This document shows positions 1 through 64,000 of a DNA stretch of 64,000 bases, one piece after another; positions within the stretch are counted from its first letter, which is position 1; each line of letters opens with the position of its first letter. The position numbers and the translations under genes are program-made. Source of the stretch: Halorubrum aquaticum (GTDB lineage Archaea > Halobacteriota > Halobacteria > Halobacteriales > Haloferacaceae); NCBI RefSeq assembly GCF_900113615.1, contig NZ_FOPZ01000018.1:1-64000 (forward strand). The letters run 5' to 3'. The notes beneath the pieces were generated by a model. It made no database searches, had not been told where the DNA came from, and saw only the letters and a list, made by a program, of their open reading frames with translations.

Positions 1-19
1 CCGGCGGCGCGAAGCGTCC

Positions 20-430
20 CGGCGCGCCCGGGAGCGGGCCGCCGGCCCGCGACCGGAACGCGAGGGAGTCAGTCGCCAGAGGCGACTGACGAGGCTGGGG
101 AGGCGTGAGGTGCGGGGCGGAGCGGTGCTGTGCGGGAAGGGTGGGACTCAAAGGGGCAGTCGTGAGGCCGAAGCACGGCGACGTAAGGACCGCAAGGAGT
201 GAGCGGAGCGAACGACTGAGGACCGTGGTTCGAGAGAGCAAAGCTCTCTCGTCATCGCCAGAAATCTCTGATTTCTGGCTAGCAGTCAGAACGCGTCGCG
301 TTCTGACGACATCACGAAAGGCGCGGAGCGCCTTTCGAACGACAGCAAGCCGCGCGAGTCCTCACGACTGGGGATTTGGCGGTGTTCATCGCGCCAGCAA
401 CGACGTACAGCCGAGCGACTGGGGCTTTGG
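20..430 (+). repeat. Structured intergenic repeat, copy A (with hairpin array)
   Basis: This non-coding stretch is the longest copy of an element that recurs at 5.0, 7.5, 42.7 and 59.9 kb. Reading on the plus strand it has a GGCGCGCC start box (21-28), a perfect hairpin at 34-50 (7-bp stem), a perfect hairpin at 68-90 (10-bp stem, loop AGA), the invariant box CTGGGGAGGCGTGAGGTG at 95-112, the box GGACTCAAAGGGGCAG at 144-159, four more perfect hairpins at 231-337, and end boxes around 352-404 (ACTGGGGATTTGG and GCGCCAGCAACGAC). A second half end box lies at 413-430. Open frames through it are shadows: the conserved units are hairpins rather than codons. No promoter is visible in the window; the upstream neighbour lies outside it. 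Function unknown. Confidence 0.85.
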
Positions 431-592
431 AGATATGCTTCGTAGTCGCGACTCCGGCTTCGTACAGCCGAACGATCGGAGCGTTAGCAGCACTCACGTT
501 CGGAGAACGATCGGGACGTTCCGTCGGATCCTTCCCGATCGATCCCCGCCAACAGCGTTATTCCCGGCGAACGCCTACCTGAACCACCAACA

Positions 593-793
593 GTGTCCAC
601 CCATCACACCTCCACCGACGACACGAACTCGCGCCCGAAGGCGGTGCTGTTCTGCCCCGACTGCGGCCACGAGAGTGGCCTCTCCGGCGACTGGATCGTT
701 AACGAGGGTCCCGAACGGACCACCCACACGTGCCCGGTCTGTGAGGCGACGGTCGAGGACCGCCACCGACCCGAGCCGATGCTCGCACCCTGA
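593..793 (+). CDS. Small zinc-ribbon protein
   Basis: A 66-residue acidic protein with a GTG start. It carries two Cys pairs, CPDC near residue 23 and CPVC near residue 49, the classic treble-clef or zinc-ribbon spacing of the very small CPxCG proteins common in haloarchaea. The region between them (GDWIVNEGPERTTHTC) looks like the beta-hairpin of a rubredoxin-like knuckle. No catalytic motif is present, so a role in nucleic-acid or protein binding is inferred from the fold only. It stands alone between the structured repeat and pyrG, about 250 bp from the latter. The GTG start is chosen because it gives the shortest frame with a normal N-terminus and no in-frame ATG lies near. Exact function is unknown. 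Confidence 0.75.
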   Translation: MSTHHTSTDDTNSRPKAVLFCPDCGHESGLSGDWIVNEGPERTTHTCPVCEATVEDRHRPEPMLAP

Positions 794-1040
794 CCGGTTC
801 GACCGGATCGTCGTTCCCGCGATCGACCGCGCCGGCGGATCGCCGACGACCGCACCGTCTCCCCGAACCGCCGGCCTCCGGCCGCCCCGTCCCGCTTCCG
901 CCCTCTGTGCTCCTCCATGCGGATGGTTCTCGTTCGACGAACGATCGGTTCCTCACCGATCCTCACGGACGACCGTGTTCGTTTGCCCCGGTTCGGAACC
1001 CCTCCGAAACGGTTTTGCCGGCCCCTGACGGACGGTCGAT

Positions 1041-2696
1041 ATGCCAACGGATCCTGACACGGGATACGACCCCTCGCTGGGTCGGAAGTTCGTGTTCGTC
1101 ACGGGCGGAGTCATGTCCGGGCTGGGTAAGGGAATCACCGCCGCCAGCACCGGCCGACTCCTCTCGAACGCGGGCTTCGACGTGACCGCGGTGAAGGTGG
1201 ACCCCTACCTCAACGTCGACGCCGGGACGATGAACCCGTACGAGCACGGCGAGGTGTACGTCCTCAAGGACGGCGGCGAGGTCGACCTGGACTTGGGGAA
1301 CTACGAGCGCTTCCTCGGGACCGACATGACGTTCGACCACAACGTCACCACGGGGAAGACCTACCAGCACGTCATCGAGCGCGAACGCGCCGGCGACTAC
1401 CTCGGCAAGACCGTCCAGATCATCCCCCACGTCACCGACGACATCAAGCGGCGCATCCGCGAGGCCGCCGAGGGGAGCGACGTCTGTCTGATCGAGATCG
1501 GCGGCACCGTCGGCGACATCGAGTCGATGCCCTTCCTCGAGGCGCTCCGGCAGTTCGCCCACGAGGAGGACGACGAGGACATCCTCTTCACGCACGTCAC
1601 GCTCGTTCCCTACTCGAAGAACGGCGAGCAGAAGACGAAGCCGACCCAGCACTCGGTGAAGGAGCTGCGCTCCATCGGGCTCCAGCCGGACGTGCTCGTC
1701 GGGCGCTGTGAGGACCGGCTCGACCCGGAGACCAAGGAGAAGATCGCGCTCTTCTGTGACGTTCCCACGGACGCCGTCTTCTCGAACCCCGACGTCGAGG
1801 ACATCTACCACGTCCCGCTGATGGTCGAGGACGAGGGACTGGACGAGTACGTGATGGAGCGGCTCGGACTCGCCGACGAGGCGCTCCCGAAGGCCGAGCG
1901 CTCGACGGAGTGGCGCGAGCTCGTCACGCGCGACCGCGACGAGGAGATCGACGTGGCGCTCGTGGGCAAGTACGCGCTGGAGGACGCGTACATGTCGATC
2001 CACGAGGCGTTGAAACACGCCGGCATCCAGACCGAGACCGAAGTCAACGTGCTGTGGGTCGACGCCGACGAGACCCGCGAACACCACGAGAAACGGCTCG
2101 CGACCGCCGACGCGGTCGTCGTCCCCGGCGGGTTCGGCTCCCGCGGGACCGACGGGAAGGTGGAGGCGATCCGGTACGCCCGCGAGAACGACGTGCCCTT
2201 CCTCGGGCTCTGTCTCGGCTTCCAGATGGCCGTCGTCGAACACGCACGCAACGTCCTCGGGCTCGAGGACGCCCACTCCGCGGAGATCGACCCCGAGACA
2301 CCTCACCCGGTCATCGACCTCCTCCCCGAGCAGTACGAGACGGAGGACATGGGCGGGACGATGCGGCTCGGCGCACACGAGACGGACATCGAGCCGGACA
2401 CGCTGGCGGCGCGGGTGTACGGCGCGGACTCCTGTACCGAGCGGCACCGCCACCGCTACGAGGTGAACCCCGAGTACATCGACGAGCTGGAGGCCGACGG
2501 GCTCTCCTTCTCGGGACGCGCCGACAACCGGATGGAGATCCTCGAACGCGAGGACCATCCCTTCTTCTTCGGGACGCAGGCACATCCCGAGTTCCGGTCG
2601 CGACCGGACCGCGCGAGTCCCCCGTTCGTCGCCCTCGTCGAGGCGGCGCTGGGATCGACGGACACAACCGAGCGGAACGCGGACGTGAGGCTATAG
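1041..2696 (+). CDS. pyrG: CTP synthase
   Basis: CTP synthase makes CTP from UTP, ATP and glutamine in pyrimidine synthesis (cytosol). The 551-residue length is normal. The N-terminal amidoligase domain (about 1-275) shows the [15 protein letters not shown] nucleotide loop and [15 protein letters not shown]. The C-terminal class I glutamine amidotransferase domain has the nucleophile Cys391 in GLCLGFQ and the HPEF of its catalytic dyad near the end. The following gene guaAb begins with the base after the stop codon (TAG then ATG), so the two are surely cotranscribed: one operon supplies CTP and GMP. ATG follows about 25 bp behind a modest AT-containing stretch. Assignment is certain at the family level. 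Confidence 0.98.
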
Positions 2697-3614
2697 ATGG
2701 TCGAGACGGACGAGTTCATCGAGGACGCGGTGGCGGAGATCCGCGAGGAGATCGGCGACGCGAACGCCGTGATCGCCCTATCCGGCGGCGTCGACTCCTC
2801 GGTCGCGGCGACGCTGGCGTACGAGGCGATCGGCGACCGGCTCACGCCGGTGTACGTCGACACGGGACTGATGCGGAAGGGCGAGACCGAGGGAGTCCGC
2901 GAGACCTTCTCGTTCATGGAGTCGCTGCGGGTCGTCGAGGCACAGGACCGCTTCTTCGACCGGCTCGAGGGAGTGGTCGACCCCGAGGAGAAACGCCACG
3001 TCATCGGCGAGGGGTTCATCAACGAGTTCGAGACGGTCGCCCGCGAGGTCGACGCCGACTACCTCGTCCAAGGGACGATCTACCCCGACCGCATCGAGTC
3101 GGAGGGGAACATCAAGTCCCACCACAACGTCGGTGGACTCCCCGAGGTCGTCGACTTCGAGGGGATCGTCGAGCCGGTGCGCGACCTCTACAAGGACGAG
3201 GTCCGCGAGGTCGCACGCGCGCTCGATCTCGAGGAAGTCATCTCCGAGCGGATGCCGTTTCCCGGGCCCGGACTCGCCGTCCGGGTCGTCGGCGAGGTCA
3301 CCCCCGAGAAGGCCGAGGTCGCCCGCGAGGCGTGTCACGTCGTCGAGGAGGAGCTCGAGGAGTACGACCCCTGGCAGGCGTTCGGGGCCGTGATCGGGAA
3401 GGCGACCGGCGTGAAAGGCGACAACCGGGTCCACGGCTGGGTCGTCGCCGTGCGCTCGGTCGAGAGCCGCGACGGGATGACGGCGCGCGCCCAGGAGATC
3501 GACTGGAGCACGCTCCAGCGGATCCAGAGCCGGATAACGGGCGAGAACGAAAACGTCGCCCGCGTCGTCTACGACGTGACCCACAAACCGCCCGCGACCA
3601 TCGAGTACGAGTGA
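2697..3614 (+). CDS. guaAb: GMP synthase, ATP-pyrophosphatase subunit B
   Basis: This is the synthetase half of the split archaeal GMP synthase, converting XMP to GMP with ammonia delivered by a separate glutaminase subunit (GuaAa), which is not in this window. The 305-residue protein has the PP-loop [10 protein letters not shown] near residue 30 and the C-terminal dimerisation domain ending in KPPATIEYE, the usual end of GuaA. Residues [13 protein letters not shown] match the XMP-binding region. It follows pyrG directly and overlaps the next gene by one base (TGATG), so the three genes form a tightly coupled operon. The length is that expected for archaeal GuaAb. Confidence 0.97.
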
Positions 3615-3973
3615 TGGCGGGACACGCGCGGTTCGCGGTCGTCGCCGGCCCGGACGAACACGGGATCGGCGAGGAGCTGGAGGCGCTCGGCGCGACGGTG
3701 TCCCGGATCGAGGGCGTGGTCTCGGCGGACGCCCTGAGGGCCGCAGGGATCGCGGACGCCGACTACCTCGTGTTGACCGACGCCGACGAGGCGACCGGCA
3801 TCCCGGTCGCGAAGGAGCTGAACCCGTCGGTGACGGTCGTGACGTACGCGGACCGGTCGCTGCCGGAGTTCGTCGCGGGCGTCGCCGACCTCGCGGTCGA
3901 CCCGGCGCTCGTGACGCCGGACGTCGTCGCCGAGGAGTTGACGCGCGACGGGGACGGCCTCGACGGCGCGTAG
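3614..3973 (+). CDS. Small Rossmann-like (TrkA-N-like) protein, DUF7126 type
   Basis: A 119-residue protein whose ATG shares its A with the guaAb stop codon, so it is translationally coupled to the CTP/GMP synthase operon. It starts with a beta strand and turn (FAVVAGPDEHGIGEELEALG) and continues with alternating strands and helices, including ADYLVLTDADEATGIPVAKE, which resembles the NAD-binding TrkA-N/RCK fold. The glycine pattern is not the classic GxGxxG. Database entries for such proteins are, to my recollection, sometimes labelled CTP synthetase, probably by neighbourhood alone; no amidoligase motif is present. A nucleotide-sensing or regulatory partner of PyrG or GuaA is an inference from context. 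Confidence 0.7.
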   Translation: MAGHARFAVVAGPDEHGIGEELEALGATVSRIEGVVSADALRAAGIADADYLVLTDADEATGIPVAKELNPSVTVVTYADRSLPEFVAGVADLAVDPALVTPDVVAEELTRDGDGLDGA

Positions 3974-4043
3974 GGGCGTCCGAGTCGTCTGCGATACCTG
4001 CCCCGGTGCCCGCCCCTTATGTACTCGGGGTCGAAGTAGGCGT

Positions 4044-4715
4044 ATGGACGAGCAGTCACGCGCCGACCGACGGTCCCCGGTCGGCGAACCCGTCGTTCGC
4101 TCGGATCCGGCGGTCACGGGCGATCGCGCGGCCGAGGCGGTGGGATTCGACCCCGACGACCCCGAGAGCGTCGCCGAGGCCGCCGAGACCGTTCACCGCT
4201 TCGCGGCCGGCGACGTCGGCGACGACGACCACGTGTTGATGCTCCGCGGGGCCGCCGCCTGCGCGGCGCTGGTTCGCGGCGTCGGCTCGTACAAGGAGGC
4301 CGCGGCCCGCGCCGGCGACGAGGTCACCGTCGCGTTCATCCGCAAGTGGGCGCGGGTTCACGACCTTCCACAGGCGATCCGGCGGCAGGTCGCCCGCGGA
4401 CACATCACGCCGAGCGCGGCCAAACACGTCGCTCGTCTCGGCGGGACCGACCGGTACCTCCTGGCGTGGGCCGCCATCGACGGCGACATGACCGTCCGGG
4501 AGGTCCGCTCCGTCGCCTCGGCGGTCAACGACGGCGAGGACATGGCAGACGCGGCCCGCGAGGTCGGCGTCGATCTCGGCCGGATGGGCCTCGATCTCCC
4601 GATCGAGACGTACGTCGAGCTCCGGCGGCGAGCCGCGATGCGGAACGTCGATCCGGGCGAGATCGTCGCGACCGCGCTCGAGGACTACTTCGCGTCGTCG
4701 TCCGTGGACGAGTGA
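4044..4715 (+). CDS. Haloarchaeal DUF7119-type protein with ParB-like helix-turn-helix
   Basis: A 223-residue cytosolic protein. The central part (about 85-155) reads like the HTH of ParB/KorB proteins: GSYKEAAARAG, then FIRKWARVHDLPQAIRRQV, then RGHITPSAAKHVARL, the last resembling the ParB segment in which helices follow the recognition helix. The N-terminal 40 residues are acidic and probably disordered. The C-terminal 60 residues (PIETYVELRRRAAMRNVDP) look like a ribbon-helix or coiled dimerisation segment. No ParB nuclease or CTPase domain is present, so chromosome partitioning is not implied. DNA binding is inferred from the HTH. It lies 70 bp after the pyrG operon and 60 bp ahead of tRNA-Lys. 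Confidence 0.7.
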   Translation: MDEQSRADRRSPVGEPVVRSDPAVTGDRAAEAVGFDPDDPESVAEAAETVHRFAAGDVGDDDHVLMLRGAAACAALVRGVGSYKEAAARAGDEVTVAFIRKWARVHDLPQAIRRQVARGHITPSAAKHVARLGGTDRYLLAWAAIDGDMTVREVRSVASAVNDGEDMADAAREVGVDLGRMGLDLPIETYVELRRRAAMRNVDPGEIVATALEDYFASSSVDE

Positions 4716-4775
4716 ATCGCGTGGTCCCTGCCGTTTCTAAACGTTTATCCGTCGTCTGATCGTATCGAACGACGC

Positions 4776-4849
4776 GGGCCGGTAGCTCAGTTAGGGAGAG
4801 CGTCCGGCTTTTAACCGGACGGTCGGGGGTTCGAATCCCTCCCGGCCCG
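4776..4849 (+). tRNA. tRNA-Lys (UUU)
   Basis: The cloverleaf folds fully: acceptor stem 4776-4782 with 4842-4848 (7 pairs), D stem GCTC/GAGC, anticodon stem TCCGG/CCGGA around loop CTTTTAA with anticodon TTT at 4810-4812, and T stem 4825-4829/4837-4841 around TTCGAAT. The discriminator is G4849 and CCA is not encoded, as usual in haloarchaea. No intron is present. A TTTATC box at 4744-4749 stands about 27 bp ahead and is a fitting promoter. Confidence 0.97.
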
Positions 4850-4963
4850 TACACTGAACCGCCGAGCGACAGCGAGGCGGTGAGGGAACAGGCAAGGTGA
4901 ACCCGAGGGGGAACGTTCGACCGTGAGACGGTTCGTTGAACTCCGATCCGTTCGAACTTCTTC

Positions 4964-5014
4964 TACTGAAACGACCGTTATATCTCGAGTGCTACTAGTA
5001 CGGTTGTTTCAGTA
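4964..5014. repeat. Short inverted repeat (15-bp arms, 21-nt loop)
   Basis: TACTGAAACGACCGT at 4964-4978 pairs with ACGGTTGTTTCAGTA at 5000-5014 with one mismatch (a G-T pair in one strand). It lies between the tRNA-Lys 3' end and repeat copy B in an AT-richer patch. It could be a terminator-like hairpin or a relic of a very small mobile element with terminal inverted repeats. No target duplication is obvious. Confidence 0.6.
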
Positions 5015-5037
5015 ATGATCGAGGTGAGGAGAAGGGA

Positions 5038-5345
5038 GTCATTGCTGGCGCGGTGACCATTCCCAAAGCCCCAGCCGCGAGGACTCGGGGGCCTCGTTGT
5101 GCTCCTCGATCGTTCGCTTCGCTCACTCGCTGCGGTGCGTACTTCGCCCGCCGTCGCCCTCGCGACAGCGAGGCGCTCCGCGCCTCTGGCAGCCGGCGGC
5201 GAAGCCGCCGGCGACTGCCCCTTTGAGTCCCACCCCGCACGGCACCGTAACCGCACCTCACGCCTCCCCAGCCTCGCTGCTCACTTCGTTCGCAGCGTCC
5301 CTCGCGTGCTCCTCGTGCCCCGGAGGGGCACTCGGAGGCGCGCCA
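5038..5345 (-). repeat. Structured intergenic repeat, copy B
   Basis: Minus-strand copy of the element seen at the window start. Reading 5' to 3' on the minus strand: GGCGCGCC box at about 5345-5336, hairpin GTGCCCC/GGGGCAC at 5315-5331, hairpin with CGCTGC/GCAGCG arms at 5275-5297, the invariant box (complement of 5254-5271), the box GGACTCAAAGGGGCAG (5230-5215), perfect hairpins at 5192-5212 (9-bp stem) and 5170-5186 (7-bp stem), then end boxes at 5085-5062 and 5058-5038. It fills the convergent gap between tRNA-Lys and the thermosome gene and has the same direction as the latter. The rest of the gap 4850-5613 holds no gene that I can support. Confidence 0.85.
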
Positions 5346-5439
5346 CCGCAATCGATCGCTCACTCCTTAGACTGTATCGAGCGAATACGAGATCCCACGC
5401 TATCGAGAGACGAGTACGCGACGGTTCGGGAGATCGAAT

Positions 5440-5454
5440 AAAAACGCGTTCGCG
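5440..5454 (-). terminator. Terminator-like hairpin and T-run after thermosome gene
   Basis: On the minus strand CGCG-AA-CGCG is followed by TTTTT, then A/T. It lies about 160 bp after the thermosome stop and just before repeat copy B. Archaeal termination depends mainly on the T-run. Confidence 0.5.
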
Positions 5455-5591
5455 GACGGCCCGTTCAGGCCGCCCGTGGGTGGTTAGGTCAGACCGGTCG
5501 GAAGTCGGTGCGACGGTCGGGGTGGCTGGGTGCGGTGTGGTCGTTCCCGGACTTCAGACCTCGCGGGTCGCATCCGCGATCCGCTCAGTAA

Positions 5592-5612
5592 CGAGGTTCC
5601 GAAGGAACCTCG
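5592..5612 (-). terminator. Perfect 9-bp hairpin at the thermosome stop codon
   Basis: CGAGGTTCC-GAA-GGAACCTCG begins one base after the thermosome TAA stop. Stem length and 3-nt loop match the hairpins of the dispersed repeat, so it may belong to the same structural class. No T-run follows directly, so it may stabilise the mRNA 3' end rather than terminate. Confidence 0.6.
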
Positions 5613-5613
5613 C

Positions 5614-7299
<1,686 letters not shown>

Positions 7300-7324
7300 A
7301 ATCAAGCTCTGATTGTTTGTGATT

Positions 7325-7333
7325 CTATATAAA
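7325..7333 (-). promoter_or_regulatory. TATA box of the thermosome gene
   Basis: TTTATATAG on the minus strand, 26 bp before the ATG, so the mRNA should be leaderless or nearly so. It is a near-consensus box, as expected for a strongly expressed chaperonin gene. An identical box faces the other way at 7409-7417. Confidence 0.8.
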
Positions 7334-7408
7334 CCCTTCGTTCGATTCGTGCGAAACCGCAACACGGTGGTGCCGAGGAGCCGCGTATGTGGCTCGTTAT
7401 CACGGGAC

Positions 7409-7417
7409 TTTATATAG
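7409..7417 (+). promoter_or_regulatory. Orphan plus-strand TATA box
   Basis: TTTATATAG, identical to the thermosome box but on the plus strand, 75 bp away. No plus-strand gene follows: the next 3 kb holds only minus-strand genes. Transcription from about 7440 would run into the degenerate repeat copy E, so this may be the promoter of a non-coding RNA. Confidence 0.55.
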
Positions 7418-7518
7418 AACGACTGATCGAGGAGTCTCCGGGATCGGAACCGAGGAGATCGGCGGACGGGAACCCTACCACACGGTGGCGTCGTCGGCGC
7501 GGTGCGCCGGCTTCAAGC

Positions 7519-7604
7519 GAGGCCGGGGAGTTACGAGGTGCGGGGCTGTGCGGTCGAGATGGGACGCAAAGAGCTTCGGACGCGTTCACCGCGCCGGCAA
7601 CGAC
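7519..7604 (+). repeat. Structured intergenic repeat, degenerate copy E
   Basis: A decayed plus-strand copy. Recognisable parts are CGGGGAGTTACGAGGTGCGG (degenerate central box, about 7525-7544), GGGACGCAAAGAGC at 7561-7574 (compare GGGACTCAAAGGGGC) and the end box GCGTTCACCGCGCCGGCAAC at 7582-7601. The variable hairpins are lost. It lies between the thermosome promoter and the 3' end of the KH-protein gene, and downstream of the orphan TATA box. Confidence 0.65.
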
Positions 7605-7689
7605 GCATGGGCAGGCGACTGAACTCCGGAGAGACCGCCCGGAAGGACGTCGATCGCGTGGAAAGAACGATTCCGCTCCCGAAGCGCGC

Positions 7690-8232
7690 CTACCGCGGCG
7701 CGTTGAAGCTCACGTCGTCGTTCAGTTCGTTGGACTTGCGCTCGAGGTACGAGTACACCGCGCCGTGGGGCGCGCCGTCGAGCAGCATCCCGACCGCCCG
7801 CCGGACCACCTGGAGCTCCTCGGGACCGCCGACGGCCCCGACCGTGGTGCCGTAGACCACGACGTTCGCGCCGGTCAGCTCCTCGATCAGCTCGCGAGTC
7901 CGCCCGTTCTCGCCGATGATCCGGCCCTTCTTTCGCTGGAGGTCGTTGTCGTTGCGCGTGTGTTCGGTCAGGTCGATCAGCTCCAGCGTGCGGAGGTCGT
8001 GGTCGAGGATCGACAGCGCGGTCTCCGGTTTGAACCCCCGCCCGATCGCCTTGATCACGTCCGGGGCGACCAACGCGGCGACGGGGTCGTCCGTCTCCTC
8101 GATGGCGACGCTGCCGGACTCGGAGTCGATGTCGAGTCTGACCCCCGCCCGCTCTTCGATCTCCCGCATCGTCTCGCCACCGGCCCCGATGACGACGCCG
8201 ATCCGGTCCTGCGGAACCGTCACGTGTTGCAT
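7690..8232 (-). CDS. KH-domain RNA-binding protein, archaeal Pno1/Dim2-like
   Basis: A 180-residue protein with two KH modules. The first (about 1-75) has the GxxG loop in IGVVIGAGGETMREIEERAG; the second (about 95-160) has KGRIIGENGRTRELIEELTG. This layout is that of the universal archaeal KH protein related to eukaryotic Pno1/Dim2, which binds the 3' end of small-subunit rRNA during maturation. The RIO1 kinase gene lies two genes upstream on the same strand; RIO1 and Dim2 act together in 40S maturation, and they are commonly neighbours in archaea. The ribosome-biogenesis role is known for the family; here it is inferred from motifs and context. The ATG at 8232 is the only reasonable start. 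Confidence 0.88.
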   Translation of the reverse strand: MQHVTVPQDRIGVVIGAGGETMREIEERAGVRLDIDSESGSVAIEETDDPVAALVAPDVIKAIGRGFKPETALSILDHDLRTLELIDLTEHTRNDNDLQRKKGRIIGENGRTRELIEELTGANVVVYGTTVGAVGGPEELQVVRRAVGMLLDGAPHGAVYSYLERKSNELNDDVSFNAPR

Positions 8233-8349
8233 ACACCGAAGTACCCGGCGGAGCCTTTTAAACGTGTTCCGCCGTCCCGGGTGTGTGTCCGGATACCGGG
8301 CGTGTGCGGGCGGCTACCGTGGATTCTCCGTCGGCCGGCACACGGTGCG

Positions 8350-9075
8350 TCACGTCGACCACGACACCGAACGGTCGGCGACGCGGTATCCCTGCGCGGC
8401 GAGGACCGCCTCGAAGTACCGCTCCGCGACCAGCGTCTGCGGGACCGACCGCAGGTCGAACCGCCGGTCCGTCGTCAACTCGACGTCGACGACCGTCCCC
8501 GCGTCGCTCTCGCGTATCGACACCCGATACGTCCCCCACGGCCGTCCGTTCGCGGTCGCGCTCGCTTCGAGCGTCTCGACGGGCTCGTTCCCGTCGGGAG
8601 AGGGTGCGGCCTCCTCCGACGCCGTCCGAACCTCGAGTTCCATCGACGCCGACCGCAACCCGAACAGGTAGGAGAACTCGTAGCTCGCGTGAGTCGTCGG
8701 GATTCCGTCGGGATCCGCGTCGGTCTCCCCGTCGACGCTCCCGCCGCCGACCTCGATCCCGTCGGCGATCCCCCACTGGAAGGCGAGGATCGGCGGGGTG
8801 GGACTTCGAAACGCGGCGGCGACCGCCGACGGGTCGGCGTCGGCGACGAGTCGCGTGTGTCCGCCCCGCCGTACGACTGGCACGCGGACGACCGCCACGA
8901 CGCCGACCGCGACCAGCACGGCCGGAAGGGTATCGAGCGACAGGAACGCGGCGACGGCGACGGCGACGATCACGAGGGCGACGAGCCAACTGACCGCGCG
9001 CTCGACGCGGTGGTATCGCCGGACGACGGGGGCGACCTCGGGCGGGACCCCCGCGGCTCCGTTCGTGGAGGGCAT
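8350..9075 (-). CDS. Haloarchaeal membrane protein of unknown function
   Basis: About 241 residues. A cytosolic N-terminus (PEVAPVVRRYHRVER) leads into two hydrophobic segments at roughly 28-62 (AVSWLVALVIVAVAVAAFLS and PAVLVAVGVVAVV). The remainder is a long acidic, beta-rich domain (FAVADGIE-like, TYRVSIRESDAGTVVDVELTTD, then VPQTLVAERYFEAVLAAQGY). No catalytic motif is recognisable. The topology suggests a membrane-anchored soluble domain on one face. The start at 9075 (MPSTNGAAG) is preferred over 9099 because it gives a typical N-terminus. It sits between the KH and RIO1 genes on the same strand, 118 bp from the former and 77 bp from the latter. No function is claimed. Confidence 0.65.
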   Translation of the reverse strand: MPSTNGAAGVPPEVAPVVRRYHRVERAVSWLVALVIVAVAVAAFLSLDTLPAVLVAVGVVAVVRVPVVRRGGHTRLVADADPSAVAAAFRSPTPPILAFQWGIADGIEVGGGSVDGETDADPDGIPTTHASYEFSYLFGLRSASMELEVRTASEEAAPSPDGNEPVETLEASATANGRPWGTYRVSIRESDAGTVVDVELTTDRRFDLRSVPQTLVAERYFEAVLAAQGYRVADRSVSWST

Positions 9076-9151
9076 GGAGGCCCATCGACCGGGACCCAAA
9101 TCAGTACTGTCCTTCGGTTCCTCGCTCGTCGGGTCCTCGCCGCCCGGATCC

Positions 9152-10105
9152 TCACTCGCTCGGATCGTCGTCCGGGGCGGACCCCGGTCCCTCGTCCGGC
9201 TCGCCGCTCGGATCGGGCTCCGGCTCCGTCACGTACGCGCGGAGGTCGTCGGGGTCGACGTCGATCCCCTGTCGGGTGAAGAAGGTCGCCACGTTCTCGC
9301 AGTCGCGCTCCAAGAACTCCCCGGCGTTCGGGTGGTGAACCGTCACGGCCTGCCCCATGTCGATGACCACCAGCTCGCCGTCGTGGATGATCATGTTGTA
9401 CTCCGAGAGGTCGCCGTGGATCAAGCCGGCGCGATAGAGCCGCCGCATGTACTCGCGGACGACCTCGTAGGCGGTCTCGGGGTTCTCGACGTCGACCTCG
9501 CTCAGCCGCCGGGCGCGCTCCTCGGCGTGACCGACCAGCTCCATCACCAGCACGTTCCGCTGGACCGCGATCGGCTCGGGGACGCGAACGCCGGCCTTGC
9601 GGGCGCGTTTCAGGTTCGCGAACTCCTTTTTCGTCCACGCCAACACCACCGCCTTCTTGTCGTTCGCGATCCCCTCGAAGCGCGGGTCGCCCTCGAGGTA
9701 GTCGCGCATCTGCCGGAAGTTCGAGGAGTTGATCCGGTACACCTTCACCGCCACCTCGCGGGCGTGCTCCTCGGCGGCCGCGGCCGATCCGGGCTCGGGC
9801 CGCTCGCCCGCCTCCCCGCCGAGCGCCTCGAAGACGCTCGCCTCCTTGCCGGTCGAGACCGGACCGCCGAAGGCGTCGACGTACCCGTCCTGAACCAGTT
9901 TGTACACCGCCGCCAGCGTCGCGTCGTCGAAGACCGATTCCTGGAGTTTGAACTGCTCGGTGTCCTTCACCCGCTCGCGGAACTCGTTGAACTCCCGGTC
10001 CTGCCGGCGGGCGATCCGGTCCGCCTCGGTGTCCGAGACGTCCAGTTCCTCCCACTCGTCGCCGGGCTGGTCCTCGGGCTCGAGCAGCACGAACTCCTCG
10101 CTCAT
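9152..10105 (-). CDS. rio1: RIO1-type serine/threonine protein kinase
   Basis: Atypical protein kinase/ATPase of ribosome biogenesis. The 317-residue protein has the RIO N-terminal helices, GGPVSTGKEASVFEA as nucleotide loop (about 78-92), the lysine in AVKVYRINSSNFRQM (RIO1-specific flexible loop), the catalytic LIHGDLSEYNMI, and the metal-binding Asp in VVIDMGQAV followed by HPNAGEFLERDC, a RIO1 signature. The ends are acidic and disordered. The Pno1-like KH gene lies on the same strand. A TATA-like CTTATACG (10129-10136, minus strand) is placed for a leaderless transcript. The family role is maturation of the small ribosomal subunit; direct function in this organism is inference. Confidence 0.95.
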   Translation of the reverse strand: MSEEFVLLEPEDQPGDEWEELDVSDTEADRIARRQDREFNEFRERVKDTEQFKLQESVFDDATLAAVYKLVQDGYVDAFGGPVSTGKEASVFEALGGEAGERPEPGSAAAAEEHAREVAVKVYRINSSNFRQMRDYLEGDPRFEGIANDKKAVVLAWTKKEFANLKRARKAGVRVPEPIAVQRNVLVMELVGHAEERARRLSEVDVENPETAYEVVREYMRRLYRAGLIHGDLSEYNMIIHDGELVVIDMGQAVTVHHPNAGEFLERDCENVATFFTRQGIDVDPDDLRAYVTEPEPDPSGEPDEGPGSAPDDDPSE

Positions 10106-10128
10106 TCGTCCGGGTTTCGCCGCGACGA

Positions 10129-10136
10129 CGTATAAG
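10129..10136 (-). promoter_or_regulatory. TATA box of rio1
   Basis: CTTATACG on the minus strand, centred about 27 bp ahead of the rio1 ATG at 10105. Confidence 0.55.
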
Positions 10137-10185
10137 CGGGCGGGTCGAGCGGCCGATCACGCCGACGGATCCGGGCTCGGCGTGG

Positions 10186-10194
10186 GGTATATAC
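10186..10194 (+). promoter_or_regulatory. TATA box of the DUF460 gene
   Basis: GGTATATAC on the plus strand, ending 23 bp before the GTG at 10218. The spacing supports the GTG as first codon of a leaderless transcript. Confidence 0.65.
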
Positions 10195-10217
10195 GCCCGA
10201 ACGGCCTACGTGATCCC

Positions 10218-12269
10218 GTGACATCCCGGACCATCCGCGCCCGCGACCGGCCGGTGTTCGGCGTCGACGTGCAGAGCGGCGACGTTCGCGGCGACGACCC
10301 CTCCTACGCGCTCGTGATCTTGGACCCGGTCGACGACGACGACCCCGACGCCCCCGACGTCGACGGGCCGCTCGCGCGGGTCACCCGCGACGTGGTCTCC
10401 CTCCGGAAGCTCCGGCGGCTGATCGACGACCGCGAGCCGCTTTTCGTCGCCACCGACAACGCCTACGAGCTGGCCCCCGACAAGAACGCGCTCGTGGGCT
10501 TTCTGCGGTCCCTGCCCGACGGCACCCGGCTCGTTCAAGTGACCGGCGCGGAGCGTCCCGAACCCCTCTCGCGGGTCGCCTCCAGACACGGGATCCCGTA
10601 CGGGAAGAAGCCGATGAAGGAGGCCGAGGCGGCGGCGCGGCTCGCGGCGGCCAACGTCGGCCACGAGGTGACCGCCTTCACCGACGAGACCACGGTGAAG
10701 GTCTCCCGCGGGCGCTCGACCGGGAAGGGCGGCTGGAGCCAGGACCGCTACACCCGCCGGATCCACGGCAACGTCAGGAAGCGGACGCGACAGGTCCAAT
10801 CGAAGCTCCGGGAGGCGAACCTCGAGTTCGAACGCGAGGTGACGGAGAAGTACGGCGGCTACGCGAACGCCGTCTTCACCGTCGAGGCCCGCCCGGAGGA
10901 CATCCCCGTGTCGAACTCGCGGGCGGGCGACGTCCGTGTAGAGGTCGAACGCGAGCGCCGCGACGGGATCGAGTACGAGCCGCTCGTGAAGCGGCGCGAC
11001 CGCGTCATCGTCGGGATCGACCCCGGAACGACCACCGCGGTCGCGGTCGTCGGCCTCGACGGCACCGTCCACGCGCTCTACTCCTCGCGGACGGCCGACA
11101 CGGCGGCGGTGACCGAGTGGATAATCGAGCAGGGCCGGCCGATCCTCGTCGCCGCCGACGTGGAGCCGATGCCCGAGACCGTCGAGAAGTTCCGCCGCTC
11201 CTTCGACGCCGCCGGCTGGCGGCCCACGACGGACCTCCCCGTCGACGAGAAGCTCCACCGCACGCGGGAGGCGAGCTACGAGAACGACCACGAACGCGAC
11301 GCGTTGGCGGCCGCGTTGTACGCCTACGACGCTCACGCCGACCAGTTCGAGCGGATCACCGAGAAGACGCCGCCGCGGCTCGATCGCGAGGAAGTGATCG
11401 CGGGCGTCGTCGCCGGCGGCGCGTCCGTCGAGGCCGTCATCGAGGACCTCCGTGCGGACGCCGACGGACGCGCCGAAGGCGACGAGAACGGCGCGACGTC
11501 CGAGAAGGACCCCACCGAGCCGGAGCGGACCGAGGAGGAGGAGACGATCCGGCGGCTCCGCGACCGGGTCGACCGGCTGGAGTCACACGCGGAGTCGCTG
11601 GAGACGGACCTCGCCGACCGCGACGACCGGATCGCGGAGCTGGAGGCCGAACTCGAGGACGCGAGACGCGAGGAGCGGATCGAAGCGCGCAGCCGACGGA
11701 TCGTCTCGCGGCTCGAACGCGAGACCGATCGCCTGGAGCGCGAGCGCGACGAGGCCCGCGAGACGGTGGCGGAACTCGAGGGGAAGGTGGAGACGCTGAA
11801 GGAACTGTGGCGGCTCGACCACTCCAACTTCGACGACGTCGCGGCCGACCGAGGCCTGACCAGCGTGAAGGTCGTCGAGCAGTTCACGCTCGACGCGCTC
11901 GACGCGGCCGACGAGGCGTACGGACTGGTCGCCGGCGACGTGGTGTACCTGCGGGACGCCTCCGGGGCGGGACGGCGGACCGCCGAGCGGCTGGCGGAGA
12001 CCGACCCACGGGCGGTGATCCGCGACGGCAACCTCTCGGAGGTCGCGGACCAGGTGCTCTTCGACCACGGGATCCCGGTCGTCCCCGCGTCGGCCGTCGA
12101 CGTCCGCGAGGTCGACGAACTCGCGGTCGCCGAGGAGAGTGAACTGGAGGCCGCCGTCGACGACTGGGAGTCGCGCGCGGAGCGTCGCCGGCGCGACGAG
12201 CGGGCCGAGCGGCTCGATCGGATCATCTCCGAGCACCGCGCGGGGACGGAACTCGAGACGGAGGAGTGA
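10218..12269 (+). CDS. DUF460 family protein (RNase H-like fold with coiled coil)
   Basis: A 683-residue archaeal protein. The N-terminal part (1-about 270) opens with FGVDVQSGD and holds basic segments (GRSTGKGGWSQDRYTRRIHG). The middle (about 255-390) has VIVGIDPGTTTAVAVVGLDG, a strand-loop of the RNase H/actin-like fold, followed by PILVAADVEPMPETV and NDHERDALAAALYAY, the acidic positions expected in RuvC/Holliday-resolvase-like nucleases. Residues about 430-530 form a long charged coiled coil. The C-terminus (SVKVVEQFTLDALDAADEAYG and onward) resembles a toprim- or Rossmann-like end domain. This matches the DUF460 family. Nuclease activity is inferred from the fold, not shown. The GTG start agrees with the TATA box at 10186. 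The last codons form the first unit of a 19-bp tandem repeat. Confidence 0.85.
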   Translation: MTSRTIRARDRPVFGVDVQSGDVRGDDPSYALVILDPVDDDDPDAPDVDGPLARVTRDVVSLRKLRRLIDDREPLFVATDNAYELAPDKNALVGFLRSLPDGTRLVQVTGAERPEPLSRVASRHGIPYGKKPMKEAEAAARLAAANVGHEVTAFTDETTVKVSRGRSTGKGGWSQDRYTRRIHGNVRKRTRQVQSKLREANLEFEREVTEKYGGYANAVFTVEARPEDIPVSNSRAGDVRVEVERERRDGIEYEPLVKRRDRVIVGIDPGTTTAVAVVGLDGTVHALYSSRTADTAAVTEWIIEQGRPILVAADVEPMPETVEKFRRSFDAAGWRPTTDLPVDEKLHRTREASYENDHERDALAAALYAYDAHADQFERITEKTPPRLDREEVIAGVVAGGASVEAVIEDLRADADGRAEGDENGATSEKDPTEPERTEEEETIRRLRDRVDRLESHAESLETDLADRDDRIAELEAELEDARREERIEARSRRIVSRLERETDRLERERDEARETVAELEGKVETLKELWRLDHSNFDDVAADRGLTSVKVVEQFTLDALDAADEAYGLVAGDVVYLRDASGAGRRTAERLAETDPRAVIRDGNLSEVADQVLFDHGIPVVPASAVDVREVDELAVAEESELEAAVDDWESRAERRRRDERAERLDRIISEHRAGTELETEE

Positions 12270-12317
12270 GTTCGGGGCCGAGGAGTGAGTTCGGGGCCGA
12301 GGAGTGAGTTCGGGGCC
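12261..12317 (+). repeat. Three perfect 19-bp tandem repeats over a stop codon
   Basis: The unit GAGGAGTGAGTTCGGGGCC occurs three times without change at 12261-12279, 12280-12298 and 12299-12317, followed by a partial GAGGA. The first unit supplies the last codons and TGA stop (12267-12269) of the DUF460 gene. Each unit thus repeats the same Glu-Glu-stop end. Confidence 0.95.
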
Positions 12318-12413
12318 GAGGATCGAGTACCGGACCGAGGAGCGGCCGGGCGGACCGGCCCGTGGCGACGAGCTTTCAGAAGTCATATGCCGAGCCCCCG
12401 CGCTATCGTAGCC

Positions 12414-13400
12414 ATGGACGCCCACGAGCGGATCACCCGGAACACGGCCGAGGTGGTCACCGAGGAGGAGATCGAGACGTTGGCAGACGACCCCGACGGA
12501 AAGCGGGCGTACGTCGGCTACGAGCCCTCCGGCGTTCTCCACATCGGCCACATGCTCACGGCGAACAAGCTGATCGACCTCCAGGAGGCCGGCTTCGAGG
12601 TCACCGTCCTGCTCGCGGACGTCCACGCGTACCTCAACGACAAGGGGTCGTTCGCGGAGATCCGGAGCACCGCGGAGCGGATGCGCGACCAGTTCATCGC
12701 CTACGGACTCGACGAGTCGAACACCCAGTTCGTGCTCGGCTCCGACTTCCAGCTCGACGAGGACTACACGCTCGACCTCCACGCGCTCGAGCTCGAGACG
12801 ACGCTCGCCCGCGCCGAGCGAGCCATGTCCGAGATCAAGTCGGGCGACTCGGTGAAGGTCTCACAGGCCGTCTACCCCCTGATGCAGGCGCTCGACATCC
12901 CGTACCTCGGCGTCGACCTCGCGGTCGGCGGGATGGAACAGCGGAAGGTCCACATGCTCGCCCGCGACGTGCTCCCGAGCATCGACCGCGAGCCGCCCAC
13001 GAGCCTCCACACGCCGCTCATCGCCGACCTCGGCACCGGCCGGGGGAAGATGTCCTCCAGTACGGGCGTCACCATCTCGATGGAGGACTCCCGCGAGGCG
13101 ATCGAGACGAAGGTGAACGATGCGTACTGCCCGCCCACGGCCGACCCCGACCCGACCGAGGAGGGCGTCGAGCGCGAGAACCCCGTGCTCCAGGTGTTCG
13201 AGTACCACGTCTTCCCGCGGTTCGAGACGGTCGTCGTCGAGCGCCCCGACGAGTACGGCGGTGACCTGGAGTACGAGGCCTACGAGACGCTCGAGGCCGA
13301 CCTCGAGTCGGGTGAACTCCACCCGGAGGACGCAAAGGGCGCGCTCGCGGCGTACCTCGACCGGCTCATCGCGCCGGGTCGCGAGCAGCTGGCGGAGTAG
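12414..13400 (+). CDS. tyrS: Tyrosyl-tRNA synthetase
   Basis: Charges tRNA-Tyr with tyrosine. The 328-residue length and lack of a C-terminal S4 domain are those of archaeal/eukaryotic TyrRS. Class I motifs are intact: HIGH at residues 43-46 and KMSSS at 212-216. Tyrosine-pocket residues appear in YVGYEPSG and in QAVYPLMQALDIPYLGVDLAVGG. The start at MDAHERI (12414) is preferred; an in-frame ATG nine codons upstream (12387) would add MPSPRAIVA, and I cannot exclude it. The gene follows the DUF460 gene after 144 bp that include the tandem repeat. Confidence 0.97.
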   Translation: MDAHERITRNTAEVVTEEEIETLADDPDGKRAYVGYEPSGVLHIGHMLTANKLIDLQEAGFEVTVLLADVHAYLNDKGSFAEIRSTAERMRDQFIAYGLDESNTQFVLGSDFQLDEDYTLDLHALELETTLARAERAMSEIKSGDSVKVSQAVYPLMQALDIPYLGVDLAVGGMEQRKVHMLARDVLPSIDREPPTSLHTPLIADLGTGRGKMSSSTGVTISMEDSREAIETKVNDAYCPPTADPDPTEEGVERENPVLQVFEYHVFPRFETVVVERPDEYGGDLEYEAYETLEADLESGELHPEDAKGALAAYLDRLIAPGREQLAE

Positions 13401-13420
13401 TCGCGAGCGAACCTCCTCTC

Positions 13421-14167
13421 TCATTTTCCAGCCGCCTCGACCGCACAGGTCCCGTCGAGACACCGCCGACCGGTCGGCGTCTCGAACACCGGCAGCCCGC
13501 AGTCGCACTCGTCGACGGCGACGCCCGACGGGATCGAGAGCGTCGTCCCGCAGTCGGCGTCGTTCTCGCAGGCGAGGTAGACGCGGCCGGGCGCGTACCG
13601 GACCTCGAGGGCGGCCCCGCAGTCCGGACACGCCCAGACGCGGTCGAACCGGTCGCGAACCGCCTCCTCGAGCGGGTCACACGCGGGGTCCAGACAGAGG
13701 TGGAACGCCTCGCCGCGCTCGACGCGGATCTTCGGGAGCCCGCACGCCTCGCAGGTCGCGTCCGTGACGCTCGCACCCGCCGGGAGCCCCCACCGGCGCT
13801 CGCAGTCGAGACAGACGGCGTCGCCGCGCGAGCGCACGAGCGGGCCGCCGTCGTCCGGACACGTCCCGACCGGGACCCCCGCTTCGGTGACGGGGAGCGC
13901 CCGGCTGGCGGTCGCCTCCTCGGCGACGACGCGGAGCTTCCGGGACCCGTCCCGTGCCGTGACGGTGAATCCGGCTCCGTCGCCCTCGACGACGACGGAC
14001 TCCGGACGGGTGAGCCACGCCACGGGCTGGTAGCCGTCGGCGTCGTGGACGAGCGTGGTGTTGTCGGGCTTGATCAGGACGACCACGCGGCCGCGATGCG
14101 TGCGGGTCCGGTCGCCGCGTTCGGTCACCTGACAGTCGCCGGCGAGGACGCGAAGGCGTGCTGGCAT
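13421..14167 (-). CDS. Multi-zinc-ribbon protein with NucS-like N-terminus
   Basis: A 248-residue protein. The N-terminal 100 residues (RVLAGDCQVTERGDRTRTHRGRVVV..., then LIKPDNTTLVHDADGYQPVAWL) resemble the DNA-binding N-terminal domain of NucS/DUF91 endonucleases. No NucS catalytic domain follows. Instead there are several Cys clusters: TCPDDGG..VCLDC, TCEACGLPKI, CPDCGAALEVRY..LACENDADCGTTL, and ECDCGLPVF, like the C4 zinc fingers at the C-terminus of topoisomerase I. The protein therefore looks like a DNA-binding factor without visible nuclease residues. A role in DNA repair or single-strand binding is an inference. It is convergent with tyrS, 20 bp apart. Confidence 0.7.
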   Translation of the reverse strand: MPARLRVLAGDCQVTERGDRTRTHRGRVVVLIKPDNTTLVHDADGYQPVAWLTRPESVVVEGDGAGFTVTARDGSRKLRVVAEEATASRALPVTEAGVPVGTCPDDGGPLVRSRGDAVCLDCERRWGLPAGASVTDATCEACGLPKIRVERGEAFHLCLDPACDPLEEAVRDRFDRVWACPDCGAALEVRYAPGRVYLACENDADCGTTLSIPSGVAVDECDCGLPVFETPTGRRCLDGTCAVEAAGK

Positions 14168-14234
14168 GCGCCGACTGGCCGCGGTATGCGTGTTAAGGAG
14201 TCGGAGACGGGGCCGGGGGCGGCGCGTCGACGCC

Positions 14235-15554
14235 TCACGCCCCCTCCTCGACCCGCGAGACCAGGTCGCTCGCGGCCTCGGCGGCGCGAGCCCGGACCGC
14301 GTCGGCATCGAGCGTCAACACCTCCCGGTCGCGCATGAGGACGCGACCGTCACAGACGGTGTGGCGAACGTCGCTCCCGCGGACCGCGTACGCGAGGTGT
14401 GAGACCGGGTCGTGGACCGGCGTCAGGTGCGGCGCGCCGAGGTCGACGACCGCGAGGTCGGCCGCCGCTCCCTCCGCGATCCGGCCGCCGGGAAGCCCGA
14501 GCGCGTCCGCGCCGCCGGCGGTGGCCATCTCCACGACGGCCCCGGCCGGCACCGCGCTCGCGTCGTCCGCGGCGAGCTTGCCCACCATCGCGGCGTCGCG
14601 CATCTCGTCGAACAGGTCGAGGTCGTTGTTCGAGGCGGCCCCGTCCGTCCCGAGCGCGACGGTGACGCCCGCCTCGCGCAGGCGCTGGACCGGGGCCATC
14701 CCGCTCGCGAGCTTCATGTTCGAGGCCGGGCAGTGGACGGCCGCGGTCCCCGTCCCGGCGAGCAGTTCGATCTCCGCGTCGTCGACGTGGACGCAGTGTG
14801 CGAGGAAGTTCCCCTCGCCGAGCGCCCCGATGTCGTCGGCGTACTCGATCGGTCGCTCGCCGCGCTCCTCGAGGATCGGGTCGACCTCCTCGCGCGTCTC
14901 GTTGGCGTGGAGGTGGACGGGGATCCCGTCCGCCGCGGCCCGTTCGAGCCCCTCGCGGAGGTACTCCTCGCCCACCGTCGTCAGCGAGTGGGGCATGAAC
15001 GCGGTCCGGACCCGACCGTCCGCCGCGCCGTCGAGGTCGGCGGCGACCGCGAGGCTCTCCTCGACGTCCGCGACCGCCGCCTCCTCCCCCTTCCCGATCG
15101 TGACGACGCCGTGGCCGAGTCGCGCGCGCAGGCCCGCGCGATCGACCACGTCGGCGACGCGGTCGACGGCGAAGTACATGTCCGCGAACGCGGTCGTCCC
15201 CGATCGGATCATCTCCAAAACCCCCAGCTCGGCGCCGACCTCGATGTCGTCGTCGGTGAGCTCGGCCTCCGCGGGCCAGACGTCCTCGCGAAGCCACGCG
15301 TCGAGCGGCTTGTCGTCGGCGTACCCGCGGAGCAGCGTCATCGAGACGTGGGTGTGGGCGTTTACCAGTCCGGGGATCACCAGTCCTCCCGTCGCGTCGA
15401 GCGTCTCGGACGCCCCGTCGACGTGATCGGCGACCGTTCCGTCCCCGCCGACGGCGAGGATCGTTCCCTCGTCGCGGTCGACGACGATGTCGTCCTCGCG
15501 CACGCGGCCGTCGGGGTGGAGGACCCGTCCGCCCGTGATACACAGCGTGTCCAT
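14235..15554 (-). CDS. dadD: 5'-deoxyadenosine / MTA / S-adenosylhomocysteine deaminase
   Basis: Amidohydrolase of the MTA/SAH deaminase family, which in archaea (DadD) deaminates 5'-deoxyadenosine, methylthioadenosine or SAH to recycle by-products of SAM enzymes. The 439-residue protein shows GLVNAHTHVSMTLLRG with metal ligands His67 and His69, IPVHLHANETREE, LAHCVHVDD and ALGTDGAASNNDLDLF with the catalytic Asp. The N- and C-terminal beta-sandwich pieces (MDTLCITGGRVLHPDG and VRHTVCDGRVLM) are present. The exact substrate cannot be read from sequence. The gene stands about 60 bp upstream-to-downstream from an MFS carrier on the same strand (spacing 63 bp), which may be unrelated. Confidence 0.9.
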   Translation of the reverse strand: MDTLCITGGRVLHPDGRVREDDIVVDRDEGTILAVGGDGTVADHVDGASETLDATGGLVIPGLVNAHTHVSMTLLRGYADDKPLDAWLREDVWPAEAELTDDDIEVGAELGVLEMIRSGTTAFADMYFAVDRVADVVDRAGLRARLGHGVVTIGKGEEAAVADVEESLAVAADLDGAADGRVRTAFMPHSLTTVGEEYLREGLERAAADGIPVHLHANETREEVDPILEERGERPIEYADDIGALGEGNFLAHCVHVDDAEIELLAGTGTAAVHCPASNMKLASGMAPVQRLREAGVTVALGTDGAASNNDLDLFDEMRDAAMVGKLAADDASAVPAGAVVEMATAGGADALGLPGGRIAEGAAADLAVVDLGAPHLTPVHDPVSHLAYAVRGSDVRHTVCDGRVLMRDREVLTLDADAVRARAAEAASDLVSRVEEGA

Positions 15555-15617
15555 GCGAGTCGGTTCCCCGCCGCGGCCCTAACGCCTTCCGTTCGCCGAC
15601 GGGTCGTCGAACGCCGC

Positions 15618-16877
15618 CTACTCCGCGTCGACGACCGAGAACAGCACGAGCGCGATGACCACGCCGACCGCCGGGATGAGCGCTAAAAGCAGGAACGTCC
15701 GCCCGACGCTCGTGGCGTTGAGGAGGAAGCCGGCGAGCGCCGCACCGGCCGCGCCGAACCCGAAGTTGGCGAGGTAGGTGTAGCCGTACGAGAGCCCGCG
15801 CCCGTCCGGCGGGCTGTAGACCGCGATGGCGGCCTGATACAGCGGCTGGATCGAGAACAGGACGAACCCGAAGACGGCGCTGATCGCGACCAGCGGCCAG
15901 AGCCCGGCCTCGGCGACCGGGATGAAGGCCACGGAGAGGACGACGAGCGCGGAGAAGACGGCCGCCAGTCCGGCCGACACCCGGATCCGGTCGGTGAGCT
16001 TGCCGCCGACGTACTGGCCGGCGATCCCGACGGTCAACAGCCCCGCGTACAGGTACGAGGCGAGATCGAACTCCTGGGCCATCGGGCTGTCGGGCGCGAA
16101 GAGGCCGATCGTCCCCGAGATATCCGGCAGGAAGCCGCCGAGCACGTCCGGCAGGAACGTGAGCGTCCCGCGGTAGAACAGCCCGTTCATCAGGACGACC
16201 GCCAGCGCCAGTGTGAACCCGAGGGTGAAAAGCGCCCGGCTGTCCGCGAGGAACCCGGACAGGGAGTCGGGACCGTCGGACCGGTCGTCCCCGTCTCCGT
16301 CCTCGTCGTCGACGTCGACGGCGGCCATCTCGTCGAACTCGGCGGTCAGCGCGTACGCGACCGCGAGCACGGCCGGGGCGACGAGCAGCGCGGAGACGAG
16401 CCGCCAGTCGAAGACGATGAGCAGCGAGGCGGTGACGAGCGGCCCGAACGCGATCCCCAGGTTTCCGGCCATCCCGTGGTACGCGAACCCGGTCCCGCTC
16501 TCGGAGACGCCCGTCGAGATGAGCGAGAGCGACGCCGGGTGATGGATGCTCGCGAAGACGCCCCACAGGCCGAGCGCGAGAGCGATCGTCATCGTTCCCT
16601 GTGCGGCGCTCAAGAGCAGGAAGGACGCGCCCATTCCCGCCAACCCGATCAATACCATCGACTTCGTGCTGTAGCGGTCGGCGAGGAGACCGCTCGGGAG
16701 CGCGCCGATCCCGAAGAGCGCGTACCCGACCGCGACGATGGTGCCGATCGTCGCGGTCGTCACGGAGAACTCCGAGAGCCAGATGACGACGAGGATCGGG
16801 ATCGAGAGCTCGTAGGTGTGGACGATCGCGTGAGACACCATGGTGAACGCCACGATCGACCGGCCGTTCTCGTTCAT
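15618..16877 (-). CDS. MFS transporter
   Basis: A 419-residue polytopic membrane protein with about twelve hydrophobic segments and a central acidic cytoplasmic loop (near 190, rich in Asp). The conserved loop after the second helix reads GALPSGLLADRYSTKSM, a good match to the MFS G-x-x-x-D-R/K signature, with the counterpart GGKLTDRIRVSAG in the second half. Substrate unknown. It reads in the same direction as dadD and lies upstream of it, so nucleoside or by-product export or import is possible, but only by location. Confidence 0.85.
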   Translation of the reverse strand: MNENGRSIVAFTMVSHAIVHTYELSIPILVVIWLSEFSVTTATIGTIVAVGYALFGIGALPSGLLADRYSTKSMVLIGLAGMGASFLLLSAAQGTMTIALALGLWGVFASIHHPASLSLISTGVSESGTGFAYHGMAGNLGIAFGPLVTASLLIVFDWRLVSALLVAPAVLAVAYALTAEFDEMAAVDVDDEDGDGDDRSDGPDSLSGFLADSRALFTLGFTLALAVVLMNGLFYRGTLTFLPDVLGGFLPDISGTIGLFAPDSPMAQEFDLASYLYAGLLTVGIAGQYVGGKLTDRIRVSAGLAAVFSALVVLSVAFIPVAEAGLWPLVAISAVFGFVLFSIQPLYQAAIAVYSPPDGRGLSYGYTYLANFGFGAAGAALAGFLLNATSVGRTFLLLALIPAVGVVIALVLFSVVDAE

Positions 16878-17007
16878 TTACGTCCACGACACGCGGCGCG
16901 TGGGTAAAACGTATCGAAGCCGGCGGGAGATGCGAACCCGCCGCGGATCCGCCCCGCCCCCACGCCGGCTCCGAAGCTTCTTACGCCGACGGTTCCCGCC
17001 TTCGAGC

Positions 17008-17349
17008 ATGGCTACGGACGCCCAACAGGCGTGTTTCGAGGCGGGGATCAAGTTCGGTTCGCTGTACCACCAGTTCGCGGGGACCCCCGTGAGTCCGGCG
17101 AGCGCGCGGAGCCTGGAGGCCGCGATGGCGGAGGCGATCGAGAACCAGCCGTTCTGTGCGTCGGTCGACGTGACGATCCACGACGACCGCGTCGCCGACG
17201 CGATCGACCACGTGAACGGCTACACCGAGCTGACCGGCTCGCTCATGGACGTCGAGATGCGGATCGACTACGAGGGAACCGTCGTCGACACTCGCATGGC
17301 GATGCGCGACGGCTACCCGCTGATGGAACTGGTCTCGGTGACGGAGTGA
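17008..17349 (+). CDS. mptD: Archaeal dihydroneopterin aldolase, MptD family
   Basis: A 113-residue protein that matches the archaeal MptD/DUF381 family, which cleaves 7,8-dihydroneopterin to 6-hydroxymethyl-dihydropterin and glycolaldehyde on the way to folate (haloarchaea) or methanopterin. The family signature is at the N-terminus: QACFEAGIKFGSLYHQFAGTPVS, in two pieces here as ACFEAGIKFG and LYHQFAGTPVS. C-terminal strands include MRIDYEGTVVDTRM and YPLMELVSVTE. The start at 17008 gives the normal length. The gene is monocistronic and divergent from the MFS carrier. No other pterin gene is near. Confidence 0.88.
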   Translation: MATDAQQACFEAGIKFGSLYHQFAGTPVSPASARSLEAAMAEAIENQPFCASVDVTIHDDRVADAIDHVNGYTELTGSLMDVEMRIDYEGTVVDTRMAMRDGYPLMELVSVTE

Positions 17350-17446
17350 CCTGACGCCAGCCGGGCCCCCGCGGCGGGGATCTCCCGTCGAACCTCCGTC
17401 CGTATACGTTCAGAACGGGCCGCGCTTTTCCAACAAGCAGAACACT

Positions 17447-17459
17447 ATATTGTCAATAT
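17447..17459. promoter_or_regulatory. Palindromic candidate operator before the aminotransferase gene
   Basis: ATATTG-T-CAATAT is a perfect inverted repeat in an AT-rich island of otherwise GC-rich DNA. It lies about 30 bp ahead of the probable TATA element CGTTTATG at 17489-17496. A position just upstream of TATA/BRE suits an activator or a repressor dimer such as an Lrp-type protein. Confidence 0.55.
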
Positions 17460-17530
17460 GTGATTGATCATTTGAATATCTCGGACAATACGTTTATGTT
17501 ACTGAAACAGGAGTCGGTAGACGATACCGA

Positions 17531-18763
17531 ATGAACGGATCCGAGTCGAACGGCCTCGATCACCTGTTCAGCGAGACGGTTCGGGAGACGATGAACGCCT
17601 CCGTGTACGGGGCATGGCGGTCGATCCGGGACGCGGAGGCCGTCCCGCTGAGTTTCGGCTTCCCGTATCCGGAGTCGTTCCCGAACGAGGAGCTGGTCTC
17701 GGCGGCCGAGTCCCTCTTCGAGTACGAGGGGGATCGCGCGCTCCAGTACGGCGGCGGCGAGTACGCCGACGCGCTCCCGGAGGTGATCGTCGAACGGGCC
17801 CGCGACCGTGGGATGGACTGTACGACCTCGCAGATCCATCTGACGAACGGCGCGACGAACGCGATAGACACGGCGTGTCAGACCTTCCTCGACCCCGGCG
17901 ACACGGTGTTCGTCGAGGCGCCCACGTTCATGGGTGCGTTGCGGCTGTTCCGTAACTACGGGGTCGACATCGAGGGATGCGAGATGGACGCCCACGGACT
18001 CGACGTCGAGGCGCTCGCCGACGAGCTCGAGGCCCGCGAGGCGGCGGGGGCGGCACTTCCCAAACTGCTGTACACCATCCCCAACTTCCACAATCCGACG
18101 GGAGTGACGCTTCCCGAGGACCGTCGCGAGCGACTCCTCGAACTGGCGGAGACGTACGACTTCCTGGTCCTCGAGGACGACCCGTACGGACAGCTCCGGT
18201 ACGACGGGGCGGAACCGCCGCCGATCAGGGCGCTCGATGGGAGCGGCCGGACGATCCGTGCCAACACGTTCTCGAAGACGGTCGCTCCGGGCGTCCGCAC
18301 GGGCTGGATCGTCGCGGAGGAGTCGTTCGTCGAACAGTTCGACCGGATCAACGCGGGCGGAGAGCCCAGCTACACCCGCGGACTCATCGCCCGCTACGCC
18401 GAGGACGGTCGGCTCGACCGGGCCATCGAGGAGCTGTGTGTGGGGTATCGTGAGCGGCGGGACCGGATGCTGGAGAGCTTAGCGGAGCGGATGCCGCCGG
18501 GGACGACGTGGAGCGAGCCGGACGGTGGGTTCTTCGTCTGGCTCGAGTTCCCCGAGGGGATCGATGCCGAGGAGATGCTCCCCGACGCCATCGACGAGGG
18601 CGTGACGTACCTCCCGGGATCGTTCTTTTACGCCGACGAGGGGGGCACGCGCAACGCACGGCTCTCGTTCAGCCACGTCTCGCCCGCCGGGATCGACGAG
18701 GGGATCGCTGCGTTGGCGACCACGGTCCGCGCTGAGGCCTCGGCGGTCGAGGCCGACGACTGA
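17531..18763 (+). CDS. PLP-dependent aminotransferase, class I/II fold
   Basis: A 410-residue fold-type I aminotransferase of the 2-aminoadipate/MocR-like group. Typical elements are LTNGATNAIDTACQTFLDPGD, PTFMGALRLF, the PNFHNPTG Asn motif, LEDDPYGQLRY with the Asp that holds the pyridine nitrogen, NTFSKTVAPGVRTGW with PLP Lys249, and LPGSFFYADEGGTRNARLSFS with the carboxylate-binding Arg. There is no N-terminal GntR domain, so it is an enzyme rather than a regulator. It is convergent with a D-2-hydroxyacid dehydrogenase and near a polyamine-type importer. A role in breakdown of an imported amine or amino acid is an inference. An AT-rich promoter with a palindrome at 17447 suggests regulation. 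Confidence 0.88.
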   Translation: MNGSESNGLDHLFSETVRETMNASVYGAWRSIRDAEAVPLSFGFPYPESFPNEELVSAAESLFEYEGDRALQYGGGEYADALPEVIVERARDRGMDCTTSQIHLTNGATNAIDTACQTFLDPGDTVFVEAPTFMGALRLFRNYGVDIEGCEMDAHGLDVEALADELEAREAAGAALPKLLYTIPNFHNPTGVTLPEDRRERLLELAETYDFLVLEDDPYGQLRYDGAEPPPIRALDGSGRTIRANTFSKTVAPGVRTGWIVAEESFVEQFDRINAGGEPSYTRGLIARYAEDGRLDRAIEELCVGYRERRDRMLESLAERMPPGTTWSEPDGGFFVWLEFPEGIDAEEMLPDAIDEGVTYLPGSFFYADEGGTRNARLSFSHVSPAGIDEGIAALATTVRAEASAVEADD

Positions 18764-18793
18764 ACCGTCCGCGGTCTGCACCGAGGCTCGAGA

Positions 18794-19795
18794 TCAGACG
18801 ACCCGATTGCGGAGGTCGTCGAGATCGCCGGCGACGTACTGCCGGTAGTTCTCCTCGAACAGCGACCCGATCCGGTCGCCGTACTTCGGGGTCGTCCCCG
18901 CCATGTGCGGGGTGACGATCGCGTTCGGGAGGTCCCAAAGCGGGGACTCCGGAGGGAGCGGCTCCTCCTCGAAGACGTCGAGGGCGGCCCCGCGGATCCG
19001 GTTTCGCTGGAGGGCGGTCTCGAGTGCGTTCTCCTCGATCACCTCCCCGCGCGCGACGTTCACGAGGACCGAATCCGATCGCATCGACATCAACTCCTCG
19101 GTGCCGATCAGCCCGCGCGTCGCCTCGACGAGGGGGCAGGCGAGAACGAGGTAATCGGAGCGGGCGAGCAGCTCCGGCAGCTCGGAGGGTGGGTAAACCT
19201 CGTCGACGATATCGGGGGCGGTCTCGGGCGTGCGTTTCGTGCCGATCACCTCCATGTCGAACCCGGACGCAAGCTCCGCGACGCGCGTGCCGATCGCACC
19301 GACGCCGACGATCCCGAGGGTCTTCCCGCCGAGCTCGCCCGCGGAGTAATCCCGCCAGATGCCGTCGCGCTCCTGTTGGCGGATCCCCTTGTGGATCCGA
19401 CGCTCGAAGACGAGCAAGTAGCCGAGGACCTGTTCGGCGATCGGGTTCGCCGCGACGCCGGCGGCGTTCGTCACCGCGATCCCTCGATCCGCGAGCTCGT
19501 CGAGATCGTACGAGTCGACCCCGGAATTGAGCGTCTGGACCCAATCTGGTGCCGCCCTCTCGGGGAGCTCCTCGCTAACCGGCCGGACGGTCAAGACGAC
19601 GTCCGCATCGCCGATCGCCGCACCGGATTCCACGGCGGTCGTCGCCGTCTCGATCCGGTCCTCCGACGGGAGCGTCGCATCGAGTTGCGATCGCAGGGAT
19701 CGGACGAAGTCGCCGCCGAAGACGGCCGAGACGCTGTGGTGGAGCAGTACGTCCGTACCGGCGGCGTCAGTGGTCGGGTCGACGCTGCCTTTCAT
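18794..19795 (-). CDS. D-2-hydroxyacid dehydrogenase
   Basis: A 333-residue NAD(P)-dependent dehydrogenase that reduces 2-keto acids to D-hydroxy acids or the reverse. The Rossmann loop is LGIVGVGAIGTRVAEL (about residue 155). The catalytic set is visible: Arg in NVARGEVIEE, Glu in FEEEPLPPESPLW and His in TPHMAGTTPKY. Substrate cannot be deduced. It could act on the keto acid made by the neighbouring aminotransferase, whose gene ends 30 bp away in convergent direction. The start at 19795 (MKGSVDPTTDAAG) gives a normal length. The ABC ATPase gene follows downstream-to-upstream on the same strand after 131 bp. Confidence 0.9.
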   Translation of the reverse strand: MKGSVDPTTDAAGTDVLLHHSVSAVFGGDFVRSLRSQLDATLPSEDRIETATTAVESGAAIGDADVVLTVRPVSEELPERAAPDWVQTLNSGVDSYDLDELADRGIAVTNAAGVAANPIAEQVLGYLLVFERRIHKGIRQQERDGIWRDYSAGELGGKTLGIVGVGAIGTRVAELASGFDMEVIGTKRTPETAPDIVDEVYPPSELPELLARSDYLVLACPLVEATRGLIGTEELMSMRSDSVLVNVARGEVIEENALETALQRNRIRGAALDVFEEEPLPPESPLWDLPNAIVTPHMAGTTPKYGDRIGSLFEENYRQYVAGDLDDLRNRVV

Positions 19796-19926
19796 ACGGG
19801 TTCGATACGTCCGTTCGGATCGGTGGTGTGTGGGTTCACGTTCGGGTCGGGGTGGCGAGTTAGTGAAACGGTGATCCGACGGTAGCCGTCGTCGATCGCG
19901 CGACTGCGAGCGGTCGAACGGGGCGG

Positions 19927-20994
19927 CTACTTCGCATACACGCTCATCGCGTCGGGGTTGAATTCGACGGAGACCTCCTCGGAATCGGGCATGTCCGACC
20001 GTCCCTGAACGGCGACGTCGAGTTCCGGAAGCGAGTCGTCGTGGGGTTCGATCACTAGGTTCGTGCGTTCCCCGTGGAAGAAGCGGTTGACGATCGTGCC
20101 GTCGATCGTGCCGGCACCCGGCTCCGTGAGTCGGACCTCCTCGGGCCGGATGGAGGCGATCACGTCGCCTTTCACGGAGGAATCGCCCAGATCGACCGTC
20201 ACCTCGGTTCCGGCATCCAGTTCGAGCCGTGGCGGGTGCGTCGTGTTCTCGACGACGCCGTCGAGGAGGTTCGTGTCACCGATGAAATCGGCGACGAACG
20301 CGGTCGCAGGCTCGCGGTAGATCTCTTTCGGCGTGCCGATCTGTTCGATCCGCCCGTCGTTCATCACGGCGAGCCGATCGGACATGCTCATCGCCACGTC
20401 CTGGTCGTGTGTCACGTAGAAGAACGTGCTCTCGACGCGGTCGTGGATCTCCTGGAGCTCGACCTGCATCTGTTGGCGCAGTTTGCGGTCGAGACTCGAG
20501 AGGGGCTCGTCCAGAAGCAGGATGTCCGGTTCGTTCACCAGCGCACGGGCGATGGCCACGCGCTGCTGTTGGCCTCCTGAAAGGTCCTGCGGCTTCCGGG
20601 TTTTGTACCCGGAGAGATCCACGATGTCGAGGTACTTCTCGATGAGCTTCTCGCGTTCGCCGGGATTGACGCCGTCCTTTTTCAGCCCATATCCCACGTT
20701 TTCGGCGACGGTCATGTGGGGGAAAAGCGAGAGGCTCTGGAACACCAGGTTCGTGTTCCGCTTGTTCGGCGGCCGGTGGATCACGTCCTCACCCTCGATG
20801 CGGATCGAACCGTCGGTGGGAGTCTCGAAACCGCTGATCATCCGCAGGGTGGTCGTCTTCCCGCAGCCGGACGGACCGAGCAGCGAGAAGAACTCCCCGC
20901 GTTGGAGGTCGATGTCGATCCCATCGACGGCGGTCGTATCGCCGAACTCCTTGCGGACGCCATCGAGTCGTACTGCCGTCATTGATGTCGTCAT
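19927..20994 (-). CDS. potA: ABC transporter ATPase, spermidine/putrescine type
   Basis: A 355-residue ATPase that would energise the importer encoded divergently (21313-24187). The nucleotide domain has Walker A GPSGCGKTT, signature LSGGQQQRVAIARAL, Walker B ILLLDEPLSSLD and the switch His in FYVTHDQDVAM. The C-terminal third carries a TOBE/OB regulatory domain (VIASIRPEEVRLTEPG), as in PotA. The start at 20994 (MTTSMTAVRLDG) places the gene behind an AT-rich divergent promoter region. In many genomes the ATPase is in one operon with the permeases; here it is transcribed the other way. Substrate class is inferred from family resemblance. Confidence 0.9.
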   Translation of the reverse strand: MTTSMTAVRLDGVRKEFGDTTAVDGIDIDLQRGEFFSLLGPSGCGKTTTLRMISGFETPTDGSIRIEGEDVIHRPPNKRNTNLVFQSLSLFPHMTVAENVGYGLKKDGVNPGEREKLIEKYLDIVDLSGYKTRKPQDLSGGQQQRVAIARALVNEPDILLLDEPLSSLDRKLRQQMQVELQEIHDRVESTFFYVTHDQDVAMSMSDRLAVMNDGRIEQIGTPKEIYREPATAFVADFIGDTNLLDGVVENTTHPPRLELDAGTEVTVDLGDSSVKGDVIASIRPEEVRLTEPGAGTIDGTIVNRFFHGERTNLVIEPHDDSLPELDVAVQGRSDMPDSEEVSVEFNPDAMSVYAK

Positions 20995-21312
20995 ACCGCG
21001 ACCGACCGGACGGCGCATATTCAAGCTTTCTTCCGATCAACTCGTATATTTTTGATAATACATACACCTTAAGGGAGATAGTACCTATGAATTGGGCTTA
21101 TCCGGCTATCAAATAGGACGTATGATGGATAATTTTTCAGCGCCCGGATCTCGCGGCGGTAGCGGACGCCTCACACGATCTACGAAAATGGATGATCGAT
21201 CCATTTATTCGCTGTAGAGGAATGGTTCAGAAGTATATTAGGACAATCACCCACTGTTCATGTGTTGTCTAGAGTAGATTTATTACATAGAAGTAGAAGT
21301 CGGTTGACGACG
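20995..21312. promoter_or_regulatory. AT-rich divergent control region of the importer genes
   Basis: This 318-bp gap between the divergent ATPase and binding-protein genes is much richer in A and T than the flanking genes. It holds a minus-strand TATA-like element around 21044-21054 for the ATPase gene, a TTTATTA element near 21278-21284 ahead of the binding-protein gene, and an 8-bp-arm palindrome at 21186-21206. No coding frame is credible. Confidence 0.65.
21186..21206. promoter_or_regulatory. Palindromic candidate operator AAATGGAT-n5-ATCCATTT
   Basis: Perfect 8-bp arms separated by GATCG, in the middle of the divergent region. Its location between both promoters would let one regulator control both directions. 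The binding protein is unknown. Confidence 0.6.
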
Positions 21313-22401
21313 ATGGTAGACAGACGGCAATTCATCAAGGCGGCAGGCGCGACCGGTGTTACGGGTATGGCAGGCCTGTCCGGGTGTATGGGTGGCGGCG
21401 GCGGAACCACGGTGTCGATCCTCACGTGGACGGGATACGACGGAGTCAACGATCAAATCGAGGAGGCGCTTGAGGACGTCACGCTCGACGTCTCGGTGGC
21501 CGACGGCTCCGCGAACATGTTCTCCACCGTGAACGCGGGCGGTGGTGAGGAGTATGACATCGTCATTCCGAACAACGAGTACGTCCCACGGTTCATCGAT
21601 GCCGACCTGGCGGCACCGGTGGACATGGACGTAATGACCAACTTCGACGCGCTGTATCCCACGTTCCAGAGCGCGGCCGAAGGTCAGTTCGCCGACAGCG
21701 GAGACGTCTACGGGGTCCCCGTCCAGTTCGGCTGGTACGCCTACGGGTACGACAGTTCGGTGCTCCCGGAGGACCACGAACACTCCTACGAAGTCCTCTT
21801 CAGCGAGGAGATCGAGGGAGTAGACCTCACGGGAAGCATCACGCTGTACGACGGCTACTACAAGTCGATCATGGCGACGGGGCTCGCGCTCGGCTACACC
21901 GAGGCGTTCGAGGGCGACACGGTGTCGTTCACCGACGAGCAGCTCACGACGATCGAGGAGACGCTGACCGAGTTCAAGCCGAACCTCCTCGGATTCATCC
22001 ACGACGAGGAGACGCTCACGCAGGACTACCAGAACGGGAACATCATCGTGTCGTTCGCGAATCGGAGCACACACGTGGGGATCATGAACGACTACGATCC
22101 CTTGGAGTTCTCCCAGCCGGCCGAGGAGGAGCTCACCTGGTTCGAGGGGGCTATCGTCACGGCCGGCTCCGAGAACAAGGAGGCAGCCTTCCAGGTGTTG
22201 AACGAGTACATCTCCCCTGAGACTGGGGCGGCACTGTCGGAGAACCGGAACATCATGAACACCTCACAGGACGCGATGGACAACATCGAAACGGAGTCGC
22301 TCCAGATCGAACCCGGCGTGCTCGAGGGGATGATCCCGTTCAAGCCCGCGGAACGGGACGAGGCGTGGATCGAGATGTTCGAACGGGTCAAGAACGCGTG
22401 A
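21313..22401 (+). CDS. potD: Polyamine-type ABC substrate-binding lipoprotein
   Basis: A 362-residue extracellular binding protein. The N-terminus is a Tat lipoprotein signal: DRRQFIKAAGATGVTG with the twin Arg, then the lipobox LSGC with the acylated Cys near residue 29, followed by a glycine-rich linker. The mature part follows the PotD/PotF layout (SILTWTGYDGVNDQIEEAL; YDIVIPNNEYVPRFID; VPVQFGWYAYGYD; YDGYYKSIMATGLALGYTE). The ligand could be putrescine, spermidine or another small amine; the sequence does not decide. The start at 21313 is chosen because the signal begins there; the upstream in-frame codon at 21262 would spoil it. The permease gene follows after 7 bp. Confidence 0.92.
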   Translation: MVDRRQFIKAAGATGVTGMAGLSGCMGGGGGTTVSILTWTGYDGVNDQIEEALEDVTLDVSVADGSANMFSTVNAGGGEEYDIVIPNNEYVPRFIDADLAAPVDMDVMTNFDALYPTFQSAAEGQFADSGDVYGVPVQFGWYAYGYDSSVLPEDHEHSYEVLFSEEIEGVDLTGSITLYDGYYKSIMATGLALGYTEAFEGDTVSFTDEQLTTIEETLTEFKPNLLGFIHDEETLTQDYQNGNIIVSFANRSTHVGIMNDYDPLEFSQPAEEELTWFEGAIVTAGSENKEAAFQVLNEYISPETGAALSENRNIMNTSQDAMDNIETESLQIEPGVLEGMIPFKPAERDEAWIEMFERVKNA

Positions 22402-22408
22402 ACACGAG

Positions 22409-23314
22409 ATGAGCACCATCCAGAAGCTCGGCGACGCGTTCGAACGGCGGGGAAAGCGAGCGAAGCTGGCGTTCATGGCGGGACCAGGAGTCGGATGGCT
22501 GCTCGGGCTGATACTGGTCCCGACGGCGTTCCTCGTGATGGTGAGCTTTGCGGAGATCAACAGCTCCTACGACGTGGTGTGGTCCTTCTCGGTGTCGAAC
22601 TACCGGGACCTGTTCGTCGGGGAGAGCGGGCTGTTCCAGACGCCCTTCGTCGACTCGTTCCTCCTCTCTTTGCGCATCGCGGCGGCCACCACGTTCCTGA
22701 CGGTCGTTCTCGCGTACCCGGTCGCGTACCTGCTCACGCGGCTCTCCGGACGGCGGTTCAAGGTCGTGTTGTTCGCGGTCCTGGTCCCGTTCTTTACCAT
22801 CTTCATCGTGCGCATCTACTCGTGGCTCTCTCTCTTCGGCAGCCAGGGGCTGATCAACTCGGCGCTGCTCGCGACCCCTCTATTCTCCGAACCGGTGGGG
22901 ATCTTCGAGTACGGGATCGCGGCCGTGGTCATCTCGCTTACTCACGCCTTCTTCCCGTACATGTTGCTGACGCTGTACTCGAGTCTCGAGGGGATCGACT
23001 ACGGAGTCATCGAGGCGTCGCGGGACCTCGGGGCGACGCGGATCGAGATCGCGAAGGACGTCGTTGTCCCGCTGTCGGCACAGGGGCTCATCACCGGGTG
23101 CGTCTTCGTGTTCGTCCCGGCGCTCGGGACGTTCATCACGCCGCAGTTCCTCGCACGCGGGAAGTTCACCATGATCGCCGAGGTGCTCACGGCCAGAATA
23201 AACGAACTGTACGCCATCAACTACGGCGCGGCGGGGTCGCTGTTCCTCATCATCCCGACTCTGATCGCGTTCGCGATCGTGATGCGCACCACCAGCCTGG
23301 AGGCGATGGGGTAA
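22409..23314 (+). CDS. potB: ABC transporter permease, PotB type
   Basis: A 301-residue inner permease with about six membrane segments. The cytoplasmic EAA loop that docks the ATPase is DYGVIEASRDLGATRIEIAK (about 205-225), close to the EAA-G consensus. The N-terminal helix (VGWLLGLILVPTAFLVMVSF) and the periplasmic-like loop before the fold agree with PotB/PotH proteins. It lies between potD and potC with gaps of 7 and 3 bp, so the three form one operon. Confidence 0.92.
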   Translation: MSTIQKLGDAFERRGKRAKLAFMAGPGVGWLLGLILVPTAFLVMVSFAEINSSYDVVWSFSVSNYRDLFVGESGLFQTPFVDSFLLSLRIAAATTFLTVVLAYPVAYLLTRLSGRRFKVVLFAVLVPFFTIFIVRIYSWLSLFGSQGLINSALLATPLFSEPVGIFEYGIAAVVISLTHAFFPYMLLTLYSSLEGIDYGVIEASRDLGATRIEIAKDVVVPLSAQGLITGCVFVFVPALGTFITPQFLARGKFTMIAEVLTARINELYAINYGAAGSLFLIIPTLIAFAIVMRTTSLEAMG

Positions 23315-23317
23315 ACC

Positions 23318-24187
23318 ATGGCGGACAGTGAAGGACATAGTCGGCTGTCTCGTCTCGTCGGCGAGCCCGGACTCACGGGGACCGTCTCCGTCGATCGGGT
23401 CGTGAGCGCGATCGCCTCCTACGGCATGTGGGCGCTGACGCTCGGGATCATCGTGTTCCTCTGGCTCCCGCTCTCGCAGATAATAGCGCTCTCGTTCATG
23501 GAGAACTCGGCGGTGCTGTTCCCGTTCGAAGGAGTTACCCTCCAGAACTACGTCAGCCTGTTCACCAACGAGGGGCTCCTGCTGGCGGCCAGACAGAGCG
23601 CGTTCGTGGCGACGGTATCCGCCTCGGTCGCGACTCTGATCGGCGTCCCGCTGGGATTCGCCATCGCCCGCCACACCTTCCGCGGCAGAGGGATGCTCAG
23701 GGGACTCGTCATCGTCCCGCTTCTGATGCCGGGGATCATCATGGGGATCTCGCTTCTGATCCTGTTCCGCGTGATCGGGATCTCCCCCGGCTTCTTCGGG
23801 ACCGTGCTCGCCCACTCGGTGTACGGACTGCCGTTCATCGTCCTGCCGGTGACCGCCAGGCTCGCCGTGTTCGACGGCAAGCTCGAGGAGGGCGCACGCG
23901 ACCTCGGTGCGGACGGCCGTAGCGTGCTGAAGGACGTCACCCTCCCGATCATCTCGCCCGCGATCGCCGCGGGCTTCGTGTTCGCTTGGCTCCGCTCGTT
24001 CGAGGACTTCATCCGCGTCTTCTTCGTCGGCGGAACCATGGACGCGCTCACCAAGGAAATGTACGGCATGGTCGTCTACTCGCAGGGAACGGAGGCGATG
24101 GACCCGATGGCGACGATCATCGTGCTGGTCGTCAGCGCCGCGCTGGCCGTCGCGATCAACTTCCGGGACATCCTCGAGTACGTCTAG
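23318..24187 (+). CDS. potC: ABC transporter permease, PotC type
   Basis: A 289-residue second permease with about six membrane segments and EAA loop KLEEGARDLGADGRSVLKDV (around 188-208). The N-terminal leader is longer and more polar than usual (MADSEGHSRLSRL). It starts 3 bp after potB and ends the operon; the next gene is convergent after 112 bp. Together with potD, potB and the divergent potA it makes a complete importer. Confidence 0.92.
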   Translation: MADSEGHSRLSRLVGEPGLTGTVSVDRVVSAIASYGMWALTLGIIVFLWLPLSQIIALSFMENSAVLFPFEGVTLQNYVSLFTNEGLLLAARQSAFVATVSASVATLIGVPLGFAIARHTFRGRGMLRGLVIVPLLMPGIIMGISLLILFRVIGISPGFFGTVLAHSVYGLPFIVLPVTARLAVFDGKLEEGARDLGADGRSVLKDVTLPIISPAIAAGFVFAWLRSFEDFIRVFFVGGTMDALTKEMYGMVVYSQGTEAMDPMATIIVLVVSAALAVAINFRDILEYV

Positions 24188-24299
24188 TCGAGCGCGGGAC
24201 GGCCGTCACCGTCCCTTCGCTTTCCGTCTCTTCGCCTCCCTTCCTTCGATCGCATCCCTCCCGATCGGTCTCCGAGATCGGTTCCCGAGAAAGCGTGTG

Positions 24300-25952
24300 C
24301 TACGCTCCGCCGTCCGATCCCGCCGGATCGTCCGGGTCCACGTCCCGAACGGTTCCGACGCCCTTGCTCGACCCCTCGCGGAAGACGAACCGCTGGCCCG
24401 CCTCGATCAGGTACGGGCGGAACTTGAACCGGACCCGCGTCCGTCCCGTGTCGCCGGGGAGCAGCCGACCCTCCGCCGGCGCGAACGCGGCCGCCTCCGA
24501 GACGGTCTCGACGTGGACGACCGGCTCGTACCCCTCACGGATCCGGGTCGGGTGGTTGAGCACCATCACCTCCGCCTCGAACTCGCGGACCGGCTCCGGG
24601 TCGGCGTCGCGGGGGACGAGTGCCATCCCGCGTTCGATCTCCGCCTCGTCGACGCCCTTCAACGCGATCCCGACGATCCGGCCGGCCTTCGCCTTGTCGA
24701 CCCGGTGGTAGTGCATCTCGATCGAGCGGACCTCGACTTCGCGGAAGGAGCCGTCGCCCATCGGACCTAAGAGGAGCTCGTCGCCCGCCTCGACGGTCCC
24801 GGAGTTGACCGTTCCGGAGGCGACCGCGCCAACGCCGGTCACCTTGTAGCTGCGGTCGACGTACATCCGGAACGTCCCGCGTTCCGGCGTCGCTCGCTTG
24901 GGCAGCGTCTCGAACAGCCGGTCGAGCGTGTCGATCCCCTCCTTGGTCACCGCGCTGGTCCGGACCAGGGGGACGACCCCGTCGCCGACCTCCGCGACCG
25001 CGACGTCGACGCCGTGACGGTCGATCAGAAGCGGCGTCTGGCCGGCGTCGCGAAGGGTGGACTCCACCTCGCGTTCGACCGCGGCGAGCCGCTCGTCGCT
25101 CACGGCGTCCGCCTTCGTGATCGCGACGATCGTGGGGAGTTCGGTCGCGAGCAGGATCCCGAGGTGTTCGCGGGTCGTCGCCGTCGGGCCGTCGTCGGCG
25201 GCGACGACGAGCAGGCCGTAATCCAGCTTCTGGCCCACCAGCCCGCGGATCGTGGTGTGGAGCCACGGCTCGTGGCCTACGGTGTCGACGAACGAGACCA
25301 GCCGGTCCGCCTCCTCGACGATCCGGGCGCGGTCCGACTTGCGGTGGGGGTTGTCCATGCGGACCGGCTCGTCGTCGTCCGCGAAGCCGTACACCGCGTA
25401 CGAGAGGTCCGCCGACAGTCCGCGTTCGACCTCGTGAGGCTGGACGTCGAGGAACCCGCGGGTGCCGCCCTGTCCGTCGTCGGCCCGGCCCGTGACGAGC
25501 GTCCCGACGAGCGTCGACTTCCCGTGGTCGACGTGGCCGGCCGTCCCGACCACGAGGTGGTCGTCGTCCGCCTCGAACATCCCGCCCTCGCGGACGGTCG
25601 CGAGGCCGACGAGTCCCGCGGCGTCGCCGTCCCCGTCGGCCCCCGCGCTCCAGGTCTCCACGTCGGCGATGTGGGCGTCCGCCTCCTCCGCCAGAAGCGA
25701 GAGCACGTCCATCGTCTCCGAGAAGGCGTCAGGGGAGACCCCGGCGAGCCCGCCGTCGTCGGTGACGCCGAGGGCGTACGTCGCCTCGCCGTCCCCGGAG
25801 AGCACCCGGTGGCGGAGCTGGGCCACGAGCGACTCCATCCGGCCGTCCGCCAGGTGTACCTCGCGGGTGAGCCGTTCCTTGAACTCGATCGCCCCGCCGT
25901 CGCGCTCGCCGCGCTCGATGGCCCGCCGCAGGGCGGACCGGTCAGCGCTCAT
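24300..25952 (-). CDS. GTPBP1-like translational GTPase
   Basis: A 550-residue GTPase of the EF1A/GTPBP1 group. The N-terminal 150 residues (MSADRSALRRAIERGERDGG..., FKERL) form a family-specific extension. The G domain has G1 GHVDHGKST, G3 DTVGHEPW, and G4 TKAD. Domains 2 and 3 follow (YKVTGVGAVASGTVNSGTV; KFRPYLIEAGQRFVFREG). In eukaryotes GTPBP1/2 helps rescue stalled ribosomes and supports RNA turnover; for archaeal members the role is not settled, so translation quality control is an inference. The start at MSADRSAL avoids an implausible upstream tail. It is divergent from the following regulator gene. Confidence 0.88.
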   Translation of the reverse strand: MSADRSALRRAIERGERDGGAIEFKERLTREVHLADGRMESLVAQLRHRVLSGDGEATYALGVTDDGGLAGVSPDAFSETMDVLSLLAEEADAHIADVETWSAGADGDGDAAGLVGLATVREGGMFEADDDHLVVGTAGHVDHGKSTLVGTLVTGRADDGQGGTRGFLDVQPHEVERGLSADLSYAVYGFADDDEPVRMDNPHRKSDRARIVEEADRLVSFVDTVGHEPWLHTTIRGLVGQKLDYGLLVVAADDGPTATTREHLGILLATELPTIVAITKADAVSDERLAAVEREVESTLRDAGQTPLLIDRHGVDVAVAEVGDGVVPLVRTSAVTKEGIDTLDRLFETLPKRATPERGTFRMYVDRSYKVTGVGAVASGTVNSGTVEAGDELLLGPMGDGSFREVEVRSIEMHYHRVDKAKAGRIVGIALKGVDEAEIERGMALVPRDADPEPVREFEAEVMVLNHPTRIREGYEPVVHVETVSEAAAFAPAEGRLLPGDTGRTRVRFKFRPYLIEAGQRFVFREGSSKGVGTVRDVDPDDPAGSDGGA

Positions 25953-26046
25953 GTCGTCTCGTAGGCGACAGCCGGGCTTAACCGTTTTCGTGGTATCCGC
26001 CCCTACGGGACGCACCATTTATGCCGTCACCGCGGGGAGACGAGAC

Positions 26047-26892
26047 ATGGACACAACGGTCCCCCGCGTCGCCGAACGGCGCGTCCACGTCGTGCCGCTC
26101 GGCCACGAGCACGACCGGATCGTCGAACCCCTCCGCAGCCACGGCGCGGACGTGACGTACCTGCTCGCGGACGCCCCCGGCCGGGAGGCCGACCGCGGCG
26201 CCGTCGACTTCGAGGCGGCCGCCGCCGGCCCGGAGGGGAGCCGCGTCGACGTCGACCGACTCACCGACTACCAGCGTGACGCCTGGGCGGAGGCCGCCGA
26301 GTTCGCCGAGGTCTGCGCGCTGCCCGTCGAGCTCGCGGACGTGTACGACGTGCTCGGCGTGACGACTACCGTCGCCGCCCGCCACGACGCCGGCGAACCG
26401 GACGGCGACCGGCTGTTCGCCAACGTCTCGACCGGCCCGCGGATCGCCGCGGTCGGCGTCGCCATCGCGTGTATGGTCGTCGGTGCCCGACCCTACAGCG
26501 TCGAGCCCGAAGTCCACCGCCACGACGTGGAGGAGACGCCGCTCACCGCCGGCGTCGCGGCGACGGTCGACCTGCCGTTGTACCCGATGGACGCCCCGAC
26601 GACCGACCAGGTCGCGGTGCTCGGGCGGCTCCGCGAGCGGGCCGAGCGAAACCGGACGACGGACAAGTGGAACCTGATCCAGTGGGCCCGCGAGCGCGAT
26701 CTCTCGTTCCTGCGGGAGGCCGGCGAGAGCCGGACCGCGAAGTACCGCGCGCTGGAGACGCACGTGCTCTCCCCGCTCCGCGACCGCGGCTACGTCGAGT
26801 TGGAGGACGTCGGGCGCTCGGACACGGTCCACCTCACGGAGACCGGCCGGCGCGTCTTCTTCGCGTTCCAGCACAAGCTCGGGGAATCCTGA
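26047..26892 (+). CDS. DUF6293 / HFX_2341-type transcription regulator (CARF-like plus winged helix)
   Basis: A 281-residue protein. The first 150 residues have a Rossmann-like pattern (RVHVVPLGHEHDRIVEPLRS; then a segment with LFANVSTGPRIAAVGVAIACM) that recalls the CARF ligand-binding domains of Csa3-like regulators, including the short G-rich NVSTGPR turn. The C-terminal 90 residues form a winged helix (QVAVLGRLRERAER..., YRALETHVLSPLRDRGYVELE, HLTETGRR). This is the layout of the haloarchaeal HFX_2341 family. Ligand and targets are unknown. Binding of a cyclic oligonucleotide is only suggested by the fold. It is a lone gene, divergent from the GTPase. Confidence 0.75.
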   Translation: MDTTVPRVAERRVHVVPLGHEHDRIVEPLRSHGADVTYLLADAPGREADRGAVDFEAAAAGPEGSRVDVDRLTDYQRDAWAEAAEFAEVCALPVELADVYDVLGVTTTVAARHDAGEPDGDRLFANVSTGPRIAAVGVAIACMVVGARPYSVEPEVHRHDVEETPLTAGVAATVDLPLYPMDAPTTDQVAVLGRLRERAERNRTTDKWNLIQWARERDLSFLREAGESRTAKYRALETHVLSPLRDRGYVELEDVGRSDTVHLTETGRRVFFAFQHKLGES

Positions 26893-27033
26893 GCGGATCG
26901 AGGGATCGTCGAGGCGTCGACACGGATCGAGCGATCCGTGCGTATTGTACGGTTCATCCGGACCGTCCATGGCTAACGTAGAATCATCGACCGGGCGTCG
27001 GTTTAGGTGCGTGACGCCCCGTCGGGCGGGCGC

Positions 27034-27070
27034 GGCGCTCCCCCGCCCTCCCTCGCCCTCCCCTGCCCTC
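27034..27070 (-). other. G-quadruplex-capable run in an intergenic gap
   Basis: Six C-runs of three to five bases at 27040-27068 separated by one to three bases give a canonical G-quadruplex motif on the minus strand. The surrounding gap 26893-27354 holds no gene I can support: its frames have no recognisable sequence and skewed composition. Similar C-runs continue to 27121. Confidence 0.6.
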
Positions 27071-27354
27071 CGGCCGTCGCCGACCCCTCCCCCCAATCGG
27101 CGCTCGGCCGACCCTCCCCCCGTCGCGGTCCTCGCTGACGCGGTCGCGGCCGCCCGGCGGGCGTCACGGACGACGGCTCGCCCGTCGTTTCTTCTCGCGA
27201 GACGCCGCCGCTCGTGACGCGTCGTTCGGGTCGTCGGTGTCGAGACGGATCGAGCCGACCGTTCCCCGCCACGTACCCGAGAACGGTACGCACTTACGGT
27301 TTCCCCGACCAGCAGCGCACGGATCGGCGGCGACGACGCCGCCGTGGGACAGCC

Positions 27355-28539
27355 ATGACCGACACACCGGGAACGGAGGACCGATCCGCCCCTGACGACC
27401 CATCCGTTTCCGACGAGAGGTCGGTCACTGCTCGCCTCGGCCGGGCGATAGAGACGCTGGACCCGGCGTACTTCGGGTTCGTCATGTCCACCGGGATCGT
27501 CTCCGTCGCGTTCCGGGAGCTGGGCGTCGCGGCGGTCGCTCGGCCCCTGTACGTCCTCACCGTCGGCGGCTACGGTCTGCTCCTCCTGTTCGCGGCGCGG
27601 CTGACGAGGTTCCCCGAGCGCGTGCTCGCCGACCTCCGGGACCGGGAGCGCCACTGGGGAACGTTGACGTTCGTCGTGGCGACGAACACCGTCGGCGTCC
27701 AGCTGTTGGTCTTCTCGGAGGCGACGGCGGCGGCCGCCGCGCTCTGGGCGACGACGGTGGTCGCCACCCCGCTGCTTCTGTACTACCTGTTCGCGACCGA
27801 GATCGTCGGCGCGCGCAAAGCGGACGTGAGCGAGCGCATCGACGGCGCCTTCCTGCTGGTGATCGTCTGTATGCAGTCGCTCGCGGTCCTCGGAGGGCTG
27901 TTGGCCGAGGCGCTGCCGGCGTACGCCGACGTGACCGTCCTGTTGAGCGTGAGCTACTTCGGCTCGGGATACGTGCTGTACTTCGTCGTCGTCACCGTCG
28001 TCACCTATCGACTGCTCGACGGCGCGGTCCGGCCCGACGACTGGACCGGACCGTACTGGATCACGATGGGTGCGGCGGCGATCACGACGCTCGCCGGGAC
28101 CACGATCGGCCCGCAGTTGGCGTCGGCGGCGGGGTGGGCCCCGTACGCGCCGGTGATCGTCGGCGTCACGTTCCTCGCGTGGGCGATCGCCTCGTGGTGG
28201 ATCCCGCTTCTCCTCGTCCTCGACGTCTGGGCGTTCCTCGCCGACGGCGTCGACTCGCGACCGCCGACGTGGGTGGTCCTCCTTCCGTGGGCGCGGCTCG
28301 GGGTCGGTCGGCGATACCACGCGTACGCGCCGACCGCGTGGGGGAGGGTCTTCCCGATGGGGATGTATACCGCCTGTACGCTGAACCTCGCCGGAATCGG
28401 CACGTTCCGGTTGCTCTCGGTCGTGCCGGCGTACTGGGGGTGGTTCGCGCTGGGCGTGTGGGGGCTGACGTTCCTCGGGATGACGCGGGCCGTCGTGCGA
28501 GTGGTCGCCGGAGGGGCGACGGCGTCCGAGTCGACCTGA
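27355..28539 (+). CDS. TDT/SLAC1-family membrane transporter (TehA-like)
   Basis: A 394-residue protein with ten predicted helices. The first helix region DPAYFGFVMSTGIVSVAF is the hallmark of the tellurite-resistance/dicarboxylate (TDT) family, shared with the plant anion channel SLAC1 and bacterial TehA. Later helices contain SYFGSGYVLYFVVV and RVFPMGMYTACTLNLA, also typical. The acidic N-terminal 30 residues are cytosolic. Likely substrates are anions such as C4-dicarboxylates, sulphite or chloride; the name tellurite resistance is historical. No partner gene is next to it; the cyclodeaminase-like gene is convergent 11 bp away. Confidence 0.85.
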   Translation: MTDTPGTEDRSAPDDPSVSDERSVTARLGRAIETLDPAYFGFVMSTGIVSVAFRELGVAAVARPLYVLTVGGYGLLLLFAARLTRFPERVLADLRDRERHWGTLTFVVATNTVGVQLLVFSEATAAAAALWATTVVATPLLLYYLFATEIVGARKADVSERIDGAFLLVIVCMQSLAVLGGLLAEALPAYADVTVLLSVSYFGSGYVLYFVVVTVVTYRLLDGAVRPDDWTGPYWITMGAAAITTLAGTTIGPQLASAAGWAPYAPVIVGVTFLAWAIASWWIPLLLVLDVWAFLADGVDSRPPTWVVLLPWARLGVGRRYHAYAPTAWGRVFPMGMYTACTLNLAGIGTFRLLSVVPAYWGWFALGVWGLTFLGMTRAVVRVVAGGATASEST

Positions 28540-28550
28540 GGTCCCCCGGT

Positions 28551-29141
28551 TCACGTCCGTTCGTCGAGGCGGGCCGCCGCCCGCTCGCGGGCGTCGTCGG
28601 CGCGCGATTCGATCCCGTCGAGTCGCCGCTCGGTCTCCTCGAGGGACGACGGATCGGAGACGAGAGACAGGTTCTCCCGCGCGGTGAAGAGGGCGGACCG
28701 GAGCGCGGCGTCGACCAGGAACGCGCCGGTCGCGGCGTCGGCCACGGCGTTTCGGTTGCCCGTCTCGATGACCGTCACGGCCGACTCGAGGACGGCCCCG
28801 CAGGCGTCGGCGATCGCGAGCGGCACGCCGACGGACCGCTTGCGGTCCGACCGTTCGAGCTCGCCGGCCGCCTCCGAGAACGACTCCTCGACGACGGTCG
28901 CGTCCGCCGCCGCGAGGTCCAGAAGCCGTCCACGTCGTCGGCGGAACTCCTCCCGGAGGTCGGCCGTCTCCGCCGAGACGGCCGCGTACTCGTCGTTCTC
29001 GAGGGTGTGGATACAGACCATCTCACAGAGCGATGCGCCCATCGCACCGGCCACGGCCGCGACGGTGCCTCCCGCGGGGGCCACGCGCTTCGACGCGACG
29101 CTCGCGAGGAACTCGTCGATCGGGGATGTCGTGGGGTTCAT
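28551..29141 (-). CDS. Cyclodeaminase/cyclohydrolase family protein
   Basis: A 196-residue helical protein of the FTCD C-terminal domain family. The opening PIDEFLASVASKRVAPAGGTVAAVAGAMGASL (in pieces: FLASVAS, APAGGTVAAVAGAMGASL) is the conserved folate-site segment seen in formimidoyl-THF cyclodeaminase and serine-cycle FchA. Family members deaminate formimino-THF or hydrolyse methenyl-THF. Which reaction applies here is not readable. The start at MNPTTSPID gives the normal length; the longer upstream extension is basic and unlike the family. It lies 105 bp downstream of the tfb start region on the same strand, after the tfb gene's own promoter side. Confidence 0.85.
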   Translation of the reverse strand: MNPTTSPIDEFLASVASKRVAPAGGTVAAVAGAMGASLCEMVCIHTLENDEYAAVSAETADLREEFRRRRGRLLDLAAADATVVEESFSEAAGELERSDRKRSVGVPLAIADACGAVLESAVTVIETGNRNAVADAATGAFLVDAALRSALFTARENLSLVSDPSSLEETERRLDGIESRADDARERAAARLDERT

Positions 29142-29246
29142 CGGTGGCGTTCGATCCGAACGACGGGTGGTACGCGCCCGACGACCCTTAACGGGCGTGT
29201 CGGACGGGCGAGGGGCGATCGGTCGGTCGAACACGGGCGGAACCGG

Positions 29247-30242
29247 CTACGATTCCTCGCGAAGTTCGACGTACGTCCGGCGGATCGTCACGGGCGTGAC
29301 GCCCGCGACGTCGGCGGCTTCCTGCTGGGTACAGTCGACGTCGCACTGGCGCGCCGCGGTGTACAGGCAGGCGGCGGCGACGCCGACCGGGTTGCGGCCG
29401 TTCGCGATCCCCTCCTCGACGGCGCGGTCAGCGAGTTCGCGGGCGCGTGCCTCGACCGTCGGGGAGGCCCCGAGATCGCTCGCGAACCGCGGGAGGTACT
29501 CGGCGGGGGCGGCCGGACCGATCGGGAGCCCGAGCTCGCGGTTCATCGCGTCGAAGGCGGCGCGGTGTTCCGCCTCGGTCGCCTTCGCCTCCGCGCACAC
29601 CTCGCCGACGGTCCGAGCGACGTCGGCGGTGCGGCAGGCGACGTAGACGCACGCGGCCGCGAAGCCCTCGAGCGAGCGACCCCGGAGCAGGCTCTCCGAC
29701 TGCGCGGAGTCGAACAGCGCACAGGCGGTGTCCCGGAGGCTCGTCGGCAGCTCCAACGCGCCGGTGAGCCGCCGGATCTCGGTGTAGGCGTACACCTTGT
29801 TGCGGTCGCGTTTCGTGGAGATCCGCGCGCGGTTGTGTTGGGTGCGCATCCGCGCCATCCGGCGACGCTTCCGTCCCTTGAGCCGGGTCGACCGGCCGAT
29901 CTCCGTCGAGAGCCCGCGGTCGTGCCGCGAGCGCGTCAGTGGCGCCCCGGTCCGCTTCGGGTTCGTGTCGTCGTCCGCGAAGGAGCGCCACTCGGGACCG
30001 TGGTCGATCCGGTCCGCCTCGAGCACGAGCCCGCAGTCGACGCAGGCGCGCTCGGCGCTGTCGACCTCGGTGCGCCCGCCGCATTCGGGGCACTCCTCGG
30101 CGGCGTGGACGGCGTCGGCCGTGGACGAGGTCGTTTCGGCGGACGCGGACGAGGTCGTTTCGGCGGTTCGAGCGGTCGTCTCGGCGACGCGGGCGTTCCG
30201 GGAACGACGCGAACGGGCGCGGGTCGAAGGTGCCTTGCTCAT
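29247..30242 (-). CDS. tfb: Transcription initiation factor B (TFIIB homologue)
   Basis: Recruits RNA polymerase to TBP-bound promoters. The 331-residue protein has a zinc ribbon (CPECGGRTEVDSAERACVDC, about 50-70), the B-reader region DHGPEWRSFADDD and then two cyclin repeats: first around 125-215 (RTQHNRARIS, LRDTACALFDSAQ, GRSLEGFAAACVYVACR) and second around 225-320 (GRNPVGVAAACLYTAARQ, TQQEAADVAGVTPVTIRRTY). The N-terminal 48 residues are an unusual Ser/Thr/Ala-rich tail with near-repeats of AETTSS. Haloarchaea carry many TFB paralogues; this one cannot be numbered from the sequence. The ATG at 30242 is preferred over the GTG one codon before it. Confidence 0.95.
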   Translation of the reverse strand: MSKAPSTRARSRRSRNARVAETTARTAETTSSASAETTSSTADAVHAAEECPECGGRTEVDSAERACVDCGLVLEADRIDHGPEWRSFADDDTNPKRTGAPLTRSRHDRGLSTEIGRSTRLKGRKRRRMARMRTQHNRARISTKRDRNKVYAYTEIRRLTGALELPTSLRDTACALFDSAQSESLLRGRSLEGFAAACVYVACRTADVARTVGEVCAEAKATEAEHRAAFDAMNRELGLPIGPAAPAEYLPRFASDLGASPTVEARARELADRAVEEGIANGRNPVGVAAACLYTAARQCDVDCTQQEAADVAGVTPVTIRRTYVELREES

Positions 30243-30403
30243 CACGTCTGAACCTCGGTCCCGATCCCTTACTTAAACCCCGGTGGATCGGGGGGTCGAC
30301 GGTCGGATCCGCGCGCTCGAACCGACCGGTTACCGGTCGGTGATCGGGGTCGGCCCCGACGGAGTACGGTGGTTTTATCTACTCAAACGCGAGAGCGGTC
30401 GAC

Positions 30404-30925
30404 ATGACGCTGTCGGAGATCGCGGAGGGGCTCGAGGTGACCGTCGGCCAGCGCGACCGGGGCGTCGCCGTCGCCGACGACACGGAGACGCCGCTGGCCG
30501 AGCGCCTGCGCGAGCACGCGGAGGACCTGCCGTGTACGCCGGAGGCGACCGCGACGCTGGTCGACGCGTACACCGCCGGTCGAAGCGTCGGCGACGCGGC
30601 CGCGGACGCCGGCGTCGCGCCGATGACCGCCGCGAAGGCCCTCCACCGCTGTGGCGTCTCGGGCGTCTGCCCGCTCGCGCCGACCCGCCGGGGGATCGTT
30701 CGCGACTGGCTCGACGGCCGGATCGCCCGCAGCGAGGCGGTCGCGCTCACCGGCGGCGACGACGCCGACTTCGCGCTCGCGACGTACGTCGAGACGCACG
30801 ACCCGGTTCCGGCGGTCGCCGACGTGGTGGGGGCGAAGCTCGCGGGGTCCTCGCCGCTCGGGTCCGGCCTCGGCGCGGACGACCCCCTCGGCGACGCGCT
30901 GGGATCGTCCGACGACCTCCGCTGA
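30404..30925 (+). CDS. Haloarchaeal protein with helix-turn-helix-like segment
   Basis: A 173-residue, soluble, acidic protein. The middle part (about 40-115) reads as a set of short helices with HTH character: ATLVDAYTAGRSVGDAAADAGVAPMTAAKALH and PTRRGIVRDWLDGRIARSEAVALTG. The C-terminus (VGAKLAGSSPLGSGLGADDPL) is Gly/Ser/Asp-rich and probably disordered. I recognise no defined family function; DNA binding is inferred. TTTTATC at 30373-30379 stands 25 bp upstream and fits a leaderless start. It is divergent from tfb and convergent with the ParA-like gene (18 bp gap). Confidence 0.65.
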   Translation: MTLSEIAEGLEVTVGQRDRGVAVADDTETPLAERLREHAEDLPCTPEATATLVDAYTAGRSVGDAAADAGVAPMTAAKALHRCGVSGVCPLAPTRRGIVRDWLDGRIARSEAVALTGGDDADFALATYVETHDPVPAVADVVGAKLAGSSPLGSGLGADDPLGDALGSSDDLR

Positions 30926-30943
30926 CTCCGCCGACCTCCGTCG

Positions 30944-31738
30944 CTACGTCCTCATTCGCTCGATCAGCCCCTCCTCCGAGAAGTCGACCTCGAGCGTCGT
31001 ATCGAAGAGCCGGGCGTACGCGTCGGCGACCGTCCGCGAGTAGTCCCCGTCCCCCGTCGCTGTCACGGGCGCGGCCGTCACGCGCGGGTCCGTCTCCGGG
31101 AGCGTCACGTCGGCGTCGGCTGACGCTCCGTCGGCGTCGGCCTCGGCGCCGATCCCGCGGGACACCGCGACCGTCGCGTCGACGCTCGCACCCACGTCGG
31201 CGATCCGACCGTGGAGCCGCTGGAGTGCGTCGCTGCCGTGCGGCGTCGCGGGGCGGACCGCGACGACGCCGTCCGCGGCCGTGACGGCCGCGACCGCCTC
31301 GTTCGATGCCACCGGCGACGCGTCGACGACCACCGCGTCGTAGGCGGTCGCCGCCTCGTCGATCCGCCGTTCGAGCCTGCGCGCCGCCTCGGACGTCTTC
31401 GCGCGGGCGACCCGTTCGAACGGAGCACGGGCGGGGATCACGTCCGCGCGTCCCGGAAGGCTCCCGGCCTCGTCGCCTCCGCCGCCGGACCGGCCGCCGA
31501 GCGCGATCGGGTACGTCGCCGCCGACAGCGACGCGCCGGCCTCGTCGGTGAGGAGCGTCGTGAGGTCGGTTCCGATCCGACCGTGAACGTACTCGGAGAG
31601 CCCCTGCGTCGCGTACGCGGCGTCGATCACCGCCACGTCCCGACCGCCGCGCGCGCCGGCCGTCGCCAGTTCGACGGCCGTCCGTGTCGTCCCCGCGCCG
31701 CCGGTCGCCCCGACCAGCGCGAGCGTCGTCGCGTGCAT
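30944..31738 (-). CDS. ParA/MinD-like protein with degenerate P-loop
   Basis: A 264-residue protein with the fold pattern of deviant-Walker ATPases: N-terminal strand ALVGATGGAGTTRTAVELA, then DVAVIDAAYATQGLSEYV and YDAVVVDASPVASNEAV, where MinD/ParA have their Walker A, A' and B strands. The Walker A normally reads KGGxGKT; here both lysines are replaced by Thr (Thr12 and Thr17). ATP hydrolysis by the usual mechanism is therefore unlikely, though nucleotide binding may remain. No ParB partner is next to it. The C-terminal region ends in DFSEEGLIERM. A scaffold or regulatory role is an inference. Confidence 0.75.
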   Translation of the reverse strand: MHATTLALVGATGGAGTTRTAVELATAGARGGRDVAVIDAAYATQGLSEYVHGRIGTDLTTLLTDEAGASLSAATYPIALGGRSGGGGDEAGSLPGRADVIPARAPFERVARAKTSEAARRLERRIDEAATAYDAVVVDASPVASNEAVAAVTAADGVVAVRPATPHGSDALQRLHGRIADVGASVDATVAVSRGIGAEADADGASADADVTLPETDPRVTAAPVTATGDGDYSRTVADAYARLFDTTLEVDFSEEGLIERMRT

Positions 31739-31888
31739 GGACTCGCTCTCTGGAGTCGGTTGTTAAGCGTCGCGGATCGCCTCGGGAGGACCGCTCCGCC
31801 GACGGAACGGGAGCCCCGTCGTTCGTGCGGTCTGCCCCGGAGGTCGTCCCAACGTTTATGTTTCGATTTTCAGTACCGTGACCGGTAG

Positions 31889-33106
31889 ATGGCAGCCATC
31901 GCAGACGGGAAGTGGCGCGCGCTCGCGCTCGTCGGCGTCGCGGAGTTGTTCGCGATGACGCTCTGGTTCAGCGGGACCGCCGTCGGACCGGAGCTGGCCG
32001 CCACGTGGGGGCTCTCTCCCGCCGAGACGGCCTGGCTGACCAACGCGGTCCAGCTCGGATTCGTCGTCGGCGCCCTCGCGTCGGCGTCGCTGACGATCGC
32101 GGACGTCGTCCCGCCGCGATACCTGTTCGCCGGCTCCGCACTGGCCGGCGCCGCGGGGACGGCGGTCATCGCGGCGGTCGTCGCGAGCGGGCCGCCCGCG
32201 ATCCTCCTGCGGTTCCTGACGGGCGTCGCGCTCGCGGGCGTGTACCCCACGGGGATGAAGATGATGGCGTCGTGGTTCGACGAGGGGCGGGGGCTGGCGA
32301 TCGGGGTCCTCGTGGGCGCGTTGACGGTGGGATCGGCATCTCCGCACCTCCTGCGGGCGGTCAGCGGGATCGGTCGTCCCGACGTGGTTCTGTACGGCAC
32401 CGCCGCCCTCGCGGCCCTCGGGGGCGTGCTCGTCCTCGCGTACGAGGACGGTCCACATCAGCCGGAGACGGCTCCCTTCGACCCGAGCGCGATCCGGCGG
32501 ATCGTCACCGACCGCGGCGTCCTCCTCGCGAACCTCGGCTACTTCGGCCACATGTGGGAGCTGTACGCGGTCTGGACGTGGATCCCCGTCTACCTCGCCG
32601 CGAGCTTCGAGGCCGGCGGAGTGGTCGCCGCCGACCGTCGCGCCGCGCTGCTCGCGTTCGCGACGATCGCCGTCGGCGGCGTCGGCGCGTGGCTGGCCGG
32701 CTCGGCGGCCGACCGCTGGGGCCGATCCGTCGTCACCAGCGCCTCGATGACCGTCTCCGGGGCCGCCTGCGTGCTCGCGGGCGTCGTCTTCGGAGCCCCG
32801 CCCGTCGTGGTCGTCCCGTTCGTTCTCGTCTGGGGCTTCGTCATCGTCGCCGACTCCGCGCAGTTCTCCGCGGCGGTCTCGGAGCTCGCCGACGAGAGCT
32901 ACGTCGGGTCGGCGCTCACGCTTCAGACCGCGGTCGGGTTCCTCATCACCATCGCGTCGATCCAGCTCGTTCCCGTCGTACGCGACGCCGTCGGCTGGCG
33001 GTGGGCGTTCGCCCCGCTCGTCGTCGGGCCGCTCGTGGGAACCGCCGCGATGCTGTGGCTCCGCACGCTTCCGGCGGCCGACCGCCTGGCCGGCGGACGG
33101 GGGTGA
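31889..33106 (+). CDS. MFS transporter, nitrate/nitrite-carrier-like
   Basis: A 405-residue polytopic protein with twelve predicted helices. The segment LALVGVAELFAMTLWFSGTAVGPEL and the following WLTNAVQLGFVVGALASASLTIADVV resemble NarK/CynX-type carriers. The internal loop AGSAADRWGRSVVTSASM carries the MFS D-R-x-G-R signature of the second half. The substrate is unknown. TTTATG at 31855-31860 stands about 30 bp ahead of the ATG and fits a leaderless transcript. It is divergent from the ParA-like gene. Confidence 0.85.
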   Translation: MAAIADGKWRALALVGVAELFAMTLWFSGTAVGPELAATWGLSPAETAWLTNAVQLGFVVGALASASLTIADVVPPRYLFAGSALAGAAGTAVIAAVVASGPPAILLRFLTGVALAGVYPTGMKMMASWFDEGRGLAIGVLVGALTVGSASPHLLRAVSGIGRPDVVLYGTAALAALGGVLVLAYEDGPHQPETAPFDPSAIRRIVTDRGVLLANLGYFGHMWELYAVWTWIPVYLAASFEAGGVVAADRRAALLAFATIAVGGVGAWLAGSAADRWGRSVVTSASMTVSGAACVLAGVVFGAPPVVVVPFVLVWGFVIVADSAQFSAAVSELADESYVGSALTLQTAVGFLITIASIQLVPVVRDAVGWRWAFAPLVVGPLVGTAAMLWLRTLPAADRLAGGRG

Positions 33107-33159
33107 CCCGGTCGAGCGGTACCGATCGGCGGGCGGTGCTTACGATCGGCGGGCGGTGC

Positions 33160-33591
33160 TTACGCGTCGATCGCTCCCGCGACGTCGTCCGCGATCGCGT
33201 CCAGATCGTCGTCCGAGAGGTCGGGACGCTCCCCGCCGACCGCGTGGATCGGTGCCCCGCCGTCGCCCTCGAACCGCGGGATGACGTGTGCGTGGACGTG
33301 CGGCACCTCCTGGCCGGCCGCCTCGCCGTCGTTGATCCCGACGTTCGCCGCGTCGGCGTCGACCGCCTCCTGGACGCGCGGAGCGAGCTCGGCGACCGCG
33401 TCGAAGAGGGCGCTCGTGGGGGCGGCGTCGAGGTCGCCGATCCGGGCCGCGTGCGTCTTCGGGATCACGAGGGTGTGGCCGGGCGCGAGCGGGTTGGCGT
33501 CGAGGAACGCCAGGACCTCGTCGCTCTCGTACACCGTCCGCGCCGGGATATCGCCGGCGACGATCGAACAGAAGATACACTCGTCGGACAT
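33160..33591 (-). CDS. HIT-family nucleotide hydrolase
   Basis: A 143-residue HIT protein. It has the zinc-binding N-terminus CIFCSIVAGDIPARTVYE, LAFLDANPLAPGHTLVIPK, and the active-site histidine triad HVHAHVIPR (about 103-111). Such proteins hydrolyse adenosine phosphoramidates, Ap4A-type dinucleotides or related NMP conjugates. It is closest in layout to the HinT-like group. The start at MSDECIFC is the usual one for the family. The gene is convergent with the MFS carrier and 64 bp downstream of the RNase Z start-to-stop block on the same strand. Confidence 0.93.
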   Translation of the reverse strand: MSDECIFCSIVAGDIPARTVYESDEVLAFLDANPLAPGHTLVIPKTHAARIGDLDAAPTSALFDAVAELAPRVQEAVDADAANVGINDGEAAGQEVPHVHAHVIPRFEGDGGAPIHAVGGERPDLSDDDLDAIADDVAGAIDA

Positions 33592-33655
33592 ACGCGGGAG
33601 GTCGACGCCGCGACGTATCAAGGTTTCCCGAACGGGGGTCCGGGGCGTCGCGGAA

Positions 33656-34588
33656 TCACTCCTCGGCGTCGGGGAACGGGACCTCGAGGAGTTCGCCGTC
33701 GTCGGGAAGGAGACACTCCCCGTCGAACGCCTCGCGCGCCTCCCGCAGGATCGGCGAGGCGTCCCCGGCGTACCGCGAGGAGACGTGGACGAGCGCGAGC
33801 CGCTTGGCGTTCGCGCGCTCCGCGATCCCGCCCGCCTCGCGGCCGGTCGAGTGGGCCGTGTCGCGGGCGCGGTCGGCCATCCCGTCGGCGAAGGTGGCGT
33901 CGTGGACGAGGAGATCGGCGTCCTCGGCGACCTCGACGGTCCGCTCTCGCGGGCGGGTGTCGGCGGTGTACACGAGCGTCCGACCGGGCCGCGGCGGCCC
34001 GACCACCTGATCGGGATCCACGACGGTTCCGTCCTCCAGTTCGACCGACTCGCCCGCGTGGAGCCGGCCGAACTTCGGCCCCACGGGCACGCCGAGCTCC
34101 TCGGCTCTCGGGCGGTCGAACCGGCCGGGGCGGTCCGCCTCCTCGAGGGCGTATCCCTGTGAGACGGTGCGGTGTGTCGTCTCGAAGGCGCGGACCTCGT
34201 AGCCGTCGGCGTCGAGCGCGACCTCGCCGGGGGCGACCTCCTCGATCCGGACCGGGAACCCCGGCTGGTGGCCCACGGCGTGGACGAGGTCGTGGAGGTC
34301 CTCGCGGGTGCCGGGCGGACAGTGTATCGAGAGCGGCTCGGTCCGGTCGTTGAACCCGAGCGTCTGGATCAGCCCCGGGATCCCGAGGACGTGGTCGCCG
34401 TGGAGGTGCGAGACGAACAGGTGATCGAGCCCGAAGCCGGTGCCGGCCCGCATCATCCCGCGTTGGGTTCCCTCGCCGCAGTCGAACAGCAGGCGGTCGC
34501 CCTCGCGATTGACGAACAGGGCGCTCGGCGCGCGCTCGGTGGTCGGGACGGCACCGCCCGTCCCGAGGAAGGTGACGCGAAGGGACAT
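33656..34588 (-). CDS. rnz: Ribonuclease Z
   Basis: Endonuclease that trims the 3' end of tRNA precursors. The 310-residue beta-lactamase-fold protein has FLGTGGAVPTTERAPSAL near the N-terminus, the zinc motif HLHGDH, the His in GIPGLIQTLGF-adjacent region, the flexible-arm segment around 165-215, and Asp/His ligands in VYTADTRP, LLVHDATF and LVHVSSRYAG. The short (tRNase Z-S) form is normal for archaea. Because tRNAs here, such as tRNA-Lys at 4776, lack encoded CCA, this processing is needed. The start at MSLRVTFLG removes a long, poorly composed extension. Confidence 0.95.
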   Translation of the reverse strand: MSLRVTFLGTGGAVPTTERAPSALFVNREGDRLLFDCGEGTQRGMMRAGTGFGLDHLFVSHLHGDHVLGIPGLIQTLGFNDRTEPLSIHCPPGTREDLHDLVHAVGHQPGFPVRIEEVAPGEVALDADGYEVRAFETTHRTVSQGYALEEADRPGRFDRPRAEELGVPVGPKFGRLHAGESVELEDGTVVDPDQVVGPPRPGRTLVYTADTRPRERTVEVAEDADLLVHDATFADGMADRARDTAHSTGREAGGIAERANAKRLALVHVSSRYAGDASPILREAREAFDGECLLPDDGELLEVPFPDAEE

Positions 34589-34772
34589 ACCCGCCCTGCG
34601 GCCGGCGGGGGTAAACTCCTTTCGAGGCGGGGCGATGGACGCGAAGCGGGGCGCTGAACGCGAAGCGGGACGATGGACGCGAGACGGACCGCGGGAGTCC
34701 GTCCTCGGCCCTACGGGGGCGACGGCGACCGCCGGTCGAAGCCGACATGTGTCCGCCGCCCGGAACGCGACC

Positions 34773-35114
34773 ATGTACGACTCGATCGCCGCACTCGTCC
34801 GTCAGGAGGGGTGGCGGGCTGAGGGGGCCGCCGCGCGCGTCCACTACGACGGCGGCGGGGACCGGTTCGCCGTGGAGTTCTACGCCGAGGCCGACGCCGT
34901 CCTCTACTGGACGGTTCCCGAGAGGACTGGAGGGAGGAGGGCGTCGCCCGCGTCGGAAGGCGGATCAGCCGCGTCCGGCACGGATTCGGCGTCCGGCACC
35001 GACACGGCCGCGCCGGTCCCGCGCGAGTCGGTCCCCGACCCGCTCCGGCGGCGGATCCGCGATGACCTGTCGGACGCCGGGGTGGACCCCGCCGTCGAGC
35101 GTCGAACGGTCTGA
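34773..35114 (+). CDS. Small haloarchaeal protein of unknown function
   Basis: A 113-residue protein. The first 55 residues are structured (MYDSIAALVRQEGWRAEGA, then VHYDGGGDRFAVEFYAEADAVLYWTVPE), suggestive of a small alpha-beta domain. A low-complexity Ser/Ala/Gly/Thr linker follows (about 56-82), then a short helix (PLRRRIRDDLSDAGVD). I do not recognise a function. It is convergent with dinB (84-bp gap) and divergent from rnz. The preceding 34589-34772 has short imperfect repeats of GCGAAGCGGG and no gene. Confidence 0.6.
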   Translation: MYDSIAALVRQEGWRAEGAAARVHYDGGGDRFAVEFYAEADAVLYWTVPERTGGRRASPASEGGSAASGTDSASGTDTAAPVPRESVPDPLRRRIRDDLSDAGVDPAVERRTV

Positions 35115-35197
35115 CCCGGGGCGCGCTCGTCGCTCCGTCGGTCGTCCTCCACGGAGGCGACCGACCCCCTCGCGCTCCGATCGTGTCCTGCCGGGTA

Positions 35198-36706
35198 CTA
35201 CCCCCTCCGACCACCCTCCGACCAGTCCCGGAGCGACGCCTGTCCGTCGCCGCCCCCGGAGTCGGCGTCGTCGCCGCGGTCGTGGCCCACACCCGAACCG
35301 TCGCAGTCCGACCCCGGACCATCGCAGCCCGGTCCCGGATCACCGGCCGGCTTCCCGCCGACCCAGTCGGTGAGTCTCCGGCCGTCACCCTCCTTTCCGC
35401 CGCCGTTGCCGTCGTTTCCGCCGTCGTCGCCGTCGGTTCCGTTGCCCTCGTCGTCGCCACCGCCACCGCCGCCGTCGACCCCCTCGAACCCGCCGAGCGT
35501 CGCCTGGTCGCTGTCGGCGAAGTCCAGGTTCGACACGCGGACGCCGAGCTTGCGGACCGCCTCGTCGTCGAACTCGGAGAGCAGCTCCAGCGCCACCGAC
35601 TCGACCAGGTCGGGGTCGTCGACGGGACCGGGGAGGCTGTGCGCGCGGGTGTTGACGTCGAACGGCGGACGAACCGCCTTGATCCCGATCGTGCGGTACA
35701 GACAGCCACGCTCGCGGGCGCGTCGGGCCACGTCGGCCGCGAGCGCCGAGACGGTCTCGCGCTTGCGCTCCTCGTCGGCCGTCCGCGGCAGCGACGACTC
35801 CCGCGAGAGGCTCTTGGGGAGTCCCCGCGGGGTCACCTCCCGGTCGTCCTCGCCGCGGGCACGCCGGACCAGCTCCCGGCCGCGGTCGCCGAGCTCCTCG
35901 GCCAGCGCGTCGGGGTCGGCGTCGGCCACGTCGCCCGCGGTCTCGATCCCGCGCTCCGCGAGCGCCCGCTCGGTCACGGGGCCGACCCCGTGAAGCGCCG
36001 CCGTCGGCAGCGGCGCGAGGAACGCCTCGACCGACCCGGGCGGGACGACGACGAGCCCGTCCGGCTTGTCCGCGTCGCTCGCGACCTTCGCGGCCGACAT
36101 GTTCGGCGCGACGCCGACGCTCGCGGGCACGCCCGCCTCCCGCTCGATCCGCTCTTTGACGTGTCGCGCGTACCCCTCCGCGAGCGTCCGGACGTCGCTC
36201 GGCCCCGCCGCGCTGCTCGACGCCGGGTCGTCCCCGCCGACGGCGTCCCAGGCGGTCCGGTCGGTGACGTCGAGGTACGCCTCGTCGACGCTCACCTCGC
36301 GGAGGACGTCGGCGCAGTCGCGGAGCACCGCCTTCACGTCGCCGGCGACCGCCTCGTAGAACTCCATGTCGACGGGGAGGTAGCGGCCGGTTCCGTCGGG
36401 ATCGGGCACGTCCGGGTCTTCGGGGTCGGCGTCAACGCGCCTCGGGAGGCGGTCGAGCGCCTCGGAGATCGGCATCGCGCTCTCGACGCCGAACGCGCGG
36501 GCCTCGTAGCTCGCGGTCGCGACCGCGCCGATCGTCTCGCCCGCCTCGTACCCCATCCCCACCACGACGGGCTCGCCGCGGAGGTCGGCGTCTCGCAGGC
36601 GCTCACAGGAGGCATAAAAACAGTCCATGTCGACGTGGAAGACGACGCGGCTCCGATCGCTCGCGTCGTCGTCCGCGTCGGCTCCGGGGAGCGTCCCGCC
36701 GTCCAT
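35198..36706 (-). CDS. dinB: DNA polymerase IV (Y-family) with extended C-terminus
   Basis: Translesion DNA polymerase. The 502-residue protein has catalytic VVFHVDMDCFYASCE (about 20-34) and SVDEAYLDVT (about 140), the Y-family thumb HhH region (LHGVGPVTERALAERGI) and the little-finger domain to about 400 (FDVNTRAHSLPGPV; RKLGVRVSNLDF). The chain then runs on for about 100 residues, almost only Gly, Asp, Asn and Ser. Clamp-binding-like motifs flank and end this tail: QATLGGF just after the little finger and QASLRDW at the very end. These fit PIP boxes for PCNA (inference). The extension makes it longer than the usual 350-420 residues. Confidence 0.94.
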   Translation of the reverse strand: MDGGTLPGADADDDASDRSRVVFHVDMDCFYASCERLRDADLRGEPVVVGMGYEAGETIGAVATASYEARAFGVESAMPISEALDRLPRRVDADPEDPDVPDPDGTGRYLPVDMEFYEAVAGDVKAVLRDCADVLREVSVDEAYLDVTDRTAWDAVGGDDPASSSAAGPSDVRTLAEGYARHVKERIEREAGVPASVGVAPNMSAAKVASDADKPDGLVVVPPGSVEAFLAPLPTAALHGVGPVTERALAERGIETAGDVADADPDALAEELGDRGRELVRRARGEDDREVTPRGLPKSLSRESSLPRTADEERKRETVSALAADVARRARERGCLYRTIGIKAVRPPFDVNTRAHSLPGPVDDPDLVESVALELLSEFDDEAVRKLGVRVSNLDFADSDQATLGGFEGVDGGGGGGDDEGNGTDGDDGGNDGNGGGKEGDGRRLTDWVGGKPAGDPGPGCDGPGSDCDGSGVGHDRGDDADSGGGDGQASLRDWSEGGRRG

Positions 36707-36823
36707 CGTCCGTGCGTCGGCTCCGTGCGCCCTTAAGCGCCCGCCACGCGCGGCGGAGGTGAAACCCGGCGTTCGCGACCGACCCGACTCCGCCCCCGTT
36801 CTCGATACCGGAGCCGATACGCG

Positions 36824-36829
36824 TTTATC
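36824..36829 (+). promoter_or_regulatory. TATA box of the LOV-kinase gene
   Basis: TTTATC, 21 bp before the ATG at 36851, preceded by purine-poor GATACGCG. It is suitably placed for a leaderless transcript. Confidence 0.5.
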
Positions 36830-36850
36830 CCCGGATCCGCTTGATCGATT

Positions 36851-38647
36851 ATGACGGAACGGATCGACGTGTTACACGTCGACGACGACCCCTCGGTGCT
36901 CGACCTCACCGAGGCGTATCTCGACCGCGAACTGGCGTCGGCGTCGGTGACGAGCGTGACGGAGCCGGAGACCGGACTCGAGCGGCTCGATGCGGAGTCG
37001 TTCGACTGCGTCGTCAGCGACTACGACATGCCCGGGATGGACGGGCTGGCGTTCTTCGAGACGCTGCGGAAGGACCACCCGGCGATCCCGTTCGTGTTGT
37101 ACACGGGGAAGGGGTCCGAGGAGATCGCGAGCCGTGCGCTCAACGCGGGCGTCACCGGCTACTTCCAGAAGGGCGGGCCCGAACAGCTCCAGCGGCTCGC
37201 CACCCGCGTTCAACAGGCGGTCGAGGAGTTCCGGACGCGCCGGGCGGCCGACCGTTACTCGACGGTGCTCGAGGCGCTCGGCTACCCCGTCTACGTCGTC
37301 GACGAGACGGGGACGTTCGACTACGTCAACGAGCCGTTCGCGGAACTGACCGGGTACGACCGCGAGGAGATCCTCGGAAGCAAGCCCGACCTGATCAAAG
37401 ACGAGGAGGCGGTCCAGAAGGCCGAAGACCGGCTCGGCTCGATCCTCTCGAGTGGGGATCCGGACATCCAGCGGTTCCGGGTCGACATCGTCCCGAAGGA
37501 GGGCGACCCGATCCCGTGTCGCGACCACATGGCCGTCCTCCCCTACGAGGGCGAGGAGTTCGACGGCAGCGTGGGGATCCTCCGGGACGTCTCCGTGGAG
37601 GCGGCCCGCCGCGAGGAGCTCGAGACGAAACGGCGGGCGCTCGACGAGGCCCCCGTCGGGATCACCATCACCGACCCGAGCCTGCCGGACAACCCGATGG
37701 TGTACGTCAACGACGAGTTCGTCGAGATGACCGGGTACGACCGCGAGGAGGCGGTCGGCGTCAACTGCCGGTTCTTACAGGGTCCCGACACCGACGAGGC
37801 GGCCGTCGCGGAACTCCGGAAGTCGATCGACGCCGAGGAACCCGCGAGCGTCGAGCTGTTGAACTACCGCAGGGACGGCACGCCGTTCTGGAACCGCGTC
37901 AGCATCGCGCCGATCCGCGAGGCCGAGAACGACCGCGTCACCGGCTGGGTCGGCTTCCAGGAAGACATCACGGCGTTCAAAGAGCGCGAGGGCGCGCTCC
38001 GCCGGCAGAACGAGCGGCTCGACGAGTTCGCCGGGATCGTCAGCCACGACCTCCGGAACCCGCTCAACGTCGCCCGCGGCAGGGTGGACCTGGCCCGCGA
38101 GGAGACCGGCAGCGACCACCTCGAGGCCGCCGTCGACGCGCTCGACCGGATCGAGTCGATCGTCGACCACACGCTGACGCTGGCCCGCGAGGGGGAGACC
38201 GTCGGCGACCCCGAACCGGTCGATCTGGCCGCGCTCGCCGAGGACAGTTGGGGCACGGTCGACACCGACGAGGCGAGTCTCGAGGTCGAACTCGACGGGG
38301 CCGCTCTCGCCGATCCCGACCGGCTTCGGAACCTCTTCGAGAACCTGTTCCGGAACGCGATCGAACACGGATCCGTCGACTGCGACGCCGTCACCGTCCG
38401 GATCGGCGGGCTGGAGGACGGCTTCTCCGTCGCCGACGACGGCCCCGGGATCCCGGAGGAGATCCGGGACGACCTGTTCGAACCCGGCGAGAGCGACTCC
38501 GACGGAAACACCGGGTTCGGACTGGCCATCGTCAAGGAGATCGCCACGGCACACGGCTGGGACGTCTCCGTGACGGACTCCGAAAGCGGCGGCGCGCGGT
38601 TCGAGATCCGCGGGATAGCCCGCCCCGAAGCGAAACCCGCGGAGTAG
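36851..38647 (+). CDS. Hybrid sensor kinase: REC-PAS-LOV-histidine kinase
   Basis: A 598-residue cytosolic signalling protein. A receiver domain (1-125) has phosphoacceptor Asp57 in SDYDMPGMDG and a C-terminal Lys in FQKGGP. A PAS domain follows (about 135-255). A second PAS domain (about 265-385) carries GVNCRFLQG, an exact match to the flavin-binding LOV core GxNCRFLQ with Cys306, plus the flavin contacts NYRRDGTPFWNRVSIAPI and VGFQEDIT. The kinase part has DHp His399 in IVSHDLRNPLN, and the ATPase boxes LFRNAIEHG, DDGPGIPEE and GFGLAIVK. The LOV assignment predicts blue-light sensing with a flavin-Cys adduct. There are no transmembrane helices and no output DNA-binding domain. Confidence 0.92.
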   Translation: MTERIDVLHVDDDPSVLDLTEAYLDRELASASVTSVTEPETGLERLDAESFDCVVSDYDMPGMDGLAFFETLRKDHPAIPFVLYTGKGSEEIASRALNAGVTGYFQKGGPEQLQRLATRVQQAVEEFRTRRAADRYSTVLEALGYPVYVVDETGTFDYVNEPFAELTGYDREEILGSKPDLIKDEEAVQKAEDRLGSILSSGDPDIQRFRVDIVPKEGDPIPCRDHMAVLPYEGEEFDGSVGILRDVSVEAARREELETKRRALDEAPVGITITDPSLPDNPMVYVNDEFVEMTGYDREEAVGVNCRFLQGPDTDEAAVAELRKSIDAEEPASVELLNYRRDGTPFWNRVSIAPIREAENDRVTGWVGFQEDITAFKEREGALRRQNERLDEFAGIVSHDLRNPLNVARGRVDLAREETGSDHLEAAVDALDRIESIVDHTLTLAREGETVGDPEPVDLAALAEDSWGTVDTDEASLEVELDGAALADPDRLRNLFENLFRNAIEHGSVDCDAVTVRIGGLEDGFSVADDGPGIPEEIRDDLFEPGESDSDGNTGFGLAIVKEIATAHGWDVSVTDSESGGARFEIRGIARPEAKPAE

Positions 38648-38732
38648 TCGGTACGCCCCCGATTCGGCGAGAAACCGGATCGCCTCCCGCCGTCCGCAAG
38701 GGCCTTCACGACCCGGATCGAACCGGAGTCGA

Positions 38733-40049
38733 ATGGGGTCGATCTCGGAGATACTCGGGACCGATCGCCGCGTGATCGTCCTCGCGCTCGCACGGATGGT
38801 CGGCGCGGTCGGCAACTCGTTTCTCATCGTCGTCCTCCCGCTGTACGTCGCCAGCGACCTGATCGACATCGACGCCCTCGTCGGGTCGAGCCTCGGGATC
38901 GGCGCCGTGAGCGTGACGCTCACCGAGCCGCTTCTCATCGGGATCGTCCTCTCGCTTTTCGGCTTCCTCAACAGCTTCTCACAGCCGTTCACCGGGCGGC
39001 TCTCCGACCGGCTGGCCACCCGGCGGCCGTTCGTGCTCGCCGGAATCTTACTTTTGGGGACCGCGAGCGCGCTCTACACGCTCGCGGACGCCTACTGGAT
39101 CCTCGTCGTCCTCCGAGCGATCCAGGGGTTCGGGGCCGCGTTGACGATCCCGGCGACGGTCGCGCTCGTCAACGAGTACGCGGGCAGCGCGGACCAGCGG
39201 GGGGGAAACTTCGGCGTCTTCAACACCTTCCGGCTGATCGGGTTCGGCTTCGGCCCCGTCCTCGCGGGCGTCGTCGTCGACAACGGCCCCTACGACCTGT
39301 CTGCGGTCGGGCTCCCGGTCGTCAACGGCTTCGACGCCGCCTTCGCGGCCGCCTGTCTCGGCGCGTACCTCAGTTTCCTTCTGGTCTACCTCCTCGTTCA
39401 CGACGCCGCCGACGCGGCGGAGGCGGGCGACGACCTCTCGATCCGGGTCCGCGGCGAGGACCGCCTGCTCGATCCCGTCTTCGTGCTGGGGGTCGCGACG
39501 GTCGCGATGGGGCTGTGTATCGCGCTGTACGCGACCCTCCAGAACCAGGTGAACCTGCGGTTGGACCAGCCGCCCGTCTGGTTCGGCGTCCAGTTCGCGG
39601 CGGTCACCATCGCGAACGTGGCCCTCCAGGTCCCGGTCGGGCGCGCCAGCGACCGGATCGGTCGCCGGCCGTTCCTCGTGGGCGGCTTCCTGCTCCTCGC
39701 GCCGACGACGCTCCTACAGGGGCTCGTCCTCTCGCCCGTCCTGATGACGCTCGTCCGGCTCGGTCAGGGCGTCGCCGTCGCGTTCGTCTTCGCGCCCTCG
39801 CTCGCGCTCGCCGGCGACCTCGCCCGCGAGGGCGAGTCGGGGACGACGCTGTCGGTGTTGACCATGGGGTTCGGCTTCGGCGTCGCGCTCGGTCCGCTGG
39901 CGTCCGGCTGGCTCGTCGGCTTCGGCTTCGTCGTCCCCTTCGCCGTCGGCGGGGTCCTCGCGCTCGTGGCGCTCGTGTTGGTGGTGACGCAGGTCGAGGA
40001 GACGCTCGAGACGGCCGACGCCGCGAGCGGGGCCGCCGCGGACGACTGA
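38733..40049 (+). CDS. MFS transporter
   Basis: A 438-residue protein with twelve hydrophobic helices. The loop after helix 2 reads FTGRLSDRLATRRPFVLAG and its second-half mate GRASDRIGRRPFLVGG, both good MFS signatures. The segment IQGFGAALTIPATVALVNEY is typical of drug/metabolite exporters of the DHA1 type. Substrate unknown. It follows the LOV kinase by 86 bp on the same strand and may be cotranscribed. Its stop codon overlaps the first base of the terminal repeat of a small inverted-repeat element, so the original 3' end may have been altered by insertion. Confidence 0.86.
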   Translation: MGSISEILGTDRRVIVLALARMVGAVGNSFLIVVLPLYVASDLIDIDALVGSSLGIGAVSVTLTEPLLIGIVLSLFGFLNSFSQPFTGRLSDRLATRRPFVLAGILLLGTASALYTLADAYWILVVLRAIQGFGAALTIPATVALVNEYAGSADQRGGNFGVFNTFRLIGFGFGPVLAGVVVDNGPYDLSAVGLPVVNGFDAAFAAACLGAYLSFLLVYLLVHDAADAAEAGDDLSIRVRGEDRLLDPVFVLGVATVAMGLCIALYATLQNQVNLRLDQPPVWFGVQFAAVTIANVALQVPVGRASDRIGRRPFLVGGFLLLAPTTLLQGLVLSPVLMTLVRLGQGVAVAFVFAPSLALAGDLAREGESGTTLSVLTMGFGFGVALGPLASGWLVGFGFVVPFAVGGVLALVALVLVVTQVEETLETADAASGAAADD

Positions 40050-40158
40050 TAGTGATTACTGCGACTATTTTCACGGACGGTGTCGGAAGACGCCGAATCA
40101 AGGACTTCTACTACCGATACAGGTCGTCAGGCCGGTAAAGAACCGCAGTAATCACTAT
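40049..40158. mobile_element. 110-bp MITE-like element with perfect 15-bp terminal inverted repeats
   Basis: ATAGTGATTACTGCG at 40049-40063 is repeated exactly in inverse orientation at 40144-40158. Imperfect pairing continues inward (ACTATTTTCACGG against a CCGGTAAAGAAC-type end). There is no reading frame inside. If the termini are GTGATTACTGCG, each end is flanked by TA, the target duplication made by IS630/Tc1-mariner transposases, so this is probably a non-autonomous derivative. The parent element is not in the window. The interior is AT-richer than the neighbourhood. Confidence 0.8.
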
Positions 40159-40198
40159 GAACCCGACCCGATAAGTCCCCGCCGCCCGAACGGGAGCC

Positions 40199-40477
40199 GT
40201 GCCCCGCGACCGCGTCCACTGCGTCGACTGTCGCGAGCCCATCCCCGGCGACGCGCGGGTCTGCCCGCACTGCCGTGCGCTCCAGCCCTCGCCGCTCGTC
40301 GACGTCGGCATCGTCGTCTCCGGCGTCTTCGCGTTCGTCTTCGGGGCGATCCTCGCGTTGATGACGATCGGGACGACCCGGCTCGCCGGTTTCCTGCTTC
40401 TCGTCGTCGGCTTCGGGCTCGCGGTCGGCGGCTACACGCGCCACGTCGACCGGACGGCGGAGCGTCGGGCGCGGTGA
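40199..40477 (+). CDS. Zinc-ribbon membrane protein
   Basis: A 92-residue protein with a GTG start. The N-terminus is a compact zinc ribbon (CVDCREPIPGDARVCPHCR, Cys pairs near residues 8-11 and 22-25), followed by two membrane helices (about 34-56 and 62-78: GIVVSGVFAFVFGAILALM and LAGFLLLVVGFGLAVGGY). The C-terminus is basic. Such ribbons fused to two helices are frequent in archaea, but no function is assigned. The gene lies 40 bp after the MITE, so its promoter may be partly within or beyond the element. Confidence 0.7.
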   Translation: MPRDRVHCVDCREPIPGDARVCPHCRALQPSPLVDVGIVVSGVFAFVFGAILALMTIGTTRLAGFLLLVVGFGLAVGGYTRHVDRTAERRAR

Positions 40478-40549
40478 TTGCCGCCGTTTCGAGCGTGACC
40501 CGCCCGCCCGTCGCGACCTTTTAAGACGGACGGCGGCACACGTGACGGT

Positions 40550-41221
40550 ATGTTCACGCCACTCAACGCGGGGGTCGTCGTCGCGGGCCTCCTGCTCGCG
40601 TTCGTCGGCGCGGCGGTCTCCGTGTACGCCGTGTCGCTGACCGGCTTCCTGATCGGCGCGGGCGCGGGCTACCTCGCCGCGCCGAACCTCGCCGGACTGA
40701 TCGCCGTCGACGGGCTGGTGCTCTCCGCGGGCGGCGTCCTGCTCGGCGGCGCGGTCGGCGGGTTCCTCGCGTACGCCGGGCTCTCCTTCGCCGTTCTCGC
40801 GATCGGCGGGGTCGTCGGCGGCTTCGCGGGGCGGTTCGCCGTCGGCCCGTTCTACGCGGCCGACGCGGCCGGAATCGAGGGAACGGCGCTGCTCGTCGGC
40901 GCGACGCTCGCGGGCGTCGCCGTCGGCGCGCTCTTCGGGTTCGTGCTCACGCGGACGACGCTCGTGGTCTCGACGGCGTTCATCGGTGCGGCGCTCGCGT
41001 CGCGCTCGCTCACCCCCGGGTCCTTCGCGACCGCCGCCGAGGAGCTGACCGTCGAGCCGCTGCTCTTCGACCCCACCGCGCTCCCGTTCCTCGCGCTGTT
41101 CGTCCTCGGCGGGCTCTCACAGCTCGGGCTGTTCAAGTTCGGCTACGTGACGAAGCTGGTCGGGATACTCCCCGGCGCGCGACGGTGGACCGCGGGCGAC
41201 GACGAGGGGACGGCCTCGTGA
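40550..41221 (+). CDS. Polytopic membrane protein (DUF4203-like)
   Basis: A 223-residue Gly/Ala-rich membrane protein with about seven hydrophobic segments and very few charges until the C-terminus (RRWTAGDDEG). The succession of glycine-rich helices (GLLLAFVGAAVSVYAVSLTG; GFLIGAGAGYLAAP; GGVLLGGAVGGFLAYAGLSF) resembles DUF4203/TMEM198-type proteins. No transport motif is seen. The stop codon overlaps the GTG of the following SDR gene (GTGA), so the two are translationally coupled. Confidence 0.65.
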   Translation: MFTPLNAGVVVAGLLLAFVGAAVSVYAVSLTGFLIGAGAGYLAAPNLAGLIAVDGLVLSAGGVLLGGAVGGFLAYAGLSFAVLAIGGVVGGFAGRFAVGPFYAADAAGIEGTALLVGATLAGVAVGALFGFVLTRTTLVVSTAFIGAALASRSLTPGSFATAAEELTVEPLLFDPTALPFLALFVLGGLSQLGLFKFGYVTKLVGILPGARRWTAGDDEGTAS

Positions 41222-42198
41222 GCGACGGCTCACCTGCGACCGACGACCGGCCCGGGAGCGACGCTCCGCTCGACGCCGCCACGGTGCTTCTCACGGGCGC
41301 GCACGGCACGGTCGGCACCGCGGTGACGGCGAACTCGGCGGTCGAGTACGTCCTCCTCGACCGCGAGGAGCCGTCGGCGGAACTCGGCGACGGCACGCCG
41401 CATCCGCACCGCGACCGCGAGACGGTCGTCCGCGACGTGGGCGACCCCGACGCGCCCGCGTCGCTCGCGGCGGTCATGGACGACCGGGAGGTCGACGCCG
41501 TCGTCCACCTCGCGGGCGCGCCGGCGGTGTCAACGCCCTACGAGTCGGTCGAGCGCAACAACGTCCGCGGCACGCGAAACGTCCTCGAGGCCGCCTCGCG
41601 AGCGGGCGTCGACACCGTCGTCTTCGCCTCCTCGAACCACGCGGTCGGCATGTACGAGGAGCAGCACGCGCCGTCGCTGTACGACCCCGACTACGACCTG
41701 ACGGTCGACGCCGAGAGCCCACTGCGGCCCGACTCCGACTACGGCGCGTCGAAGGTGGCCGGCGAGGCGTGGTGTCGGCTCTACGCCGAGCGCGAGGGGA
41801 TCGACTGCTACGCGCTCCGGATCGGCTCGGTCCGGGACCCGACCCACGACCACCCGTTCGGCGACGCGGAGCGCGCCGTCGCCCGCGGCGACTGCGAGCG
41901 CGGCGACGAGACGTACGGGGAGGCCGTCGCGCGGATGCGGTGTACGTGGCTCTCGCGGCGGGACTGTGCCGGGCTGGTGGACGCGTGTCTGCGGGACGGA
42001 CTGGATTCGGATGCGGACGAGGGGGACGGCGGAGGCACGGACGACCTGAACCCGAACACCCTCGCCGGCGGGGCCTTCGAGATATTCTACGGGATCAGCG
42101 ACAACCCGAACTCGTGGTTCGACCTCGAACACGCCCGCGAGCGAGTCGGGTACGAGCCGATGGATTCGGGAAACGAGATGTCCGAACCGCCGGAGTAG
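41218..42198 (+). CDS. NAD(P)-dependent epimerase/dehydrogenase (extended SDR, Azf-like)
   Basis: A 326-residue extended short-chain dehydrogenase. It has the cofactor loop LLTGAHGTVGTAV (about 24-36), VVHLAGAPAV, the Ser/Tyr/Lys set in FASSNHAVG and YGASKVAGE, and a C-terminal SDNPNSWFDLEHARERVGYEP. That ending is reminiscent of the haloarchaeal sugar dehydrogenases around glucose-6-phosphate dehydrogenase Azf, where a similar IEHAREVLGY end occurs as I recall it. The substrate is probably a sugar or sugar phosphate (inference). An Asp/Gly-rich insert is present near 265-285. The GTG start overlaps the stop of the preceding membrane-protein gene. Confidence 0.82.
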   Translation: MSDGSPATDDRPGSDAPLDAATVLLTGAHGTVGTAVTANSAVEYVLLDREEPSAELGDGTPHPHRDRETVVRDVGDPDAPASLAAVMDDREVDAVVHLAGAPAVSTPYESVERNNVRGTRNVLEAASRAGVDTVVFASSNHAVGMYEEQHAPSLYDPDYDLTVDAESPLRPDSDYGASKVAGEAWCRLYAEREGIDCYALRIGSVRDPTHDHPFGDAERAVARGDCERGDETYGEAVARMRCTWLSRRDCAGLVDACLRDGLDSDADEGDGGGTDDLNPNTLAGGAFEIFYGISDNPNSWFDLEHARERVGYEPMDSGNEMSEPPE

Positions 42199-42370
42199 GT
42201 GGGTGTCGGTCGGTATAGAGGCAGAGGTTCGTACGCCGACCTTGGATTCCCTCGGTGGTCTAGTGCTGAAACTACTGTTCCGTTACAAACGTGTCCGCGT
42301 CAGGACTTTCGAGTTCGGAAGACGTCTTCGCTGACTTACCTTTTTCCTCGGCGGACGCAACGGCAGTCAC

Positions 42371-42607
42371 ATGAGTACTGATTTCGGAACCGCTCGACAC
42401 GTCCGCAACGGAATCCGGTACGTTGCGGTGGGAGTGGTACTGCTGGCAGCGTGGAACTTCCTCGCGCCGCACGCGGGAGCGCCTTCGTGGGCACCGTATC
42501 TGGATATATTGCCCGTGATCGTGGGACGGACCGAAACGAGTGGGCTGGTCAACGGAACACACATCGGCGTCCTTGCGGTCGCCGCCGTGGTAGTAATGAA
42601 GGTCTGA
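42371..42607 (+). CDS. Small predicted membrane protein
   Basis: A 78-residue protein with two hydrophobic stretches (RYVAVGVVLLAAWNFLAP, about 16-33, and THIGVLAVAAVVVMKV at the end). It lacks the acidic bias of most proteins here, and its DNA and upstream gap (42199-42370) are less GC-rich than the neighbours, so recent acquisition or weak selection is possible. The frame ends directly before repeat copy C. No homologue comes to mind. Existence of the protein is plausible but not certain. Confidence 0.5.
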   Translation: MSTDFGTARHVRNGIRYVAVGVVLLAAWNFLAPHAGAPSWAPYLDILPVIVGRTETSGLVNGTHIGVLAVAAVVVMKV

Positions 42608-42640
42608 ATCTATTCAAGCCAGCTGAAGACACGATTACGG

Positions 42641-42880
42641 GGAACACCGTCAAAGCCCCAGCCGCGAGGGCTCGCGCACCTCGCTGCGCGCTTCAGTCGC
42701 TCGCGTTGCTCGCTCCCTCCAGTGCTTACGCCGGTGTACTTCGCCCTCGCGGCTGCCCCTTTGAGTCCCCCCACCGCGACCGCCCCGCACCTCACGCCTC
42801 CCCAGCCTCGCGGCTCCTTTCAGTCGCCGCGTCCCTCGCGGTCTCCTCGCGCCCTTCGGACGCTCGGAGGCGCGCCACCG
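42641..42880 (-). repeat. Structured intergenic repeat, copy C
   Basis: Minus-strand copy in the convergent gap between the small membrane-protein gene and the FBPase gene. On the minus strand: GGCGCGCC box (about 42876-42869), hairpin GCGTCC-GAA-GGGCGC (42863-42849, one G-T pair), hairpin with GCGGC/GCCGC arms (42809-42831), invariant box (complement of 42788-42805), GGACTCAAAGGGGCAG (complement of 42753-42768) and the end box GCGGCTGGGGCTTTG (about 42665-42651). The last end box seen in copies A, B and D is lost. It begins about 10 bp after a T-run that follows the FBPase stop. Confidence 0.85.
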
Positions 42881-42889
42881 CGAGATCAG

Positions 42890-42894
42890 AAAAA
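42890..42894 (-). terminator. T-run after the FBPase gene
   Basis: On the minus strand ACTAGTTTTTCTG follows the FBPase stop codon after about 10 bp. T-runs are the core of archaeal terminators. Repeat copy C starts directly behind it. Confidence 0.55.
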
Positions 42895-42906
42895 CTAGTT
42901 CCGCTC

Positions 42907-43794
42907 CTATCCGTCGAGTGCGGCTTCCAGTCGGTCGATGGGTCCCTCGTTGCCGACGTGGAGGGGGACACGGTCGTGGATCCCGTCGGGCTCGACGTCG
43001 AGGATCGAGCCGGAGCCGTCCGATGACGCCCCGCCCATCGACTCGACGATGTACGCGATCGGGTTCGCCTCGAAGGAGAGCCGGAGCTTCCCCTCGGGCG
43101 CGTCGACGAGGGCGGGGTACGCGAAGACCCCGCCGTAGGTCACCACCTGGTTCACGTCGCCGACCATCGACCCGCCGTACCGCAGCTTGAGTTCGTCCTC
43201 GACCTCGCGAGCGTACTCCCGGAACGCGGCGGGCCAGTCGGGCACCCGCCCGCCGAAGCCGTAGACGGTCGGCTCGTCGGGCAGCGTCAGGTCGTCGTCG
43301 ACGACCGACCGGGTGACGCCGGGGTCGTCGCCGTCGCGCTCGACGACCTCCTCGCGGACGCCCCGGTCGTCGGCGACGATCATCGTCGTGATCGGGCCGT
43401 AGAGGACGTACCCGGCGGCGACGAGGTCCCGCCCGGAGGCGGGAAGCGGCGCGTCGTAGACGCCGACGACGGTCCCCATCGTGTTGTTCGACCGCAGGTT
43501 CGAGGAGCCGTCGAGGGGGTCGATCGCGACCGCGTACGCGCCCTCGCCGACCGCGCCGCCGACGTCGATCGCCTCCGGGCGCTCCTCGCTGACGAACGAG
43601 CCGACGCCCTCGACCGCGGAGAGCGCCTCCAGGAGCAACTCGTCCGCGTACACGTCGCCCGCCAGCACCGTCTCGCCCGAGGGGTTCTCCGTCCCGCTCT
43701 CGACGCGGCGGCCGGGCAGGGCGTCGCGGATCTCCGGGGCCGTCGCCGCGACCGCGTCGAAGACCGCTTCGACGACCGGATCGGCGTCGGTCAT
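42907..43794 (-). CDS. fbp: Fructose-1,6-bisphosphatase
   Basis: Hydrolyses fructose 1,6-bisphosphate to fructose 6-phosphate in gluconeogenesis. The 295-residue protein is of the class I/inositol-monophosphatase fold: SEERPEAIDVG for metal binding, IDPLDGSSNLRSNNTMGTVVGVY as the key metal and phosphate motif (split here: DPLDGSSN, NTMGTVVGVY), LRYGGSMVGDVNQVV and KLRLSFEANPIAYIVE with the substrate Lys/Glu. The ATG shares its A with the stop codon of the aldolase gene (TGATG), so both are made from one mRNA. The organism thus couples the two last steps of hexose synthesis. Confidence 0.95.
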   Translation of the reverse strand: MTDADPVVEAVFDAVAATAPEIRDALPGRRVESGTENPSGETVLAGDVYADELLLEALSAVEGVGSFVSEERPEAIDVGGAVGEGAYAVAIDPLDGSSNLRSNNTMGTVVGVYDAPLPASGRDLVAAGYVLYGPITTMIVADDRGVREEVVERDGDDPGVTRSVVDDDLTLPDEPTVYGFGGRVPDWPAAFREYAREVEDELKLRYGGSMVGDVNQVVTYGGVFAYPALVDAPEGKLRLSFEANPIAYIVESMGGASSDGSGSILDVEPDGIHDRVPLHVGNEGPIDRLEAALDG

Positions 43795-44597
43795 CAGTCG
43801 TCGCTCTCGGCGATGGCCAGCGCCTCCGCCGGGTCGACCTCCTGGAAGACCACGGCCTCGAGCGCGTCGAGGATCCGTTCGGGGTCGTCGCGCTGGAAGA
43901 CGTTTCGGCCGACCGCGAGCCCCGTCGCGCCGGCGTCGATGGCGTCCGCGACGTTCCGGAGGAACGCCTTGTCGTCGCGCATCGTCCCGCCGGACATGAC
44001 CACCTGCGTGGGGCCGGCCATCCTGACGGCCTCGCCCATCGCCTCGGCGGAGCCGGGGTACTTCACCTTCACGAAGTCGGCGCCGAGCTCGAGCCCGAGC
44101 CGGGCCCCGTAGCAGATCACCTCGGGGCTGCCGTCGTTTCGCAGTCCCTGTCCGCGCGGGTACGACCACATCACGACGCCCATGTCGTGTTCGCGGGCAC
44201 CCTCCTGTGCCTCGCGGAACTCCTCGGCCATCTCCACCTCGTGGTTCGAGCCGCCGTAGACGGTGAAGCCGATCGCGTCGGCACCGAGTTCGGCGGCGTA
44301 CTCGGCCGAGCAGTTGACCGCGCTGTTCGGCTCGCCCCGCCAGAGGTTCGAGGTCCCGTTGAGCTTCAGGAGCAGGTTCACGTCGTCCTCGTACTCCGGG
44401 TAGTACGCCTCTGCGACCCCCTTCTGGACGGCCAGCGCCGTCACCGCCTCGTGGGTCGCTAACTCGAACAGCCGCTCGGGGTCGGCCGTCGCCGGGTTGG
44501 GCTCGAAGTCGACCGGCCCGTGTTCGAGGCCGTGGTCGTACGCCAGAATGAGCGACTTTCCGTCCCGTGAGATGTCGTCGGCGGCGTGAGGAAGCAT
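43794..44597 (-). CDS. fba: Fructose-bisphosphate aldolase, archaeal class I
   Basis: A 267-residue aldolase of the archaeal DhnA/FbaB type, which forms a Schiff base with the substrate. The motifs are LILAYDHGLEHGP at the N-terminus, VMWSYPRGQG, the Schiff-base Lys in FVKVKYPGS, and VVMSGGTMRDD plus AVGRNVFQR for phosphate binding. The related enzyme ADH synthase (for aromatic amino acids) has the same fold, but the direct coupling with FBPase favours the glycolytic/gluconeogenic aldolase. TTTTTTATCG on the minus strand (44620-44628) is its TATA box at 23 bp. It heads the fba-fbp operon. Confidence 0.92.
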   Translation of the reverse strand: MLPHAADDISRDGKSLILAYDHGLEHGPVDFEPNPATADPERLFELATHEAVTALAVQKGVAEAYYPEYEDDVNLLLKLNGTSNLWRGEPNSAVNCSAEYAAELGADAIGFTVYGGSNHEVEMAEEFREAQEGAREHDMGVVMWSYPRGQGLRNDGSPEVICYGARLGLELGADFVKVKYPGSAEAMGEAVRMAGPTQVVMSGGTMRDDKAFLRNVADAIDAGATGLAVGRNVFQRDDPERILDALEAVVFQEVDPAEALAIAESDD

Positions 44598-44619
44598 CAG
44601 TTCGTACTCCGGTTACATC

Positions 44620-44628
44620 GATAAAAAA
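44620..44628 (-). promoter_or_regulatory. TATA box of the fba-fbp operon
   Basis: TTTTTTATC on the minus strand, 22 bp ahead of the ATG at 44597, in an AT-rich patch. The spacing implies a leaderless mRNA. Confidence 0.65.
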
Positions 44629-44806
44629 CACTACGGTCGATCGAGCGTTCGTAAAGAAACGAATTCGATGGGCTCACCGCGCTCTCGATCGCGTTCGGAA
44701 CGGATCCCTCGATGGTTTCCATTACTACTCAGATAGTAAACGATCGTCCGGACGAAACGATCGGCGAGCCACAACGCTTAGGATTCGTGGCACGGCAGCG
44801 GTTCCC

Positions 44807-45664
44807 ATGCGAGAGCTATCCGCGGTGGAGACGGTGGGCGTGGTCGGTGCCGGGACGATGGGCCACGGCATCGCACAGGTCGCCGCGACCGCCGGGTACG
44901 ACGTGACCATGCGCGACGTGGAGGCCGAGTACGTCGACCGGGGCCTCGAGGGGATCGCCTCGAGTCTCGATCGACTCGCCGCGAAGGACGCGCTCGCGGA
45001 GGATCCAGAGACGATCCGATCGCGGATCTCGGGCACCACGGACCTCGCGGCTCTCGCCGACGCCGACCTCGTCGTCGAGGCCGTGATCGAGGACCTCGAG
45101 GTGAAACGGGACGTCTTCGCCGACCTCGCGTCAGTCACCGACGACGACGTCGTCCTCGCGACCAACACGTCGACGCTCTCGGTCACGTCGATCGCGAGCG
45201 CTACCGACCGCGCGGACGCGGTCGTCGGCCTCCACTTCATGAACCCCGTTCCGGTGATGGAGGGCGTCGAGGTCGTCGTGGGCGAGCGGACCGCCGACGA
45301 GGTCGTCGCGTTCGCCCACGCGTTCGCGGCCGACCTGGGCAAGGAGACGTGGGAGTCGGACGACAAGCCGGGGTTCGTCACCAACCGGATCCTGATGCCG
45401 TGGATCAACGAGGGGGTCCGCGCGTACGACGAGGGCGTGGCCACGCGGGACGACGTCGACCGCGGGATGCGACTCGGCACGAACGTCCCGATGGGCCCGC
45501 TCGAACTCGCCGACCACATCGGCCTCGACGTGGTGCTCGACGCCAGCGAGACGCTCCACGAGGAGCTCGGCGACCGGTACAAGCCGGCGTACCTCCTCAA
45601 GCGCAAGGTCGCCGCCGGCGACCTCGGCAAGAAGACGGGCGAGGGGTTCTACGCCTACGAGTGA
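44807..45664 (+). CDS. 3-hydroxyacyl-CoA dehydrogenase
   Basis: A 285-residue NAD-dependent dehydrogenase of fatty-acid beta-oxidation or hydroxybutyryl-CoA metabolism. The Rossmann loop is VGVVGAGTMGHGIAQVAA at the N-terminus. VLATNTSTLSVTSIAS and GLHFMNPVPVMEGVEVV hold the catalytic His region, and KPGFVTNRILMPWINEG the C-terminal dimer domain. The length is that of single-domain HBD enzymes, without a hydratase fusion. The ATG at 44807 is the first one at the normal N-terminus. It is divergent from the fba operon and followed by moaE after 44 bp on the same strand. Confidence 0.94.
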   Translation: MRELSAVETVGVVGAGTMGHGIAQVAATAGYDVTMRDVEAEYVDRGLEGIASSLDRLAAKDALAEDPETIRSRISGTTDLAALADADLVVEAVIEDLEVKRDVFADLASVTDDDVVLATNTSTLSVTSIASATDRADAVVGLHFMNPVPVMEGVEVVVGERTADEVVAFAHAFAADLGKETWESDDKPGFVTNRILMPWINEGVRAYDEGVATRDDVDRGMRLGTNVPMGPLELADHIGLDVVLDASETLHEELGDRYKPAYLLKRKVAAGDLGKKTGEGFYAYE

Positions 45665-45708
45665 GCCGACCGGGAAACGCCTAAGCCGCTCGCCGCCCGC
45701 GTTCGGGC

Positions 45709-46527
45709 ATGCAACCGATCTCGATACTCGGTCCCGGGGCGGACGACCTCGCCGGGACCCTCGCGGAGCGGCTGGAGGGACGCGTCGCGGTCGTCCGTCG
45801 GGACGAGAGCCCGGACGAATCGAACGAACGGGGACACCACGACGGGGACACCGCGGGCGACACGACCCTCTCGCTTTCGTCCGACGGTTCCTGGACCGGC
45901 CGCGGGACCGTCGACGGCTTCGACGCGCTCCTCGATCGGCTCGCGCCGGACCACGACTACCTCGTCGCGGTCGGACTCGCCCGGCTCCGGGTTCCGGCGG
46001 TGCTGCTCGGGGACGACGCCGACCCCGACGAAACGCCGGGGGACGTGCTCGCTCGCGGGGCGGGTCCCGAGGACGTCGACGTCGACGACCTCCTCGCGGC
46101 GCTCGTGGGCGCCGAGCCGTGGGTCACTCGCGAGCTGCTCGTGGACCGCGTCGAGCGGTCGGCCGACGCGGAGCGGTCGGGCGCGATCGCGACGTTCACC
46201 GGACGAGTCCGTGCCCGGGACGCCCCTGACGACGAGCGGACGACCCACCTCGCCTTCGAGAAGTACGAGGGCGTCGCTCGCGAGCGCATGGACGCGATCG
46301 CCGCGGAACTGACCGACCGGGAGGGCGTCTTCGAGGTGGCCTTCCACCACCGCACGGGCGTGATTGAGGCGGGCGAGGACATCGTCTTCGTGGTCGTCCT
46401 CGCGGGCCACCGGGCGGAGGCGTTTCGGGCCGTCGAGGACGGGATCGACCGGCTCAAGGACGAGGTCCCGATCTTCAAGAAGGAGACCACCGAGTCCGAG
46501 GAGTTCTGGCTCCACCAGCGGTCGTGA
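45709..46527 (+). CDS. moaE: Molybdopterin synthase large subunit with N-terminal MobB-like domain
   Basis: A 272-residue fusion. The C-terminal 140 residues are MoaE, which transfers sulphur from MoaD to precursor Z: SGAIATFTGRVRA, TTHLAFEKYEGVARERM, FHHRTGVIEAGEDIVFVVV and the active-site Lys region LKDEVPIFKKE. The N-terminal 110 residues (ISILGPGADDLAGTLAERL onward) resemble MobB, but the P-loop lacks GKT (it reads GPGADDLAGTL), so GTP binding is doubtful. A His/Asp-rich insert lies near residue 45. Such fusions occur in haloarchaea. The gene may be cotranscribed with the dehydrogenase in front. Confidence 0.88.
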   Translation: MQPISILGPGADDLAGTLAERLEGRVAVVRRDESPDESNERGHHDGDTAGDTTLSLSSDGSWTGRGTVDGFDALLDRLAPDHDYLVAVGLARLRVPAVLLGDDADPDETPGDVLARGAGPEDVDVDDLLAALVGAEPWVTRELLVDRVERSADAERSGAIATFTGRVRARDAPDDERTTHLAFEKYEGVARERMDAIAAELTDREGVFEVAFHHRTGVIEAGEDIVFVVVLAGHRAEAFRAVEDGIDRLKDEVPIFKKETTESEEFWLHQRS

Positions 46528-46739
46528 ACGTCGGAGGCGTCGGTCCTCCGGTTCCCCCGTTTCGACCACCTTCCGTGCTCCGCGAGCCGCGACGGCCCTC
46601 CCGTACGGCGTCGTCTCCGCTCCGCGCTCGACCGTGATCGGGTCGTCCGGCCGGCATTGTAGGGGCAAATACCACCGATAAACTCGGATCCGGCGACCGA
46701 TCGGTCCTCGGACGAACCGGTCCTCTTGGGATCGGATCG

Positions 46740-46800
46740 AACGATTCTATGAGGGTTATAAACTGTTTAACCGTCTATCGAACGGTTATAAAACGTCGTT
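46740..46800. promoter_or_regulatory. AT-rich patch with repeated GGTTATAAA
   Basis: Inside the gene-free gap 46528-46909, GGTTATAAA occurs at about 46755-46763 and again at about 46784-46792, each resembling a TATA element, followed by further A/T runs to 46815. The nearest plus-strand gene starts at 46910 and has its own box at 46873. The patch may be a distal control region or the promoter of an unseen RNA on either strand. Confidence 0.4.
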
Positions 46801-46872
46801 CGGTACGTTTTATTTTCCGTTCGTCGTTTGAAAGGTGCTGAAACCCCCTGAATGCCACCCAACGGTCTCCCC

Positions 46873-46879
46873 TTTATAA
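46873..46879 (+). promoter_or_regulatory. TATA box of the DUF7123 gene
   Basis: TTTATAA, 30 bp ahead of the ATG at 46910, in a C-rich context. Confidence 0.6.
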
Positions 46880-46909
46880 CATCCCCCGCCGCCATGGACG
46901 AGTCGTACC

Positions 46910-47170
46910 ATGAGCGCGACTGCGAACCCCTCCACGAACGCGGGCACGACCGACGACCTCTCCAAGGAGGAGCGGCTGAAGCGGTACCTGCTCGAACGCG
47001 CCGAAGACGGCGAGATGTACTTCAAAGGGAAGTTCATCTCGGACGACGTCGAACTCTCGCCGAAGGAGATCGGCGCGCTGATGGTGAAACTCAGCGAGTC
47101 GGCCACCGAGCTCACCGTCGAGAAGTGGTCGTACACGGGCGCGACCACCTGGCGGGTCGAGCCCGCCTGA
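46910..47170 (+). CDS. DUF7123-type small haloarchaeal protein
   Basis: An 86-residue protein of a short conserved haloarchaeal family. After a disordered Ser/Thr/Asn-rich N-terminus (1-17) it has KEERLKRYLLERAEDGEMYFKGKFISDDV and LSPKEIGALMVKLSES, which read like a winged-helix core: helices, then a GKF turn, then a strand TVEKWSYTGATTWRVE. Such a pattern suggests nucleic-acid binding or transcription-related work (inference). It is monocistronic with a strong TATA box. Confidence 0.75.
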   Translation: MSATANPSTNAGTTDDLSKEERLKRYLLERAEDGEMYFKGKFISDDVELSPKEIGALMVKLSESATELTVEKWSYTGATTWRVEPA

Positions 47171-47414
47171 TCCAACCGTCGTCGAACCGGACGCGCTCAC
47201 GCGTCCCCGCCGATCGTTTTGAACCCCCGAACGGTACGCCCTTCCGTTCTTTCCGCTCTTTCTGCTCTTTCCGCTCTTTCCGTTCCTCCGTCAGTCGATC
47301 AGTCGGTTCTCCGGCCCGCTCCGCCGTTCTCTCTCCCGGTCCCTCGCCCTCCGATCGGTTCGTTCCGCGTCCGGTGACGCGGGGTTTATACTCGGCGACG
47401 GCCAACGACCGACG

Positions 47415-48566
47415 ATGTCAGAACGCGAGGACGGGACGGCCTCGGCGGCCGCCGACGTCCCTCGTCCCGACCCGCTCCGGACCTTCTTCCGCGTCGAGGA
47501 GGTCCGCCGCGAGGACGGTCGCGTCCGCTACGTCGGCGAGTCGTACATCCCCGAACGGACGCTCCTCCGGAAGATCGTTCCGGCGTTCCGCGAGGCGGGC
47601 TACGACGTCGACGTGGAGACGGTCGAGGACGGCCACGTCGTCGTCGCGACCCCCTTCGGCCACGGGCGCGAGGGGATCCCCTGGGTGAACGTGGGGCTGT
47701 TCCTCGCGACGGTGCTCTCGACGCTATTCGTCGGCGCGTACGGCTGGTACTACGTCCCGCTCGCGGAGATCCGCGCGAACCCCCTCTCGATGCTACAGGC
47801 GTGGCCGTTCACCGCCGCCGTCCTCGGCGTGTTGATGACCCACGAACTGGGCCACTACGTCGCCGGGCGATACCACGGCGTCGACGTGTCGCTTCCGTAC
47901 GTCATCCCGTTCGTGTTCCCGTTCGGGACGCTCGGCGCGGTGATCCGGATGCGCGGCCGAATGCCCTCCCGGAAGGCGCTCTTCGACGTCGGCGCGGCCG
48001 GTCCCATCGCCGGGCTCGTCGCCACCGTGGTCGTCACCGTGATCGGTCTCTCGCTCGATCCGATCCGCGTTCCGGCGGAGCTCGTGACGGGTTCCGGGAC
48101 GATGATCCGCTTCAACAACCCGCCGCTTTTGGACCTCATCGCCGGGCTGATCGGCCAGCCCACCTCGTACTCGGATCCGACCCGGGCGGTCCACCCGGTG
48201 ATCATCGGCGGGTGGGTCGGGATGTTCTTCACCCTCCTGAACCTGCTTCCGGTCGGCCAGCTCGACGGGGGCCACATGGTCCGCGCGATGGTCGGGCCGC
48301 GCCAGGAGACGATCGCGTCGCTCGTGCCCGGCGCGCTGTTCGCGATCGCCGCGTACCTCCACTACGGACGCGGGCTCGGGCTCGACGAGTCGGTCGGCCT
48401 CTGGGCGTTCTGGGGCGTCTTCTCGCTCGTCATCGCCTTCAACGGCCCGGCGAACCCCGACGACGAGGCGAGGCTCGACTGGCCCCGCGTCGCCATCGGC
48501 GTGTTGACGTTCGGGGCGGGTGCGCTCTGTTTCCTGCTCGTCCCGATACAGGTCGTGACGGCCTGA
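47415..48566 (+). CDS. Site-2 protease family metalloprotease (M50)
   Basis: A 383-residue intramembrane protease. A soluble N-terminal domain of about 85 residues is followed by several helices. The zinc site HELGH is at residues 143-147 inside MTHELGHYVAGRYHGV, and the second motif LLPVGQLDGGHMV supplies the Asp ligand. This is the S2P layout. Such enzymes release membrane-bound regulators or clear membrane fragments. No substrate is near. A TTTATA box at 47385-47390 stands 24 bp before the ATG. The FkbM methyltransferase gene follows after 9 bp and is probably cotranscribed. Confidence 0.92.
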   Translation: MSEREDGTASAAADVPRPDPLRTFFRVEEVRREDGRVRYVGESYIPERTLLRKIVPAFREAGYDVDVETVEDGHVVVATPFGHGREGIPWVNVGLFLATVLSTLFVGAYGWYYVPLAEIRANPLSMLQAWPFTAAVLGVLMTHELGHYVAGRYHGVDVSLPYVIPFVFPFGTLGAVIRMRGRMPSRKALFDVGAAGPIAGLVATVVVTVIGLSLDPIRVPAELVTGSGTMIRFNNPPLLDLIAGLIGQPTSYSDPTRAVHPVIIGGWVGMFFTLLNLLPVGQLDGGHMVRAMVGPRQETIASLVPGALFAIAAYLHYGRGLGLDESVGLWAFWGVFSLVIAFNGPANPDDEARLDWPRVAIGVLTFGAGALCFLLVPIQVVTA

Positions 48567-48575
48567 GGCCCGAGG

Positions 48576-49427
48576 ATGCCCGCGCTCGACACCCCCGCGT
48601 GGCTCGAACGGGTCGGGTTCCGGACGCTCTACCGGCTCGCGGACCTGACGTACGCCCTCGGGGTCGCCACGCCCAAGCGAACCGTCGCCGGCACCTACTG
48701 GAGCTACGAGCCGACGAACCCCCACGGCGACGACCCCGGGCTGGCCGCGCTCGACCGGCTCCCGAACGACGCGACGGTCCTCGACGTCGGCGCGCACGTC
48801 GGCGAGCACGCGATCCCGCTCGCCGTCGGCACCGACCGCCGGGTCGTCGCGTTCGAGCCCAACGGCGAGAGCGCGGACCGACTGGTGCGGAACGCGGCCC
48901 GAAACGGGCTCGACGCCGGCGGTGATCGCGGGATCGATCTCCGACGAGCGGGGCTCGGCGACGAGCGCGGGTCGCTGCCGTTCTACCGCTCGACGTTCTC
49001 GAAGTGCTCCGCGTTCGACCGCGACCGCGCGACCCGGTGGGGGGCACGGGTCGCCGCCGTCGAGGAGGTTCCGGTGTACCGGCTCGACGATCTGGTCGAG
49101 GGAGGTGCCGCGGGCGACGGGACCGTCTCCGGCGACCCGGTCCCCGCGCCCGACGCGATCAAGGTCGACGTCGAGGGCCACGAGCCGGCGGTGTTGCGCG
49201 GGGCGGAGACGACGATCCGGACCCACCGACCGCTGCTCGTCGTCGAGGTACACGAGGCGGGCGGCGCCGGATCGGCTGACGGTGTGGGGGCTAACGGCGA
49301 CCCACTGGAGGGCGTCGACGACTCCTCGGCGCACGCCGCCGACCACGAAGACGCCCTCCGGTCGTGGCTCTCGGAACGCGGCTACGACGTGGACGAGCGG
49401 GACGACGTCTGGGTCTGTCGTGGGTGA
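48576..49427 (+). CDS. FkbM family methyltransferase
   Basis: A 283-residue SAM-dependent methyltransferase. The SAM loop is VLDVGAHVGEHAIPLAVG (about 66-83), followed by VVAFEPNGESADRLVRNAARNG and, near 190, IKVDVEGHEPAVLRGAE, the conserved FkbM end-motif. FkbM enzymes O-methylate sugars, polyketides or lipids; the target here is unknown. The gene starts 9 bp after the site-2 protease gene and is convergent with the UbiB-like gene, 11 bp apart. Confidence 0.9.
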   Translation: MPALDTPAWLERVGFRTLYRLADLTYALGVATPKRTVAGTYWSYEPTNPHGDDPGLAALDRLPNDATVLDVGAHVGEHAIPLAVGTDRRVVAFEPNGESADRLVRNAARNGLDAGGDRGIDLRRAGLGDERGSLPFYRSTFSKCSAFDRDRATRWGARVAAVEEVPVYRLDDLVEGGAAGDGTVSGDPVPAPDAIKVDVEGHEPAVLRGAETTIRTHRPLLVVEVHEAGGAGSADGVGANGDPLEGVDDSSAHAADHEDALRSWLSERGYDVDERDDVWVCRG

Positions 49428-49438
49428 CTCACGTCCTC

Positions 49439-51115
49439 TCAGTCGTCGCGTCGCTCCCGCATCCCCTGTCTGGTGAACTGCGGGTTCCCCGGGATCGTCC
49501 GCCGCTTCTTGCGGAACGACCGGTACAACGCGACCGCGAGCGGGGTCGCGAGCAGGAGGACGATCGCCGCGAGCCGCCACTCCTCGGCGAACGAGTAGAG
49601 GATCGTCGCCGAGAGGACGCCGACCGCGAGCAGCACGGAGTAGGCGATCCGCATCGCCAGCTTGTCGAGCACCCGCGACTCGTCCTCGATGGTGACGTCG
49701 ATGTGGAGGTCGCCGCGGTTCGCCCGGTCGAGGAACGTCTCGGCCTTCGGCGGGACGGTGAAGAGCGACTCGGTCGTCCGTTGGAGCTGTCTGCCGGCGT
49801 CCTCGGCGAGCTCGCGGGCGGTCTGCTCGTAGTACCCCTCCGCCTCCAGGTAGTTCGTCGCGGTCGCGATGAAGTCGAACTCGGGGTCGAGCGTGACGCA
49901 GACCCCCTCGACGACGGTGGCGACCCGGAGGACCAACGCGAGGTTTCGGGGGAGCCGCAGCGGGAACTCGTAGATGGTCGACTCCACCTGCTCGATGATC
50001 TGGTTGACGCGGTACTGCTCGATCTGCTCGCCGCGGGCGTCGGCGATGGCGAGGTCCATCACCTCGCCCATCACGTCGCGGTCGACCTCGGGCGAGAGCG
50101 TCCCCATCGAGATCAGCGTGTCGAGGATCGCGTCGGTGTCCTGTCTGGCCACCGCGACGTAGAACTCGACGATCTTCTCCTGGACGAACGGGTCGACCCG
50201 CCCGGACATCCCGAAGTCGTAGAAGATCACGGCGCCCTCCGCGTCGACTGCGAGGTTCCCCGGGTGCGGGTCGGCGTGGAACACGCCGTCGTCGATGATC
50301 ATCTGGAGGTACACCTCCTGGAGCGTCTCCGCGATCGCGGTCCGGTCGAGGCCTGCCGCGTCGAGCTCGTCGGTCCGGCTGATCTTCGTCCCGCCGATGT
50401 ACTCCATCGTGAGCACCCGAGGACCCGAGGCGGCCTCGTAGACCTCCGGGATCCGGATCCGGTCGTCGCCCGCGAAGTTCGCCTTGATCTCCTCGAGCAT
50501 CTCCCGCTCGCGGCGGTAGTCCATCTCCTCGCGGATCGTCTTCGCGAACTCCTCGGAGAGGTTCTCGATCGAGAACGCCCGGCCGCCGCCGATGAACCGC
50601 CGAACGATCGGGAGCGACCAGCGGATCGCCCTGAGGTCCGCCTCGACGAGCGACTCGATCCCGGGGCGGCGCACCTTCACGGCCACGTCGTTCCCCTCGA
50701 ACCGCGCGGTGTACACCTGCCCGAGGCTGGCCCCGCTTATCGACTCCGCGTCGAAGTCGTCGAACGTCTCCTCGACGGGGCCGAGTTCGTCCTCCAGCAC
50801 CCGCTTCGAGTCCGCCCAGTCGGCGGGCGGGACGTCGTCCTGGAGCCCCTCGAGCACCTCGATGTAGGCGGGCGGGAGGACGTCCGGCCGTGTCGACAGC
50901 AACTGGCCGAGCTTGATGAACGTCGGCCCGAGCGTGAGCAGGATGTCGAGGAGGACGTCGGCGCGCTCGCGCTGGGTGGCGGCGTCAACCTCGCGGCCTC
51001 GTCCGAAAAGCAGGAACCGCTTGCGATCCCGCCAGTAGGCGAGGATCAGCGGCGAGAACCGCCGAATCACGACGAGAAACCGCCAGTAGGCGCGGAGGTT
51101 GACCAGCGTGACCAC
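49439..51115 (-). CDS. ABC1/UbiB-family atypical kinase
   Basis: A 558-residue membrane-linked atypical kinase related to UbiB/COQ8. Signatures are the N-terminal TFIKLGQLLSTRPDVLP (KxGQ motif), SGASLGQVYTARF in place of a glycine loop, the Lys in VAVKVRRPG, the catalytic FHADPHPGNLAV and metal-binding FYDFGMSGRV. The C-terminus has two membrane helices (about 510-550). UbiB proteins support isoprenoid-quinone synthesis by ATPase activity; for haloarchaea, which use menaquinone-type quinones, a lipid role is inferred. The GTG at 51115 lies 3 bp after the Hsp20 stop, so the two genes are cotranscribed. Confidence 0.93.
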   Translation of the reverse strand: MVTLVNLRAYWRFLVVIRRFSPLILAYWRDRKRFLLFGRGREVDAATQRERADVLLDILLTLGPTFIKLGQLLSTRPDVLPPAYIEVLEGLQDDVPPADWADSKRVLEDELGPVEETFDDFDAESISGASLGQVYTARFEGNDVAVKVRRPGIESLVEADLRAIRWSLPIVRRFIGGGRAFSIENLSEEFAKTIREEMDYRREREMLEEIKANFAGDDRIRIPEVYEAASGPRVLTMEYIGGTKISRTDELDAAGLDRTAIAETLQEVYLQMIIDDGVFHADPHPGNLAVDAEGAVIFYDFGMSGRVDPFVQEKIVEFYVAVARQDTDAILDTLISMGTLSPEVDRDVMGEVMDLAIADARGEQIEQYRVNQIIEQVESTIYEFPLRLPRNLALVLRVATVVEGVCVTLDPEFDFIATATNYLEAEGYYEQTARELAEDAGRQLQRTTESLFTVPPKAETFLDRANRGDLHIDVTIEDESRVLDKLAMRIAYSVLLAVGVLSATILYSFAEEWRLAAIVLLLATPLAVALYRSFRKKRRTIPGNPQFTRQGMRERRDD

Positions 51116-51118
51116 CCG

Positions 51119-51499
51119 TCAGGCGTCGGCCTCGTCTCCGTCGTCGCTCTCCTCGACCGGGATCCGATGGGCGTCGGCGTCGGCGCGCTTCGGGAGGGTC
51201 ACCTCGAGGACGCCGCGGTCCATCTCGGCGTCGGCGTCGTCGCCGTCGGCGTCCGGCGGCAGCGGGAGCTCGGCGTCGAGAAACAGCGGGCGGTCCTCCC
51301 GGACGTAGCGGAAGCCCTCCGGCGTCGACTTCTCGCGACGGGCCTCGATGACGATCCGGCCGTCCTCGAAGAGGACCTCCGTGCTCCCCGCGGTCGTCCC
51401 GGGGAGGTCGACGAGCAGGACGTACCCGTCGTCGGACTCGAGCAGGTCCGCAAACACCGCGTCCGGGAGGTCCCGAAGCGCGTCGCGTAACGCTGACAT
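51119..51499 (-). CDS. Hsp20/alpha-crystallin-like protein
   Basis: A 126-residue small heat-shock-like protein. The beta-sandwich is visible from about residue 22 to 112: YVLLVDLPGTTAGSTEVLFEDGRIVIEARR and FDLDAELPLPPDAD-like strands, with DRGVLEVTLPKR as the conserved end of the alpha-crystallin domain. The C-terminal I-x-I anchor is represented at best by HRIPV. The N-terminus is short. Its stop codon lies just before the UbiB-like start, which implies one transcript. Confidence 0.85.
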   Translation of the reverse strand: MSALRDALRDLPDAVFADLLESDDGYVLLVDLPGTTAGSTEVLFEDGRIVIEARREKSTPEGFRYVREDRPLFLDAELPLPPDADGDDADAEMDRGVLEVTLPKRADADAHRIPVEESDDGDEADA

Positions 51500-51572
51500 G
51501 GACGACCGTACGGTCGCCGCGGCGAAAAACCTGTGGTACCCGTTCGACGGATCGCGGTACCCGTCCGGCCGC

Positions 51573-52268
51573 TCAATCGTCGTCGAAGACGTCGCCGAGC
51601 TCCTCGAAGTGTTCGCTGACGTCCCGTCCGGTCGACTCCCCGGGAAGGATGTCGCCGAGCGCGCCGCCGAACGCCGCCCCGCCCCAGACGACGGTCACCC
51701 TGGCGAACGCCTCCAGCGTCGTCGGGTCCTCCGCGAAGAGCCGGCCCCACAGCGCCATCAGCCCCGCGGAGACGACGAACGCGACGGTCAGGACGCCGAC
51801 GAGCCGGCGGGGAACGAGCCCGAAGATCGGTCGGTACACCCGAACGTCCCGGAAGTCGGCGTAGTACAGCAGCCCGGTGGTCACGCCGACGACGAAACAG
51901 ACGTGTCCGGCGAGGTAGACGGGAACGCCGGCGACCCGCGCCGTCGCGAACCACGCGGCGATCTCGAAGACGCCCCCCTCGACGAGAAGCGGGAGCGCGA
52001 AGACGATCCCCCCGACGAACGACTGGGCGATGTCGCGTCCCGTGTACTTGCTGATCCGCGTCGTGAACGCGTCGCTTCCGGGCATCCGCTCCACCAGCGA
52101 GATCGTCTGTCTGACCTTCTCGCGTTCGTGTTCGTCGTCGACCGTCTCCTCGAGCGCGTCCAGCTTCTTCAGGAGGTCGTCGATGTCGGGGCTCTCCTCA
52201 CCCGGCGTCGACGTCGCCCACGGCTCCGACGCCGTCCCTCCGGATCCCCGTTCGTCGTCGGTTCCCAT
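51573..52268 (-). CDS. DUF2391-type integral membrane protein
   Basis: A 231-residue protein. The N-terminal 75 residues are soluble, with a predicted coiled coil (DIDDLLKKLDALEETVDDEHEREKVRQT, in pieces). Five or six helices follow (FVGGIVFALPLLVEGG; VYLAGHVCFVVGVTTGLLYY; VGVLTVAFVVSAGLMALWG; TVVWGGAAFGGALGDILPG). The HVCFVVG and ALGDILPG segments match what I recall of the DUF2391 family. Function unknown. The start at MGTDDERGSG is preferred. The gene ends 74 bp upstream of the Hsp20 start-side on the same strand. Confidence 0.75.
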   Translation of the reverse strand: MGTDDERGSGGTASEPWATSTPGEESPDIDDLLKKLDALEETVDDEHEREKVRQTISLVERMPGSDAFTTRISKYTGRDIAQSFVGGIVFALPLLVEGGVFEIAAWFATARVAGVPVYLAGHVCFVVGVTTGLLYYADFRDVRVYRPIFGLVPRRLVGVLTVAFVVSAGLMALWGRLFAEDPTTLEAFARVTVVWGGAAFGGALGDILPGESTGRDVSEHFEELGDVFDDD

Positions 52269-52327
52269 ACCTCCGGAGTCCCCCTCGGGGAACAAAAGGA
52301 TGTCCGGCCGTTTCGTCCCGTCGCGGG

Positions 52328-53101
52328 TCAGTCGAGACGCTCCACGAACTCCGCGAGGACCGCGTTGAACCGCGACGGTGCCTCGAGCATCGCGAGGTGG
52401 GCGGCGTCGTCGATCCCGGCGTACTCACAGTCCGGGATCCGGTCGGCGAGGAACTCGTGATACCGCGGCGGCGTGAGCGCGTCGTGCTCGCCGACGACCG
52501 CGAGCGTCGGAAGGGCCACCTCGTCCAGTCGCTCGCGCACGTCGAACCGATGGCAGGTCAGGAAGTCGCGCTCGGTCACCGCCCGGCCGCACTCCAGCAT
52601 CGTCTCCCGCGAGCGTTCGAGGAGTCCGGCCGGCGCGTCGTGAAACAGTCGATCTCGCTCGTGTAACAGCGACAGCGCCCGGTCGAAGTCGGTCGCGAGG
52701 GCGTCCCGAAGCGCCGCCCCCGCCGTCAGCTTCGCGCCCGTGCCCGCGAGGACGAGTCCGTCGAGCGCGAGGTCGCGTTCGAGTGCCACCCACAGCACGA
52801 CGGCTCCGCCGAGCGAGTTGCCACAGAGGACGTCGGCGTCGGTCGCCGCCGTCACGGCGACGACGTCGTCGGCGTAGGACTCGAGGGTCGGCTCCCCCGC
52901 GGGCGCCCCCACGTCGTCGCTCTCGCCGTGTCCGGAGAGGTCGAGCGCGACGACCGGGAAGCGGTCGCCCAGCCGGGCCTGTGCCTTCCAGACGCCGGCG
53001 TTCCCGCCGCTGCCGTGGACGAAACAGACGGTCGGCCCGTCGCCGCCGCGGTCGAAACGGCGGTAGGCGGTCTCGCGACCGTGGTGCGTGACCCGTTCCA
53101 T
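52328..53101 (-). CDS. Alpha/beta hydrolase
   Basis: A 257-residue serine hydrolase. HGSGGNAGVW is the oxyanion segment, GNSLGGAV (about 100-107) is the nucleophile elbow with Ser, Asp appears in VVGEHDALTPPRY and His in DDAAHLAMLEAP, so the catalytic triad is complete. It resembles 3-oxoadipate enol-lactonase/haloperoxidase-type hydrolases, but the substrate cannot be named. The start at MERVTHHGRE is chosen because the longer form adds an atypical tail. It stands 59 bp upstream of the DUF2391 gene on the same strand. Confidence 0.9.
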   Translation of the reverse strand: MERVTHHGRETAYRRFDRGGDGPTVCFVHGSGGNAGVWKAQARLGDRFPVVALDLSGHGESDDVGAPAGEPTLESYADDVVAVTAATDADVLCGNSLGGAVVLWVALERDLALDGLVLAGTGAKLTAGAALRDALATDFDRALSLLHERDRLFHDAPAGLLERSRETMLECGRAVTERDFLTCHRFDVRERLDEVALPTLAVVGEHDALTPPRYHEFLADRIPDCEYAGIDDAAHLAMLEAPSRFNAVLAEFVERLD

Positions 53102-53280
53102 GTCCCGGATCCAGCGTGCGAGGGGATTAAACGGGCGGATCTCCACGGAGGCGGCGGGCTCACGCAGGGGGATCCCGCACGCGACCGGGTCTCGCTGAGG
53201 GACGCGGTCGGGACGATCCGAACCGCAATACTACCGTTCGACGGACGATATTCTCACGTCCTGCGATTTTCTCCGATTAA

Positions 53281-53288
53281 TTTATATA
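53281..53288 (+). promoter_or_regulatory. TATA box of the Hsp20-like/cdc48 operon
   Basis: TTTATATA, 25 bp before the ATG at 53314, in an AT-rich island (GATTAATTTATATACTTTCG). It is one of the strongest promoters in the window. Confidence 0.75.
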
Positions 53289-53313
53289 CTTTCGCGCCTA
53301 ACTTGTGGTTAGG

Positions 53314-53565
53314 ATGACTACCAAACAGACCCGATCGGTCGGCGGCGGTTCGCTGCTTCGCCGGTACGAGTACGATGACGGGTGGGTCGTCGCCGCCGAC
53401 GTCGGCGTCGACGACGAGACGATCGACGTCGACACCGTCGGCGACACGGCGATCGTCGTGGTCGAGGGCGACGGCGAGCCGACCGAATCGGAGTTCGAAC
53501 TGCCGGGTGAGGCCCGGAACGTCTCGGTGACGAACGGCGTGTTGACGATCGAGGGAGACCGATGA
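53314..53565 (+). CDS. Small Hsp20-like protein coupled to cdc48 (DUF7127 type)
   Basis: An 83-residue protein made almost only of beta strands: [62 protein letters not shown] (in pieces). The closing NGVLTIEGD is the hallmark of the alpha-crystallin core end. It is too short for a full Hsp20 and lacks the C-terminal tail. The stop overlaps the cdc48 start by four bases (ATGA), so the two are translated together. A substrate-handling partner of Cdc48 is therefore a fair inference. The ATG at 53314 is chosen over one three codons earlier by its spacing to the TATA box. Confidence 0.8.
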
Positions 53566-55835
53566 AACTCACCGTCAAACCGCTGAAACAGAAGGACGCC
53601 GGCCGCCGGCTCGCGGCGATAGACCGCGTCGCGGCCGAGGAGCTCGGGCTCTCCGGCGGCGACTTCATTCGCGTCGAGGGCGCCGACGGGGCCGCGATCG
53701 CGCGCGTCTGGCCGGGTTACCCCGAGGACGACGGCACCGGCGTGGTCCGGATCGACGGGAAGCTCCGCCAGGAGGCCAGCGTCGGCATCGACGACCGCGT
53801 GACGCTCGAGCAGGTCGACGTCGAGCCCGCCGACCGGATCACCATCGCCTTACCCCAGCGGCTGGGCATTCGCGGCAACATCGACGCGCTGATCCGCCGC
53901 GAGCTCGGCGGCCAGCCCGTCACCGAGGGCCAGAACGTCCAGCTCCCGCTCGGCTTCGGCTTCATGGGCGGGCAGTCGCAGGCGGTCCCGCTGAAGGTCG
54001 CGAGCACGTCGCCGTCGGGGACCGTCGTGGTCACCGACTCGACGGAGATCGAGATCTCCGAGAAGCCCGCGGAGGAGATCGTCGGCGGCGCGGGCGCGTC
54101 GGAGGGCGCGGCCGCCGACGGCTCGCCCGACGTCACCTACGAGGACATCGGTGGGCTCGACGACGAGCTCGAGCAGGTCCGCGAGATGATCGAGCTGCCG
54201 ATGCGGCACCCCGAGCTGTTCAAGCGGCTCGGCATCGACCCGCCGAAGGGCGTCCTGCTCCACGGGCCGCCGGGGACCGGAAAGACCCTGATCGCGAAGG
54301 CGGTCGCCAACGAGATCGACGCCAGCTTCCACACGATCTCCGGTCCGGAGATCATGTCGAAGTACTACGGCGAGAGCGAGGAGCAGCTCCGTGACGTGTT
54401 CGAGGAGGCCACCGAGGAGGCTCCCGCGATCGTGTTCATGGACGAGCTCGACTCGATCGCCCCCAAACGCGAGGACGCCGGCGGCGACGTGGAACGCCGC
54501 GTCGTGGCCCAGCTGCTCTCGCTGATGGACGGGCTCGAGGAGCGCGGCGAGGTGGTCGTGATCGGCGCGACCAACCGCGTCGACGCGATCGACCCCGCGC
54601 TCCGGCGCGGCGGCCGGTTCGACCGCGAGATCGAGGTCGGCGTCCCCGACCGCGACGGCCGCAAGGAGATCCTCCAGGTCCACACGCGGAACATGCCGCT
54701 CGTCGACGGGATCGACCTCGACGAGTACGCCGAGAACACCCACGGGTTCGTCGGCGCGGACCTCGAGTCGCTGGCGAAGGAGTCGGCGATGCATGCGCTC
54801 CGTCGGATCCGCCCGCAGCTCGACTTGGAGAGCGACGAGATCGACGCGGACGTGTTGAACTCGATCCAGGTCACCGAGAACGACTTCAAGGAGGCGATGA
54901 AGGGCATCGAGCCCTCCGCGCTCCGCGAGGTGTTCGTCGAGGTGCCCGACGTCACCTGGAACGACGTCGGCGGCCTGAACGACACCAAAGAACGGCTCCG
55001 CGAGACGATCCAGTGGCCGCTCGAGTACCCCGAGGTGTTCGACCAGCTCGACATGCAGGCCGCGAAGGGCGTGTTGATGTACGGTCCGCCCGGGACCGGG
55101 AAGACCCTGCTCGCGAAGGCGGTCGCCAACGAGAGCGAGTCGAACTTCATCTCGATCAAGGGGCCCGAACTGCTGAACAAGTTCGTGGGCGAGTCCGAGA
55201 AGGGCGTCCGCGAGGTGTTCAGCAAGGCCCGCGAGAACGCGCCCACCATCGTGTTCTTCGACGAGATCGACTCGATCGCGACCGAGCGCGGCGGCAACAC
55301 GAGCGACTCGGGCGTCGGCGAGCGCGTCGTCTCCCAACTGCTGACGGAGCTCGACGGGCTCGAGTCGCTGGAGGACGTCGTCGTGATCGCGACGACGAAC
55401 CGCCCGGACCTGATCGACTCGGCGCTGCTCCGTCCCGGCCGGCTCGACAGGCACGTCCACGTGCCCGTCCCGGACGAGGAGGGTCGCCGGAAGATCCTCG
55501 AGGTCCACACCCGCGAGAAGCCGCTCGCGGACGACGTCGACCTCGACGCGATCGCCCGGAAGACCGAGGGGTACGTCGGCGCGGACCTCGAGGCGGTCGC
55601 CCGCGAGGCGTCGATGAACGCCTCCCGTGAGTTCATCGCCAGCGTCCCCCGCGAGGAGGTCGGCGAGTCCGTCGGTAACGTCCGCGTGACGATGGAACAC
55701 TTCGAGGACGCCTTAGGCGAGGTGAACCCGAGCGTCACTCCGGAGACCAGAGAGCGCTATGCGGAGATCGAAAAGCAGTTCCAGCGGTCCGAGACCGCCG
55801 ACCCGGCCGAATCCGAGTTCGGCGCGTTCCAGTAG
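53562..55835 (+). CDS. cdc48: Cdc48/VAT-type AAA+ ATPase
   Basis: Hexameric unfoldase that feeds proteins to the proteasome and remodels complexes. The 757-residue chain has an N domain (1-about 180: double-psi barrel beginning [20 protein letters not shown]), then two AAA modules. D1 has [21 protein letters not shown] and sensor [15 protein letters not shown]2 has [21 protein letters not shown] and the arginine fingers in [13 protein letters not shown]. The C-terminus ([18 protein letters not shown]) ends in an aromatic residue that could dock on the proteasome. Haloarchaea often have several Cdc48 paralogues. No intein interrupts either P-loop. Confidence 0.97.
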
Positions 55836-55861
55836 GCTCCGCCGCGGGGCGTTCGGTTTTT

Positions 55862-56071
55862 TCAGATCACTCCCGCCGTCGACAGCAGGAAGAGCGCGGC
55901 GACGACGACGATCCCGATCGTGACGAGCCGCCAGGCGAGCTTCAACACGAACTTCCCGAGCACGATCACGACCGCGACGGCCACGAGCGCGACGAGCAAC
56001 TGTCCCATCGGGCTGGCGAGCAGGCCCGCCTGCGAGAGCACGGCCGCGAGATCGGCTGTCAGTGTAGTCAT
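55862..56071 (-). CDS. Small membrane protein
   Basis: A 69-residue protein with two hydrophobic segments (about 20-38 and 45-65: LLVALVAVAVVIVLGKFVLKLAW and TIGIVVVAALFLLSTAGV). It is rich in Val and Ala with few charges. Family and function are not recognised. The ATG at 56071 is preferred over the upstream 56137 start, which would cross a GC-poor gap. It is convergent with cdc48 (26 bp). Confidence 0.6.
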   Translation of the reverse strand: MTTLTADLAAVLSQAGLLASPMGQLLVALVAVAVVIVLGKFVLKLAWRLVTIGIVVVAALFLLSTAGVI

Positions 56072-56312
56072 GTCCGGCCCCATGACGAGGACCCGCATAA
56101 GCTTGGTGGGTCCGGATCCGCTGACAAAAGAAATCATTTCTGATACTTCCGAACGCCCGCACGACGTTCACGTCGTCTCTCATCCGCCGAACTCGCGACG
56201 ACCGGGTGAACGACGGGCGTGGAACGCCCGCGATAGACCCCCCTTCTTTTCCGATGGGAGACCGCTTCTGTCGGTCGATCCATCGATTTCTGATTCAGTT
56301 TCACCGTGGTCT

Positions 56313-56330
56313 GCCCATGCTTATATGGGC
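56313..56330. promoter_or_regulatory. Palindrome over the probable RNR promoter
   Basis: GCCCAT-GCTTAT-ATGGGC is an 18-bp palindrome with perfect 6-bp arms. Its centre contains the TATA-like CTTATA (56320-56325), so a bound dimer would cover the promoter. A transcript from here would have a leader of about 120 nt before the mini-ORF at 56474. The rest of 56072-56473 holds no gene that I can support. Confidence 0.5.
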
Positions 56331-56473
56331 GGAAGCCGTTGGGACGACCCGAACCAATCTCGAAGCCGTACGCGTCGGTCGAACGTTACATACGAGATCG
56401 AACAGGAATTCGCCTACTGGACCGGGAACCGAACTTACAAGGGTCCACTTCGCCAGCGTACTAACACCATATC

Positions 56474-56518
56474 ATGAGCCAGATCGCACGCGGACCTCGC
56501 GGGGTGACCGTCGAATGA
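56474..56518 (+). CDS. Candidate 14-codon leader ORF upstream of nrdJ
   Basis: A short frame MSQIARGPRGVTVE ends in TGA that overlaps the nrdJ ATG (ATGA). The coupling is perfect for reinitiation. The peptide is basic, unlike typical haloarchaeal proteins. It may be a regulatory leader peptide or may mark an alternative extended start by frameshift; it may also be chance. Evidence is only its position. Confidence 0.35.
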   Translation: MSQIARGPRGVTVE

Positions 56519-59500
56519 GCAGCGACGGCGTCTCCGCCGACGAACTCGAACTGCCGATCAAACGCACCACGGGCGAGACGATGGAGGAACGTCTCACGGA
56601 CAACGCCTATCACAACATCCTCCCGGCGCGCTACCTCCGGAAGGACGCCGACGGGGAGCCGGTCGAGACGCAGGAGGAACTGTTCGACCGCGTCGCGCGC
56701 AACGTCGCGCTCGCGGAGGCGGTCTTCGAGGCGGAGAAGCGCGACGTCGAGGTCACGGTCACTCCGGACCAGCTCAAGCCCGACCATCCGCGCCGGGACG
56801 AGCTCGCCGAGAAGGTCTTCGGGGCGGGCGTCTCCGCCGCCGACGAGGCGGAGACGGCGCTTTCCGCACACAACGTGAACAAGTTCGCGTACGACACGGT
56901 CGTCCCCGAACTCCCCGACGGGGTCCGCGAGCACGTCGAGGAGACCGCGGAGACGTTCCGTAACGGGATGGAGTCGCTCTCGTTCATGCCGAACTCGCCC
57001 ACCCTGATGAACGCGGGCGACGAGCTCCAGCAGCTCTCGGCGTGCTTCGTCGACTCGCCCGGCGACGACATCACCGACATCCACCAGACGGCCAAGGAGG
57101 CGGCGGAGGTCTTCCAGAGCGGCGGCGGTATGGGATACGCCTTCTGGAAGCTGCGCCCCTACGGCGACGCGGTCGGCTCCACCGGCGGGATCGCCTCCGG
57201 GCCGATCACGTTCATGCGGACCTTCGACCAGATGTGCGAGACGATCGCCCAGGGCGGCGCGCGCCGCGGAGCCCAGATGGGCGTCATGCGCGTCTCGCAC
57301 CCGGACGTCATCCAGTTCATCCACTCGAAGAACAAGGACGTCTCCTTAGCCCACTCCCTGCGGCTGAACGACCCCGACGACTTCACGCACAACTCCTTCG
57401 CGGACGCCTTGGAGGAGGCCCGCGAACTCATCGACGACGAGGGACGCGTCCCCGAACACCTCCGGAACGCGGTCGAGGGACACCTCTCGAACTTCAACAT
57501 CAGCGTCGGCGTCACCGACGACTTCATGGAGGCGCTGTACAACGACGAGGAGTTCACCTTCACCAACCCGCGCACGGAGGAGCCCCACGTCGCGACGCCG
57601 GAGACGAAGGAGATCTACGAGATGTTCGGCCTCGGCGAGCACGTCGAGGTCGGCGAGGTGCTCTCGATCCCGGCCGCGGAGCTCTGGGACGACATGATCG
57701 AGGGCGCCCACGAGAACGGCGAACCCGGCGTCATCTACCTCGAACGCGTGAACAAGGAACACTCCTTCGACACCGAGGAGAACCCCGAGCACCGTATCCT
57801 CGCGACGAACCCCTGCGGAGAGCAGCCGCTCGAGGAGTACGAGGCGTGTAACCTCGGCCACATCAACCTCTCGACGCTCGCGGCGAAGGACGCGCCCGAC
57901 TGGCGGGTCTGGAGCGAGGAGCACGCGGACGAGTACGACTCCCACGAGGCGGCGGTCGACGCCTTCCTTGCGGAGGCGATCGACTTCGAGGAGTTCGACG
58001 ACCGCATCGAGTACGGCACGCGCTTCCTCGAGAACGTCGTCACGATGTCCGACTTCCCGGTCGAGAAGATCGAACAGAAGGTCCGGGACATGCGGAAGAT
58101 CGGCCTCGGGATCATGGGGCTCGCCCAGCTGTACATCCAGCTCGGCGTCAAGTACGGCTCCGAGGAGGGCAACGAGGTCGCCCGCCAGCTGATGACCCAC
58201 ATCAACCACGAGTCGAAGGCAACCTCCCACGAGCTCGCAGAGCAGCGCGGCGTCTTCAACGACTGGGCGGACTCGAAGTACGCGGACCCGACCGAGCACC
58301 GCGAGTGGTTCGAACACCACACCGGACTCGACGCCGACGAGTGGGCCGACGGGTTCCCGATCCGCAACCACAACACGACGACCATCGCGCCGACGGGCAC
58401 CACGTCGATGATCGGCAACACCACCGGCGGCTGTGAGCCCATCTACAACGTCGCGTTCTACAAGAACGTCTCCGACGACGTCCAGGGCGACGAGATGCTC
58501 GTCGAGTTCGACGACTACTTCCTGCGCACGCTGGAGGCGAACGACATCGACGTCGACGCGGTGAAACTGGAGGCCCAGGAGCAGATGGCCGAGAACGCCT
58601 TCGACGGCGTCGAGGGGCTCTCGACGGTGCCGGACGCGATCGGCGAGCTGTTCGTCGTCACCGGGTCGCTGTCGGGGATCGAACACGCGGCGGTCCAGTG
58701 TGCCTGCCAGCAGGGGGTCGACTCCGCCATCTCGAAGACGTGTAACTTCCCGAACGACGCCACCGCCGCGGACATGGAGGAGGTGTACCGCTACATCTAC
58801 GACCACGGCGGGAAGGGAGTCACCGTCTACCGCGACGGCACCCGCTCGAAGCAGGTGCTCACGACCCGCGCGAAGAACACGGAGTTCGCCGACGAGTCGG
58901 AGGCGGCGGAGACGATCGTCGAGCAGATCCGCGAGGTGTTCGGCGGCGTCGAGGCGTTCCTCGACAACGAGGACGTCAGAGCGGCCGTCGACACGGAGGT
59001 CTCGGCGCTGCTCGAGTCCGCCGACCGCCCGGAGGTCGCGTACACCGAGACCCGGCCCCGCCCCGACTCGCTGTCGGGCGTGACCCAGCGCGTCGAGACG
59101 GGCTACGGCAAGCTGTACGTCACCATCAACGAGGAGGAGGACGGCCGGCCGTTCGAGCTGTTCGCGAACATCGGCCACTCCGGCGGCTACACCAACTCCT
59201 TCACGGAGGCGCTCGCGAAGGTCATCTCGACCGCGCTCCGTTCCGGCGTCGACCCCGAGGAGATCGTCGACGAGCTACAGGGCACCCGGAGCCCGAAGGT
59301 CGCCTGGGACAAGGGCGAGCAGATCCAGTCGATCCCGGACGCGATCGGCACCGCGCTCCGGCGCTACCTCGACGACGAGATCGACAAGGGGATCCCCCAA
59401 CAGCAGAGCCTCGACGACGTCGAGGGCGACGCGGCAGGGGTCGACGCGGCAGGAGTCGACGCGGCCGAGACCGCGGCCGACTCGCAGAGCCAGACCGACG

Positions 59501-59724
59501 GCGGCGCGGTCCCCGGCGGGAGCTCGACCGAGGTGCCGGCCGACGCGGGACCGTCGGTCGACCCCGGATCGACGAGCGGTCCCGGGGGAGACGCCGAGGA
59601 CGACGTCACGCGGGACCTCATCGCCGCGGGCGAGTCGCCCGAGTGTCCCGAGTGCGGCGGGATGAACCTCTACTTCTCGGAGGGGTGCAAGACGTGCGAG
59701 TCCTGCGGCTGGTCGGAGTGTTGA
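56515..59724 (+). CDS. nrdJ: Adenosylcobalamin-dependent ribonucleotide reductase (class II)
   Basis: Reduces ribonucleotides to deoxyribonucleotides with a B12 radical. The 1069-residue protein has FMPNSPTLMNAG and LSACFVDSPGD with the first redox Cys, SGGGMGYAFWKLRPYGD for B12/substrate, NPCGEQPLEEYEACNLGHINL with the thiyl Cys and its Glu/Asn partners, and PTGTTSMIGNTTGGCEPIYN. Residues about 945-1040 form an Asp/Ala/Gly/Ser linker with a tandem repeat (AGVDA). The end holds a zinc-ribbon-like redox tail CPECGG..CKTCESCGWSEC. No intein is present although these occur in relatives. ATG at 56515 follows a candidate leader ORF. Oxygen-independent, so suited to low oxygen in brine. Confidence 0.97.
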   Translation: MSSDGVSADELELPIKRTTGETMEERLTDNAYHNILPARYLRKDADGEPVETQEELFDRVARNVALAEAVFEAEKRDVEVTVTPDQLKPDHPRRDELAEKVFGAGVSAADEAETALSAHNVNKFAYDTVVPELPDGVREHVEETAETFRNGMESLSFMPNSPTLMNAGDELQQLSACFVDSPGDDITDIHQTAKEAAEVFQSGGGMGYAFWKLRPYGDAVGSTGGIASGPITFMRTFDQMCETIAQGGARRGAQMGVMRVSHPDVIQFIHSKNKDVSLAHSLRLNDPDDFTHNSFADALEEARELIDDEGRVPEHLRNAVEGHLSNFNISVGVTDDFMEALYNDEEFTFTNPRTEEPHVATPETKEIYEMFGLGEHVEVGEVLSIPAAELWDDMIEGAHENGEPGVIYLERVNKEHSFDTEENPEHRILATNPCGEQPLEEYEACNLGHINLSTLAAKDAPDWRVWSEEHADEYDSHEAAVDAFLAEAIDFEEFDDRIEYGTRFLENVVTMSDFPVEKIEQKVRDMRKIGLGIMGLAQLYIQLGVKYGSEEGNEVARQLMTHINHESKATSHELAEQRGVFNDWADSKYADPTEHREWFEHHTGLDADEWADGFPIRNHNTTTIAPTGTTSMIGNTTGGCEPIYNVAFYKNVSDDVQGDEMLVEFDDYFLRTLEANDIDVDAVKLEAQEQMAENAFDGVEGLSTVPDAIGELFVVTGSLSGIEHAAVQCACQQGVDSAISKTCNFPNDATAADMEEVYRYIYDHGGKGVTVYRDGTRSKQVLTTRAKNTEFADESEAAETIVEQIREVFGGVEAFLDNEDVRAAVDTEVSALLESADRPEVAYTETRPRPDSLSGVTQRVETGYGKLYVTINEEEDGRPFELFANIGHSGGYTNSFTEALAKVISTALRSGVDPEEIVDELQGTRSPKVAWDKGEQIQSIPDAIGTALRRYLDDEIDKGIPQQQSLDDVEGDAAGVDAAGVDAAETAADSQSQTDGGAVPGGSSTEVPADAGPSVDPGSTSGPGGDAEDDVTRDLIAAGESPECPECGGMNLYFSEGCKTCESCGWSEC
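59428..59472 (+). repeat. 15-bp tandem repeats in the nrdJ linker
   Basis: GACGCGGCAGGGGTC (59428-59442), GACGCGGCAGGAGTC (59443-59457) and a diverged third unit (59458-59472) encode repeated Asp-Ala-Ala-Gly-Val. They keep the frame and lengthen a disordered linker. Confidence 0.8.
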
Positions 59725-59850
59725 GCGAGCCGGGGACGACCCGGTAGCGGTTCGAGAGCGGTTCTTTTGACGGTGCGGCTTTCCCGTGATGTCGCGGTCG
59801 GACCGCGTAGCGATGGGTCCGGTTTCCGGAGGTCCGGCCGCGTGGTTCAC

Positions 59851-60036
59851 GTCGTTGCTAGCGCGGGGCTCCTCGCCGAAGCCTCAGCCGCCCGGCCCAC
59901 GGGTGCCCCTTCGAATCCCGCTCGACCCGCAACCACACGGCCCCGCACCTCACGCCTCCCCAGCCTCGTCGCTCGCCGGAGGCGAGCGACTCCCTCGCGG
60001 TCCGGAAGCGCCCGTTCGGGCGCTTCCGGGCGCGCC
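59851..60036 (-). repeat. Structured intergenic repeat, copy D
   Basis: Minus-strand copy between nrdJ and the Gly/Met-rich gene, both ends convergent. On the minus strand: GGCGCGC box (60036-60030), a long perfect hairpin with 13-bp arms (60002-60029), a perfect 10-bp hairpin with loop TCC (59968-59990), the invariant box (complement of 59946-59963), a diverged GGGATTCGAAGGGGCA box (59919-59904), then shortened end boxes at 59891-59878 and 59866-59851. The third hairpin region is missing. It follows a TTTT run (60075-60078) after the upstream gene. No protein is encoded between 59725 and 60106. Confidence 0.85.
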
Positions 60037-60074
60037 GAACGACCGTCCGGCGGCCGCTCGGCTGATCGGGTGAG

Positions 60075-60078
60075 AAAA
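60075..60078 (-). terminator. T-run after the Gly/Met-rich gene
   Basis: CGCGTTTTCTC on the minus strand, about 30 bp after the stop at 60107 and just ahead of repeat copy D. Confidence 0.4.
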
Positions 60079-60106
60079 CGCGGAGAACGTTCGAGCCGCG
60101 GCCGCC

Positions 60107-60547
60107 TCAGTCGTCCTCGAGCGCCTGCGCGATGCGCTGGAGCTGGCGGGTCGCGTCGCGGACCTCGTCGCGGAGCTGTCGCACCTCGCGGACGAGCTCC
60201 TCGTTGCCGACCGCGTCGCCGCCCTCCTCGCCGCGACCGCCGGGGCCGCCCGGACCGCCGCCCATGCCCGGCGGACCGCCCGCGCCGCCGGGACCGCCGC
60301 CGCCCATCATGCCGGACATCATCTGCGCGAAGGGGTTGCCGCCGCCGCCACCGCCCATGCCCGGCGGGCCACCGCCGCCGCCCATCATCTCCTCGGGATC
60401 GGGCCGGTCGCCCTCCTCGCGTTCCTGCTCGCGTCGTTCGCGGATCTCCTCGACGCGCTCGCGGAAGGACTTCTCCTCGTCGTCCGATCCGTCGGCCGCC
60501 TCGTCGGCTCCCGCCTCGTCCGCCTCGGATGGCTCGTCGTCACTCAT
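60107..60547 (-). CDS. Gly/Met-rich low-complexity protein with coiled coil
   Basis: A 146-residue protein of unknown function. It has an acidic N-terminus (1-26), a charged helix (SFRERVEEIRERREQEREE, about 27-45), a Gly/Met/Pro-rich middle (about 53-108; runs such as GGGGPPGMGGGGGGNPF and GMMGGGGPGGAGG), and a C-terminal coiled coil (EELVREVRQLRDEVRDATRQL). The two coiled coils around a flexible core suggest an oligomer or a condensate-forming protein. The Gly-Met composition resembles the thermosome tail, but no homology is implied. It is downstream of the 51-aa zinc-protein gene on the same strand (75 bp). Confidence 0.75.
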   Translation of the reverse strand: MSDDEPSEADEAGADEAADGSDDEEKSFRERVEEIRERREQEREEGDRPDPEEMMGGGGGPPGMGGGGGGNPFAQMMSGMMGGGGPGGAGGPPGMGGGPGGPGGRGEEGGDAVGNEELVREVRQLRDEVRDATRQLQRIAQALEDD

Positions 60548-60622
60548 ACCACTGGATTCGGGACGGGGTCCGAAAAGGGTTGTTTCTCGGGTCGTCGTCG
60601 CGTTCGTCCGCGCGTCGGGACC

Positions 60623-60778
60623 TCAGCCGCGAACCAGCGTTCGGCAGTTCGGACACTCCGTCGTTCCGGCGTCCCGGCCGACCGCCGGAACGTGGTCCCC
60701 GCAGTTCGGACAGCGAACCCGGCTGCGGGCGTACTCGGTGCTCGAACGGACCGAGGCCTCGTCGCCGTCGTCGCTCAT
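60623..60778 (-). CDS. 51-aa zinc-finger protein
   Basis: A very short gene not covered by usual length cut-offs. The protein starts MSDDGDEASVRSSTEYARSR and has two CPNC knuckles (residues 23-26 and 42-45) with VRCPNCGDHV and TECPNCRTLV, a classic zinc ribbon. The ATG at 60778 and TGA at 60623-60625 are clear, and codon use matches the neighbours. Haloarchaea possess many such mini zinc-finger proteins, several with roles in stress or swarming; this one is uncharacterised. It precedes the Gly/Met-rich gene on the same strand. Confidence 0.8.
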   Translation of the reverse strand: MSDDGDEASVRSSTEYARSRVRCPNCGDHVPAVGRDAGTTECPNCRTLVRG

Positions 60779-60856
60779 GTATGCGTGGTGTTCTCTCACC
60801 CGGCAAGTAGTTTACCCATATACGTCCTAATACACCGAATACGCCGTGACCGACGG

Positions 60857-61831
60857 TCAGTCGTGTCCGGAGACGCGGACCGGCTCGTAGGGCTCCTCGA
60901 GCCACTCGACGTCGGAGTCGGAGAGATCGATGTCCAGCGCCTCTACCGCGTCCTCGAGGTGCTCGACGCTCGTCGTGCCGACGATGGGCGCGTCGACCGG
61001 TTCCTTGTGGAACTGCCAGGCGAGCGCGATCTGCGCCATCTTCACGCCCTTCTCGTCGGCCAACTCCTCGACGCGGGCGTTGACCTCGGGACCGCCCCCC
61101 TCGCGGTACGGGTGTCGATAGAGGTGCTCCTCGGTCTCCCCGCGTTTGGTCGCGTCGACGTCGTCGTCGGGACGGGTCAGGTAGCCGCGCGCGAGCGGGC
61201 TCCACGGGATGGTGCCGACGTTCTCCTTCTCACACAGCGGAAGCATCTCGCGTTCCTCCTCGCGATAGACGAGGTTGTAGTGGTTCTGCATCGTGGCGAA
61301 CCGCTCGAGTCCGAGCCGGTCGCTCGCGTGGAGCGCGTCGGCGAACTCGTGAGCCCACATCGAGGACGCCCCGACGTAGCGGACCTGTCCGCGGCGGACC
61401 GCGTCGTCGAGGGCGGCGAGCGTCTCCTCGATCGGCGTCTCCGGATCGAGCCGGTGGATCTGATAGAGGTCGACCGTGTCCATCCCGAGCCGGTCGAGGC
61501 TGTTCTCGAGCTCCTGTTCTATCGCCTTCCGGGAGAGCCCGCCGGAGTTCGGGTTCGACTCGTCCATCCGAAAGTAGCCCTTCGTGGCGACGACGGCCTC
61601 CTCGCGGTGACCCTCAAGCGCCTCCCCGAGGATCCGCTCGGACTCGCCGTTCGAGTACATGTTGGCGGTGTCGAAGAAGTTCACCCCGAGTTCGAGCGCA
61701 CGTTCGACGAGCTCCTTGCCTTCCTCCTCGCCGAGCACCCACTCGCGCCAGTCGGGGTCGCCGAAGCTCATACAGCCGAGACAGATCCTCGAGACGGTCA
61801 TGCCCGTGTTCCCGAGCGTCGTGTACTCCAT
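60857..61831 (-). CDS. Aldo/keto reductase
   Basis: A 324-residue NADPH-dependent oxidoreductase of the AKR superfamily (YajO/PhrYdhF-like). The catalytic tetrad is visible: Asp and Tyr in NFFDTANMYSNGESERILG, Lys in VVATKGYF, His in DLYQIHRLDPE. Cofactor-binding segments include IPWSPLARGYLTR and PIVGTTSVEHLEDAVEAL. It would reduce aldehydes or ketones; the substrate is unknown. The start at MEYTTLGNTG is normal for the family. It stands alone between small-protein genes. Confidence 0.93.
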   Translation of the reverse strand: MEYTTLGNTGMTVSRICLGCMSFGDPDWREWVLGEEEGKELVERALELGVNFFDTANMYSNGESERILGEALEGHREEAVVATKGYFRMDESNPNSGGLSRKAIEQELENSLDRLGMDTVDLYQIHRLDPETPIEETLAALDDAVRRGQVRYVGASSMWAHEFADALHASDRLGLERFATMQNHYNLVYREEEREMLPLCEKENVGTIPWSPLARGYLTRPDDDVDATKRGETEEHLYRHPYREGGGPEVNARVEELADEKGVKMAQIALAWQFHKEPVDAPIVGTTSVEHLEDAVEALDIDLSDSDVEWLEEPYEPVRVSGHD

Positions 61832-61905
61832 GGGACGGCCGTGGACGTCCGCGAGCAAAAGTCTTCGTGGCGGCTCCGCCGGTCAGTCCGTCCGGACCCG
61901 CGTTC

Positions 61906-62103
61906 TCACTCGTTCCGGAACGACGCGGTGTACACGAGGAACGCGCCGGTGAGGATGACGAACGCGAGGAACGTCACGAGCGCGAGCACGTTCGCGACCG
62001 GCGAGAGCGGGTCGAGGAACGGCTGGCCGGTCGAGTCGAGCACGAGCACGGCCAGGAGGGCGGCGATCAGACCGAGGAGCCAGTTGGTGAGGATCTCGTC
62101 CAT
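61906..62103 (-). CDS. Small two-helix membrane protein
   Basis: A 65-residue protein with helices at about 8-24 (WLLGLIAALLAVLVLDSTG) and 36-58 (VANVLALVTFLAFVILTGAFL). It ends in TASFRNE. No family recognised. It is first-named of three tiny membrane-protein genes in tandem on the minus strand (61906, 62164, 62498), spaced 60-90 bp. Confidence 0.65.
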   Translation of the reverse strand: MDEILTNWLLGLIAALLAVLVLDSTGQPFLDPLSPVANVLALVTFLAFVILTGAFLVYTASFRNE

Positions 62104-62163
62104 GTCCCGTCCGTCGTCGACGGCAGATAAAAAGGGCGGGTGTTCTTCCGGGAGGTTCCTCCC

Positions 62164-62409
62164 CTACGAGCCTCCGGCGAGCGCGCGGATTCGGGGGAGC
62201 ACCTGCTCGTAGCCGAGGGCGACGACGCCGACGTACAGCGCGACGAGCCCCATCGCGAGCGCCCAGAGCCCGACCGCGAGGTCGCCGCCGGCGAGGCCGG
62301 CGACGCCGACGCGCTCGAGTTCGATGCCGATGAGCGACGCCACGCCCGACCCGACGACGAGCGCGAGGAGTTCCAACAGTTCGACCGCGAACTCGGGGAT
62401 CCGTGCCAT
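62164..62409 (-). CDS. Small two-helix membrane protein
   Basis: An 81-residue protein with helices near 8-27 (AVELLELLALVVGSGVASLIG) and 40-65 (DLAVGLWALAMGLVALYVGVVALG). The charged linker IELERV lies between. It may act with its neighbours in the cell membrane. No function is known to me. Confidence 0.65.
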   Translation of the reverse strand: MARIPEFAVELLELLALVVGSGVASLIGIELERVGVAGLAGGDLAVGLWALAMGLVALYVGVVALGYEQVLPRIRALAGGS

Positions 62410-62497
62410 GTCGAAGCGGCGGCGACGGTCGAATATAGCCCTTTCGGCCGTGCGGTCGACTCGCGTCTCGTCCTCGCGGGTTCCGCCTTCGATGCCG

Positions 62498-62677
62498 TCA
62501 CTTCAGCCCGAACGCGCGCATCGTCGACGCCGCGAGGCCCTTCGCGATCAGCGCGAGGCCAGCGACGAGGAGCATCAACCCGCCGCCGATCACGGGGTCG
62601 CGAAGCGTCACGACCGTGACCGCCAGGAACACGACGACGACTCCCGCGATCCCCTCCAGTCCGAGCGTGTCTCGCAT
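62498..62677 (-). CDS. Very small membrane protein (DUF7470-like)
   Basis: A 59-residue gene below usual length cut-offs. The protein reads MRDTLGLEGIAGVVVVFLAV, then TVVTLRDPVIGGGLMLLVAG and LALIAKGLAASTMRAFGLK: two helices with a short turn. The pattern LG-EGIAGVV...GLMLLVAGLALIAKGL resembles the haloarchaeal DUF7470 family as I recall it. The ATG at 62677 and TGA at 62498-62500 are clear. Function unknown. It is divergent from aIF1A. Confidence 0.72.
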   Translation of the reverse strand: MRDTLGLEGIAGVVVVFLAVTVVTLRDPVIGGGLMLLVAGLALIAKGLAASTMRAFGLK

Positions 62678-62743
62678 GTCCGGTCTCTCCGTCCGCCGCC
62701 GGTTAAATAGGCCGCTTCGGGAGCGTCGCGCCGGAGAGTGGGA

Positions 62744-62751
62744 CTTTTATC
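62744..62751 (+). promoter_or_regulatory. TATA box of the aIF1A gene
   Basis: CTTTTATC, 27 bp ahead of the ATG at 62779, consistent with a leaderless mRNA. Confidence 0.6.
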
Positions 62752-62778
62752 GGGTGGGCCACGTATCACCCGGCACGC

Positions 62779-63069
62779 ATGACCGACGGAGACGGCCAGG
62801 GGCGGCGCGACCTTCGAATGCCGGACGACGACGAGGTGTTCGCGGAGGTCGTCGAGATGCTCGGAGCCAACCGCGTGAAGGTCCGCTGTGCGGACGGGGA
62901 GGAACGAACGGCCCGGATCCCGGGACGGATGCAAAAGCGCGTCTGGATCCGCGAGGACGACATCGTCCTCGTCGAGCCCTGGGACTGGCAGGACGAGAAG
63001 GCCGACATCTCCTGGCGCTACGAGAAGAACGAGGCCGAACAGCTGCGCGAGGAGGGCCACCTCCGGTGA
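62779..63069 (+). CDS. eif1a: Translation initiation factor aIF1A
   Basis: A 96-residue OB-fold protein that binds the ribosomal A site and helps choose start codons. The conserved core [50 protein letters not shown] (split as [48 protein letters not shown]) is unmistakable. Length and N-terminus are normal. In many archaea the gene is close to rio1 and the KH gene; here it lies 50 kb away from them. It has its own promoter. Confidence 0.97.
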
Positions 63070-63149
63070 GCGCGGTCGCGTCGTCGCGGCCTCGATCCAG
63101 CACCCGGTTCCGGCCCGATTCCGCCGACGACCGCCGGTAACCCGGACCC

Positions 63150-64000
63150 GTGACCGACCCCATTCGGCTCGCGATGACCACCGCCGCGGAGACGTACGAG
63201 CGCGTTCGCGGACCGCTCGCCGACCGCGGGATCGACGTCGACCACGTCCGCGCGAAGGAGCGGACGTTTCGGCTCGACGGGACGGACGGGGACGCGGATC
63301 TGGACGTGGAGCACGAGGACACGGACCCGGAGGCGTTCGACGTCGGGTTCGTCTACCCGTCGCGGCTCATGGAGGGGGCGGTCGTCGACCGGCGGCTGTC
63401 GGTTCCCTGGATCAACGGCCGGGACGCGGTCGTGACCTCCCGGAACAAGGCGGGCGTGCTCGCGACACTTTCCGCCGCCGGGCTCCCGGTTCCGCGGACG
63501 ACGCTGGTCTCGAACCCGGTCGACGAGTCGGTCGTCGCCGAGGCGGCCGCGGACTTCGAGTTCCCGGTGGTGGTCAAGCCCAACTCGGCGACCCGCGGCG
63601 TCGGCGTCGCGAAGGCGACGGACCTCGACTCGCTTTTGGGGGTCGTCGACTACCTGAACCTCGCCCACGACTACCGCGCGACCGGCGACAAGTCGTACCT
63701 GATCCAGGAGTTCCTCCCCGACGCGCGCGACTACCGGACGATGGTCGTCGACGGCGCGTACGCCGGCGCGGTCCGTCGCGAGCTTCCGGCGGACGCGCTC
63801 GCGAACGGTCGCTGGAAACACAACGTCCACCGCGGCGCGGACGCCCGCGGGGTCGAACTCGACCCGGCGGGTCGCGAACTGGCGGAGCGGGCGGCGGCGG
63901 CGCTCGGGATCGACTACCTCGGCGTGGACCTCCTCAAAACCGACGACGGGTTCCTCGTCAACGAGACGAACGCCCGGCCGACGGTCGACGCGGCGAGAAA
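63150..64000 (+). CDS. RimK-family ATP-grasp ligase (partial, cut by window end)
   Basis: At least 283 codons from a GTG at 63150, running off the window. The ATP-grasp fold is clear: RNKAGVLATLSAAGLPVPRT, FPVVVKPNSATRGVGVAKA with the ATP Lys, SYLIQEFLPDARDYRTMVV, and DYLGVDLLKTDDGFLVNETN with metal ligands Asp/Glu/Asn. This resembles RimK/LysX alpha-L-glutamate ligases, which attach glutamate to proteins or small carriers; haloarchaea also use such enzymes for gamma-glutamyl conjugates. The exact substrate is not readable. The ATG at 63174 is an alternative start; the GTG gives the usual N-terminus (MTDPIRLA). Confidence 0.85.
   Translation, partial: MTDPIRLAMTTAAETYERVRGPLADRGIDVDHVRAKERTFRLDGTDGDADLDVEHEDTDPEAFDVGFVYPSRLMEGAVVDRRLSVPWINGRDAVVTSRNKAGVLATLSAAGLPVPRTTLVSNPVDESVVAEAAADFEFPVVVKPNSATRGVGVAKATDLDSLLGVVDYLNLAHDYRATGDKSYLIQEFLPDARDYRTMVVDGAYAGAVRRELPADALANGRWKHNVHRGADARGVELDPAGRELAERAAAALGIDYLGVDLLKTDDGFLVNETNARPTVDAAR

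Follow-up and report, generated by a model that had tools for sequence, protein, structure and literature searches.

Twin-hairpin units of haloarchaea: a nested pair of probable small mobile DNA elements in a palindromic repeat of Halorubrum aquaticum

Close to its start, the 64,000-nucleotide stretch of Halorubrum aquaticum DNA analyzed here (the window) carries four perfect hairpins in a row, each with a 3-nt loop. What are they, and how does such a series arise? The original prediction located all four correctly, with their stems and loops: H1 at 231–251 (9-bp stem CGAGAGAGC, loop AAA), H2 at 257–279 (10-bp stem GCCAGAAATC, loop TCT), H3 at 285–307 (10-bp stem GTCAGAACGC, loop GTC) and H4 at 315–337 (10-bp stem CGAAAGGCGC, loop GGA), all on the forward strand. 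The H4 loop is of the stable DNA triloop type C(GGA)G. Folded as single-stranded DNA, the stretch forms these four hairpins and no others, at -43.2 kcal/mol (z = -8.0), and none of 200 shuffles matched this fold. Perfect 3-nt-loop hairpins with a stem of at least 9 bp number 9 in the window, where a dinucleotide Markov simulation predicts 1.35 (20 runs, maximum 4), so four of them in 107 nt are not due to chance. A scan of the window and its sister loci with Rfam matched tRNA alone and nothing at the hairpins.

Two nested units in a scaffold repeat

The hairpins lie in copy A (60–420, forward strand) of a dispersed palindromic repeat of Halorubrum, which we call the scaffold. Copy A has 69 BLAST matches in its own genome, and a plasmid BLAST with the whole copy gave two short matches. 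By eye, the outer stem of the scaffold covaries between copies, for example CAGTCGCGAGG...CCTCGCGACTG. Five G-rich scaffold copies are found in the window, at 60–420, 5051–5340 (reverse strand), 7480–7620, 42640–42860 (reverse) and 59890–60000 (reverse), with the repeat pattern GAGGCTGGGGAGGCGTGAGGTGCGGGG...GGGACTCAAAGGGGCAG...CTGGGGCTTTGG; it is possible that this repeat is a structured or G-quadruplex element in its own right. The copy at 42640–42860 lacks the hairpin cassette, and comparison of scaffold copies places its empty site, GAAGCGCG^CAGCGAGG, at 42687/42686. The window starts at a contig end, and its positions 1–308 are identical to the end of another contig (C36:4737-5044). The assembly thus breaks at copy A, probably because C31 holds another four-hairpin copy that is 98% similar. 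The pyrG gene matches within Halorubrum at 91–97%.

Comparison with other copies resolved the block into two units of two hairpins each, element II lying inside element I. Element I (226–342, forward strand, model R1) has the form TGGTT{H1}TCATCA{H4}AACGA; it is 60 nt long, too short to code, and is interrupted by element II to a total of 117 nt. Sister scaffold copies with an empty site and a pair of TnpB right ends (L328 vs L333) define its borders. Element II (255–311, forward strand, R2 score 85.7 bits) has the form TC{H2}TAGCA{H3}GACA, measures exactly 57 nt and sits at TCA^TCA of element I; its borders come from an orthologous locus without it and from an equal 57-nt insert in a TnpB right end. 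The spacers of both elements are nearly invariant, while the stems vary on both arms. The termini of element I are inverted repeats (TSGTT...AACSA), those of element II weakly so. Across the set, single units measure 57–61 nt and the nested form 117–119 nt.

Scaffold copy B had been credited with two hairpins at the position corresponding to the array. These are present at 5170–5186 (7 bp) and 5192–5212 (9 bp), but they belong to another family and occupy a different site of the scaffold, directly after GGGGCAGTC of the surrounding repeat. Together they form element III (5166–5214, reverse strand), TC{GCCGGCGGC..}TGCCA{GAGGCGC..}GCTG, a 49-nt weak relative of element II (R2 match 5164–5216, E = 0.003). 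Scaffold copies with and without element III exist in the same genome, and one copy on another contig (L005 on C19) carries both hairpin kinds, each at its own site of the repeat. Hairpin number therefore does vary between copies, as had been proposed, but the varying unit is a pair of hairpins and not a single one.

Insertion sites and changes of hairpin number

Among 228 distinct element I copies, 197 measure 56–68 nt, 29 measure 115–119 nt and two measure 176 nt, with no intermediates; these size classes correspond to two, four and six hairpins. Nearly all interrupted copies examined contain an element II type unit or an altered second hairpin. Orthologous Halorubrum loci switch between 2, 4 and 6 hairpins with fixed borders, and seven pairs of such loci differ in hairpin number, 2 vs 6 included. 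In the orthologue of the window's own locus in another genome (G011), the scaffold is present and the hairpins are missing. The comparison of strains proposed in the original prediction thus yields whole-unit differences at fixed borders rather than mere point drift, and the idea that hairpin cassettes were gained by insertion is strongly supported by the empty and filled sites together with these orthologous states.

Both elements also occur in the right ends of TnpB transposons. Two such ends in one genome (G099) differ at an identical site: the empty end (L331) reads GCCCCA^CCCTC (...AAAGCCCCACCCTCAAGG) and has 56 nt, while the filled end (L332) reads GCCCCA[TC{hp}TAGCA{hp}GACA]CCCTCAAGG and has 113 nt, a difference of 57 nt, the length of element II. 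The sequence of the empty TnpB right end is GCCCCACCCTC. Four proteins encoded upstream of such ends were tested (L143, L157, L159 and L162), and all are TnpB by Pfam. Insertion of element II follows CA, and a 2-bp CA duplication is possible. Element I occupies the hairpin loop of another TnpB right end; the filled site at GTAG^CGCC is exactly 58 nt longer than the empty one (L328 vs L333), with no target duplication. Right ends without an element II unit are far commoner than ends with one. A plasmid record of Halobacterium sp. DL1 has element II within a feature annotated as 'transposase IS605'. Pairing between the two flanks of element I exceeds that of shuffled flanks (p = 2e-7, in a set from which all but a few copies with the Halorubrum scaffold motif had been filtered); element I therefore tends to sit near the tips of larger palindromes.

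Several single loci were noted alongside. At L440:1077-1137, a tnpB reading frame is split by a unit of element II type of about 58 nt; both halves are otherwise readable, so this insertion is probably young. Further unrelated twin hairpins lie in TnpB-type right-end loops at L329:2143-2254 ({CGCGGAAC..}GACCATTCGA{GCGGGCC..}) and, on the reverse strand, at L330:1340-1443 ({TCGGAAATC..}GCC{CTCAAACTC..}), which suggests additional twin-hairpin families. Another twin hairpin, {TCAGAACGC..}TGTGCG{AACGAGAGC..}, lies at L340:1990-2060 in the left-end region of a TnpA/TnpB element.

We conclude that the array very probably consists of two small non-autonomous mobile DNA elements, one nested in the other, inside a larger dispersed palindromic repeat. 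The exact borders, the empty and filled sites and the orthologous 2/4/6 states establish insertion of the units at the level of sequence comparison.

The strongest alternative, with appreciable weight though we consider it rather doubtful, is that no transposition takes place at present, and that gene conversion among dispersed copies in these polyploid archaea copies the 2-, 4- and 6-hairpin versions together with their stems and loops. One pair of orthologous Halorubrum loci (L121/L149) is instructive. Their flanks are near-identical, and between them an exact 57-nt unit differs, the tip of the H1 stem is replaced on both arms, and the H4 loop is inverted (GAA vs TTC). These three changes fall within one stretch of about 110 nt, as a single conversion tract would give. 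A small repertoire of stems also recurs in both slots, and element II lies within element I at a single site and in a single orientation in 31 of 31 cases, as would be expected from gene conversion or from composite spread of one old insertion. Gene conversion needs homology, however, and cannot place a 57-nt unit in TnpB right ends, in the tnpB frame of L440 or in other unrelated contexts. It may supplement insertion but not replace it, and as a second process it likely accounts for the concerted change of stem, loop and cassette in L121/L149.

Could the units instead be ends of IS605 transposons, fused after loss of the core? This origin, as terminal-only remnants of the PATE type, appears unlikely for elements I and II. 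IS605 elements of Haloquadratum do reduce to 52-bp terminal-only forms (PMC3119063), and our elements lie close to IS605 ends. Against this, complete TnpB ends exist without the unit, which argues against identity with PATEs, and no transposase with half-elements on both sides was seen in the loci examined.

Hairpin structure at the DNA level

Our results showed that the stems change in an almost strictly paired manner. In 151 copies we counted 2757 Watson-Crick pairs, 7 G-T pairs and 35 other mismatches, with the six outer pairs of each copy fixed by the search pattern; none of 500 shuffles gave covariation as strong. The loops are equally biased. GNA or its complement TNC forms 212 of 290 element I loops (73%) and 44 of 78 element II loops, against 614 of 5834 (about 10%) in background short hairpins, and a C-G pair closes the loop in 281 of 302 element I and 75 of 80 element II hairpins. 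Both loop orientations are found in a fixed frame, as expected from hairpin inversion. There is a strand bias at H1, where GAA outnumbers TTC by 52 to 15, while H4 loops lack such a preference (27 to 35).

C(GNA)G is an extraordinarily stable DNA mini-hairpin loop, for example d(GCGAAGC) (cited in PMC4686876). In element I, too, the majority of loops are GAA, GGA or their complements with a C-G closing pair. This loop is known as a chemical property; here it occurs in a mobile repeat family, a link for which we found no precedent in the literature searched. The near-pure Watson-Crick covariation and the DNA-type stable triloops argue that the structure is conserved as DNA rather than RNA.

A structured RNA, either a sponge, as suggested in the original prediction, or a scaffold resembling omega-RNA, is accordingly disfavored, and we regard hairpins selected as RNA as very unlikely. 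The strong covariation would suit such an RNA. At TnpB 3' ends, element II falls within the stretch from which omega-RNA is transcribed, and omega-RNAs that include a right-end hairpin have been described in haloarchaea (PMC12558985). Yet base changes are almost all Watson-Crick, and the loops match C(GNA)G, a DNA triloop, or its complement. In helices selected as RNA, G-U pairs are expected above other mismatches, and the count of 7 against 35 is the opposite. Rfam gave no match, and the rarity of filled TnpB right ends also argues against the unit as a conserved omega-RNA (TnpB guide RNA) scaffold, which every right end would need. Least probable of all are serial binding sites for a DNA-binding regulator or nucleoid protein, since despite the perfect palindromes and short regular spacing the stem sequences differ within and between copies with pairing kept, and hairpin number changes by whole 57-nt units, in many contexts inside transposons. 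If a protein binds here, it is more likely a mobilizing enzyme that recognizes DNA hairpins.

Distribution, known counterparts and possible mobilization

According to covariance models, element I has matches in 217 of 242 haloarchaeal genomes (69 of 74 genera) and element II in 204 of 242 (72 of 74 genera), a limited number of candidates having been scored per genome, and unrelated twin hairpins may be among the weak matches (E near 1e-4). Strong matches (E < 1e-18) extend across many families. The genome collection, scanned by pattern, gave at least 80 matches; among the matches listed, 80 of 80 are haloarchaeal, Haloquadratum included, where element I is present at two loci (L215, L235). Element I occurs in 29 plasmid records, and those with displayed names are from haloarchaea. 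Viral contigs and a phage collection gave no element match.

The closest known parallels are the SMR-A repeats of Haloquadratum walsbyi (HqIRS42, HqIRS43 and HqIRS55), which are about 110 bp long, cause no target duplication and are enigmatic in their mobilization; their targets are palindromes near the ends of IS605-type transposons, of PATEs and of related palindromic elements (PMC3119063). Judged by this description, our units are likewise tiny and non-coding, with terminal inverted repeats (weak in element II), lack of target duplication for element I, and insertion into near-terminal IS605-type palindromes. SMR-A was described from one species, whereas the twin hairpins of 57–61 nt are class-wide, their nested form (117–119 nt) being close to SMR-A in length, and they add the exchange of stems, inverted loops and stable DNA triloops.

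In build, the units resemble bacterial REP/BIME/REPIN elements, which are moved by RAYT (PMC3116915, PMC3733652). They share two hairpins in inverted orientation (GTGGTT{hp}TCATCA{hp}AACGAC), compensatory stem changes, and an intergenic, clustered occurrence; the outer-foot tag is GTSG-TT here and GTAG/GTGG in REP. The archaeal units differ in their perfect stems with 3-nt loops and in their insertion at palindrome tips and into each other. A RAYT (Y1) gene flanked by the repeats is a feature of REPINs, and no such partner was found here. PATEs and IS200/IS605 ends (PMC3119063) have in common with the units the near-terminal palindromes, the lack of target duplication and the genomic neighborhood, but our elements are insertions in such ends and not the ends themselves, and empty ends are usual. 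A MITE was rejected, element I having no target duplication and a parent transposon not being found in the loci examined. By these analogies, the units are best read as non-autonomous small mobile repeats that behave like SMR-A and are built like REPINs.

How might such units move? Element I inserts at G^C without target duplication, and element II after CA, both into element I and into IS605/TnpB transposon ends. They may move in single-stranded hairpin form, perhaps at replication forks, with an enzyme that recognizes the hairpin feet doing the cutting and joining. The leading candidate is an IS200/IS605-like Y1 enzyme acting in trans, a hypothesis that we hold tentatively and by analogy: the precise borders, the lack of element I duplication, the hairpin feet and the insertion into IS605 ends resemble IS200/IS605 and REPINs. 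Where several copies are present, gene conversion and hairpin flipping would exchange stems, turn loops around and carry the four-hairpin form from locus to locus.

Y1 transposase as an obligate partner is not supported. Several element I-rich genomes have no Y1 transposase at all (for example G043, G055 and G019), the elements do not regularly flank the Y1 genes that were checked, and the single Y1 gene of the H. aquaticum genome has no element adjoining. No autonomous element with element I halves on both sides of a transposase was found in the loci examined. A Y1 gene between element II and a related hairpin at L440 was rejected as the owner; L440 is an IS605 element with its tnpB frame broken by element II and with the hairpin at its left end.

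As a tentative picture, class-wide twin-hairpin units of haloarchaea could, as folded single strands, enter other DNA palindromes at their tips, TnpB guide-RNA ends and each other among these targets, and could flip or exchange whole hairpins in place, by means of a not-yet-known enzyme. Movement of hairpin into hairpin is little described, and the literature searched held no account of twin-hairpin units spread across the class, of the way they nest, or of stem exchange, loop flipping or triloop bias in them. Element I, with about 60 nt, invariant linkers and free stems, is present in most haloarchaeal genera sampled, so the mechanism can be tested directly from its borders, its targets and the states of orthologous loci. 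The finding bears on two unsolved questions, how SMRs move in Haloquadratum and how perfect palindromes persist and multiply. For the haloarchaea themselves, insertion into TnpB right ends may change or silence the guide RNAs of TnpB nucleases.
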